Shown in pieces: positions 1 to 43,057 of a DNA stretch of 43,057 bases. Source of the DNA: an uncultured Dokdonia sp. (GTDB lineage: Bacteria > Bacteroidota > Bacteroidia > Flavobacteriales > Flavobacteriaceae); assembly GCF_937910895.1 (NCBI RefSeq), contig NZ_CALEMI010000015.1, positions 1-43,057 of the forward strand, in the 5' to 3' direction. The notes beneath the pieces are model-generated. The model was not told where the DNA came from. It was given only the letters and a program-made list of their open reading frames with translations, and made no database searches. Numbering within the stretch: position 1 is the stretch's first letter; every line of letters begins with the position of its first letter. A program made the translations under genes and the position numbers.

Positions 1-322
1 CAAATAGGTTTTTCAGGAAGAAGACGATAATAACAACCCCTACCATAATCCCTAATACATACACTTCACCATGCTCGTCAATCTTAATATTTATAAAATA
101 ATTAAGGGTATCTTCAAGATAGGCTCTTAAAGAAGTAGATGCATCGTAGATAGGCTTCACTCTAATAGGCTCTACTTGCTTTAATAGCACCGTAAGCATC
201 GGGATTAAGGATATAAAAGAAAGTGTTCCAAATAGGGCATATAGGATATTAAAAATAATATTTAAAAAACCATATTTTTTATAGGGAAGCGCAAAACGCA
301 AAATCTTTTTAAAGTAGTTCAT
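1..322 (-). CDS. ABC transporter, N-terminal membrane part (MsbA-like), partial
   Basis: This is the start of a gene that runs off the left edge. The ATG lies at 320-322 and about 107 codons are visible. The protein begins MNYFKKILRFALPYKKYGFL, a basic amphipathic start followed by a long hydrophobic segment, a soluble loop of about 50 residues, and a second hydrophobic segment (VYVLGIMVGVVIIVFFLKN). That is the usual beginning of the transmembrane domain of MsbA/type 1 ABC exporters in Flavobacteriaceae. The ATPase domain is outside the window, so substrate and exact family are inferred. It lies 55 bp downstream of the phosphohexomutase gene on the same strand, with a 34-bp palindrome in the gap. 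Confidence 0.75.
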   Translation of the reverse strand, partial: MNYFKKILRFALPYKKYGFLNIIFNILYALFGTLSFISLIPMLTVLLKQVEPIRVKPIYDASTSLRAYLEDTLNYFINIKIDEHGEVYVLGIMVGVVIIVFFLKNLF

Positions 323-334
323 AAGAGATGTTAC

Positions 335-368
335 GCTTTCTTGCCTGCCAGCTGGCAGGCAAGAAAGC
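335..368. repeat. 34-bp perfect palindrome (nested palindromes)
   Basis: The outer arms GCTTTC and GAAAGC are the halves of the dispersed palindrome GCTTTCGCGAAAGC. The central GC is replaced by a 22-bp palindrome of the GCCTGCC/GGCAGGC type (341-362). The whole stretch is its own reverse complement. It lies between the phosphohexomutase stop and the ABC transporter start and would form a strong hairpin in RNA of either strand. Confidence 0.85.
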
Positions 369-377
369 AAAATTAAT

Positions 378-2105
378 TTATACGCCTAGTGCATTTTTTA
401 TGCCAGCGATACGGTTGTCTAATTGCGCTGAAATAGTGTCATAATCCTCCAAACTAGCTAAAGGCTCGTTGACACTGATATAAAACTTTACTTTAGGCTC
501 TGTACCACTTGGTCTTGCCGCGATCTTGCTTCCGTCTTCTGTATAATAAATAAGCACGTTAGACGCTGGAATATCAATAGTTTCTGTCTTTCCAGTTAAG
601 ATGTTTTTAGCGGTCTGTGATTGATAATCTTCTACGCGTAAGACTTTACTATGATTAATTTCTTTCATCGGATTTTCTCGTAGGTCAATCAGCATTTGTT
701 TGATTTCGGCTGCGCCAGATTGTCCTTTTTTTACGAGGGAAATCAATGATTCTTTATAAAAACCGTGTGTCACATATAAGTCTTTTAATATTTGGTACAG
801 CGTTTTTCCCTGTGCTTTTGCATCGGCAGCAATGGTACAAGCCAATAGAGTAGCGGTAACAGCATCTTTATCACGCACAAAATCTCCTACCATATATCCA
901 AAACTTTCTTCGCCACCGCCTATAAAGTGTTGTTCAGGATAGTCCTTAATCATCTTAGCAATCCATTTAAAACCAGTAAGACCCGTTTTACATTCTACAT
1001 CATAAGATTGCGCAAGCACATCCATCATTGGGGTAGATACAATCGTAGATCCAACAAATGGGTTGTTTTGCTTTTTTTTGCTTTCGCGAAAGCGTGCCAA
1101 CAAATAATCCGTCATTAAAATCATGGTCTGATTTCCATTGAGAATCGCTAGTTTCCCGTCATCTCCACGCACAGCAATTCCTAGTCGATCACAATCGGGA
1201 TCTGTTCCAATTACGATATCTGCATTTTTTACTTCTCCTAACTCTAAAGCCATCTTCAAAGCAGAAGGTTCTTCTGGGTTCGGAGAGGCAACCGTAGGGA
1301 AGTTTCCGTCGGGAGTCGCTTGTTCTTCAACAATATGAAGATTGGTAAAACCTGCTTGTCTCAAGGTGTCTGGCACAAGCGTTATAGAAGTTCCGTGTAA
1401 GGATGTAAAGACTACCGTAAGATCCTTTTTTTGCTGTGGCGTCACATCTGATGTTACATTAGCAACACTCGCATCTATAAATGCTTTGTCTACTTCTGTA
1501 TCTATATAGGTGATCCGATTTTCTTGTTCTTGAAACTGAATATCTTTAAAGTCTAAGCTTTCTATCTCTTGAATGATCTCTGTATCTTGTGGTGGAACGA
1601 GCTGTCCTCCATCTACCCAATATACTTTATAACCATTGTATTCTGGAGGATTATGACTTGCCGTAAGTACAATGCCACATTGACAATCTAAGTGTTTTAC
1701 AGCAAAACTAAGCTCTGGCGTAGGTCTCAAATCAGAGAATAGAAAAACATCTATTCCGTTGGCAGAGAAGACATCAGCTACAGTTTTAGCAAGCTCTTTA
1801 CTATTATGTCTACAATCATACGCAATAGCGACCTTTACGGTGATGTCGGGAAATGTTCTATTCAAGTAATTGGAAAGCCCTTGTGTGTTTTTTCCTAAAG
1901 TGTATTTATTGATTCTATTGGTACCTGGTCCCATAATCCCGCGCATACCGCCTGTACCAAATTCTAAGCTTTTGTAAAAACTATCTTCGAGTTCTTCAGG
2001 GTGATGTGCTATAGCCTCTTTTATAGTATCTTGAGTTTCTTTGTCAAAAGTATCAGTAAGCCATGTATTAGCTTTGTCGAGAATTTCAGGTTTGTGATAG
2101 ATCAT
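378..2105 (-). CDS. Phospho-sugar mutase (phosphoglucomutase/phosphomannomutase family)
   Basis: This is an alpha-D-phosphohexomutase of 575 residues, which moves phosphate between C1 and C6 of a hexose via a phosphoserine. All four family signatures are present: the catalytic-serine loop [13 protein letters not shown] (Ser about residue 150), the metal loop [10 protein letters not shown], the sugar loop [10 protein letters not shown], and the C-terminal phosphate-binding loop [14 protein letters not shown]. The length fits the roughly 570-residue bacterial PGM/PMM class. I chose the ATG at 2103-2105: the frame is open 9 codons further to a TTG, but that TTG overlaps a TAnnTTTG promoter box (2130-2137, minus strand). 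One GCTTTCGCGAAAGCG copy (1080-1094) lies inside the gene and encodes RFRES. Glucose versus mannose preference cannot be told. Confidence 0.93.
1080..1094. repeat. Dispersed palindrome GCTTTCGCGAAAGCG, copy 1 (in phosphohexomutase)
   Basis: Exact copy inside the mutase gene, read on the minus strand as RFRES in a polar, probably surface segment. Confidence 0.9.
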
Positions 2106-2241
2106 TTTTTTAAGTAAAAGGTTACAGTACAAAAATACGTTTTTGTGTTAATTTTTATCGGTAATTACTGTTTTATACTTAATATGGATGATATTTGAAT
2201 TAAAACGAGTCAGTTTCTATATTTTTTAATCCAACCAAGCA

Positions 2242-4890
2242 TTGAAAATTCTTTTATCAATTTCTTTTTTCTTAGTACTATCTATGCAGGTTTCAGCACA
2301 ACGAGATGCTGCTAACTGGTATTTTGGAAGCTTTGCAGGATTAGATTTTAATTCTGGTACTCCTGTAGCAATAGATGATGGTGCATTGGATACTACCGAA
2401 GGTTGCTCTGCCATCTCAAACAAAGATACAGGCGATATTCTTTTTTATACAGAGGGAACTACTGTTTGGAATAGAAATAACCAGGTCATGCTTAATGGTA
2501 CTGATTTGTTAGGCAGCTTATCCTCTACTCAATCTGCCGTGATTGTACCGTTACCTGGAAGTAGTACTCTTTTTTATATCATCACAACAGACGAAGTCCA
2601 AGCCTATCAAAATAATGGGATGGGTAATGGAATCAATTATTCTGTTGTTTCTATGGCTGGCGATAATGGGCTAGGGGAAGTCATAGAAAAAAATACAAAT
2701 CTATTAATAGAAGGATCAGAAAAAATTTCTGTTGTAGAAACAGCAGATGGTATTAATTACTGGATAGTTACTCATTTTGAAGATACATTTTATTCCTATT
2801 TGCTAGATGCTTCAGGAATTAGTAACACGCCAGTCATTTCTACGGTTGGACCTAATATTAATGATTTTGAGAATTTTAGAGGGGCTATGAAGATTTCCCC
2901 AGATGGGTCTCAATTAGCAATCGCACATTGTTTATTTGAACCTAATTTGGGAGGTTTGGCATATCTATATGATTTTAATAACACAACAGGAATGGTAAGT
3001 GATCAATTATTGATTGGGGATGATCTGGTGTATTATGGTGTTGAATTCTCATCAGATTCCTCAAAATTATATTTTAGTGGAAAAACAATTGATGATCAAG
3101 GGTTGTCTGATCGTTATGTTATTGAGCAATATGACTTAAATGAGGCGTCTATACCTAATTCTAGATACGTGGTGTTAAATCGTGAGAGTGAGGCATTAAG
3201 TGATCTAGCTGGAGCCCTACAAATTGCTATGAATAGAAAAATATATCATGCACTTCCAGGACCAACGCTATCAGTCATTAATTCTCCAAAATTATCGGGA
3301 CCTTCCATAAACTTTACGGAAGGATCTGTAAATTTGGTGCTTAGCAATAGTTCATTTGGATTACCACAGTATATTCAATCTTTTTTTGAATCTTTCATAA
3401 CCATAAACAATGTTTGTGAGAATGACACCACTGTTTTTACGGTAGATTCTAATGCAAACGTAACTGCTGCGCTATGGAATTTTGGAGATCCATCTAGTGG
3501 TCCTAATAATACGTCTACTTCTATTAATCCTACTCATAATTTTACCTCACCAGGATTGTATACTATCACTGTTGAGTTTCAATTTTCAGATCGTGTTCCA
3601 AAAACTTTTGTAGAGTTTGTAGAAATTATTCCTCAATTAGACGTACCAGCATCTATCGTTTTTAGTCAATGTGATATTGATGGTGTAGATGATGGAAGAA
3701 GTATCTTTAACTTGATTGATTTTACAAATGAAGAATTACAGATTGATAATCTTCAATACCGATTTTATAATTCTATAACAGATGCTCAATTAGATCAAAA
3801 TTCTATTGCTAGTCCTACTATATATTCAAACGCTACCAATGGAGAAACAATATATTTAGTCGTAGGAAGTGAGTCATCGTGTAATGATATCATAGAAATT
3901 ATACTTGATGTTGCTGTCAATCCTCAGGGAACTAATTTTACGTATGCTTTGTGTGATATACTATTGAGTAAACAGGACGTATGGCAAGCGTTACAAATCT
4001 TACAAAATGAAATTCTCCAAAATTTCCCTGCTAATTCATCTTTAGATTTTTATTTATCAATAGACGATGTGATTGCACAGACTAACGAATTAAATCTAAA
4101 TACTGTACCAAGTTCTTTGTCTGCTGAAGGGTTTTTGAGTGTTTACTATAGAGTTTTAGGTGATGCTGACTGTCTAGCAATAGGAGAGGTAAATTTTGAT
4201 ATTTTACAGGGTGTAGATGAAGAAATTAAAATGGTCAACTTTTGTACTTCTGATGGTGGAGCGCTATTGGCTACAGATGGTTCCTATCTTTCTTATCAAT
4301 GGTCCACTGGTGAGACAACTCCAAGTATTGTTGTAAATGAGGTTGGAACTTACAACTTAGATGTTGTGACTCAGGAAGGATGTGATGGTAAAATACAATT
4401 TGTTGTCACCGAAACAGCCATATTTGATATTAGTATTCAGGTGTTAGATTTCCAGCAGTATAATGCTATTATTGTAACTCCTAGTGATTCGTCTATAGAC
4501 TTATTATACTCTATAGACGGAGGGCAAACCTTTCAAAACAATGGTCATTTTACAAATTTAATTCCAAAGTATTATAACTTAATTGTTAAAGATTTAGATG
4601 AATGTAATGAGTACAATGAGCTGGTTCTCATTCGTGGCGCACCTCGATATTTTACACCTAATAATGATGGTACCAATGACTTTTGGCATGTTAAAGAAGT
4701 AGAAAATTATCAAGGGATGGAAGTTAAGATCTTTGATAGATTCGGAAAATTACTGTATGAAATGGACAATAGGAATAGGGGATGGGACGGTACCTACAAT
4801 GGAGTGCTTATGCCTACAAATGGCTATTGGTACAAAATAATGTATGAAGGTGCAGAATACTATGGACACTTTACATTAATAAGACGTTAA
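2242..4890 (+). CDS. Secreted protein with PKD-like domain and T9SS type B sorting domain
   Basis: This is an 882-residue cell-surface or secreted protein. It has a signal peptide (MKILLSISFFLVLSMQVSAQ). An N-terminal region of about 350 residues is built of repeating beta-strand blocks typical of WD/beta-propeller-like gliding-associated proteins. A PKD-like domain follows (about 405-455, ALWNFGDPSS ... HNFTSPGLYTITV), then further beta-rich modules. It ends in the gliding-motility-associated (type B) C-terminal domain: YFTPNNDGTNDFW, then VKIFDRFGKLLYE, then NGYWYKI. Export by the type IX secretion system is therefore expected. The start is a TTG at 2242; no ATG or GTG lies between the upstream in-frame stop (2227-2229) and the signal peptide, so TTG initiation looks real. 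It converges with the GT2 gene 10 bp downstream. Ligand and role are unknown. Confidence 0.9.
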   Translation: MKILLSISFFLVLSMQVSAQRDAANWYFGSFAGLDFNSGTPVAIDDGALDTTEGCSAISNKDTGDILFYTEGTTVWNRNNQVMLNGTDLLGSLSSTQSAVIVPLPGSSTLFYIITTDEVQAYQNNGMGNGINYSVVSMAGDNGLGEVIEKNTNLLIEGSEKISVVETADGINYWIVTHFEDTFYSYLLDASGISNTPVISTVGPNINDFENFRGAMKISPDGSQLAIAHCLFEPNLGGLAYLYDFNNTTGMVSDQLLIGDDLVYYGVEFSSDSSKLYFSGKTIDDQGLSDRYVIEQYDLNEASIPNSRYVVLNRESEALSDLAGALQIAMNRKIYHALPGPTLSVINSPKLSGPSINFTEGSVNLVLSNSSFGLPQYIQSFFESFITINNVCENDTTVFTVDSNANVTAALWNFGDPSSGPNNTSTSINPTHNFTSPGLYTITVEFQFSDRVPKTFVEFVEIIPQLDVPASIVFSQCDIDGVDDGRSIFNLIDFTNEELQIDNLQYRFYNSITDAQLDQNSIASPTIYSNATNGETIYLVVGSESSCNDIIEIILDVAVNPQGTNFTYALCDILLSKQDVWQALQILQNEILQNFPANSSLDFYLSIDDVIAQTNELNLNTVPSSLSAEGFLSVYYRVLGDADCLAIGEVNFDILQGVDEEIKMVNFCTSDGGALLATDGSYLSYQWSTGETTPSIVVNEVGTYNLDVVTQEGCDGKIQFVVTETAIFDISIQVLDFQQYNAIIVTPSDSSIDLLYSIDGGQTFQNNGHFTNLIPKYYNLIVKDLDECNEYNELVLIRGAPRYFTPNNDGTNDFWHVKEVENYQGMEVKIFDRFGKLLYEMDNRNRGWDGTYNGVLMPTNGYWYKIMYEGAEYYGHFTLIRR

Positions 4891-4900
4891 AAAGATTTAC

Positions 4901-5842
4901 TTATATCGTCTCTTTAATCTGGTAACGCTTTTTGTCCCTAGAAGATCGTTGTAAAAGTTCTCCAATAAATCCAGCTATAAATAATTGTACCCCCATAAGC
5001 ATCGCTATTAAAGCGATATAAAATTGAGGTCTATCTGTGATCAGACGACCTGTAGGATGAATAAATAACTTATCTATTCCTAAGTAAAGGGAAAAACAAA
5101 ATCCGATAAAAAACATCAAAACACCTAAAGCTCCAAAAAGGTGCATAGGTCTTTTGGCAAATCGTGACAGGAACCAAATAGTCAATAAATCTAAAAAGCC
5201 ATTGATAAAGCGTTCCATACCAAATTTTGTAGTACCATACTTACGTGCTTGATGTTTTACTACTTTTTCACCAATATTAGAAAATCCAGCATTTTTAGCA
5301 AGTACCGGAATATAGCGATGCATCTCTCCGTAGACATCTATTGTTTTTATAACGTCATTTTTGTAGGCTTTCAGTCCGCAATTAAAATCGTGTAATTTAA
5401 CACCACTGGTGTGACGCGCAGCAGCATTAAATAGCTTGCTAGGTAAATTCTTAGCAATCACCGAGTCGTATCTTTTCTTTTTCCATCCAGAAACGAGATC
5501 GTATCCATCTTCGGTAATCATTTTATACAATTCAGGAATTTCTTCTGGATTGTCTTGTAAGTCGGCATCCATGGTAATAATCACATCCCCTTGTGCCACG
5601 GCAAACCCAGCGTGTAAGGCTTGTGACTTCCCATAATTTTTACTGAACCTGATGGCTTTTACTTGAGTATGCTTTCGCGAAAGCGCATATATCTCCTTCC
5701 AAGATTGATCGGTACTTCCATCATCGATAAACAGGATTTCATAGGAAAAACCATTGGCTTCCAGTACTTCTGAAAGCCAATGGTGTAATTCTTTAAGGGA
5801 TTCTTGCTCATTAAGCAAGGGAATAACAACGGATAGTTGCAT
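4901..5842 (-). CDS. Glycosyltransferase family 2, polyprenyl-phosphate sugar transferase type (GtrB/DPM1-like)
   Basis: This 313-residue enzyme probably transfers a sugar from a nucleotide donor to polyprenyl phosphate on the cytoplasmic face of the inner membrane. The GT2 core starts with VVIPLLNEQESL, followed by the donor-binding FIDDGSTDQSW and the metal-binding MDADLQDNPEEI. The C-terminus carries two membrane spans (about 235-255 and 270-295), the GtrB/ArnC-like plan. A palindrome copy (5671-5685) encodes ALSRK near residue 55. The gene is 15 bp downstream of the DUF4199 gene and likely forms an operon with it. The sugar is not determinable. Confidence 0.92.
   Translation of the reverse strand: MQLSVVIPLLNEQESLKELHHWLSEVLEANGFSYEILFIDDGSTDQSWKEIYALSRKHTQVKAIRFSKNYGKSQALHAGFAVAQGDVIITMDADLQDNPEEIPELYKMITEDGYDLVSGWKKKRYDSVIAKNLPSKLFNAAARHTSGVKLHDFNCGLKAYKNDVIKTIDVYGEMHRYIPVLAKNAGFSNIGEKVVKHQARKYGTTKFGMERFINGFLDLLTIWFLSRFAKRPMHLFGALGVLMFFIGFCFSLYLGIDKLFIHPTGRLITDRPQFYIALIAMLMGVQLFIAGFIGELLQRSSRDKKRYQIKETI
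5671..5685. repeat. Dispersed palindrome GCTTTCGCGAAAGCG, copy 2 (in GT2 gene)
   Basis: Exact copy, translated on the minus strand as ALSRK, a different frame from copy 1. Confidence 0.9.
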
Positions 5843-5857
5843 ATAAGTTGTAATAGA

Positions 5858-6400
5858 TTATGCTGCTGGATTCTCTCTTTTTAGTACTAAACCAGAAATT
5901 AAAGATATAATAAATCCGAAGAATAAAGCTAGGATAATTTGTATTGCAGCAAAGAAACCAGCGTTCATAAATGGTTTTGACATTTTTAAACCGGCATCTA
6001 TTTGTTCTACGCTTAAATCAGGATTTCCTTCTATAGCAGCTTCTCTTTGAAAGTCTATATACTGTTCAAAAAATGTGGGCTCTATAAAGTTTGTAAAAAT
6101 AATAAAGTAAACAACCCCTAATAACCCAGAAATAACTGAAATCCCTAACCCAATTTTTATGGCTTCACCCAGTTTAAGAAATCCTTGGTTTGATTCTTTG
6201 TATTGCTTCATACCATAGACTATAACAACAATCGATATGATAAACCCTAATAATTGTAAAGACCAATGTGGTTGAAATATATTATCTCCTAGCGTGTAAT
6301 TTACGACGCTGATGAGAATAGATATGACCCCTAATAATAATCCCATATTGATCATTATTTTTTTCATATCTGGTTTTTGTTGTGGGTTGTTATTTTCCAT
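5858..6400 (-). CDS. DUF4199 domain-containing membrane protein
   Basis: This 180-residue integral membrane protein has four hydrophobic segments (about 16-33, 48-64, 84-106 and 150-174) and a charged segment between the third and fourth. This pattern and the sequence match the Bacteroidota family DUF4199, whose function is unknown. It is the first gene of a two-gene operon with the GT2 transferase, a common neighbour in Flavobacteriia. A TAnnTTTG-type box (TATCTTTG, minus strand, 6436-6443) lies 36 bp upstream of the ATG. Confidence 0.88.
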   Translation of the reverse strand: MENNNPQQKPDMKKIMINMGLLLGVISILISVVNYTLGDNIFQPHWSLQLLGFIISIVVIVYGMKQYKESNQGFLKLGEAIKIGLGISVISGLLGVVYFIIFTNFIEPTFFEQYIDFQREAAIEGNPDLSVEQIDAGLKMSKPFMNAGFFAAIQIILALFFGFIISLISGLVLKRENPAA

Positions 6401-6569
6401 TATATATAAATGTTGGTTATCGTTGCATTAGTACACAAAGATACCAAAACGTTACGTTGTGATTATTGCTTAAAAAATAATAAGGATTTATTTTTTGAAT
6501 ATCAATCGTAAAATATTGATTTATAGTAGTATATTTACTTTTCATATTTAATTTAATAATATAGAAGCT

Positions 6570-7100
6570 ATGAAAATAATTAGTTACACTTTAACAATAT
6601 TAATTTTTCTAACATTTATTTCTTGCTCAGACGAAGAAACATCGATGAGTCCTGAATTAAATTCAAATTTAGAAACACTTGATTTCTCTTTTTTAGAAAA
6701 CACTATAGATAACCACTATAAAAGTCAAGAAGAAAATATAGTAATAATCAACACATTCTTGAATAATTTTGATAGAGTTTTGATTAACACTCCTATTGAT
6801 GAGTTTCTTGAAGAGGATGTTGATATTGAAACTGTAAATAAAGGTATGTCAACTCTAATTTTATCAGATAGAGAATTATATGATTCTTTTCTGGAATTAA
6901 AAGAAAATAAAATTTCTATTAGTGATATACGTAGAAATTTAAAAGAGTGGAATAATTCTAGTAGAGCTTTATGCATACCAAATATAGAAGCTTGTGCAAG
7001 ATCATTAGCAGTGTATGTCAATTGTTCGCCAAATTGTTTAGCTTGTTGTCTTGCTGGGGTAGGTGTGGAAATTCATTGTTGTACTAGTAATCAACAATAA
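6570..7100 (+). CDS. Small lipoprotein with a cysteine-rich C-terminus, function unknown
   Basis: I do not recognise this 176-residue protein. The N-terminus is a lipoprotein signal (LTFISC, lipobox Cys about residue 19). The middle, about 25-125, is acidic and probably helical. The last 42 residues contain eight cysteines in the pattern C-x6-C-x9-C-x3-C-x2-CC-x9-CC (LCIPNIEAC ... NCSPNCLACC ... HCC), separated by small hydrophobic residues. The paired cysteines suggest disulfides or metal binding outside the cytoplasm. The gene and its flanks are more AT-rich than the neighbours, and it stands alone between the DUF4199 operon and rpmE2, so recent acquisition is possible. Confidence 0.75.
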   Translation: MKIISYTLTILIFLTFISCSDEETSMSPELNSNLETLDFSFLENTIDNHYKSQEENIVIINTFLNNFDRVLINTPIDEFLEEDVDIETVNKGMSTLILSDRELYDSFLELKENKISISDIRRNLKEWNNSSRALCIPNIEACARSLAVYVNCSPNCLACCLAGVGVEIHCCTSNQQ

Positions 7101-7123
7101 TTTACTTTTTTTAATTAAAATTA

Positions 7124-7153
7124 TTGCAATATTGGAAAATATACGTAAATTTG
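7124..7153 (+). promoter_or_regulatory. Promoter of rpmE2 (TTG-N19-TAAATTTG)
   Basis: TTG at 7124-7126 and TAAATTTG at 7146-7153 match the Bacteroidota -33/-7 consensus with 19-bp spacing. The leader that follows contains a small hairpin CTCGaaaaatCGAG (7158-7171) and a second CGAG directly before the ATG that could pair alternatively. This is a possible but unproven site of autogenous ribosomal-protein control. Confidence 0.65.
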
Positions 7154-7190
7154 CACCTCGAAAAATCGAGCATTAATAAAGAGTAACGAG

Positions 7191-7442
7191 ATGAAACAAG
7201 GTATACACCCAGAAAATTATAGATTAATTGCATTTAAAGACATGTCAAATGATGAAGTGTTTTTAACAAAATCTGCTGCCGAAACTAAAGAAACGATTGA
7301 TGTTGATGGAACTGAGTATCCACTTATCAAATTAGAGATCTCTAGAACGTCTCATCCATATTATACTGGAAAAGCTAAACTAGTAGATACAGCAGGTCGT
7401 ATCGATAAGTTCAAAAACAAATACGCTAAGTTTAAAAAATAA
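7191..7442 (+). CDS. rpmE2: 50S ribosomal protein L31 type B
   Basis: This 83-residue protein is a component of the large ribosomal subunit. The sequence is typical of type B L31: [17 protein letters not shown] at the start, then [20 protein letters not shown] and a lysine-rich end. It lacks the CxxC zinc motif of type A L31, so it is the zinc-independent form. The gene stands alone, with its own promoter upstream and a strong terminator 24 bp downstream. Confidence 0.97.
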
Positions 7443-7465
7443 ACAAGCATATCAATACATATATA

Positions 7466-7500
7466 AAGCCTTCCATACTTTGGAAGGCTTTTTTGTTTTT
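7466..7500 (+). terminator. Rho-independent terminator of rpmE2
   Basis: Perfect 10-bp stem (AAGCCTTCCA / TGGAAGGCTT) with a 5-nt loop, followed by TTTTTTG and more T. Confidence 0.92.
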
Positions 7501-7601
7501 AGACCTTTGTATTTTACATACTACTATTAATTTTTACTATACCTACTTATTATTTTTCTTGTTGTCACATAGTATCTTTGCTACACCAAACTATAGAACT
7601 T

Positions 7602-8234
7602 ATGTCACAACTATTAGAAGCACTTCAATGGCGATACGCCACAAAGAAATTTGATGCAAACCGCCATTTGACAGATGATAAAATAGCTATTATCAAAAAA
7701 GCATTTAATCTTACGGCTTCCAGTTTTGGGTTACAACCCGTCAAATTATTAGTGATACATAATCAAAAGTTACAAGATGAGTTGGTGCCATTGTCCATGA
7801 ATCAACAACAAGTAGCAGATGCGTCTCATGTGTTGGTTTTTTGCATAGAAAAAAAAATAGATCCATCATATATAGAGGGATATTTTGAAAATGTAAAAGA
7901 GATTAGAAATACACCAGACGAAATATTACAACCTTACAGAGACTATTTACGTGATCATTTTAAAAAAGAATCTCCAGAGGCTATTGAAAACTGGGCGACA
8001 AAACAAGCCTATCTAGCCATGGGAAATCTACTTACAATATGTGCTCTAGAAAAAATAGATGCGTGTCCCATGGAAGGATTTCAGGCTAATGGTTACGATA
8101 AGCTCTTAAAACTTTCTGAACGCGGACTCTCCTCAGTACTCGTAATGCCAATAGGATATCGTGCAGTAGATGATATGTTTGCTGATTTTAAAAAGGTAAG
8201 AAAAACACTTGAAGAAGCCGTGATAGAATTTTAA
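7602..8234 (+). CDS. NAD(P)H-dependent oxidoreductase, nitroreductase family (NfsB/FRase-like)
   Basis: This 210-residue flavoenzyme belongs to the FMN-dependent nitroreductase fold. The N-terminal MSQLLEALQWRYATKKFD carries the FMN-phosphate-binding Arg/Lys cluster; ATKQAYLAMGNLLTICALE and CPMEGFQ are typical of the NfsB-like branch. I start at the ATG at 7602: the frame is open upstream to a TTG at 7578, but that overlaps the promoter box TATCTTTG (7573-7580). The physiological substrate is unknown; quinones, flavins or nitro compounds are usual for the family. Confidence 0.92.
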   Translation: MSQLLEALQWRYATKKFDANRHLTDDKIAIIKKAFNLTASSFGLQPVKLLVIHNQKLQDELVPLSMNQQQVADASHVLVFCIEKKIDPSYIEGYFENVKEIRNTPDEILQPYRDYLRDHFKKESPEAIENWATKQAYLAMGNLLTICALEKIDACPMEGFQANGYDKLLKLSERGLSSVLVMPIGYRAVDDMFADFKKVRKTLEEAVIEF

Positions 8235-8306
8235 GCGAGTAGAATAATAATATTCTGGCAAGATTCTTGTTATTTCTGTAAAAGAAAATCAAAAAAGAAA
8301 ATCCTA

Positions 8307-8337
8307 TTTGTGTATCTTCTATAAAATTTTAAATTTG
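8307..8337 (+). promoter_or_regulatory. Promoter of thioredoxin-family gene (TTTG-N19-TAAATTTG)
   Basis: TTTG at 8307-8310 and TAAATTTG at 8330-8337, with exactly 19 bp between, 15 bp upstream of the first ATG. Confidence 0.7.
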
Positions 8338-8352
8338 TCAGTGTAAAATCGT

Positions 8353-8802
8353 ATGATGAAGTCATTATTTTTTATTCTTTTTATTGCTATAGCTGGGGTT
8401 TCTAATGCCCAAGAAGTAAATTGGCTTACAGATTTTGAAAAGGCAAAAAAAGTTTCTAAGAAAACAAAGAAACCTATTTTGATGTATTTTACAGGAAGTG
8501 ATTGGTGCGGACCTTGTAAAATGCTAAAAAAAGATTTCTGGCAACATCCAGATTTTGTAAAACAATCTAACGACTTTGTACTGTTAGAGATTGACGTCCC
8601 TTTTAGAGATGATATTATTCCACCTTCACTTTTGAAAAAAAATAAAGAGCTTCAAAAAAAATATAACAAAGAAGGCGCATTCCCTACATTATTGGCACTA
8701 GATGCCAATGGGAAAGTAAAAAATCGCATCTCTGCTTATAGTATGTTAAGAGACCCTAGTGGATACTTTTCATTTTTGGATAAAGCGCGAGCTATTAGAT
8801 AG
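8353..8802 (+). CDS. Periplasmic thioredoxin-family protein
   Basis: This 149-residue exported thiol-disulfide protein has a signal peptide (SLFFILFIAIAGVSNAQ) and then a thioredoxin fold with an intact WCGPC redox motif (Cys52 and Cys55) in the context YFTGSDWCGPCKMLKKDFW, typical of the Thioredoxin_7/DsbD-gamma-like group. The cis-proline region is GAFPTLLALDANGKV. Two adjacent ATG codons are possible starts. It is monocistronic by context. Its likely role is reduction or quality control of envelope disulfides. Confidence 0.92.
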   Translation: MMKSLFFILFIAIAGVSNAQEVNWLTDFEKAKKVSKKTKKPILMYFTGSDWCGPCKMLKKDFWQHPDFVKQSNDFVLLEIDVPFRDDIIPPSLLKKNKELQKKYNKEGAFPTLLALDANGKVKNRISAYSMLRDPSGYFSFLDKARAIR

Positions 8803-8908
8803 TTGCTCGTTTCTAGCTTTATGAATATGTCTAATAATAACAATACCTTCATGTATTATTTGCAAATTGATGTGCGTAGTTTGATATTTGCTATTAAATG
8901 TAATACAG

Positions 8909-9712
8909 ATGTCTAAAGTCGTTTTAATCACTGGGGCTTCCTCAGGAATAGGGAAAACAATAGCATATTATTTATCTGAGAAAGGCTATGTGGTATACGG
9001 AACCAGCCGTAACCCTAAAACAACAATGGATGGAAAGGTACGTATGATTCCTTTGGATGTTACACAAACTTCGTCTATCACGCAAGCAATTCAAACAATT
9101 CTTAAAGATCAAAATCGTATAGATTATGTGATTAATAATGCAGGAATGGGGATCACCGGTCCTCTAGAAGAAACGCCTGACCAAGAGATAAGACGTGTTT
9201 TTGAAACTAATTATTTTGGAGCACTAGAAGTCATAAAGGCAGTATTGCCTACCATGCGTAGCCAACGCAGCGGTATGATTATTAATATAACATCTATTGC
9301 TGGGTATATGGGATTGCCTTACAGGGGAATCTATAGCGCTACCAAAGGTGCTCTAGGTATTACCACAGAGGCCTATCGTATGGAACTTAAAGAATTTAAT
9401 ATAAAAATGACAACAGTGGCTCCAGGAGATTTTGCAACCAACATTGCGGCAGGTCGGTATCATGCTCCTATTCTTGATGACTCTCCTTACAAAGAAAACT
9501 ACGGCAATACATTACAACTTATGGATGAGCATGTAGATGCGGGGATGGATACTCAAGTAATGGCAAAAGTGGTGCATCGTATTATGCAATCTAAAAATCC
9601 TAAAGTGCATTATAGAGTTGGTTTCTTTATGCAAAAGTTTAGTATTGCTCTTAAGCGAATCTTGCCAGATACGTGGTATGAAAAACTACTTCTCAATCAT
9701 TATAAACTATAG
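8909..9712 (+). CDS. SDR-family oxidoreductase
   Basis: This 267-residue classical short-chain dehydrogenase/reductase has the cofactor motif TGASSGIG at residues 8-15 after the chosen ATG, NNAGMG, a catalytic Ser in INITSIAG, and the YSATK active site (Tyr-x3-Lys). After TVAPGDFATN comes a long C-terminal extension with basic residues, as in SDRs acting on lipophilic substrates. The ATG at 8909 fits the start of the Rossmann strand (MSKVVLITG). A possible promoter reads TTTG (8859-8862), N20, GATATTTG (8883-8890), one mismatch from consensus. The substrate is unknown. Confidence 0.92.
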   Translation: MSKVVLITGASSGIGKTIAYYLSEKGYVVYGTSRNPKTTMDGKVRMIPLDVTQTSSITQAIQTILKDQNRIDYVINNAGMGITGPLEETPDQEIRRVFETNYFGALEVIKAVLPTMRSQRSGMIINITSIAGYMGLPYRGIYSATKGALGITTEAYRMELKEFNIKMTTVAPGDFATNIAAGRYHAPILDDSPYKENYGNTLQLMDEHVDAGMDTQVMAKVVHRIMQSKNPKVHYRVGFFMQKFSIALKRILPDTWYEKLLLNHYKL

Positions 9713-9810
9713 ATTGTGTATAAGTGTGAGATAAATTAAAACCACACGATTATTTTAGGATTGTTTCTTTACTTATTTTTGCAAAAAATAAAACAATAAC
9801 ACTCTATCCT

Positions 9811-10464
9811 ATGAAATTTTTTATTGATACTGCAAATCTCGCTCAAATTAAAGAAGCACAAGACCTAGGCGTACTTGATGGCGTAACAACAAACCCATCG
9901 CTTATGGCAAAAGAAGGAATTACGGGTCGTGATAATATCTTAAAGCATTATGTTGATATTTGTAATATCGTTGATGGAGATGTGAGTGCAGAAGTAATTG
10001 CTACCGAGTATGAAGCGATGATCAAAGAAGGTGAAGAATTAGCTGCATTACATGAGCAAATCGTAGTAAAATTACCCATGATTAAAGACGGTATAAAAGC
10101 CTGTAAATATTTTAGTGATAAAGGAATTCGTACCAATGTTACTTTGGTATTCTCTGCGGGGCAAGCATTACTAGCGGCAAAAGCTGGAGCGACGTATGTA
10201 TCTCCTTTTATAGGACGTCTTGACGATATTTCTACAGATGGGCTTAACCTAATAGCAGAGATTCGTCTTATCTATGATAACTATGGTTTTGAAACAGAAA
10301 TTCTTGCGGCTTCTGTACGTCACACCATGCACGTTATAGATTGTGCAAAAATAGGAGCAGATGTGATGACAGGACCTTTATCATCTATAGAAGGATTGTT
10401 AAAACACCCATTAACAGATATAGGACTTGCAAAGTTTTTAGAAGATTATAAGAAAGGAAACTAA
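9811..10464 (+). CDS. fsa: Fructose-6-phosphate aldolase / transaldolase family
   Basis: This 217-residue TIM-barrel aldolase is of the short transaldolase (TalC/FSA) type. Diagnostic stretches are [30 protein letters not shown], the Schiff-base lysine in [26 protein letters not shown], and [10 protein letters not shown]. It interconverts ketose and aldose phosphates; in Bacteroidota this subfamily usually supplies the transaldolase step of the pentose phosphate pathway, so tal would be an equally valid name. A TATTTTTG box lies at 9774-9781. A bidirectional terminator separates it from the convergent lipoprotein gene. Confidence 0.94.
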
Positions 10465-10485
10465 TTACGTTTTTCTCATACACAT

Positions 10486-10517
10486 AAAAAAGCCGTTTCA
10501 AATTTGAAACGGCTTTT
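10486..10517. terminator. Bidirectional terminator between convergent genes
   Basis: A perfect inverted repeat: arms AGCCGTTTCAAA / TTTGAAACGGCT are flanked by A5 on the left and T5 on the right, so it terminates on both strands. Confidence 0.92.
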
Positions 10518-10528
10518 TCTATTTTTAG

Positions 10529-11899
10529 TTATTGATTAAGATAGGCGAGTAGCTCACTTTCAAAATCTGTACGATGAATATTGGCATGGCTATTTAGTAT
10601 TTTGCCATTCTTATCTAGTACAATCGTTTTACTCAAGTCATTAATCACAAGAGAAATTCTTGCATCCCGAGCATTATTAAATCGGTACTCCTTAGCGGCG
10701 TTAAATTTGTGTTGTCGTACGTGTTTTACCCATTTGTCATTTTCGTCATTTACATTAATGCCTATAAAATTAAACTCTGGGTATTTGGATTGCAAGTCTT
10801 TTGCTTTTTTGTGAGACTCTTCCAAGTGCATGTGGTTATTGTAGGACCAAAAATAAAGTACCGTTGGTTTTCTTATTCTACTGGATAAGGTCACCATACG
10901 TTGCTCTGCATTGATGAGCATTAAGTCTGGAATGATATTTCCAGCTTCCATTTTTTTATGAGAATCATACAACTTTTCTACCTTTCTTTTTACATCAGGT
11001 GACGTAATAGAAGCAGACAGAAGCTCAAAAATTTCATCGACCCCTTTCTTATCATTACTATTGGCAATAAATATGGTGGCCGTCCTAAGCAACTTCATAT
11101 CCTTAAGCTCAGGATTTGTAATAAACTTATCAATCGCCTTTATTTCATGGTAATTGTGTATAAAAGACACAGTGTTGTACGAACGATTCTGGCAATATTC
11201 TTTATACGCTTGATGATCTAAAAACGCATTGATATAGCGTTGATAGGCATATAAATCTATTAAGTTTTCGTTGTTGAGGTTTACGCTTTCGCGAAAGCGG
11301 TAAAAGTCTGATGGCAATTCTTGTATAAAGCTCAGCTTATCATTTTTCTTATAATGAGAAAATGGATAACTTTCCTTACGTTGATAGTTGTCATAATTTA
11401 CAGCAGCTTCTGCAATTTCTTTAAACGATTCAGAAACATCATACTTCTGAGAGAATTTATCTAGTCGTTTTGATCTCACTTGATACAGGGAATCCAACAA
11501 ATTTTCAAAATCCTTTGGCTCTTTTTGATAATATTGTGTAAATCTTTCATTTTCTAATTCCCATTGAAGATACATTTCTATTAAGAACCTACTACGTTCT
11601 GCACCTTTACCAGAAAAACTAAGCGACTCATCAAACTCTAGCGTATTTACTCTGATCATAATACTATCACCAGGCTCTATATGTAAAAGCTGATGTTCTC
11701 TATGTGCAAATCGGTATAATCCAGGTTTAAAATCTTTAAATTCATATAAAAAACGATTATTGGCATCTAATGGAATAGAATCTACAATCTTATCATTTTT
11801 TTCGAGTAGGACATAATTGCTCTTAGGGTTCACAATTTCTCCACCAAGATACGTGCCTTTGGTTTTTTTGTTTTTAGAAGAGTCGCAAGCAGTTAACAC
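10529..11899 (-). CDS. TlpA/thioredoxin-like lipoprotein lacking CxxC; start codon unclear
   Basis: This is a Bacteroidota AhpC/TSA-type envelope protein of at least 456 residues. Residues 15-90 look like the beta-sheet DUF4369-like domain, the middle is helical, and the C-terminal 140 residues form a thioredoxin fold (GNIIPDLMLINAE, then TVLYFWSYNNHMHLEES, then TIVLDKNGKIL). The usual WCxxC is replaced by SYNNHMH, so it should be redox-inactive. The only standard start in frame is a GTG at 11899, which leaves just four residues before the lipobox cysteine (VLTAC). Upstream the frame stays open to a stop at 11981-11983 and encodes a good lipoprotein signal peptide (YIGIIPILLSLFVLTAC) but no ATG, GTG or TTG. 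Palindrome copy 3 encodes RFRES here. Confidence 0.8.
   Translation of the reverse strand: MLTACDSSKNKKTKGTYLGGEIVNPKSNYVLLEKNDKIVDSIPLDANNRFLYEFKDFKPGLYRFAHREHQLLHIEPGDSIMIRVNTLEFDESLSFSGKGAERSRFLIEMYLQWELENERFTQYYQKEPKDFENLLDSLYQVRSKRLDKFSQKYDVSESFKEIAEAAVNYDNYQRKESYPFSHYKKNDKLSFIQELPSDFYRFRESVNLNNENLIDLYAYQRYINAFLDHQAYKEYCQNRSYNTVSFIHNYHEIKAIDKFITNPELKDMKLLRTATIFIANSNDKKGVDEIFELLSASITSPDVKRKVEKLYDSHKKMEAGNIIPDLMLINAEQRMVTLSSRIRKPTVLYFWSYNNHMHLEESHKKAKDLQSKYPEFNFIGINVNDENDKWVKHVRQHKFNAAKEYRFNNARDARISLVINDLSKTIVLDKNGKILNSHANIHRTDFESELLAYLNQ
11284..11299. repeat. Dispersed palindrome CGCTTTCGCGAAAGCG, copy 3
   Basis: A 16-bp perfect copy inside the TlpA-like lipoprotein gene, translated RFRES. 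Confidence 0.9.
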
Positions 11900-13827
<1,928 letters not shown>

Positions 13828-13901
13828 CGTTCTGCTTTTTTTTTGAAGTACAAAAGAAAAAACGATACTCTATAAAACACTGATTTATATTGGTTTGTTT
13901 T

Positions 13902-13916
13902 GCTTTCGCGAAAGCG
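13902..13916. repeat. Dispersed palindrome GCTTTCGCGAAAGCG, copy 4 (intergenic)
   Basis: Exact copy in the 102-bp gap between the convergent ABC-F and DUF2007 genes; the only exact copy outside a gene or gene remnant. Confidence 0.9.
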
Positions 13917-13929
13917 TACTAAGACGTAT

Positions 13930-14445
13930 TTAGACTTTTTTACTAAAGTGGTTGATCAAAGCCCATCCACATACGGCAATAAGACTTCCACTTAATACAA
14001 TACGCCAGGTAGGTAGCGATTCACTCACAAGAAGCGGTGAGAGCCTCCACGCGGAGTATATGATAATAATGATATTGATAAATACATTAAAAGGAGACCT
14101 GCGGTAGGTCTCCTTTTTTCGTGTGTTTGTGGATTTTGTCATCATAATGACAGCATCTTTTTGTTTTGCTAGTTCTTCAAGGTCTGCATCAGGGATATTT
14201 TTTGTGTCTAGATGGTCTACCGTATTAGCGATAATATGCTTAGCTTTTAGAACATCTTTTTTGTCGACAAATAATTTAACATCATTGGTATGATCTGCGC
14301 CATAACCAGCACGTAAAGCACTTTCTCCATCATCTCTAATTATACTAGTAATTCCAGACTCTTCTAACACTAACTTTAGATGTTGTGTGGTGATTTGAGA
14401 GCCATGAAAGATTTTCTCGTATTGAGACTTTGGGAGGATATTCAT
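13930..14445 (-). CDS. DUF2007 domain protein with C-terminal membrane anchor
   Basis: This 171-residue protein has a cytosolic N-terminal domain (about 1-75; KIFHGSQITTQHLKLVLEESGI, then DVKLFVDKKDVLKAKHII) matching the DUF2007 'putative signal transducing' family, related to PII-like ferredoxin folds. A polar linker and two hydrophobic segments follow (about 120-137 and 145-163). It directly abuts the upstream gene: the stop of 14446-15168 and this ATG are adjacent with no spacer, so the two are co-translated. A hairpin that would work as a plus-strand terminator lies inside the gene at 14089-14119. The signal or partner is unknown. Confidence 0.85.
   Translation of the reverse strand: MNILPKSQYEKIFHGSQITTQHLKLVLEESGITSIIRDDGESALRAGYGADHTNDVKLFVDKKDVLKAKHIIANTVDHLDTKNIPDADLEELAKQKDAVIMMTKSTNTRKKETYRRSPFNVFINIIIIIYSAWRLSPLLVSESLPTWRIVLSGSLIAVCGWALINHFSKKV
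14089..14119 (+). terminator. Terminator-like hairpin inside the DUF2007 gene
   Basis: Arms GGAGACCT (14093-14100) and AGGTCTCC (14106-14113) form an 8-bp perfect stem with a 5-nt loop, followed by T6 on the plus strand and preceded by A4. It is antisense to the DUF2007 gene and 260 bp past the ABC-F stop, so it may be the ABC-F transcript's terminator. It encodes KETYRRSPF on the minus strand. Confidence 0.6.
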
Positions 14446-15168
14446 TTAACGTGTTTTGTCGTATTTGCTATTCCAAATAGCAGGGTTGAAGTTTTTTCCT
14501 AATGCAAATCCATAAAATAAAACAACTGCAGCTATAGATTTAAACATAAAAAAGAAAACCATGATATCTTGAGAAAAATCCTGTTTTTTTGTAAACAATC
14601 CATCTGGTATGAGTGCAGTAGCAATAAGACTTAAAAGTACAATAAGTACAATTAAGTTCTCAAACGATTTATAAGGCCACATCATTAATTTACGTAGTGG
14701 GTGAAGATCATTCCCCCATTTGTGTATTAAATAAAAATAGCCATTCCCCATGGGCGCAAATAATAAGGGATCGTCTGTTTTTTCTAAGACAAACATTTTT
14801 GAAGGAGCAATGATTTTAAAACCATCAAGTGTTGTTTCATGTTTGTTTTCTAAATACTTGATTTCATCCAAAGCGGCTTGTGGATATTTACCTTTAAAGT
14901 ACTTAGAATCTAAGAATCGTAAACGATAATTAACACAAATTTTCTCAATTTGTTTAACATGGAAGATTCTCTCTTTATCAAGAAGATCAAAATTAAATGG
15001 GACAAAATGATCTTTATCGACCCCTTTTAAGGTGTCTATAATTCCTTTTTCGCGTAAGCGGTCTTCTTCAAAAACACGTTGTACTTGAGCCAATATATCG
15101 TCTCCTGTAGCATTTTTACTGCGTTCTTTGATGAGTTTGTCTTGGATATTAGTTCTGGGAAGTAGCAT
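14446..15168 (-). CDS. Membrane protein of unknown function
   Basis: I do not recognise this 240-residue protein. The first 165 residues are soluble, mixed alpha/beta and charged, with LLPRTNIQDKLIKERSKNA at the start and a conserved-looking MGNGYFYLIHKWGNDLHPLRK before the membrane part. Two hydrophobic segments follow (about 170-190 and 200-222). It is the first gene of a two-gene unit with the DUF2007 protein; the zero spacing suggests a joint role at the membrane. A near-consensus TATCTTTA box lies just upstream of the start on the minus strand. Confidence 0.75.
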   Translation of the reverse strand: MLLPRTNIQDKLIKERSKNATGDDILAQVQRVFEEDRLREKGIIDTLKGVDKDHFVPFNFDLLDKERIFHVKQIEKICVNYRLRFLDSKYFKGKYPQAALDEIKYLENKHETTLDGFKIIAPSKMFVLEKTDDPLLFAPMGNGYFYLIHKWGNDLHPLRKLMMWPYKSFENLIVLIVLLSLIATALIPDGLFTKKQDFSQDIMVFFFMFKSIAAVVLFYGFALGKNFNPAIWNSKYDKTR

Positions 15169-15252
15169 TTTCTTTTTATTTTAAAGATACGTAGTTTTAC
15201 GATATATGTCAATACACAATCATACCAGCCCTTCGCTTTTATGAACGTGAAA

Positions 15253-15283
15253 CAAAAAGCCCCGCTTATTTAAAAACAGGGCT
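15253..15283 (-). terminator. Terminator of pheT
   Basis: On the minus strand, arms AGCCCTG and CGGGGCT (7 pairs, one G-U) enclose a 12-nt AT-rich loop and are followed by TTTTTG. Confidence 0.7.
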
Positions 15284-15304
15284 GACTATAAAATATAGAA
15301 TACG

Positions 15305-17731
15305 TTATCGCAAACTCGCGCCTAATTCTTTTTCAAAGCGCTGTTGTAGTTTACTCATGACCTTATCAATTTGCTTATCCGTAAGCGTTTTATGCTCATC
15401 TTGTAATAAGAAACTTACCGCATAACTCTTTTTACCCTCGGGTAAATTCTTCCCTTCGTACACATCAAATAATTGAATGTCTTTCAGGAGTTGCTTTTCG
15501 GTTTGTTTTGCGATCGTGTGGATTTCTTCAAATCGAGTTGAAGTATCTAGCAATAATGCAAAATCTCTACGTACAGATGGATATTTTGGGATTGGTTGAA
15601 ATTTGATTTTATTTCGTTTGGCAACCTCTATGATGTTATCCCAGTTAAAATCTGCATAAAACACATCCTGTGATAGGTTAAACTTTTTAAGAATGGACTT
15701 TTTAACAGCGCCATATTCTACCAATTTTGTTTTTCCTAATTGAATCCCCACGGCTTCAGAAAAAATATCATTTTTAACAGTGGCAGTTCTTCCCCTATTA
15801 ATTCCTAATCGATCTAATACTGCTTGTACAATTCCTTTTAGGTAGAAAAAATCAGTAGTATCATTCGTTCCTTTCCAATGCTCTGCATGACGATTTCCAG
15901 TAACAAAAAGAGAAAGATGTTTATCTTCAACGGTACCAGATTCATAGCTGTGGTAAGTTTTACCATATTCAAAGAATTTAATGTCAGAACGCCTCCTGTT
16001 GTTGTTATAAGAAATGGCTTCTAGTCCAGAAAATAGCATGGATCTTCTTAAGACACTTAATTCTTGTCCTAGCGGATTCAACATAGTGACGTTGTTCTCT
16101 GGGTGTAATAACTCAGAATAGTCTCCATAACTAGGCGTGGTTAAGCTATTTGCCATAATCTCATAAAAGCCTTGAGCAACCAGTTGGTTAGCGACGACAT
16201 CTTGTACTTTATGATCTTCAAACCTAGAAGAGTTGGCTATCGTAGCATTCAATTTATTACCAAAGTTAATATTGTTATATCCATATACACGCAATACTTC
16301 TTCGATCACATCTGCTTCACGGGTAACATCATTACGATAGGCAGGAATGGTCATTCCTAAACCAGATTCAGTCACATTATTAATCTTAATCTCTAAAGAA
16401 GATAAAATGGCTTTAATCTGTTCCTTAGGCAACTCTTCTCCTATAAGTTTTGTGGCATTTTCAAAATTCATAAAGACTTGTTGGTCTTCAATTTTTTTAG
16501 GATACACATCTACAACCTCACTCGTAATTTCTCCCCCAGCAATTTCTTGTAATAAAACAGCCGCTCTTACCAATGCGTAATCAGTAATATTAGGATCAAT
16601 CCCTCTTTCAAAACGGAAAGAAGCATCTGTGTTAAGTCCGTGACGTTTTGCTGTTTTACGTATAGAGACTGGGTTGAAATACGCGCTTTCTAAGAAAATA
16701 GCGGTCGTACCTTCTGTAACTCCGCTATGCATTCCTCCAAAAACTCCTGCAATACACATCGGTTTTTCTTCGTCACAGATCATCAAATCTTCTTCGTGTA
16801 ACTCACGCTCAACACCATCTAAGGTGGTAAACTTTGTACCTTTTTCTACGGTTTTGACTTCTATTTTATTGCCTTTAATCTTTGAAAGGTCAAATGCATG
16901 CAGCGGTTGCCCCAATTCGTGTAAGACATAATTAGTAACATCTACAATATTATTGATAGGTGTTAATCCTATTGCTTTTAATCGATGCTGAATCCATGCT
17001 GGGGATTCTTTCACTTTAAGACCGCTTATCACAAGCCCTGCATACCTTGGAGCTCGTTCTCCATCCATAACATTAACATCTACTTTATTGAGCCTGTTTT
17101 CTATTTTAAAGGAAGAGTTAGAGGGTGTAATTAGCTCTGGAGTAATATCTTGCTGCATCAGTCCTGCACGTAAATCACGAGCAGTTCCTAAATGACTCAT
17201 CGCATCTGCACGGTTGGGTGTAAGTCCGATCTCAAATACCTGATCATTTTCTATTTCAAATACTTCGGCAGCAGCAGTACCAGGAACTAGACTGCTATCT
17301 AATATCATAATCCCATCGTGACTTTTTCCTAGCCCTAACTCATCTTCGGCGCAAATCATTCCATGTGATTCTTCGCCGCGTATTTTTCCTTTTTTAATAG
17401 TCCACGCTTCTCCTTCCTCTGTATATAGTGTAGTACCTATGGTAGCAACAGGGACTTTTTGTCCTTTGGCAACATTAGGAGCACCACATACGATCTGAAC
17501 AGGTGTATCTTCTCCTATATCAACCGTGGTAATCTTAAGTTTATCTGCGTTAGGGTGTTGCTTACAAGTAAGTACGTGTCCAATAACAACACCTTCAAGT
17601 CCTCCTTTTACACTTTGATAAGATTCGATTCCTTCTACTTCAAGACCTAAATCTGTTAAGAGTTCTCCAGTCTTTTCTGCATCCCAATCTATTTTGATAA
17701 ATTGTTTAAGCCAGTTATAGGATATTTTCAT
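15305..17731 (-). CDS. pheT: Phenylalanyl-tRNA synthetase beta subunit
   Basis: This 808-residue subunit of the heterotetrameric enzyme charges tRNA-Phe in the cytoplasm. It has the full bacterial domain order: a coiled start (MKISYNWLKQFI), the EMAP/OB tRNA-binding domain (about 40-150, VVIGHVLTCKQHPNADKL), the B3/B4 editing domain (GLTPINNIVDVTNYV), B5 (about 400-480), the catalytic-like core, and the C-terminal anticodon-binding FDX-ACB domain (about 715-808, YPSVRRDFALLLD). pheS is not adjacent, which is normal in this group. It has its own promoter and terminator. Confidence 0.97.
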   Translation of the reverse strand: MKISYNWLKQFIKIDWDAEKTGELLTDLGLEVEGIESYQSVKGGLEGVVIGHVLTCKQHPNADKLKITTVDIGEDTPVQIVCGAPNVAKGQKVPVATIGTTLYTEEGEAWTIKKGKIRGEESHGMICAEDELGLGKSHDGIMILDSSLVPGTAAAEVFEIENDQVFEIGLTPNRADAMSHLGTARDLRAGLMQQDITPELITPSNSSFKIENRLNKVDVNVMDGERAPRYAGLVISGLKVKESPAWIQHRLKAIGLTPINNIVDVTNYVLHELGQPLHAFDLSKIKGNKIEVKTVEKGTKFTTLDGVERELHEEDLMICDEEKPMCIAGVFGGMHSGVTEGTTAIFLESAYFNPVSIRKTAKRHGLNTDASFRFERGIDPNITDYALVRAAVLLQEIAGGEITSEVVDVYPKKIEDQQVFMNFENATKLIGEELPKEQIKAILSSLEIKINNVTESGLGMTIPAYRNDVTREADVIEEVLRVYGYNNINFGNKLNATIANSSRFEDHKVQDVVANQLVAQGFYEIMANSLTTPSYGDYSELLHPENNVTMLNPLGQELSVLRRSMLFSGLEAISYNNNRRRSDIKFFEYGKTYHSYESGTVEDKHLSLFVTGNRHAEHWKGTNDTTDFFYLKGIVQAVLDRLGINRGRTATVKNDIFSEAVGIQLGKTKLVEYGAVKKSILKKFNLSQDVFYADFNWDNIIEVAKRNKIKFQPIPKYPSVRRDFALLLDTSTRFEEIHTIAKQTEKQLLKDIQLFDVYEGKNLPEGKKSYAVSFLLQDEHKTLTDKQIDKVMSKLQQRFEKELGASLR

Positions 17732-18052
17732 GAATTAAAATAATAATTTAATAAGTTGACAAAGATAGAATAAGATGCTAAGTAGACAAAGAAGTCGTAA
17801 AACTATCTAATAGATATTTTTAATAATTCTGAAGAAAGAATTATGAACAACCAATTCTAATGTATATTATTAATTTTTAGATAGTTGCGTCTATTGTGTT
17901 AGTATCCTAACTCGCTTGTAGTATGCACGCATAGGAATAGCATTATTTTTCTGCTAGATTCGCTACGTGATATAGGGATAACAATATAGTAATAAGTAGC
18001 TTAGATTGGAATCTTTATATTTGAGAAATATATAAACCCAAACATAATTTTT
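17732..18052. other. Divergent intergenic region, pheT / endonuclease
   Basis: 321 bp. It contains the pheT promoter on the left and, on the plus strand, a TATATTTG box (18016-18023) 30 bp before the endonuclease ATG. The middle (about 17800-18000) is AT-rich and shows no gene or repeat that I can support. Confidence 0.5.
17760..17790 (-). promoter_or_regulatory. Promoter of pheT (TTTG-N19-TATCTTTG)
   Basis: On the minus strand, TTTG (17787-17790) and TATCTTTG (17760-17767) are separated by 19 bp, matching the Bacteroidota consensus, about 30 bp before the ATG. Confidence 0.75.
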
Positions 18053-20356
18053 ATGAAAAAAGCATTACTATTTCTAGCACTATTTTGTGTAGCCTCCATG
18101 TGCTACAGCCAGATACCATCCTATTATGATGATGTCAACTTAACACTACAAGGATCATCGTTACAGACTGAATTGTCTACAAAAGTCACACAAACACACA
18201 CTACATTTCTAAGTTATACGCCTGGCGTATGGCAAGCATTGCAAGTTGCCGATCTAGATCCAACAAACTCTAATAATGTATTATTGATCTACGGATATGA
18301 CGATACGGACGGAAATACCCTCACTGACAGATCAAGAAACAAAAACTTAAATGGAGGAGGCTCAGGAGAGTGGAACAGGGAACATGCCTACCCAAAATCA
18401 TTAGGAAACCCCAATCTAGGAACTACAGGCCCAGGAGCCGATGCGCACCACATTCGTCCAAGTGATATCCAACTTAACGCACAACGAAGTAATCGTAAGT
18501 ATGCTGCAGGTGCTGGAAATGCAGGCGTCACCGCACAAGGTCATTTTTATCCTGGCGATGAATGGAAAGGCGATGTTGCACGTATGATGCTCTATATGTA
18601 CATCCGCTATGATAACCGTTGTTTGCCTTCTAATGTAGGGATCGGAAATGCAGTGGCGAGTGATGCCAATATGATTGACCTGTTTCTGCAATGGAATGTA
18701 GAGGATCCCGTCAATGCTTTTGAAGATACGCGCAACGAAGTACTAGCAGGAATTCAAGGAAATAGAAATCCTTATATAGATAATCCAGCCTTTGCTACTC
18801 AAATATGGGGAGGTGTACAAGCCGAAGATCGATTTGGTGATACCACAGGAAATCCTGGAAACCCTGGAGATTCTGCAGCATCAGAGCTGTTCTTTTCTGA
18901 ATATATCGAAGGATCTTCTTTTAATAAAGCGATAGAAATTGCCAACTTTACAGGAGCAGCTATCAACTTATCTCAGTATTCATTAAGAAAACAAACCAAT
19001 GGAGCAGGCGGTTGGAGTGCTGATTTTTCATTAAGTGGATCATTAAATAATGAAGGAGTTTATGTACTTGCGCATAGCTCAGCAACTGCTGCGATTACAA
19101 GCGCAGCAAATACCACAACCACAAACACAGTGATTAGTTTTAACGGAAATGATGCTGTTGGTTTATTCAAAAATGGAGTGCTTATTGACATCATCGGAAC
19201 CTTTAATGGCGGAAGTGCCAATTTTGCAAAAGACATAACCTTACGAAGAAAAGCAACGGTAGTGTCGCCTTCTACAACATACCTGACGTCAGAATGGGAT
19301 AGCTTTCCGTCGAATACCAGCAGTGGCCTCGGATCACATACGGTAGAAGGAAGTACAGCTCCTGCAGCCGATACACAGTCACCTACAACACCAGCAAGCT
19401 TAACCGCTTCAAACGTAGGAGAAACAACATTGATGCTTTCTTGGAATGCCGCAACAGATAATGTAGGTGTAACCAGTTATGATGTGTATCAAGGAAGCAC
19501 CGTCATTGGCAACCCAACAACAACGAGTTATACAGTAAGCGGACTCAGTCCTACGACAAATTATACCTTTAGCGTTCGTGCAAAAGATGCGGCGTCCAAT
19601 GTTTCTAATGTGAGTAATACAGTCACAGTGACTACAGATGCTACCGTTTTTAACTACTGTACTTCTGGAGGAAACAATGCGAGTTATGAACATATCGATT
19701 TTGTAGGCGTAGGTGGGATTTCTAATGCTACAGGAGCAAATGGAGGTTATGTTGACTTCACCAACCAAACGGGTGTGATTGGATATGGAGCCAATTCTAT
19801 TGTATTAAGCGTTGGTTTTTCTGGACAATCCTATACAGAGAATTGGGGCGTTTGGATTGATTTTAACCAAAACGGAACCTTTGACACGTCTGAAAAAGTA
19901 GTCACAGGATCGACATCGAGTACGGGGAACCTTTCGTATACGTTTACGGTGCCTACAAGTGCATTAGAAGGAACGACCAGAATGCGTGTAGCTATGAAGT
20001 GGAATGGTGATTCAACACCTTGCGAAACCTTTTCGTATGGAGAAGTAGAAGACTATAGCGTGACGATCAGTGCCAACAGAGATGCAGTGACCACAACTAC
20101 CATTAAAACCGATGGACAATTAAGATTTGAAGCGGCTATTTTTGATGTCCAATTGGCACAACAAGATGATATGCTACGTATCCAAATGGCAGATAGTAGA
20201 GTTATTAATTATACAATTTATAATCTGCTAGGTCAGACGGTAACTCAAAATACATTCAGTGGAGCGACGAGCATTACAGGGGTGCGTAAAGGGATGTATG
20301 TGATACAGATCAACGATGGGCAACGTGCTATAAGCAAGAAGTTTATAAAACAATAG
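18053..20356 (+). CDS. Secreted endonuclease I (EndA/NucM-like) with lamin-tail, FN3, GEVED and T9SS type A domains
   Basis: This 767-residue extracellular nuclease starts with the signal peptide MKKALLFLALFCVASMCYSQ. The EndA-type beta-beta-alpha-metal nuclease domain (about 25-250) has WNREHAYPKS (W107-S116) and DAHHIRPSDIQLN (130-142), plus the metal-ligand region QRSNRKY. Then come a lamin-tail domain (about 276-420, FFSEYIEGSSFNKAIEIAN), a fibronectin type III domain (about 440-530), a GEVED domain (about 533-670, WGVWIDFNQNGTFD ... SYGEVEDYSV) and a T9SS type A sorting domain (about 690-767, YNLLGQTV ... GMYVIQI ... KKFIKQ). It probably degrades environmental DNA for nutrients or in biofilms. 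A terminator follows within 20 bp. Confidence 0.95.
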   Translation: MKKALLFLALFCVASMCYSQIPSYYDDVNLTLQGSSLQTELSTKVTQTHTTFLSYTPGVWQALQVADLDPTNSNNVLLIYGYDDTDGNTLTDRSRNKNLNGGGSGEWNREHAYPKSLGNPNLGTTGPGADAHHIRPSDIQLNAQRSNRKYAAGAGNAGVTAQGHFYPGDEWKGDVARMMLYMYIRYDNRCLPSNVGIGNAVASDANMIDLFLQWNVEDPVNAFEDTRNEVLAGIQGNRNPYIDNPAFATQIWGGVQAEDRFGDTTGNPGNPGDSAASELFFSEYIEGSSFNKAIEIANFTGAAINLSQYSLRKQTNGAGGWSADFSLSGSLNNEGVYVLAHSSATAAITSAANTTTTNTVISFNGNDAVGLFKNGVLIDIIGTFNGGSANFAKDITLRRKATVVSPSTTYLTSEWDSFPSNTSSGLGSHTVEGSTAPAADTQSPTTPASLTASNVGETTLMLSWNAATDNVGVTSYDVYQGSTVIGNPTTTSYTVSGLSPTTNYTFSVRAKDAASNVSNVSNTVTVTTDATVFNYCTSGGNNASYEHIDFVGVGGISNATGANGGYVDFTNQTGVIGYGANSIVLSVGFSGQSYTENWGVWIDFNQNGTFDTSEKVVTGSTSSTGNLSYTFTVPTSALEGTTRMRVAMKWNGDSTPCETFSYGEVEDYSVTISANRDAVTTTTIKTDGQLRFEAAIFDVQLAQQDDMLRIQMADSRVINYTIYNLLGQTVTQNTFSGATSITGVRKGMYVIQINDGQRAISKKFIKQ

Positions 20357-20373
20357 ATTTAGCATATCACTTT

Positions 20374-20412
20374 AAAAATCGCTTAGAGATTCGTCTTTAA
20401 GCGATTTTTTTT
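20374..20412 (+). terminator. Terminator of the endonuclease gene
   Basis: Arms AAAAATCGCTTA and TAAGCGATTTTT (12 pairs) around a 12-nt loop, followed by further T. Confidence 0.9.
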
Positions 20413-20480
20413 GCGGTATATTAGTAGCATTTTGTAAGGAACTTTGGAATCTTACAGACTTTAGTATCCCACATCTTGCT

Positions 20481-21740
20481 ATGAAAAAACTTTTACTTCT
20501 TCTGTTATGTCTATCTGCACTTTCGTGCGAAACAAAAAGCCCAACGTTCCGCACTGGTTTTTGGCGAGCGACCTTAGACGTTCAAGACGATAAACAACTC
20601 CCTTTTATTTTTGAAGTAAAAGACAACGAAACACTTGTGATTCAAAATGCAGAAGAACGCATTACCGTTGACGAAATCGAAATCAATGGAAAAGAGATTC
20701 GGATTCAAACGCCTGTATTTGAAGGATATTTTCAAGGAACTTTTAGCGATGATGGCAAGCAGATTACAGGTGATTTTATCAAACCTAGTTTAGATCGTGT
20801 CGTTCCGTTTCAAATGATATATGGAGACGGTGTACGCTTTTCTGCCAACCGAGTAGGTGGGCGCGAATCTGCCTCGCCGGCAGGCAGGAGCGGAAAAAAA
20901 CCTACCACTACTATCACTGGCAATTGGGAAACAGTATTTAGTGAAAACGGTCCAGAAGACACCTACATCGCCAAAGGAATCTTTAGGCAAGATGGACGGA
21001 ATGTCACAGGTACATTTAGAACCACAACGGGAGATTATCGGTTTTTAGAAGGCGTGATTGATGGTGATCAGTTACAGCTTTCTACCTTTGATGGAGCGCA
21101 TGCTTTTTTGTTTACCGCCACCGCCACCGACAGTACGCTACAAGGATATTTTTATAGTGGGAATCACTGGAAAGAACCCTTTCGCGCCAAGCGAAATGAA
21201 AACTACGAACTTCCAGACGCCAAAGATTTAACTTATATCAAAGAAGGATATGACGGACTCGCATTTACGTTTCCAGATGCAGATGGTACGATGGTGTCTC
21301 TTGATGATGAGCGATATAAAAATAAAGTAGTGCTTGTACAGATATTAGGCTCTTGGTGCCCGAATTGTCTCGAAGAATCTAAATTTTATGTAGACTACAT
21401 CAAGCAAAATCCTAACCCTGATTTTGAAATTATAGGACTTGCTTTTGAGTATGCACCTACCCAAGAAAAAGCGTTTACAAGCATACAGCGTCTAAAAAAC
21501 CGATTGGGTATCTCGTATCCTATTTTATTAGCTCAGCATGGCAGTGAGGATAAAAAATTAGCACAAGAAAAACTCCCAATGCTCAATCATATTATTTCCT
21601 ATCCTACCTCTATTTTTATAGATAAAAAAGGAAAGGTTCGCCGTATTCATACAGGATTTAACGGTGCCGCAACGGGGCAGAAGTTTCTTGATTTTAAAAC
21701 AGATTTTGATCAGTATGTTAAAAAATTATTGGCTGAGTAG
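20481..21740 (+). CDS. TlpA-family thiol-disulfide protein, lipoprotein
   Basis: This 419-residue envelope protein has a lipoprotein signal (LLLLLLCLSALSC, Cys about 16). Two related beta-rich repeats of about 100 residues follow (about 23-125 and 140-240; GFWRATLDVQDDKQLPFIFEV and GNWETVFSENGPEDTYIAKG each start one). The C-terminal TlpA/thioredoxin domain (about 258-415) has the redox motif WCPNC (C293, C296) and a cis-Pro in SYPTSIFID. Residues 130-136, in the linker between the two repeats, come from a palindromic DNA insertion. The likely job is thiol redox in the periplasm. No strong promoter box was seen. Confidence 0.9.
   Translation: MKKLLLLLLCLSALSCETKSPTFRTGFWRATLDVQDDKQLPFIFEVKDNETLVIQNAEERITVDEIEINGKEIRIQTPVFEGYFQGTFSDDGKQITGDFIKPSLDRVVPFQMIYGDGVRFSANRVGGRESASPAGRSGKKPTTTITGNWETVFSENGPEDTYIAKGIFRQDGRNVTGTFRTTTGDYRFLEGVIDGDQLQLSTFDGAHAFLFTATATDSTLQGYFYSGNHWKEPFRAKRNENYELPDAKDLTYIKEGYDGLAFTFPDADGTMVSLDDERYKNKVVLVQILGSWCPNCLEESKFYVDYIKQNPNPDFEIIGLAFEYAPTQEKAFTSIQRLKNRLGISYPILLAQHGSEDKKLAQEKLPMLNHIISYPTSIFIDKKGKVRRIHTGFNGAATGQKFLDFKTDFDQYVKKLLAE
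20862..20893. repeat. Palindromic element inserted in frame in the TlpA-like gene
   Basis: CGCGAA (20862-20867) and AGCGG (20889-20893) are the two sides of the dispersed GCTTTCGCGAAAGCG-type palindrome. Between them lie 21 extra bases (20868-20888) of the CTGCC...GGCAGGCAGG type, slightly degenerate on the left arm. The insertion is exactly 7 codons, so it adds SASPAGR between RE and SGKK without breaking the frame. Confidence 0.8.
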
Positions 21741-21856
21741 GTCTTAACCCGCATTATGCATTACGAAGTTCTAATAGATAATTCAGGTTTAACAGGAAGC
21801 TAACATTTTGATATAAGACTATCTTGTATCTTTTCAGAAACAAAACAACCTTACAA

Positions 21857-22963
21857 ATGAAACATATACAACCATGGATTGCTTGTGCAATCATCTGCTT
21901 TTTTGTGTTTAGTATTGACAGTATAGCACAAATCAAAACCCCTGCAACAAGTCAAAAAGCAACCGTGAGTCAAACGGTAGGAATTTCAGATATTACCATT
22001 ACATACTCCAGACCTAGTGTACGAGGTCGTAAGATTTGGGGAACTCCATTAGCACATTATGGATTCCAAAATCTTGGTTTTGGAACGTCAACTGCAGCAC
22101 CATGGCGTGCTGGAGCCGATGAGAATACCGTGATTACATTATCAAATGATGCGACTGTAGAGGGAAAACCTATCAAAGCGGGGACTTACGGGTTGCACAT
22201 AGCACTCGCCGAAGACAATACAGCCACCATCATATTCTCAAATACTTCTACCTCTTGGGGAAGTTATTTTTATGATGAAAAAGAAGATGCGTTGCGTGTC
22301 AAAGTGACTACCAAAGAAATCGAACATACAGAATTACTTACCTATCAGTTTACGGCTGTAGATGTAAATTCAGCAACGGTTGCCTTACAATGGGAGAAGA
22401 AAGCAATTCCTTTTAAAATTGAATTTGATGTGACCTCCATTGTAATGAACGACATCAGTAACACGCTAAGAGATGGAAAAGGATTTAATCGACTAGCTTG
22501 GGAAAACGCAGCGCAATATGCCTTTAGTGTAGGAAATATGGAGAAGGCGTTAGACTGGATCAATAATGCACAAAGTGGTTGGTTCTTTAGTCAAAAAACA
22601 TTTAATAATGCACAGATTAAATCGGCTATTTTAAATCAAATGGGAAAACCAGAGGAAGCCATGGCAGAAATGGAAAGCGTGCTTGATCAAGCAACTGTAT
22701 TGGAAGCACATCAATATGGAAGACAGTTAATAGCTACAAAGAATCTTGAACAAGCGGAAAAGGTATTTAAAGAAAACGCCAAGAAAAATAATAATATATG
22801 GCCTACGCAGTACGGTTTAGGAAGAGTGTACTCAGCTAAAGGTGATTATAAAACAGCGATTAAGTACCTTGAAAAAGCGTTGAAAAATGCACCGAACCCA
22901 GCATCAAAAGCAAACGTACAAGCAAATATTGATATGTTAAAAAAAGGGGAGGACATCAATTAA
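21857..22963 (+). CDS. DUF2911 domain protein with C-terminal TPR repeats
   Basis: This 368-residue exported protein has a signal peptide (WIACAIICFFVFSIDSIAQ) and then DUF2911 (about 20-190), recognised by ATVSQTVGISDITITYSRPS, RAGADENTVITLSNDATV, KAGTYGLHI and STSWGSYFYDEKEDALRV. The C-terminal 160 residues are helical tetratricopeptide-like repeats (AWENAAQYAFSVGNMEKALDW; YGLGRVYSAKGDYKTAIKYL). The start is the ATG at 21857; the frame extends to a TTG at 21824 but the signal peptide fits the ATG. The family is widespread in Bacteroidota and of unknown function. A terminator follows 21 bp later. Confidence 0.9.
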   Translation: MKHIQPWIACAIICFFVFSIDSIAQIKTPATSQKATVSQTVGISDITITYSRPSVRGRKIWGTPLAHYGFQNLGFGTSTAAPWRAGADENTVITLSNDATVEGKPIKAGTYGLHIALAEDNTATIIFSNTSTSWGSYFYDEKEDALRVKVTTKEIEHTELLTYQFTAVDVNSATVALQWEKKAIPFKIEFDVTSIVMNDISNTLRDGKGFNRLAWENAAQYAFSVGNMEKALDWINNAQSGWFFSQKTFNNAQIKSAILNQMGKPEEAMAEMESVLDQATVLEAHQYGRQLIATKNLEQAEKVFKENAKKNNNIWPTQYGLGRVYSAKGDYKTAIKYLEKALKNAPNPASKANVQANIDMLKKGEDIN

Positions 22964-22984
22964 ACTTACATACAATACAATCTT

Positions 22985-23013
22985 AAAAAGCCTGTAAATA
23001 CGGGCTTTTTTTG
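22985..23013 (+). terminator. Terminator of the DUF2911 gene
   Basis: Arms AAAAAGCCTG and CGGGCTTTTT (one G-U type mismatch) around a 6-nt loop, then TTTG. Confidence 0.88.
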
Positions 23014-23067
23014 TTTCAAATCGTACAATTCAACTGCTTTTTGAGTATCTTTCTAAAAAAAAAGCGA

Positions 23068-24177
23068 ATGAGGTATTTTATCTATACCCTTATGTTGTGT
23101 ACTGTTTTGCTATACAGTTGTTCAGATACTGATGATGTTATTACATCTGTTGATACCTCTACCGAGTTTCCAGATTTTTCATTTTTTAATTTCTCAGAAG
23201 ATACTGAGTTGTTCCAATATCAATTTACTGCCTTTGATCAGATGGGAAGTTTTTCAGATGTAGCCGCACTAGATGGTATTAGCCCTAATATACAACGCGT
23301 AGAAATTGCAGGAGATGTCGCAGGTTTGTATGCAGGGAATATGGTCTGGTTAAAAAATGTACGAACAGGAGGTGTCGTTTCTGGAATGAACTTTTTTGAT
23401 GAATCTGATACCGAATTTCGCAGTTGGACGATTAATTCTGAACAAGAAGTGTTTTCTGGCTATAATGACTCAAATGCATTAGATAATTTTAGACTTCGTG
23501 TGATTAGCTTGAATACAGGTGTTGTGTCTGATCTTCAAATAGGTGCCCTCTCGCAAAATAGTATTCCTGTCTATCGCAATGACCGATTGGTCTTTTACGA
23601 AAATCAAACGAGTTCGAGTGGCGGACAGCAATCAACGCTGGTTGTTGTAAATACCGATGATGCTGAGATGCTCAATCTAGAAGTGCTGGCTGGTGTTCAT
23701 GTTTTCGGACTTGTTTTTGGCGATGCTAATGATTTTTACGCCTTTTTAAGCAACAACACTTATGTGCGTTATGATGCGACAACCTTCACACAACTAGAAA
23801 CAGGACCTTCTTCTTTCAATCGGTTTTTGGAGGGTTCAGAACAGGTTGTCAACGGAAAACTTTATTATACGTTTATGCAATCAGAACCTGCAGTTGTCGA
23901 AGATTTTCCATCCATATATGACATCGCTTCTCAAGAAACTACTTTTGTAGATATCACGCCAGAATTGACCTCACTTGCTGATGAGAATGAATGGACAGGT
24001 GTCGTACGGACTACCTTTACGTATGTTGCTAATTTAGAAGCTTGGTTGATTGGTTATCGATACCTAGATACTGTTGGGAATGAAGTAGGAGGGATCGCAA
24101 AATTCTCTAATGAAGGAGAACTACTTATCAATCTTGAAGTCGATTATTTCCCGTGGAATCTCGTGGTATTGGAGTAG
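23068..24177 (+). CDS. Lipoprotein of unknown function
   Basis: This 369-residue protein has a lipoprotein signal (FIYTLMLCTVLLYSC). The remainder is rich in short beta strands with repeated acidic turns and may be a beta-propeller (NTDDAEMLNLEVLAGVHVFG; ASQETTFVDITPEL); I do not recognise the family. The ATG at 23068 gives a proper signal peptide; the frame extends to a TTG within the preceding terminator, which cannot be the start. The stop is 2 bp from the recG remnant, so this gene marks the left edge of the inserted lanthipeptide segment. Confidence 0.8.
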   Translation: MRYFIYTLMLCTVLLYSCSDTDDVITSVDTSTEFPDFSFFNFSEDTELFQYQFTAFDQMGSFSDVAALDGISPNIQRVEIAGDVAGLYAGNMVWLKNVRTGGVVSGMNFFDESDTEFRSWTINSEQEVFSGYNDSNALDNFRLRVISLNTGVVSDLQIGALSQNSIPVYRNDRLVFYENQTSSSGGQQSTLVVVNTDDAEMLNLEVLAGVHVFGLVFGDANDFYAFLSNNTYVRYDATTFTQLETGPSSFNRFLEGSEQVVNGKLYYTFMQSEPAVVEDFPSIYDIASQETTFVDITPELTSLADENEWTGVVRTTFTYVANLEAWLIGYRYLDTVGNEVGGIAKFSNEGELLINLEVDYFPWNLVVLE

Positions 24178-24179
24178 TT

Positions 24180-24318
24180 CTTAGCTTATAAAGTTCCAGA
24201 TATTCTCAAACTTGACCATTTGTGCATACATAAATCGGATGATTTGGTTTTCCGCTTTCGCGAAAGCGGGATCATCTTTCACTACACCTCATGCGTAACT
24301 CTGAGCAATTTTCAGGAT
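24180..24318. repeat. Left direct repeat bracketing the lanthipeptide cluster
   Basis: Aligns without gaps to 31275-31413 in the same orientation: 128 of 139 positions are identical. The longest identical run, about 35 bp, is centred on the palindrome CGCTTTCGCGAAAGCG. Confidence 0.92.
24253..24268. repeat. Dispersed palindrome CGCTTTCGCGAAAGCG, copy 5 (in recG remnant)
   Basis: Part of an 18-bp perfect palindrome CCGCTTTCGCGAAAGCGG at the centre of the left direct repeat. Confidence 0.9.
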
Positions 24319-24457
24319 CTTATGATCACGTCTCAAGTTGAAAAATCTTTGCTTTCAATTCACAATAATAAATTAAATATTAATCTTGATTTTACATTTT
24401 TATATGTGCTCATTTTTTTACATTAAGAGCTTAAATTAATATAACCTGATATTTATT

Positions 24458-24682
24458 ATGAGTAAATTAAATCTTAAGAAAAAAGTAGTATCTGTTTTAA
24501 CAGATGAACAACAAGCTTCAATTAAAGGTGGAGGTACAACCTCTTATTCTAATTGTACTGGTTTCCTCTGCTGTAATCAAAAACCTTGTGTAGTGCTAAC
24601 GGATGGTCCTGCAGCAACGTGTAGAATGCAAGATTGTAGCACTCTTTCAGGTGGAGATGAGACAATTGAAAATGTTAATTAA
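24458..24682 (+). CDS. Class I lanthipeptide precursor 1
   Basis: This 74-residue precursor of a ribosomally made, post-translationally modified peptide has a Bacteroidota class I-type leader, MSKLNLKKKVVSVLTDEQQ then ASIKGG, with the Gly-Gly at 24-25. The core starts GTTSYSNCTGFLCCNQKP and has six Cys (33, 38, 39, 44, 55, 60) and eleven Ser/Thr, several just before Cys as needed for (methyl)lanthionine rings. It is followed 168 bp later by a second precursor, then lanC, a peptidase and a split lanB on the same strand. The last 10 residues (SGGDETIENVN region) carry no Cys and may be a tail. Ring pattern and number of dehydrations cannot be read from sequence. Confidence 0.93.
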   Translation: MSKLNLKKKVVSVLTDEQQASIKGGGTTSYSNCTGFLCCNQKPCVVLTDGPAATCRMQDCSTLSGGDETIENVN

Positions 24683-24850
24683 AACTTTTTCTACCTAAAT
24701 ATTGTTGATATTAGTTTCTGTTAAAATGTTTTTTTTGTTTTGGCTTAGTATTTTTTTTATTCTGACGTTGAAAATGATTAAAAATGTTTGGTTTTATTGA
24801 TTCTATTTGGCATATTAAAGCCTTTAATCAATATTAACTAATTATTTATT

Positions 24851-25078
24851 ATGAGTAAATTAAATCTTAAGAAAAAAGTGGTTTCTGTTTTAACAGATGA
24901 GCAGCAAGCTTCGATTAAAGGAGGAGGAACTACGTCTTATTCTAATTGTACTGGTTTTTTATGTTGTAGCCAAAAACCTTGCGTTCCTGCGTCTGAAGGT
25001 CTTGGAGTTACATGTAGAATGCAACCTGGCTGTAGACCAAATGATACATTTGGACCACCAGAAATTGAAATTCAATAG
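24851..25078 (+). CDS. Class I lanthipeptide precursor 2
   Basis: This 75-residue paralogue of precursor 1 is identical in residues 1-39 (whole leader and core start GTTSYSNCTGFLCC), then differs: SQKPCVPASEGLGVTCRMQ versus NQKPCVVLTDGPAATCRMQ, and the tails are unrelated (ending in PPEIEIQ). The six cysteines are kept at 33, 38, 39, 44, 55 and 61. At the DNA level the identical protein part has about a dozen silent differences, so the copies are not a recent duplication and the shared part is under selection. A hairpin terminator/attenuator lies 11 bp downstream, before lanC. Confidence 0.93.
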   Translation: MSKLNLKKKVVSVLTDEQQASIKGGGTTSYSNCTGFLCCSQKPCVPASEGLGVTCRMQPGCRPNDTFGPPEIEIQ

Positions 25079-25089
25079 ATAAAATCTAA

Positions 25090-25134
25090 AGAGATGTTAG
25101 GAAGATATTTATCTTACTAATATCTCTTTTTTTT
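25090..25134 (+). terminator. Terminator/attenuator between precursors and modification enzymes
   Basis: Arms AGAGATGTTAG and CTAATATCTCT (11 pairs, one G-U) with an inner AAGAT/ATCTT stem, followed by T8. The position between the structural genes and lanC is the usual place for partial termination that keeps precursor mRNA in excess. Confidence 0.85.
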
Positions 25135-25168
25135 AATTTATACTGTTCATACACTCAAATTTAATTTA

Positions 25169-26434
25169 TTGAAAAAGTTAACGGATTCCGTAAAAGAAAA
25201 TATAGAAAAGGAAATTAAACTTATTTCTGATTACTTGTTTTCTTGGGATAAAATAAAAGTAAACAGAAATTCAAATCATATTGGTATTCTTTCTGGTCTC
25301 CCTGGAGTTACATTGGCGTTATTGGACTATCTCCAAGTAGAGCCTTCTACGAACAACAGCCAGAAAAAAATCTTAAAAGAATACCTCCAAAACACATTCA
25401 AAATTCTTGAGAACAGTGAATACATCACCTCTACGTATTGTGATGGTCTATCAGGATATGGTTTTTTTTTATTGAAATTAAAAAGCCATGATTTCATAGA
25501 CGAGAATGATGGAGATTTATTAAATGATATTGATGAGATTTTAAATGATATTGATGATATCCTTCTTGAGCATATAGAAGAATTTTACCAACAAGATAAT
25601 TTGGATATTTTACACGGATTGGTAGGATTAGGACTTTATTTCTTAGAGAGAGAACATACTCTTGGAGTAGATAAAATCACAGAAATAATAATGAGTAAAG
25701 TTTTCAGAACCGAAGAAGGCTATGTGTATTGGAGAAAATATGATAAATACGATAATTACAAGTCGGTTATAGACTTGGGGAATGCTCACGGAATGGGAGC
25801 AAATATCTTTTTTCTCACTAAGGTATTGTCAAAAACACCAGAGAACGAAGAAATTAAAGAAATTATAGACAGTGCAATAGGCTTTTTTCTAGATAACTCA
25901 CAAGAAATTACCGATGAGATCTATTGTTATTATCCTTTGAAAATAGAAGCTGATGCTTATGATGCAAACTCTTTTGAGCCTTCAAATTCTAGATTAGGAT
26001 GGTGTTATGGTGATTTAGGTACTTTATACACTTTGTTGATGGCTAGCAAACACATTGATAATAAAAAATACTACGACATCATCGTGGATAAATTAGCACA
26101 CGTTGCAACTAGAACGTATGACAAAGAAGGCTTTATCATAGACGCAGGGTTTTGCCACGGGACTAGCGGAATTGCTTTGTTATTTAATAATGTATATGAT
26201 ATAACTGGGAAAGATGTTTTTTGGAAAACCGCCACATACTGGCTAGAGCAAACTCTAATTAAAAAAGATAATACACAGCCAGAAGGATATGTTAATTACG
26301 GATTTGTTATTGAAAACTCTGACGAAAAAAATATTTCAATTTTAGAAGGACTTGCTGGTTTATTAGTAAGTTATCTTAAATTTTTACATCCAGGTGCTAC
26401 AATATCAGAGGAGTTGCTCATGATAAAATATTAA
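25169..26434 (+). CDS. lanC: Lanthionine synthetase C family protein (LanC cyclase)
   Basis: This 421-residue zinc enzyme adds Cys thiols to dehydrated Ser/Thr to form (methyl)lanthionine rings. All NisC-type active-site residues are visible: Asp146 (LDILHGLVG), His207 (GNAHGMG), and the zinc ligands Cys279 (GWCYGDLG) and Cys329-His330 (GFCHGTSG). The length is normal. The start is a TTG at 25169: the frame is open back to 25118 but holds no ATG or GTG, and the first internal Met is far into the protein. It follows the attenuator hairpin and is 7 bp from the peptidase gene. Confidence 0.94.
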   Translation: MKKLTDSVKENIEKEIKLISDYLFSWDKIKVNRNSNHIGILSGLPGVTLALLDYLQVEPSTNNSQKKILKEYLQNTFKILENSEYITSTYCDGLSGYGFFLLKLKSHDFIDENDGDLLNDIDEILNDIDDILLEHIEEFYQQDNLDILHGLVGLGLYFLEREHTLGVDKITEIIMSKVFRTEEGYVYWRKYDKYDNYKSVIDLGNAHGMGANIFFLTKVLSKTPENEEIKEIIDSAIGFFLDNSQEITDEIYCYYPLKIEADAYDANSFEPSNSRLGWCYGDLGTLYTLLMASKHIDNKKYYDIIVDKLAHVATRTYDKEGFIIDAGFCHGTSGIALLFNNVYDITGKDVFWKTATYWLEQTLIKKDNTQPEGYVNYGFVIENSDEKNISILEGLAGLLVSYLKFLHPGATISEELLMIKY

Positions 26435-26441
26435 TAATTGT

Positions 26442-28142
26442 ATGATGTCTAAAAGTATCTATATTTTCATAATTGTATTTCTTTATTCAACCTTAAATAT
26501 TTCTGCTTCAGAGAAACAAGAAGTCAGCGATATATCAAAATACAAACAATTTGGTCTTGTTTGGGGGCTACTAAAATATCACCATTCAGAAGTAAGTAAC
26601 GGTAAATATGATTGGGATCAAGTATTTATTGAAAATATTGATCTTTTAGGAGCAATAAAAACTCAAAAAGATCTCAATACATTTCTGTTCAATTTTATTT
26701 CTTCATTAAAGGAGTCAAAGATTAAACGTGCTAGTGAAAAGGAGGGGTTATTAAAAAATAATTATGATTATAAATGGATTAATTCATACCCATTTGATGA
26801 AAGCTTAACTAAAAAATTAGAAGCATTAAGAGATAACACAAATATTAATGATTTTTATGTTTCAACAGGAAGACTTAGTAATATACCTACTTTTAAAAAT
26901 GAAAAGGGGGTAAAAGAATTTGATTATAAAATTAAAAGCCACAGATTATTATTGCTTTTTAGTTTTTGGAGCTGCATACAGTATCATTACGTAAATAAAT
27001 ATTTGATGGATGATAACTGGTATGAGCTATTAGATGGTTATATTGAAAATTTTATATATGATCATTCTAAATTGGAATTTGAAATATTAAAATCTACATT
27101 AATTGCATCTCTTGACGATTCTCATGCATACTACGTATCACCAGTAGTAAATGATTCTTTATTCAAATATAAACCTTCCTTTGGTGTAAGAAATGTGAAT
27201 GATACGCTAGTAATTACGGCTCTTTATAATAAAAAACAAGCAGCGAGAGATGGTATTGAATTAGGAGATCAAATCCTTGAAATTGAGAATGATGATATTA
27301 AAACGAGTCTTGCAAAAAAGATAAAACCAATACTTTCAACATCAAATAACGTTTTTTTGAAAAAATGGACGCGTTGGCTATTTTTTAACCCAAGTGATTC
27401 TATTAAAGTTAAAATAAAGAAGAAAAATAAAACTATTAAAACTCAATATCTTCATCTTTATGAAAATTTTGAAGTAGAAGACTATGTTTCATTAAAATCT
27501 ACTTCAGGTATTGAAAATAAATGGCAGTTTATTAAGCCTGATATAGGGTATATTAGTTTGGCTTCCATCACAAAAAAAGAATTAGATAATGCCTTTAAAG
27601 AATTTTCAACAACAAAAGGGATCATAATTGATTTAAGAAATTATCCTAAGACTATTTCGGAAGATGATATAACAAAACATATTTATCCTGAAAGAAGAAG
27701 ATTTATAAAGGTACTTTTTCCTATTCAGGATAGACCATCTATGGTACAATTTGATGAAGCGCCACTTAATTTTATAAAAGATCCTTTTATGAGTGGTAGC
27801 AGGAATTCAGATTATTATAAGGGAGAAATCATTCTTTTAGTAAATCACACAACACAAAGTAAAGCAGAATATATTGGGATGGCGATACAAGCTTCACCTA
27901 ATTGTACAACTATTGGAGAAAGTACAGCAGGTTCTGTAATGAATATTGCAACATTTACAATGCCAGATCAAACAAATGTAAACTTTACTAGTTTAGGCGC
28001 TTTTTATCCAGATGGAACTGGAGCTCAAAGAAATGGTTTAAAAATAGATTATCAGGTTCATGAATCGACTTCAGACTTTATTAAAGATCAATATATAGTT
28101 AAAGGAATAGAGTTGATAGAATCTGAAAAAAATCCTAACTAA
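26442..28142 (+). CDS. Exported S41-family peptidase in the lanthipeptide cluster
   Basis: This 566-residue protein has a signal peptide or N-terminal anchor (SIYIFIIVFLYSTLNISAS). An N-terminal region of about 200 residues has no assigned fold. A PDZ-like segment (about 245-300; ARDGIELGDQILEIENDDI) and a C-terminal S41/tail-specific-protease-like domain (about 360-560) follow. The likely nucleophile is Ser473 (TTQSKAEYIG). Where C-terminal processing proteases have a catalytic Lys it reads GESTAGSV (492-499), as in the IRBP/tricorn-like branch without the Lys. It lies 7 bp after lanC and 3 bp before lanB, clearly one operon. Leader or core trimming outside the cytoplasm, or self-protection, are possible roles; activity is unproven. 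Confidence 0.82.
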   Translation: MMSKSIYIFIIVFLYSTLNISASEKQEVSDISKYKQFGLVWGLLKYHHSEVSNGKYDWDQVFIENIDLLGAIKTQKDLNTFLFNFISSLKESKIKRASEKEGLLKNNYDYKWINSYPFDESLTKKLEALRDNTNINDFYVSTGRLSNIPTFKNEKGVKEFDYKIKSHRLLLLFSFWSCIQYHYVNKYLMDDNWYELLDGYIENFIYDHSKLEFEILKSTLIASLDDSHAYYVSPVVNDSLFKYKPSFGVRNVNDTLVITALYNKKQAARDGIELGDQILEIENDDIKTSLAKKIKPILSTSNNVFLKKWTRWLFFNPSDSIKVKIKKKNKTIKTQYLHLYENFEVEDYVSLKSTSGIENKWQFIKPDIGYISLASITKKELDNAFKEFSTTKGIIIDLRNYPKTISEDDITKHIYPERRRFIKVLFPIQDRPSMVQFDEAPLNFIKDPFMSGSRNSDYYKGEIILLVNHTTQSKAEYIGMAIQASPNCTTIGESTAGSVMNIATFTMPDQTNVNFTSLGAFYPDGTGAQRNGLKIDYQVHESTSDFIKDQYIVKGIELIESEKNPN

Positions 28143-28145
28143 TTT

Positions 28146-30356
28146 ATGTATAAAACTTTTGACACGTATGTGTTGCGCACACCTCTTTTACCCATAGATT
28201 TTCTGATTGAACTCACTCAAAAAAAAATGGTTTCAGATGATCAATTAAAAGAATTATTTTCTAACCCTTTAGTGAAGGAATCTATTTATTTAGCATCACC
28301 AATACTTTTTAAAGAGATTAAAAAATGGTCGCAAGATAAAAATCCCGATACAAAAGGTAAAATACGAAACTCTTTTTTAAAATATTTATCTAGAATTTCA
28401 TCAAGACCAACTCCATTCGGATTGTTTTCAGGTTGCTGTATAGGTGTTTTTGATACGTCTAATACTATTAGACGCAATAATTCCTTAAATAAGAGACACA
28501 CGAGGTTGGATATGAATTTAACAGGAATCATAGTTAAACATATACAAGAAATTCCTTCAGTACGAGAACATCTATTGTTTTATCCTAATAATAGCTTGTA
28601 TGAAATAGGAGACTTAGTACGATTTATTGAAGCTAAATACAATAAAAAATTAATTTTAGTAAATAAATTAATAGAAGTAGAGGCTTCTGATTATTTAAAG
28701 GAGGTTATCGATTTTTGTTCTGATGGAAAAAAAATAAACGAACTTTCAGAAATTCTTGTTTCACCCGAAATAACGTTTGAAGATGCAAAAGAATTTATTA
28801 CAGAATTAATAGATGAGCAGATTTTAGTTGGTGAGATAGAGCAGACGGTCTCTGGAATAGAAAACTTAGATCATATCTTATCTGTTTTAAGTCAAATAGA
28901 TGATTCGACACCACTATATAAGACACTTAGTTCTATAAAGGATAAGCTAAATGAAATGGATAGTAACGTTATAAATAGCATCGCTATTTATAATGAAATA
29001 TTAAAATTGCTAGATAGTCTAGGGATTACGATTGATGAAAAATTCGTTTTTCAAACAGACCTTAAAATAGGAACTTCTCACAATACATTATCAAAAGAAA
29101 TTAAAAAAGATATAGATGAAGGTCTCATAGCAATTAATAAAATTGCTACTTTAAAAAATCAAAATACCAACGAAAATTTATCGAGTTTTAAAAAAGCATT
29201 TTACGATAGATATGAAACAAAAGAAGTTCCTTTAGCTTTAGTGCTTGATAAAGAAATGGGACTAGGATATCCAGCTAATTCTGGAGAAGGAGACGTTAAC
29301 CAACTTATTGACGATATTGTCTTTGGGAACTCTTCAAAAACATCTTCTAGTACTACTTTGTCGTCATTTGATATGATGCTTCTCAATAAAGCTATTGAAG
29401 CCGATAAAACAGCCAAAAAAATTATAGAAATTAAAGAAGAAGACCTTCCTTCAATAGACGGTAATTGGTTAGACCTTCCAGATACCTTTTCTACCATTGC
29501 CCAAATTGTTAATATAGAAGACAAATATCAAGTACTTTTAAATTTTTTTTCAGGATCAAGCGCAGGAAACCTATTTGGTAGATTCTGTCATGGAGACAAT
29601 AGTATAAAGCAATTTGTGGAAGAAATTATAAATTTTGAAGATGATTTAAATCCAGATAAAATTTTAGCAGAGATTGTACACTTGCCCGAAGATAGATTAG
29701 GTAATGTTTTAATGAGACCTTCATTACGTACTTATGAAATACCTTTCTTGTCAAGATCAACAAAAGAAAATAACTATCAGATTCCTGTCAGTGATATTTT
29801 AATTTCAATCAGAAATAATCGCATATTTCTTAGATCAAAGAAATATAATAAAGAGGTTTGTCCAAAACTAACTACTGCACATAGTTTTAACCAAAGTACC
29901 CTTCCTGCTTATCGCTTCTTATGTGATATGCAATCCCTAGATAAAAGAAATATATTAGTATTTAATTGGGATGGATTATCCAATGTGCGAACGTTCTTTC
30001 CTAGAATTATTTATAAGAACATTGTTTTATCTTCTGCTAAATGGAAAATTACATCAGATAAAATGAAATCGCTACTTGAAGAAGAAGATGATGACCTTCT
30101 TCTTCAAAAAACAAAAACATTTATAGACGATCATGAACTTCCTGATATGGTCTATCTAGCAGAAGGAGATAATAAATTACTGATAAATTTGAGTAACCTG
30201 TCTAGTATAAAAATGCTACTCAGTTTAGTGAAAACTAAAAATGCTTTTCTTCTAGAAGAATTTCTTTTCTCTGGAAATGCAATATGTAAAGATGATGAGA
30301 ACAAGAACTATGTTAATGAGTTTGTCTTTTCATTTTATAAAGATGTAATACAATAG
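28146..30356 (+). CDS. Lantibiotic dehydratase, N-terminal glutamylation domain (split LanB, part 1)
   Basis: This 736-residue protein corresponds to the N-terminal roughly 700 residues of NisB-type dehydratases, which use glutamyl-tRNA to glutamylate Ser/Thr of the precursor. It opens YKTFDTYVLRTPLLP and has the family motif RISSRPTPFGLFSG (about 83-96), followed by the long helical region with LDMNLTG; later RPSLRTYEIP and SAKW segments match the family. The C-terminal elimination domain is absent here and is encoded by the next gene 13 bp downstream. The start ATG is 3 bp after the peptidase stop, so the genes are probably translationally coupled. Confidence 0.93.
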   Translation: MYKTFDTYVLRTPLLPIDFLIELTQKKMVSDDQLKELFSNPLVKESIYLASPILFKEIKKWSQDKNPDTKGKIRNSFLKYLSRISSRPTPFGLFSGCCIGVFDTSNTIRRNNSLNKRHTRLDMNLTGIIVKHIQEIPSVREHLLFYPNNSLYEIGDLVRFIEAKYNKKLILVNKLIEVEASDYLKEVIDFCSDGKKINELSEILVSPEITFEDAKEFITELIDEQILVGEIEQTVSGIENLDHILSVLSQIDDSTPLYKTLSSIKDKLNEMDSNVINSIAIYNEILKLLDSLGITIDEKFVFQTDLKIGTSHNTLSKEIKKDIDEGLIAINKIATLKNQNTNENLSSFKKAFYDRYETKEVPLALVLDKEMGLGYPANSGEGDVNQLIDDIVFGNSSKTSSSTTLSSFDMMLLNKAIEADKTAKKIIEIKEEDLPSIDGNWLDLPDTFSTIAQIVNIEDKYQVLLNFFSGSSAGNLFGRFCHGDNSIKQFVEEIINFEDDLNPDKILAEIVHLPEDRLGNVLMRPSLRTYEIPFLSRSTKENNYQIPVSDILISIRNNRIFLRSKKYNKEVCPKLTTAHSFNQSTLPAYRFLCDMQSLDKRNILVFNWDGLSNVRTFFPRIIYKNIVLSSAKWKITSDKMKSLLEEEDDDLLLQKTKTFIDDHELPDMVYLAEGDNKLLINLSNLSSIKMLLSLVKTKNAFLLEEFLFSGNAICKDDENKNYVNEFVFSFYKDVIQ

Positions 30357-30369
30357 AAAATATTTATTG

Positions 30370-31245
30370 ATGAGTTCAATTCCAAAACGGGTATTCATTT
30401 TAGGTGATGAATGGATTTTTTTTAAAATATATACAGGCGTTAAGTTTGCAGACACACTACTTACTGACCACTTAATGCCATTAATTAATACTTGGAAAAG
30501 TAAAAATTATATAGAGAAGTGGTTTTTTATACGATATTATGATCCTGAATTTCACCTTAGAGTTAGATTTCTTGTTTCAGACAAAGAGAATCTTACTCTA
30601 ATTATTAAAGATATGAACGTATTGTTTTCAGCGCTTATTCAACAGGATTTTGTGTGGAAATTGCAAACAGATACCTATGTAAGAGAATTAGAAAGATACG
30701 GAATACAAAAAATTGATCATGCTGAAACTGTTTTCTGTCATGATAGTGAAATGATTGTAAGTGTTTTAAAGCATATTGAAAACGCAGGCAATCAAAGTCT
30801 TCGCTGGTTGACAGGACTGTTAATTATAGAGGACATTCTAGATGCATTTAACTTAACTATTGAAGAGAAAAAAGACCTAATGGAACAATACATCACTTTC
30901 TTTAGTGATGAAATGAGTTACGATAAGTTTCTTAAAAGACAACTCAGTTTGAAGTATCGTAACAATAAACGTGAAATAAATAGTTTTTTAACACGAAATG
31001 CAGCGCATCAAGCATTGATTGATATAGTTTCTTACAAAAAAGAGAATACGCATCAATCCATGCAGGAAATAGTAAATTCAGAATTAAGTTCTGAATATCG
31101 AGGAGAATTGATTTTTAGCTTATCACACATGAGTCTCAATAGGTTGTATAGGACAAAAAGTAGAAAAAATGAATTCGTAAGTTACCATTTACTACTTTAC
31201 TATTACGAATCTAAAATTGCTCAATTAAAACATAGTAAGAAGTAA
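30370..31245 (+). CDS. Thiopeptide-type elimination domain protein (split LanB, part 2)
   Basis: This 291-residue protein matches the SpaB C-terminal/Lant_dehydr_C family, which removes glutamate from glutamylated Ser/Thr to give dehydroalanine/dehydrobutyrine. Recognisable parts are WIFFKIYTGVKFADTLL near the start, WFFIRYYDPEFHLRVRF, RELERYG, and the end LSHMSLNRLYRTKSRKNEFVSYHLLLYYYE. The ATG at 30370 is preferred over the TTG three bases earlier. It is the last gene of the cluster; its stop is 30 bp from the recG repeat, with no transporter gene after it. A stand-alone elimination domain is typical of thiopeptide and some Bacteroidota lanthipeptide systems. Confidence 0.92.
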   Translation: MSSIPKRVFILGDEWIFFKIYTGVKFADTLLTDHLMPLINTWKSKNYIEKWFFIRYYDPEFHLRVRFLVSDKENLTLIIKDMNVLFSALIQQDFVWKLQTDTYVRELERYGIQKIDHAETVFCHDSEMIVSVLKHIENAGNQSLRWLTGLLIIEDILDAFNLTIEEKKDLMEQYITFFSDEMSYDKFLKRQLSLKYRNNKREINSFLTRNAAHQALIDIVSYKKENTHQSMQEIVNSELSSEYRGELIFSLSHMSLNRLYRTKSRKNEFVSYHLLLYYYESKIAQLKHSKK

Positions 31246-31274
31246 ACAGGTGAATAGGTGTGTATAAAGCTAGA

Positions 31275-31413
31275 CTTAGCTTATAAAACTCCAGATATTC
31301 TTAAATTTGACCATTTGTGCATACATGAATCGGATAATTTGGTTTTCCGCTTTCGCGAAAGCGGGATCATCCTTCACCACTCCCCATGCGTAACTCCGAG
31401 CAATTTTCAGGAT
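31275..31413. repeat. Right direct repeat bracketing the lanthipeptide cluster (recG 3' end)
   Basis: The last 46 codons of intact recG plus one base; partner of 24180-24318 at an offset of exactly 7095 bp. Confidence 0.92.
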
Positions 31414-33378
31414 ATCATTATCCCGAATGATGTCGCCTATTTTAAGATGTAAGGCTCCACTTTGTTGTGTACCGGTGATATCTCCAGGGCCTCTAAGCCT
31501 TAAATCGACTTCTGCGATCTCAAAACCATCGTTGGTGCGTGTCATCGTTTCCAAACGGACTTTAGAGTCACTAGAGAGCTTAAAACTGGTCATCAGGATA
31601 CAATAACTTTGCTCCGCACCACGACCCACGCGCCCTCGTAATTGATGCAACTGACTCAATCCAAAACGCTCTGCACTTTCAATAATCATTACCGAAGCAT
31701 TCGGCACATTCACGCCGACTTCGATCACGGTGGTGGCGACCATGATTTGCGTTTCGCCTTTAATGAAGCGTTGCATTTCATACTCCTTATCGGCAGCTTT
31801 CATCTTCCCGTGTACGATGGAAATCTGATACTTGGGGAGCGGGAATTCTCTTGAAATACTCTCGTATCCATCCATCAAATCTTTGTAATCCATCGCCTCC
31901 GATTCTTGGATTAATGGGTACACAATATAGACCTGTCTGCCCTTCTTAATTTCGTCCCGAATAAAGGCAAAAACTTTAAGCCGATTGGCATCATATCTGT
32001 GCACTGTTTTAATCGATTTTCGACCGGGTGGAAGTTCGTCAATAACGGACACGTCGAGGTCTCCATAAACAGTCATCGCAAGCGTTCGCGGAATAGGAGT
32101 AGCTGTCATCACCAACACGTGTGGTGGGTACTCATTTTTGTGCCATAACTTGCTTCGCTGCTTGACACCAAAACGGTGTTGCTCATCAATAATCGCAAGT
32201 CCTAAATTCTTAAATTTCACTTTATCTTCGAGCAAGGCATGAGTACCAATTAAGATGTTTAATTCGCCATTTTCGAGTTGCTCATGAATACTACGTCTAT
32301 CTGAAGTTTTGGTTGAACCTGTGAGTAATGAGATTCTGGTATTCAATGGCTTGCATAATTCAGCTAATCCGTTATAGTGTTGGACTGACAAAATTTCAGT
32401 CGGTGCCATTAAGCAAGCCTGAAATCCGTTGTCAAGGGCTATTAACATTGATAATAGCGCGACAATGGTCTTTCCAGATCCTACATCTCCCTGCAACAAC
32501 CGATTCATTTGCGCATTAGAGCCCAAATCAGCACGAATTTCTTTAAGAACTCTTTTCTGAGCACCTGTTAATTCAAAGGGTAAATGTTCGTTGTAGAAGG
32601 TATTAAAATTAGCTCCAATATTTTCAAAGGGATAGCCTTTTATTTTGGTTTTATGCATTCGGTTTTTGAATGCTAATTGCAGTTGAATATAGAAAAATTC
32701 TTCGAATTTTAAGCGATATTGTGCCTTTGCTAAATCAGCTTGTGATTGTGGAAAATGAATGTTAAAAAGCGCTTGATTTTTAGGCATTAATTTCAAGGCT
32801 TCAATGATGGGTTTTGAGAGGCTTTCATGTAGGTGATTTTTGGCTTCTAGAAAGAGCGTTTGCATGAGGGTGTTTACCACCTTATTGGTGATGCCTTTAT
32901 TGCCTAATTTTTCTGTACTTGGATAGACGGGTTGCATGGCACTTCGCAAACTTTTTTCGTGATCGGCGAGGAGTTCCATTTCGGGGTGCGGCATGGAAAA
33001 ACTCCCATTAAAATAATTAGTTTTTCCAAATATCACATAAGTCGTATTGAGTTTGATACTTTCCCGAATCCACTTCTGACCTCTAAACCAAACGAGCTCC
33101 ATAGTACCTCCATCATCTTTAAAAGTTGCGACGAGACGTCTCCCTTTTCCCTCAATCATTTTTAAACTCGTCACTTTCCCGATCACTTGTACATCGGCAC
33201 TATTGCGTTCTAATTCTGAAATGGTATAATACCGCGTCCGATCGATATATCGATTGGGAAAGAGATGGATGAGGTCTTGATAGGTATGAATCCCTAACTC
33301 CGCACGCAACAGATCGGCTCTGTTCGGGCCAACGCCTTTGAGGTAGTCGATAGGTGTCTGAAGGAAGGTGGGATTCAT
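31276..33378 (-). CDS. recG: ATP-dependent DNA helicase RecG
   Basis: This 700-residue helicase remodels stalled replication forks and Holliday junctions. The N-terminal wedge/OB domain (about 60-160) has the helix-hairpin start TPIDYLKGVGPNRADLL. The helicase core has Walker A LLQGDVGSGKT, the DEQHR box in IIDEQHRFGVKQR, TATPIPRTLAM, VYPLIQESE and the motif VI region QLRGRVGRG. The C-terminus is intact and encodes AFAKA from a palindrome copy. The 3' end is duplicated as a broken remnant at 24180-24332, on the far side of the lanthipeptide cluster. Confidence 0.97.
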   Translation of the reverse strand: MNPTFLQTPIDYLKGVGPNRADLLRAELGIHTYQDLIHLFPNRYIDRTRYYTISELERNSADVQVIGKVTSLKMIEGKGRRLVATFKDDGGTMELVWFRGQKWIRESIKLNTTYVIFGKTNYFNGSFSMPHPEMELLADHEKSLRSAMQPVYPSTEKLGNKGITNKVVNTLMQTLFLEAKNHLHESLSKPIIEALKLMPKNQALFNIHFPQSQADLAKAQYRLKFEEFFYIQLQLAFKNRMHKTKIKGYPFENIGANFNTFYNEHLPFELTGAQKRVLKEIRADLGSNAQMNRLLQGDVGSGKTIVALLSMLIALDNGFQACLMAPTEILSVQHYNGLAELCKPLNTRISLLTGSTKTSDRRSIHEQLENGELNILIGTHALLEDKVKFKNLGLAIIDEQHRFGVKQRSKLWHKNEYPPHVLVMTATPIPRTLAMTVYGDLDVSVIDELPPGRKSIKTVHRYDANRLKVFAFIRDEIKKGRQVYIVYPLIQESEAMDYKDLMDGYESISREFPLPKYQISIVHGKMKAADKEYEMQRFIKGETQIMVATTVIEVGVNVPNASVMIIESAERFGLSQLHQLRGRVGRGAEQSYCILMTSFKLSSDSKVRLETMTRTNDGFEIAEVDLRLRGPGDITGTQQSGALHLKIGDIIRDNDILKIARSYAWGVVKDDPAFAKAENQIIRFMYAQMVKFKNIWSFIS
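31348..31363. repeat. Dispersed palindrome CGCTTTCGCGAAAGCG, copy 6 (in recG)
   Basis: Centre of the right direct repeat; translated AFAKA, the third reading frame used by this element in the window. Confidence 0.9.
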
Positions 33379-33691
33379 TAAGGCTAATTTAATCCAAATT
33401 TTACAGGCTAGGAAAATTTTTGTTGGCAGGAAGTTACTTTTTAATCTTTTCTAGTTCCGCAAGTCGCTTACGATACCTATCAAAAAATAAAATAGGATGT
33501 ATCTTTAGAGAACTGGACTAAGGCTTTCTATAGGATACGGTATTGTACTTTCATTATTTCTCTTATTCACATTTGAGTATCGCTCTTGCCATCTTTTCAG
33601 AAATATTTCCTAAAGGATTAAATGGATCAAGAATTAGTGTGTATACATCAAAAGGAATTGAAGTTTAGTTGGATATTTGAAAAAAATATAA
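33379..33691. other. Intergenic region upstream of recG and the NAD(P)-binding gene
   Basis: 313 bp. On the minus strand 33430-33520 contains a short open stretch ending DRYRKRLAELEKIKK-stop, which reads like the tail of a lost gene, but no family can be assigned. A GATATTTG box (33672-33679), one mismatch from the -7 consensus, lies 12 bp before the ATG on the right. Nothing else is supported. Confidence 0.4.
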
Positions 33692-34321
33692 ATGGAAAAC
33701 ATATTAGTAGCAGGTGCAAACGGCACTACAGGAAAAAAAATAGTTACTTTACTTAAAAGTTCTCAGTACTTCAATCCAATAGCTATGGTTCGAAAAGAAG
33801 ACCAAATAAAGCAGTTTGAAGATATGGGAGTCCAAACCGTTTTAGGCGATTTAGAAAAAGAAGTTTCTCACACCACCAAAGGGATTGATAAGGTGGTGTT
33901 TGCTGCAGGTTCTGGTGGAAAAAACGTAGTTAAAGTTGACCAAGAAGGAGCAAAAAAATTAATGGATGCATCTAAAGTAGATGGTGTTTTGAAATTTGTC
34001 ATGTTGAGTTCTATGGGAGCAGACCATCCTGAAAAAGCAGACGATTTACAAGACTATTTGAAAGCGAAACATAATGCGGATGAATATTTAAAAACAAGTG
34101 GTCTTAATTACGCTATTGTTAGACCAGGAACTTTAACTAATGACAAAGGGACTGGTACGATTGATCTTCAAAAAAGCCTAAATCGTAGCGGTTCTATAAG
34201 TAGAGATGACGTAGCCCAAACACTCGTTAGGTCATTATACGACGATGCTCCACACCACACCACTTTTGAAATTTTAGAAGGTAATACCCTTATTGGTAAA
34301 GCGCTAAACAACGTTTCTTAG
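33692..34321 (+). CDS. NAD(P)-binding oxidoreductase, atypical SDR family
   Basis: This 209-residue protein has the Rossmann motif ILVAGANGTTGKKIV (4-18), VVFAAGSGG, MLSSMGAD, an AKHNADEYLKTSGLNYAIVRPGTLTND segment and an end typical of the YhfK/SDR_a5 group. These proteins bind NAD(P) but often lack the YxxxK catalytic pair; here YLKAKH is in that area and catalysis is uncertain. The gene is monocistronic. Its substrate and role are unknown. Confidence 0.9.
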   Translation: MENILVAGANGTTGKKIVTLLKSSQYFNPIAMVRKEDQIKQFEDMGVQTVLGDLEKEVSHTTKGIDKVVFAAGSGGKNVVKVDQEGAKKLMDASKVDGVLKFVMLSSMGADHPEKADDLQDYLKAKHNADEYLKTSGLNYAIVRPGTLTNDKGTGTIDLQKSLNRSGSISRDDVAQTLVRSLYDDAPHHTTFEILEGNTLIGKALNNVS

Positions 34322-34459
34322 TCTTTTTAGTAAAAATTAATGTCTAGTCGACATAATGATAAAAAGGCGAGTCATCGAAAGAGGAATGAAAATTCAGCGA
34401 AACTTAATTCTAGACGCAGTATACGAGTAGGAAATACGTATACTTTTTGTAATTGATAT

Positions 34460-34591
34460 TTATTTCAATGCCTCCTTCTTCCAATATTCCTTTTTCGTTT
34501 TTTTTTGGTTGTAGTAGCCTACAAAAATTAGGGATAATGGAAAGAATAGGATGATTGCTATCCATTTTAGAATAGTGATGATACGGTTCAT
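34460..34591 (-). CDS. Small membrane protein, 43 residues
   Basis: A small gene beginning MNRIITILKWIAIILFFPLS: one membrane helix (about 8-27) followed by a strongly basic tail (NQKKTKKEYWKKEALK). Its ATG overlaps the TGA of the upstream TPR lipoprotein gene in an ATGA arrangement, which supports translational coupling and that it is real. No family is recognised; it could be an accessory subunit of the TPR lipoprotein. Confidence 0.6.
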   Translation of the reverse strand: MNRIITILKWIAIILFFPLSLIFVGYYNQKKTKKEYWKKEALK

Positions 34592-35307
34592 TTGGATTCT
34601 TGTTTGATACAATGTTGTTTGAGCATCTCTCTCGCTTTTTGATCTCCTAACCTCGCAGATTCAATAAAGTTTTGACAGGCTAGTAAAGAATCTTTTTTTC
34701 CGATGTAGGCTTTTCCTAAGTAGAAATAAGAATCCTTTACCGCATAATTTGCTTTTAAGGACTTGTTAATATCAGAAATCGCTTTATCAAACTTTTCTAT
34801 TTCTAGAAATTCGACACCGCGATCAAAATAAATTTCACTATCGTAGACATTGTAATTCATATCACTATCAAAGCTTTTTAAATCAAAATTCATTTGAAAA
34901 GCGATCACCCCTCCATTTGAACTAGGAAAACTTTTTAGAGCACCTTCAGTTTTAAGGGCTTTGGTATAATAGGTAATGGCTTTGTTGTGTTCTTTTAAAG
35001 CACTATAACTATTTCCAATATTGTAGAGTGCCATTGTATTATCACCATCAAAGGCTAAAAGTTTTTTATAATCAGTGATGCTTCCCTGGTAATCTTCTAC
35101 TATTGATTTATAGACACCTCTGTTTAAAAGAGCAGGCCTGAACTTCGGTTCTTTAGCAATTGCTTTATCAAGGTTTGCAATGGCTTCTTCGATTTTTTTC
35201 TCCTTCCTTAGTTCCAAAGCTTTGTTATAATACTCACCAGCGGGTGTAAAATCACAACTACTAAAGACGAAGAGTAAAAGGAAGAGTAGGATAATCTGTT
35301 TTGGCAT
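34588..35307 (-). CDS. TPR-repeat lipoprotein
   Basis: This 239-residue protein has a lipoprotein signal (IILLFLLLFVFSSC, Cys about 18) and then tetratricopeptide repeats: about 25-58 (YYNKALELRKEKKIEEAIAN), 60-92, 93-125 (LYNIGNSYSALKEHNKAITY), 165-198 and 199-232 (YFYLGKAYIGKKDSLLACQN). An insert of about 35 residues separates repeats three and four. It is a periplasm-facing scaffold of unknown partner. It overlaps the start of the 43-residue membrane protein gene by 4 bp. Confidence 0.88.
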   Translation of the reverse strand: MPKQIILLFLLLFVFSSCDFTPAGEYYNKALELRKEKKIEEAIANLDKAIAKEPKFRPALLNRGVYKSIVEDYQGSITDYKKLLAFDGDNTMALYNIGNSYSALKEHNKAITYYTKALKTEGALKSFPSSNGGVIAFQMNFDLKSFDSDMNYNVYDSEIYFDRGVEFLEIEKFDKAISDINKSLKANYAVKDSYFYLGKAYIGKKDSLLACQNFIESARLGDQKAREMLKQHCIKQESK

Positions 35308-35433
35308 TTACTGTTCTAATTAGTAGTTTTTTTATCGTCCAAAATAGCACAAAACTAGCTTACTCTTACTGATTTTTTGAAAAAACAGCGTCAGTACATG
35401 TAATCATAAACAAACAGCGTGTGAACACGTATA

Positions 35434-35470
35434 CGCTTTCGCGAACCTGCCTGCCGGCAGGCAGGAGCGG
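35434..35470. repeat. Nested palindromes (CCTGCCTGCCGGCAGGCAGG inside GCTTTCGCGAAAGCG)
   Basis: CGCTTTCGCGAA (35434-35445) and AGCGG (35466-35470) are the two parts of the dispersed palindrome. The 20-bp perfect palindrome CCTGCCTGCCGGCAGGCAGG (35446-35465) sits between them at the same point as in the element at 20862-20893. It is intergenic, 18 bp past the stop of the DUF819 gene. Confidence 0.88.
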
Positions 35471-35488
35471 ACACTACAAAACCCATTT

Positions 35489-36622
35489 TTACAGTAAATA
35501 CACCACCATAAATCCCAGATACGTACCTAGCGCATTCCCCAGAGAACCCACAAGAATGGCGGGTAATAAGAGTTCTTTACGTTTAAAGGTTTCGGCGAGG
35601 GCAATGGCCGTGGTGCCTCCACCAATATTGGCCTGACTCACAATCGAAATCATATCCCAATCTCTGTAGATCAGTCCGCCAAAAAGAATAGTAAATAGGC
35701 CGTGAAGCATCACTGCCAAGGCTGTAAAGCCAAGTAACGTAAGTCCGATATCTTTTAATTCCACCACAGCACTGAGTTCGCAATACGCACCAATAACTGC
35801 CAGAAAAATATAAACGAGATAGAGTCCTAACGTCTGACTCCCTTTCAATTGAGACACAAAAGGCACTTGGGCGAGTAGAATCCCTAGGGTCGAAATCGTA
35901 ATCATCGAAGGTATTTGCGGTACGTAAGTCGCTAATAGATCAGAGGCAAAATAAGCGGCAAGTCCTAGAAACATCAGCCACATCAAGCTATGCGCATTAA
36001 TCCCTTCACGTTCCTGAGTCTTGGTGGTTTCTTTGGGCGTGTGTATTTTTTTATCTTTCCAGAATTTACGTAAGAGTGCAGGAAATGCAAGCGTGACAAT
36101 AATCCATACCGTAGTCACTACATTATCGATGGCTATCGTACCCGCATATAAAACCCCACGTTTTTGAAAATCATACTCCAAAGCAACCGCATTAAAATTA
36201 ATACTTCCCCCCGTATACGTTCCTGTGAGCATTCCTGCAATGATATTGGCATCTTCTCCTAATACTTCTTGTGGCGAAATGACATACCACGAAATCAAAA
36301 TACCTAAGGTGGTCGCCAATGACCCAATTAAAAATAAAATAATCATAGGTGCTCCCGCTCTTTTGATAGAGGACAAGTTCACGCCAAGCAATAAATAAAA
36401 AATCGAAATAGGAGCGAGGTAGGTAAAAATCCCATCATACAAAGGAATCGAGTTAGATGCTGACGGAATCAGTTGTAAGTTGGCAATCACAGCGGTAAAA
36501 AGAATAGCAAGCAAGGCAACCCCTAATTTTTTACCTAGGTTGGTTTTGGCAGCATATACAGCCAGAATCACCATTGCAAGGAGCATGAGTAGGACATACA
36601 CTGGGTTTTCAAGAAGGGTCAT
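35489..36622 (-). CDS. DUF819 family membrane protein (YjcL-like)
   Basis: This 377-residue polytopic protein has about ten hydrophobic segments. Family-typical stretches are APISIFYLLLGVNLSSIKRAG, GMLTGTYTGGSINFNAVA and SQANIGGGTTAIALAE, the last two being glycine-rich re-entrant-like loops seen in transporter folds. DUF819 members are inner membrane proteins of unknown function, possibly transporters. I start at the ATG at 36620-36622; a GTG two codons upstream is also in frame. Confidence 0.9.
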   Translation of the reverse strand: MTLLENPVYVLLMLLAMVILAVYAAKTNLGKKLGVALLAILFTAVIANLQLIPSASNSIPLYDGIFTYLAPISIFYLLLGVNLSSIKRAGAPMIILFLIGSLATTLGILISWYVISPQEVLGEDANIIAGMLTGTYTGGSINFNAVALEYDFQKRGVLYAGTIAIDNVVTTVWIIVTLAFPALLRKFWKDKKIHTPKETTKTQEREGINAHSLMWLMFLGLAAYFASDLLATYVPQIPSMITISTLGILLAQVPFVSQLKGSQTLGLYLVYIFLAVIGAYCELSAVVELKDIGLTLLGFTALAVMLHGLFTILFGGLIYRDWDMISIVSQANIGGGTTAIALAETFKRKELLLPAILVGSLGNALGTYLGFMVVYLL

Positions 36623-36628
36623 AAGCAC

Positions 36629-36932
36629 TCATTGGTTATCACAAAATACGATCTACAGCTCAATATACGAGATTTTATCATCAGATGTCTACCGATGTAG
36701 ATATATGATATTCTTGTGGAAAAGCTTCGGGGGAGAGGGATAGGATGTGTTGTTTTATTAGAGTTGTGGGTTTGGGTGATGGTTACAGTTATTATAAGCT
36801 GGTGTTTTTTACATTTTTAATAAATTTGGACTACTTTATAGTATAAGTTTATCCTTAAATGTTTTACTTTTAATTTTTAATTTCCATTTGTTTAATTTTT
36901 AGGAAAATCATTTAATTCAACAGCAAGTAATT
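36629..36932. other. Intergenic region with repeat B copy
   Basis: 304 bp between the divergent DUF819 and ATPase genes. The middle (36743-36794) is a copy of a repeat found again at 39730-39782. The right 140 bp are very AT-rich, with a near-consensus TAAGTTTA box around 36846. No gene is seen. This marks the left edge of the accessory region. Confidence 0.5.
36743..36794. repeat. Intergenic repeat B, copy 1
   Basis: Shares with 39730-39782 the order GGATG, TTGTTTTTATTAG (one base shorter here), GTTGTGGG, GGTTAC and GTTATTA/GTTGTTA; roughly four in five positions match by eye. The palindromic core of copy 2 is degraded in this copy. Confidence 0.6.
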
Positions 36933-38807
36933 ATGGATGTCGATATTTCTAGAGCCGCAGACCTTTTCTTTCCAAACCCGTCGTTAGAACTAGTTTATTT
37001 CGAAGCTATTGCGAACGCTATAGATTCAGGAAGTACTAAAATAGATGTAAAAATAAAGGTTAAGAATCTGAAGGATATAGATGCCTTTTCGCTTGAAATT
37101 GAAGATAACGGCGAAGGATTTAAAGATGAGAATTTTAATAAATTTAAAGAGCTACTTAAGACGGAGGAGAAGGATCATAAAGGAGTAGGTAGGTTAGTAT
37201 TTCTAAAATATTTTCGAACCGTTGATATTGAAAGTTATTATGATGATAAGAAGAGAACTTTCGAATTTGACCGTTCATTTGATGGCAAGTCTTTAGTCGT
37301 TAAGCATGAGAATACGAAAACTGGAACTTTCTTGAAATTATCTGGTTACAGGAAGGACAAAATCAAGGCATACAACTATGTAAGACCACTTGCTTTAAAG
37401 AAGTCAATATTGCTTCATTTTTTCCCATTACTTTATAAAAAAAAACTTGCCAAGGAAGAACTGTTAATAACCATTTCACTCGAAACCACAGAACCTAATC
37501 CAGATTACGAATTTGCTTCAGATTATCAAGAGATTAAGCTTGTTGATTTACCAACACTCGAAAAGAGTTCTTTTCATGACGATACTATTTCTTTGGTAGA
37601 TGAGTTTCATCTGTATTATTCAATACAGAAGAAGGAACAGACTGCTGAAGAGAGTATGAGTATTATAGCTGTTTGTGTTGATAATAGGACAGTAGAAATG
37701 AAAATGCCAGGTGGTGAATCTTTGCCTGATGGTTATGAACTGATCTTTCTTTTGATCTCTGACTATCTAACTGGTAAAGTAGACACTTCACGTCAAGAAC
37801 TTGACCTCCCAGATGCAACTATTAAACAATTAAAAAGGGTGTTTAAAAAACATGTGAGTGAATTACTTAAAGAGAGTATTCCTGAAATTACAGAGAAAAA
37901 TAAAGAACTCAAAAATTCTCTAGAAAGCACTTATCCGCACTTATATGGATATTTCAAAGATGAATCAATAGGAATAGCTGATAGAGCTGTTACTCTGGAA
38001 GCAGCACAAATGCGATTTTTTCAAGACCAGAAAAAACTGCTCGAAGCTACTCACTTGAATGATGACCAATATGACAAGGCTTTGGAAGTTTCTTCAAGAT
38101 TATTAATGGAGTACATCCTTTACCGTGAGTTTTCATTAAAACGTTTGAAAGAAGCTAAGGCTGACGGAAACGAAGATGATATACATGATGTTATCATACC
38201 TAAAACGACTTACAACCACAATGATGGAGACATTGATACTTACTTCAAGAATAATATTTGGATATTTGATGATAAGTTTATGACTTATTCTTCAGTATTA
38301 AGTGAGCGTAGAATGGATGAGTTGTTGAAGGAGTTGGCAGGAGAAGATGATGAAGTTGATTCCAATGGAACACGACCAGATATTGCAATAATTTTTTCTG
38401 ATAATCCCGAGGAAGCTGATAAGGTTGATGTTGTGATTATTGAGCTTAAGCAAGAAGGAATTAAATTAGCAAAGCAAGAGGAAGTTGTCAGTCAACTTAA
38501 ACAACGTGCTAGAATTCTGAATAATAAGTACGTAGATAAAATTCAACGAGTTTGGTATTATGGAGTGGCTGAGATTGATATTGAGTTTGAAAGGTCGTTG
38601 CTAGAAGATAATTATATTCCGTTATATTCGAAGGGAAAAATGCTGTATGGTGAGGAGTTTATAATTCCTGATATGAGTGATAGGTTTAGTAAAATTCCAA
38701 TTAAATTATTCGTACTAAATTATGATGCACTTATCAGTGATGCAGAAGCGAGAAACTCTTCTTTCATGCAATTGCTGAAAAAAAGTATTGCTGGCGAAAC
38801 TCGATAA
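36933..38807 (+). CDS. GHKL-type ATPase with C-terminal PD-(D/E)XK nuclease-like domain
   Basis: This 624-residue protein has an N-terminal GHKL (Hsp90/MutL/histidine-kinase) ATPase domain (about 1-170): N-box EAIANAID (E24, N28, D31), G1 box DNGEGF (58-63) and G2 box HKGVGRL (82-88). There is no histidine-kinase dimerisation or receiver domain. The middle (about 170-440) is a MutL-like beta/alpha transducer followed by a charged helical region. The C-terminus has RPDIAII (Asp483), then IIELKQE (Glu504-x-Lys506), a PD-(D/E)XK nuclease-type motif, then a helix with VVSQLKQR. The combination suggests an ATP-gated nuclease like MutL/MORC-type conflict proteins. The GHKL assignment is firm; the nuclease is inferred. 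Confidence 0.85.
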   Translation: MDVDISRAADLFFPNPSLELVYFEAIANAIDSGSTKIDVKIKVKNLKDIDAFSLEIEDNGEGFKDENFNKFKELLKTEEKDHKGVGRLVFLKYFRTVDIESYYDDKKRTFEFDRSFDGKSLVVKHENTKTGTFLKLSGYRKDKIKAYNYVRPLALKKSILLHFFPLLYKKKLAKEELLITISLETTEPNPDYEFASDYQEIKLVDLPTLEKSSFHDDTISLVDEFHLYYSIQKKEQTAEESMSIIAVCVDNRTVEMKMPGGESLPDGYELIFLLISDYLTGKVDTSRQELDLPDATIKQLKRVFKKHVSELLKESIPEITEKNKELKNSLESTYPHLYGYFKDESIGIADRAVTLEAAQMRFFQDQKKLLEATHLNDDQYDKALEVSSRLLMEYILYREFSLKRLKEAKADGNEDDIHDVIIPKTTYNHNDGDIDTYFKNNIWIFDDKFMTYSSVLSERRMDELLKELAGEDDEVDSNGTRPDIAIIFSDNPEEADKVDVVIIELKQEGIKLAKQEEVVSQLKQRARILNNKYVDKIQRVWYYGVAEIDIEFERSLLEDNYIPLYSKGKMLYGEEFIIPDMSDRFSKIPIKLFVLNYDALISDAEARNSSFMQLLKKSIAGETR

Positions 38808-38858
38808 TTTTAGTTAGCCTTATGTGATTTTAAATTTTTGCTTACTGTTAGAAGGCTT

Positions 38859-39476
38859 TTACTTTTGATTTATAATACTTTCCATTTTCCGTTTGAATTT
38901 TCCTTTTAGGTTCATGTTTCTTTCATTGCGAAGTTGTTCACAATAATTTTCATAAATTCGCAACACTTCTTCATGAAATTTTCTCCTCTGAATTTTTAAT
39001 CCATTTCTAGGATTTTCATTGTCAATCCATTCTAACATGGGTTTTTCTCTTATGTGAATTATTGATTTACCTTTAGTTTGTGCTTGATGTAAAAGTCCAC
39101 ATCTAATTTGTTGGTAGAATACAGTAGCCTTTGTTTGATTATTAAAAAAAGATTTAAGTTTATCACTTCTTTGAAAAAAGTCAAAAAAGGACTTTTCATC
39201 CATTCCTTGTCCAGTTCTTAATCTTCCATTTATAAATTGTTCAATAGTTTCAATGAGTAAACAATCCAATGACATTATCGCAAATCCAGCAAAAATTCCA
39301 ACATCACGATTTGGGTTCTGTTCAAGCAATTGAATTTGTTCAAAAAACCTACCTTTCATTCTGTCGTCAAAAATTTCCACAGCTTTAATCCAATCGGAGG
39401 TTTTTCCTTTCAGATTTAGATTTCCCCAATCAGATTTATGAAATCTTGGACTGATTTTTATTCCTTTTTTTTTCAT
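38859..39476 (-). CDS. HEPN-like protein, unknown function
   Basis: This is a mostly helical protein of 205 residues from the chosen ATG. The segment QQIRCGLLHQAQ holds an Arg-x4-His motif (R125, H130), the signature of HEPN RNases and HEPN-like dimers; upstream helices (GIFAGFAIMSLDCLLIETIEQFI) fit the four-helix bundle. It ends in a basic tail (NLKGKFKRKMESIINQK). Alternative starts lie at 39497 and at a TTG at 39518, but those lie in the shared repeat upstream. It converges with the ATPase gene across a 51-bp gap. A toxin, effector or RNA-binding role is possible; no clear antitoxin is next to it. Confidence 0.65.
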   Translation of the reverse strand: MKKKGIKISPRFHKSDWGNLNLKGKTSDWIKAVEIFDDRMKGRFFEQIQLLEQNPNRDVGIFAGFAIMSLDCLLIETIEQFINGRLRTGQGMDEKSFFDFFQRSDKLKSFFNNQTKATVFYQQIRCGLLHQAQTKGKSIIHIREKPMLEWIDNENPRNGLKIQRRKFHEEVLRIYENYCEQLRNERNMNLKGKFKRKMESIINQK

Positions 39477-39507
39477 TTCGTAGCTTGCGTACAACATTAG
39501 CGTAAAA

Positions 39508-39555
39508 CCAATATACAAATTTATATATCTTAACCAAACAAAATCAACAGGTTAT
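39508..39555. repeat. Intergenic repeat A, copy 1
   Basis: 48 bp matching 42182-42229 at 42 positions, including ccaatatacaaattt and taaccaaacaaaatcaaca. It lies directly upstream of the minus-strand HEPN-like gene, as copy 2 lies upstream of the CFI-box gene. Confidence 0.8.
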
Positions 39556-39729
39556 CAAAGGATGTTTTTTTTAGTCTAACTAGAAAATGTTAGGTAGGAA
39601 AGAAACTTTTGTCTGTATTTTATAAAAATCACTTTTGATACGCGATTTTACTTTGATATACGCGTTTTTTAAAAAATCAGACCTGAATACAAGATAGTAT
39701 AAAAAAAGGCTTGAGAGAGGGGTAGTGTA

Positions 39730-39782
39730 GGATGCTTTGTTTTTATTAGGGTTGTGGGCTTGTGCAACGGTTACCGTTGTTA
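39730..39782. repeat. Intergenic repeat B, copy 2, with 15-bp inverted repeat
   Basis: Partner of 36743-36794. It contains the perfect inverted repeat CAACGGT-T-ACCGTTG followed by TTAGC, the kind of short stem found at cassette borders. It starts 12 bp after the stop of the second HEPN-like gene. Confidence 0.65.
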
Positions 39783-39793
39783 GCAAACGTTAA

Positions 39794-40441
39794 TTACGTC
39801 CAGTTTAGTTCTGTTTTTAATTTATGTAAAAATGAACAAATTTGATTTACTAATTCATTATTCAATTGTCTTCTTCCAACTTCTAAATGAAAAGTTTGAT
39901 GATTATAAATGAATTCAGCGTAATCTTCTTTATTCATATATTCTATATGTTCAGAAAATCCGATTTTATCTTTATTATTTTTTACAAAATTGAATATCGA
40001 ATTCCAATCTTTGTCCGTTTTTTTTATTTCTCCTTTATGATGTACAATTGAGTTTCTTATTTTTCTGATAGTGTTTAAAAAATTCCATTCTGGATTTAGA
40101 TTCTCAAAATTCACACTGCAAGATTTTGTCAGATATTTTTTTGCTTTTTCTAAGTCACTTCTTCCGCTTAAGTCATTAATAGAAAAATCAGTCTTATTTT
40201 CAATATGATGATGTAAACATATAACTCTTAATTCATATTCTAATATAGAAAACAGTTGGACTAAAAATGCAGTTCTGAAACTTTGAGGATAAAATATTGA
40301 ATGTTCACTGGCTTTACTTGACCTATTTAAAAATTCCAGTTCGGCTTCGCGATTTTTAAATTGTCCGTCAATCATTAATTCTTCAAATTTCCAATTAACT
40401 TTTTCTTTTAGAAACTCAGACATTAGAAATGATTCCATCAT
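39794..40441 (-). CDS. HEPN-like protein (second), unknown function
   Basis: This 215-residue, all-helical protein has the motif IRKIRNSIVHHKGE (R129, N130, H134), the RN-x3-H form of the HEPN signature found in MAE_28990/RiboL-PSP-like and Swt1-like HEPN families. It is preceded by an aromatic helix (FRTAFLVQLFSILEYELRVICL) typical of the first bundle helices. Two ATGs in tandem begin the frame. It has repeat B at its 3' side. It could be a stand-alone HEPN RNase or an RNA-binding regulator; catalytic Arg and His are present but activity is not proven. Confidence 0.7.
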   Translation of the reverse strand: MMESFLMSEFLKEKVNWKFEELMIDGQFKNREAELEFLNRSSKASEHSIFYPQSFRTAFLVQLFSILEYELRVICLHHHIENKTDFSINDLSGRSDLEKAKKYLTKSCSVNFENLNPEWNFLNTIRKIRNSIVHHKGEIKKTDKDWNSIFNFVKNNKDKIGFSEHIEYMNKEDYAEFIYNHQTFHLEVGRRQLNNELVNQICSFLHKLKTELNWT

Positions 40442-40717
40442 AGAATTATAACGAACAACTTTTGTAGATAATTATCAATATTACTATCTAAGATAATTGG
40501 TCTTTTCATTTGTTTTCTTAGTGTTTGCTGACGGCTCCATATATGAAAAGTAACGAAGTTAATAACCGATAACTTTTCGGATTAGCACAAAGCCGAATTT
40601 TTATATTTTGTTTTTAACTCTTCAATCTTAAAGGCCAAATTTAAAAATTTGACGACTTTCCAAAAACGTCCAAACCATATCGCTAGCAGAGACTTTCGCT
40701 ATTTTTTATATACAAAA
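40442..40717. other. Intergenic spacer in the accessory region
   Basis: 276 bp with no gene seen. It contains several short inverted repeats, such as CAAATTT-aa-AAATTTG (40636-40651) and CCGA...TCGG (around 40567), and is less AT-rich than the flanking genes. It looks like a structured cassette-type spacer rather than a simple promoter region. Confidence 0.4.
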
Positions 40718-42172
40718 TTATGTAATGTTAATTAATTCAGATTTTAATTTTAAGGTGATGTATTTATAGTTCAAAAATGCTTCTTCATTTTTGCCTTCAG
40801 AAATTAGAATAATTGATTTTATAACTAATGAGTTATACAAAAATTCCAGAATTTCATTTTTCATTGGATGTTTTTCAATTTCACTAATAATAGACGGTGC
40901 AATCTCGTAGTAATTCTTTAAATGTTTTATCCCTTCTTCAAAGCTACCTAAATAGTTGTCCCTGAATTTTCTCAATATCTGAAGTTCATAGCAATCATCA
41001 GCTAAGTTTTTATGTGAAACACAAGTGGTTGTTAAAAAACAATCACTATCACTTTTTGAGCCACTTGAACTATTTGATTCACTTCTACCTGTTTTTTCTT
41101 CAGTCAACCAACTCTTACCTTTATAGGTAGTTCCATCTTTATCAATTCTTCCTACTTTTTCTTCAGTCAACCAGCTTTTACCTTTATAAATATTGCCATC
41201 CTTATCTACTCTTCCCGTTTTTTCTTCAGTCAACCAACTCTTACCTTTGTATATGTTGCCATCTTTGTCTATTCTTCCCGTTTTCTCCTCAGTCAACCAG
41301 CTTTTACCTTTATAAGTAGTTCCATCATTTGCTGTTCTTCCTACTTTTTTTTCAGTCAACCAGCTTTTACCTTTATATTGAGTTGAATCATTATATCCAA
41401 AAGTATCATCCTCATCTTTTTTGGCAATTTGGTTACCACGAGTACTTCGGCTATTACTATTATTGTATGAGTTGCTATATGAACTACTTGAATATCCTCC
41501 TGATGAATATTGACCTGTCGAATAGCTCCCAGAATTTGATGAACTTGAAAATATTTTACAAAAAAAGTATAAGCAAATAGCACCTATTACAATTGTCCAG
41601 AACCAAGGGAAAGATGAACTTGGTTTTGAATAAGTACTAGGTGGTCTGTAAATAGGTCTATTAATAGACGTTGTATTACTAAAATTCGAATTCTCTGGCT
41701 TAGAAAAAACCCAACCTGTTTTCCCATCAATCGTTTCGACGAGATTCCAGCTACCAAAATTTGAAGGCATTATATTACCAGGTTGTCTTAGCTTAACCCA
41801 ATTGTATTTACTACTCAAAATTTTTAGAATTTCATTTTGTTTGGCAAACGCAACAACTTTTAAATCATCTGACGATAATTTCATTGTATTCAAAATTGGA
41901 AGGTCTTCTAAATGAGATTTTACAAACTTTTTAGATGTATTGTCCCAATCATTAATCGAATAACTAAATGAGCTACGATTGCCTTTAATGTGACTAAATT
42001 CTCTTGTAAGAATTTGTATTGCTTGAGAACCAGAAATTTCATTTTGCCTCTTCCTTTTTGACCATTCTTTTTCTATGTATTTCTCTTTGAAAATATTTTG
42101 AGAAAAAGAAATATTACCAAAAAGAAACACAAAGCAACTGAATAATAGTAATTTTTGCATCGGGTTCTTCAT
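40718..42172 (-). CDS. Membrane protein with five 21-residue repeats and C-terminal CFI-box domain
   Basis: This 484-residue protein has a signal peptide (KLLLFSCFVFLFGNISFSQ) and a soluble domain with an SH3-like end (about 115-165; KYNWVKLRQPGNIMPSNF). A membrane helix (WFWTIVIGAICLYFFCKIF, about 190-208), a Ser/Tyr/Gly-rich low-complexity stretch, and five tandem copies of YKGKSWLTEEKxGRxDKDG (about 262-365) follow. A C-terminal domain begins CFLTTTCVSHKNLADDCYEL and continues RKFRDNYL, which I recognise as the CFI-box-CTERM type: a conserved Cys pair plus DDCYEL. The function is unknown; the modular plan suggests a surface or envelope sensor with a processed or effector tail. Confidence 0.82.
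   Translation of the reverse strand: MKNPMQKLLLFSCFVFLFGNISFSQNIFKEKYIEKEWSKRKRQNEISGSQAIQILTREFSHIKGNRSSFSYSINDWDNTSKKFVKSHLEDLPILNTMKLSSDDLKVVAFAKQNEILKILSSKYNWVKLRQPGNIMPSNFGSWNLVETIDGKTGWVFSKPENSNFSNTTSINRPIYRPPSTYSKPSSSFPWFWTIVIGAICLYFFCKIFSSSSNSGSYSTGQYSSGGYSSSSYSNSYNNSNSRSTRGNQIAKKDEDDTFGYNDSTQYKGKSWLTEKKVGRTANDGTTYKGKSWLTEEKTGRIDKDGNIYKGKSWLTEEKTGRVDKDGNIYKGKSWLTEEKVGRIDKDGTTYKGKSWLTEEKTGRSESNSSSGSKSDSDCFLTTTCVSHKNLADDCYELQILRKFRDNYLGSFEEGIKHLKNYYEIAPSIISEIEKHPMKNEILEFLYNSLVIKSIILISEGKNEEAFLNYKYITLKLKSELINIT
41082..41396. repeat. Five tandem 63-bp repeats in the CFI-box gene
   Basis: The period is exactly 63 bp (21 codons). Units share the plus-strand block cttcagtcaacca followed by a lysine/tyrosine-coding stretch; copies differ mostly at silent or conservative sites, which suggests in-frame expansion. 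They are coding repeats, not a CRISPR array. Confidence 0.9.
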
Positions 42173-42181
42173 AACATTAAC

Positions 42182-42229
42182 CCAATATACAAATTTTCAC
42201 ACCCTAACCAAACAAAATCAACAAGTTAT
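42182..42229. repeat. Intergenic repeat A, copy 2
   Basis: Partner of 39508-39555, 9 bp upstream of the CFI-box gene start; both copies are preceded by AACATTA. Confidence 0.8.
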
Positions 42230-42654
42230 AAAAAAGGTTTATACTCCAATGATATAACCAGAAACAAGTGAAGTATCAAAAGATTAAGACATTCCAAATA
42301 ATCCTTGGTAAGACAATCCACCAATTAACAACCCCTTCACCCTCATAACCCTCACTAAACCTTATTCTTAGCCCCATACAATATCTTGTTGTATTTTTTA
42401 GCCCTCTCCAATACCCTCAATCCTGTAAAACACTAATTATTTGATTATAAGTAATTTATATATAATCTCTTATACCCAAGAATACCACTCCCATACTAAA
42501 GATGAACCCTTTCATGCTATTTTCTCTGTGAGCCTTACAACCTATCTTTATATTTGAGGTGTTGAAAGGAAGTAATTGATATAAAGACGTTTATAGCTAT
42601 AAAGCTTTCTGAATACCACCTCAAAATCATAATAACCTTTTAAAACAATTAAAA
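42230..42654. other. Intergenic region at the right edge of the accessory region
   Basis: 425 bp without a gene that I can support (482 bp counting repeat A). A stretch at 42319-42362 (taacaacccc ... ataaccctcactaaa) loosely resembles the reverse complement of repeat B. On the right a TATATTTG box (42549-42556) in the same context as the endonuclease promoter (TCTTTATATTTGAG) probably drives the last gene. Confidence 0.45.
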
Positions 42655-42975
42655 ATGGGAAATGTAACATCAACTATTTATTCAACAACAGCAAAAGAAC
42701 CAATGACTCAGTTAGACTTTTCTACTGAATTTGAAGGATCAAAGGCAAGTGTAACCATCAATCTTGTAAAAGCAGGAACGATAGTGAGTACAGAAACCTA
42801 TCCTCTAGATGCTAATAATCATGTAGCTAAAGTTTCTATAGTGGCTAGCGATATCAGTACGGAAGGAACCGTTACGTTAGCAGCCAAAACAAATGCAGTA
42901 GTATTTTCTGGAGTTTGTGTATGGAAAGATTCTGTATCTTTTAGAGCTTCAAATGTGGCAGTAGCTTACAGATAG
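42655..42975 (+). CDS. Small beta-rich protein, unknown function
   Basis: I do not recognise this 106-residue protein. It has no signal peptide (MGNVTSTIYSTTAKEP) and is rich in Thr, Val and Ser with alternating strand patterns (ASVTINLVKAGTIVSTETY; GTVTLAAKTNAVVFSG), suggesting a small beta-sandwich. There is one cysteine. It has its own promoter-like box about 100 bp upstream and a strong terminator, so it is a single-gene unit. The high Thr/Val/Ser content and single domain could fit a self-assembling or lectin-like fold, but nothing in the sequence shows it. Confidence 0.75.
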   Translation: MGNVTSTIYSTTAKEPMTQLDFSTEFEGSKASVTINLVKAGTIVSTETYPLDANNHVAKVSIVASDISTEGTVTLAAKTNAVVFSGVCVWKDSVSFRASNVAVAYR

Positions 42976-43001
42976 AACGTTTAAATAATAGTCTAGAAAA
43001 G

Positions 43002-43033
43002 GGAAATTCTTTAAAAGAATTTCCTTTTTTTTT
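43002..43033 (+). terminator. Terminator of the last gene
   Basis: Perfect 10-bp stem GGAAATTCTT / AAGAATTTCC with a 3-nt loop, followed by T9. Confidence 0.92.
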
Positions 43034-43057
43034 GCTCATTTATTGTGAAGAAAAATG

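Follow-up and report, generated by a model that had tools for sequence, protein, structure and literature searches.

The closest described relatives of the locus treated here are class I lanthipeptides of Bacteroidetes, among them the pinensins of Chitinophaga pinensis. The LxLxKx5L lanthipeptides described for this phylum (Walker et al. 2020, PMC7268733) share with our locus the leader pattern (here LNLKKKVVSVL) and its GG end, a LanC and a split LanB, and relatives of our locus also carry the C39 exporter; our locus differs in its TTSYSxC(T/S)xxxCCxxxxC core, in an S41 peptidase gene between lanC and lanB_N and in the lack of an exporter. The pinensin cluster, named in the same paper, is likewise a Bacteroidetes class I system with split LanB, and pinensins were the sole lanthipeptides isolated from Bacteroidetes when that paper was written (PMC7268733). 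The S41 nisin resistance protein SaNSR (4y68; PMC4698656, PMC4828448) resembles the peptidase of our locus in family, in the T-x-S-x-x-E stretch, in its Ser and His, and in an extracytoplasmic location (here predicted), whereas SaNSR is a 36.2-kDa protein and ours has 566 aa, a weak PDZ-like part and a place in a producer-type operon. S41-family peptidases are also reported as conserved members of dikaritin clusters, which are RiPP clusters as well, but fungal and of other chemistry (PMC6514808).

The window, a 43,057-nt stretch of an uncultured Dokdonia sp. (GCF_937910895.1, contig NZ_CALEMI010000015.1), holds six intact cluster genes of six (Table 1), whose products score far above chance level against their family profiles. 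An earlier note on this DNA had described a class I lanthipeptide cluster of a flavobacterium with twin GG-leader precursors of six Cys each, LanC with zinc ligands, separate glutamylation and elimination proteins, and an exported S41 protein between lanC and lanB at a spacing of 3-13 bp, and the gene families bear this description out. Both precursors match the leader profile lant_leader_L1a, the gaps are 7 nt (lanC-S41), 3 nt (S41-lanB_N) and 13 nt (lanB_N-lanB_C), and the S41 protein is predicted to be exported from its N-terminal hydrophobic stretch. LanC aligned to the solved LanC-like chain 8byk (E 7e-18), including WCYG and FCHG, which we take, from NisC, to be the zinc ligands. LanB_N aligned to 9g04 (E 2e-57) and to NisB 4wd9 (E 3e-18); for LanB_C the alignment covers the C-terminal region of 9g04 (E 1e-17). 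Judging from the LanB-type dehydratase parts, the separate LanC, and the recognised leaders with Ser/Thr/Cys-rich cores, the locus is classed as a class I lanthipeptide operon. The split LanB, singled out in the earlier note as a special feature, is the rule in the family, being found in 18 of the 19 other LanB-bearing LanC loci, and was already in print (PMC7268733); its novelty is thereby ruled out.

Table 1. Features of the insert and its borders (positions in the window)
Feature	Position	Strand	Evidence or remark
recG 3'-end relic, left copy, 151 nt	24180..24330	.	adjoins lipoprotein gene; left insert boundary; direct repeat D1
lanA1, precursor, 74 aa	24458..24682	+	NF038153 28.2 bits, cut-off 22
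lanA2, precursor, 75 aa	24851..25078	+	NF038153 28.0 bits, cut-off 22
Hairpin with U-run, lanA2-lanC gap	25088..25134	+	-20.1 kcal/mol, z -4.10
lanC, cyclase, 421 aa, TTG start	25169..26434	+	PF05147 140 bits
S41 peptidase, predicted exported, 566 aa	26442..28142	+	PF03572 62 bits, cut-off 24
lanB_N, glutamylation protein of split dehydratase, 736 aa	28146..30356	+	PF04738 447 bits
lanB_C, elimination protein, 291 aa from ATG	30370..31245	+	PF14028 205 bits, TIGR03891 197 bits
recG 3' end, right repeat copy, 151 nt	31275..31425	.	right insert boundary
recG, 700 aa	31276-33378	minus	3' end is the right repeat copy

The lanA1 product has the leader LNLKKKVVSVL...GG and a core starting GTTSYSNCTGFLCC..., and the two cores hold 11 or 9 Ser/Thr besides their six Cys. 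As proteins, the twins have leader and N-terminal core in common, and their differences fall in the C-terminal core: codons 1-25 show six silent and no replacement differences, codons 26-45 eight silent and one replacement, and codons 46-58 one silent and seven replacement. LanA2 looks like a diverged duplicate of lanA1, and each of the four related clusters described below has a single precursor (4/4), so that the two-peptide lanthipeptide proposed earlier finds no support. The stretch TTSYSxC(T/S)xxxCCxxxxC with six Cys is present in 6/6 precursors of the five clusters. Neither motif nor topical searches of open-access PMC text found, among the papers listed, a publication on a TTSYSxC core; the earlier note had not recognised the core motif from a described product. 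A weak precursor match was also seen in genome G1108.

The cluster is an AT-rich insert of 7.1 kb flanked by two direct copies, 90% identical, of the 151-bp 3' end of recG; it was inserted with duplication of this part of recG, and the empty site is visible in two related genomes. Long copies of the repeat in the own genome are two only, among 40 of 987 candidates scored. The TTTCGCGAAAGCG palindrome was considered as a possible origin of the flanking repeat and rejected, being a dispersed short repeat with 35 further short matches among 40 candidates scored. Family profiles detected no recombinase gene among the insert's six main ORFs, and the LanB_N search of plasmids returned 46 records, each with <60% identity, among which no plasmid source was found. 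We infer that the operon was acquired horizontally from outside. The bracketing repeat, the missing export genes and the sub-family marked by S41 had been overlooked in the earlier reading.

The gene order A-LanC-S41-LanB_N-LanB_C is found again in four Flavobacterium genomes, every one with a TTSYSxC core: F. daemonense (L125), F. salmonis (L128) and genome G638 (L215), in which C39-ABC and HlyD genes follow, and Flavobacterium sp. JAS (L133), in which C39-ABC follows and the contig ends inside the ABC gene, so that no HlyD gene is seen. A further 20 lan loci were examined, and in none of them does an S41 gene stand between lanC and lanB; one of the 20 is L216, whose leader is similar and whose core is different. 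The operon arrangement with internal S41 and TTSYSxC core is a recurrent sub-family, and this recurrence is new. On the LanB_N tree, which omits the fused LanB of L117 (length filter), the S41 clusters form one clade (100/100), with LanB_N identities among the five clusters down to 46%. On the LanC tree, from which the second LanC row of L117 was omitted, L216, which lacks S41, joins L215 (98/81), and the S41 clusters are therefore not one clade by LanC. When L125 is compared with L128, identity is 66-68% for precursor, LanC and S41 and 81-85% for the LanB parts; the change in level falls near the border of S41 and LanB_N.

None of 200 shuffles was as stable as the hairpin after lanA2, and hairpins of differing sequence occupy the same gap in 4/4 related clusters and in L216 (these without shuffle controls). 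The list from a consensus terminator scan does not include the one after lanA2. It is possible that this hairpin acts as an attenuator keeping precursor mRNA in excess. A sigma-70 type scan gave 27 sites, fewer than the 40.6 in shuffles, and TAnnTTTG, a Bacteroidetes promoter motif, had zero matches in the three gaps next to the precursor genes.

The S41 protein consists of N-terminal helices, a weak PDZ-like part (profile match below cut-off) and a protease core, and its structure was predicted with a pLDDT of 91.8. Its putative active-site residues Ser473, His228 and Glu476 are invariant in 37/37 rows of an alignment that comprises the window and 36 of the 80 loci fetched (L166 was excluded because of a stop, the others to keep the alignment small), and T471 is also present. 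Foldseek placed CTP and CPAF chains first (best matches 4ghn, CtpA and CPAF). A classical CTP was rejected, with TIGR00225 at 37.8 bits against a cut-off of 218.6 and with GESTAGS in the stretch that should hold the Lys of the Ser-Lys dyad of CTPs. A true NSR was not retained either, 4y68 being a weak sequence match (E 0.008) and NSR being absent from the best 50 of 477 Foldseek matches.

S41 relatives occur in at least 40 of 299 family genomes, the own one included; the genome searches score 4 or about 14-15 candidates per genome, so that such counts are lower bounds. No lan genes lay within about 1.5 kb at any of the 29 other S41 loci of that search, and they were absent from 76 of the 80 best S41 loci of the genome scan (stretches up to 8 kb). 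Four of nine near stand-alone loci have apparent sugar-degradation genes as neighbours, and others have household genes; the stand-alone S41 of L131 sits between GH16- and GH2-like genes (named by eye) that also flank the F. salmonis lan cluster. On a tree of five cluster rows (one from G638) and 22 of 77 other loci, which omits L127 (broken ORF), L144, L145 and L149 (no special reason) and, to keep the tree small, 51 more distant loci (L154-L204), cluster S41s interleave with stand-alone ones, five changes being needed and at least four forced by strong branches. The precursor search gave no match in any of the 11 genomes tested that have stand-alone S41s at 41-58% identity; its controls were G638, outside the profile, and the three genomes that supplied precursors to the profile.

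Taken as a whole, an acquired class I operon with export in trans and self-protection by S41 is the best explanation, to which we give about an even chance. LanB_N and LanB_C would dehydrate Ser/Thr of both precursors by glutamylation and then elimination, and LanC would use the six conserved Cys to form thioether rings. Cleavage of the leader at GG and export of the product may then fall to a C39-type ABC exporter whose gene lies at another place in the genome, because the exporter pair seen in related clusters was lost from this copy or was never part of it. Neither ORFs nor family profiles revealed a C39-ABC exporter in the insert; this gene follows LanB_C in 4/4 related clusters, and in Dokdonia the right repeat starts 29 nt past LanB_C, as would suit a decaying, silent remnant deprived of its export genes. 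We consider such decay improbable, because all six ORFs are intact, the twin precursors differ by 14 silent and one replacement codon changes in codons 1-45, and two C39-ABC/HlyD pairs stand at other places in the own genome, their ABC proteins 63-65% identical to the exporters of L125 and L128. A C39 exporter is also not a strict requirement for the GG-leader sub-type, since it is described as 'often' present with such leaders (PMC7268733).

The S41 peptidase would most likely act in the periplasm on product that comes back in, cutting it as nisin is cut by the S41 nisin resistance protein; on this view, a non-producer with a stand-alone copy would carry a resistance gene. We favour such self-protection by proteolysis over a role in maturation, at somewhat short of an even chance. 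It is suggested by the lack of LanI- or LanFEG-like proteins among the insert's main ORFs, by LanB_N forming one clade, yet the S41s mixing with stand-alone copies, and by the lack of precursor matches in the stand-alone-S41 genomes searched. Some bacterial RiPP clusters encode hydrolases that inactivate their own product, such as MccF and the lasso-peptide isopeptidases, with folds and products that differ from the S41 case. Ser473 and His228 agree with the active site of SaNSR (Ser236/His98, with the TASSAEM stretch; PMC4698656), the weak sequence match to NSR 4y68 points the same way, and immunity genes of nisin E have spread to non-producers, 20 of 44 genomes holding subsets of them without the peptide genes (PMC9958725). 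Against protection, S41 relatives occur widely apart from lan genes, and a general function with repeated recruitment is possible because stand-alone copies adjoin apparent sugar-degradation or household genes; the gene sits among biosynthetic genes, as that of a maturation enzyme would; the LanC tree splits the S41 clusters; and Foldseek favours CTP and CPAF. Besides, the description of NSR includes no PDZ part (PMC4698656), and known lantibiotic producers rely on LanI/LanFEG for protection, NSR being described from non-producers (PMC4828448).

Unlikely, though a serious contender, is a maturation protease that, once C39 has removed the leader, shortens the peptide at its N-terminal stub or at its variable C-terminal tail and so yields the active form. 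The position between lanC and lanB_N at gaps of 7 and 3 nt, its occupation by S41 in 5/5 TTSYS-core clusters and in none of the other 20 loci, the common identity level of precursor, LanC and S41 in L125/L128 apart from that of the LanB parts, and the dikaritin precedent (PMC6514808) all accord with it; but stand-alone S41s branch among cluster S41s in genomes free of precursor matches, leader removal is already explained by the C39 domain, and the papers listed by a search of open-access PMC text include none on a bacterial S41 maturation protease, the passages covered of a review of RiPP leader proteases naming S8 and S9 families and not S41 (PMC10885120). Less probable still is a general envelope or nutritional peptidase merely carried along and occasionally swapped with resident copies by homologous recombination: the wide distribution, the sugar-degradation neighbours, the non-clade pattern on the S41 tree and the shared GH16-/GH2-like flanks of L131 would fit, but not the same operon position in all five core-family clusters over LanB_N identities down to 46%, nor its restriction to them among the lan loci examined. 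Going further with protection, we put forward tentatively, and with some doubt, that a lanthipeptide producer is self-immune through a dedicated in-operon S41 peptidase, the same gene circulating stand-alone in non-producers and being exchanged between cluster and resident copies.

The cluster should yield two related ring-shaped, antibiotic-like peptides, and its core family, common to five species, is a useful target, since only pinensins had been isolated by the time of PMC7268733. Through the S41 gene it becomes testable how Gram-negative producers with no evident LanI or LanFEG withstand their own lanthipeptide. Should the protease be protective, its stand-alone copies would point to resistance already present among related bacteria.

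The window carries a genuine class I lanthipeptide operon that looks intact. The sequence contains the ORFs described in the earlier note, with the sizes and spacings given there; both precursors exceed the curated cut-off of lant_leader_L1a, and family searches named LanC, the S41 peptidase, and the N-terminal (glutamylation) and C-terminal (elimination) parts of LanB (LanB_N and LanB_C). LanB_N aligned with NisB, but its stronger match was the solved dehydratase 9g04, and LanB_C aligned with the C-terminal part of that chain. The alignment of LanC with 8byk includes two segments that we take to hold the zinc ligands.

The core TTSYSxC(T/S)xxxCCxxxxC and six Cys residues are common to all six precursors of the window and four related clusters, those of Flavobacterium daemonense (L125), F. 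salmonis (L128), Flavobacterium sp. JAS (L133), and Flavobacterium genome G638 (L215). The window leader LNLKKKVVSVL matches the LxLxKx5L motif reported for Bacteroidetes, where such leaders are known and are often accompanied by GG and by a C39 protease (PMC7268733). Between lanA1 and lanA2 there are six silent and no replacement differences in codons 1-25, eight silent and one replacement in codons 26-45, and one silent and seven replacement in codons 46-58; that is, the C-terminal core has diverged, while the leader and N-terminal core were kept constant. Judging from this placement and from the single precursor in each of the four related clusters, the twins are likelier to be two variants of one product than a two-peptide pair. 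Other Cys-rich ORFs were seen in the window and upstream of the F. daemonense cluster (see table).

Split LanB had also been regarded as a special feature, but it is normal in this family. LanC relatives were found in at least 20 of 397 family genomes, at 30 or more places including the window, these counts being lower bounds with up to four candidates scored per genome. When the stretches around the 29 non-window places were compared with the window proteins, a LanB_N ORF was detected at 19 and none at 10, one of which (L091) is close to a contig end. In 18 of these 19 loci LanB was split, LanB_C being a protein of its own with 291-337 aa; in the other (L117), LanB was a fused 1068-aa protein. 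Split LanB is already in print (PMC7268733).

The S41 gene lies between lanC and lanB_N in all five clusters with the TTSYS core, which are not independent trials because they are related to one another. Of 20 other lan loci that encode both LanC and LanB, 19 searched with an S41 profile and one (L216) with the window S41, none had it between lanC and lanB; in L092 and L095 an S41-like ORF occurs at another place in the stretch examined. The leader of L216 is similar (by eye, 19 of 26 residues agree), and its core differs. In a first survey, S41 relatives occurred in at least 40 of 299 family genomes, counting the window's own, and no LanC or LanB lay within about 1.5 kb of S41 in any of 29 other loci retrieved. 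Scanning the S41 alignment against genome contigs of 84,980 species gave 322 relatives; among the best 80, three (L125, L128, and L133) showed the order precursor-LanC-S41-LanB_N-LanB_C, and 76 had no lan gene in stretches of up to 8 kb. The remaining one of the 80, a Dyadobacter locus (L163) outside the count of 20, has LanB parts 3.7 kb to one side of a 27% identical S41 and LanC-like genes 5 kb to the other, on the opposite strand. Among 398 Flavobacterium genomes, the precursor profile matched at least six: four scored 86 bits or higher (L125, L128, L133, and G638, whose operon has the same arrangement), and two matched weakly, mostly in the leader (G562 and G795). It recovered the three genomes from which it was partly built, plus G638, which had no part in it. 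In the window's genus, 17 further genomes gave no match, and in 395 genomes of the order the matches were the window's two precursors and one weak one (34 bits). The S41 gene marks a recurrent lanthipeptide sub-family.

The N-terminal part of the S41 protein includes a hydrophobic stretch, and no lipobox was visible by eye. Ser473, His228, and Glu476 are unchanged in 37 of 37 aligned rows. The top PDB matches of its confidently predicted structure (pLDDT 91.8, pTM 0.88) were 4ghn, CTPs, and CPAF. In its T-x-S-x-x-E stretch and partner His, the window S41 is similar to the nisin resistance protein (NSR), which cleaves nisin via a Ser236/His98 dyad (PMC4698656, PMC4828448), but the sequence match is weak (E 0.008), and NSR was absent among the best 50 of 477 structural matches. 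The five clusters form one clade in the LanB_N tree (100/100), but not in the LanC tree, because L216 joins L215 (98/81). In the S41 tree, the five cluster S41s are ungrouped (5 changes; 500 of 500 shuffles were as low) and placed among stand-alone S41s, mostly of Flavobacterium. Between L125 and L128, the precursor, LanC, and S41 are 66-68% identical and LanB_N and LanB_C 81-85%, the step falling near the S41/LanB_N border. The plainest account would be that S41 entered the cluster once and was afterwards exchanged with resident copies.

The precursor profile found no match in 11 genomes having stand-alone S41s of 41-58% identity. Because an S41 gene would then be useful without a precursor, protection fits better than maturation as its role; nisin E immunity genes are reported to have spread similarly into non-producers (PMC9958725). 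It is also possible that S41 has a general role and was recruited into the lan cluster, since genes of this family commonly occur away from lan genes and apparent sugar-degradation genes adjoin four of the nine near stand-alone S41 loci read. The stand-alone S41 of Flavobacterium sp. 245 (L131) is flanked by GH16- and GH2-like genes (named by eye), and in F. salmonis (L128/L220) those genes flank the whole lan cluster, in an order not exactly as in L131.

The lanA2-lanC gap can fold into a hairpin (-20.1 kcal/mol, z -4.10) that bears a U-run and was missing from the output of a simple terminator scan. Hairpins of unrelated sequence occupy the same gap in all four related clusters and L216 (folded without shuffle controls), which fits an attenuator. 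In L125, L128, and L215, genes for a C39-ABC exporter and for HlyD come after LanB_C, and in L133 the ABC gene runs past the contig end; the window's copy is shorter, with 29 nt between LanB_C and the right repeat. Since two C39-ABC/HlyD pairs are encoded on other contigs of the genome (C31 and C85), with ABC proteins 63-65% identical to the L125 and L128 exporters, the window product may be exported in trans. LanB_N and LanC each occur at three loci of the genome, and the L1a leader model matched eight times.

The right repeat copy is the recG 3' end. In two genomes of the same genus (G398 and G410), a lipoprotein gene and recG run towards each other, their stops overlapping or adjacent, and there is no insert; the right copy is 88.7% and the left 86.1% identical to them. 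A weak relative of the lipoprotein gene adjoins recG in G206, different DNA lies at the recG site in G412, and in G408 different DNA follows the lipoprotein gene, the contig ending before recG. The G+C content is 29.5% between the copies; the flanks have 36.0% (left) and 33.3% (right of recG), and recG itself 41.9%. No recombinase was found among the main ORFs of the insert. A single crossover of a circle bearing a recG end would give the observed recG-flanked picture, as would site-specific insertion catalyzed by an enzyme that has since been lost or that acts in trans. A short palindrome around CGCTTTCGCGAAAGCG had 35 further short matches among 40 candidates scored in the genome.

Coordinates of features in the window and compared loci
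Feature	Location	Remark
Direct repeat, 151 nt	24180-24330 and 31275-31425	90% identical; brackets operon
Dispersed short palindrome	window 31345-31375	also in many contigs
Lipoprotein-like ORF	window 6570-7100	C-terminus strongly Cys-rich
Two GG-leader Cys-rich peptides, 66 aa	L125 4067-4267 and 4503-4703	identical sequence
Stand-alone S41	L131 7970-9683	
Second class I lan cluster (L085)	G000:C31:16001-36000	several small GG precursors, LanC, split LanB, C39-ABC/HlyD
Third LanC/LanB locus (L086)	G000:C66:30000-48500	LanB_C on opposite strand
C39-ABC/HlyD pair	L205 9981-13465 (G000:C85)	adjoins apparent ATP-grasp peptide-modification gene (by eye)

A search of open-access PMC text for the core motif found no paper on the TTSYSxC core family. 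The recurrent S41 gene is a new element of this lanthipeptide operon.
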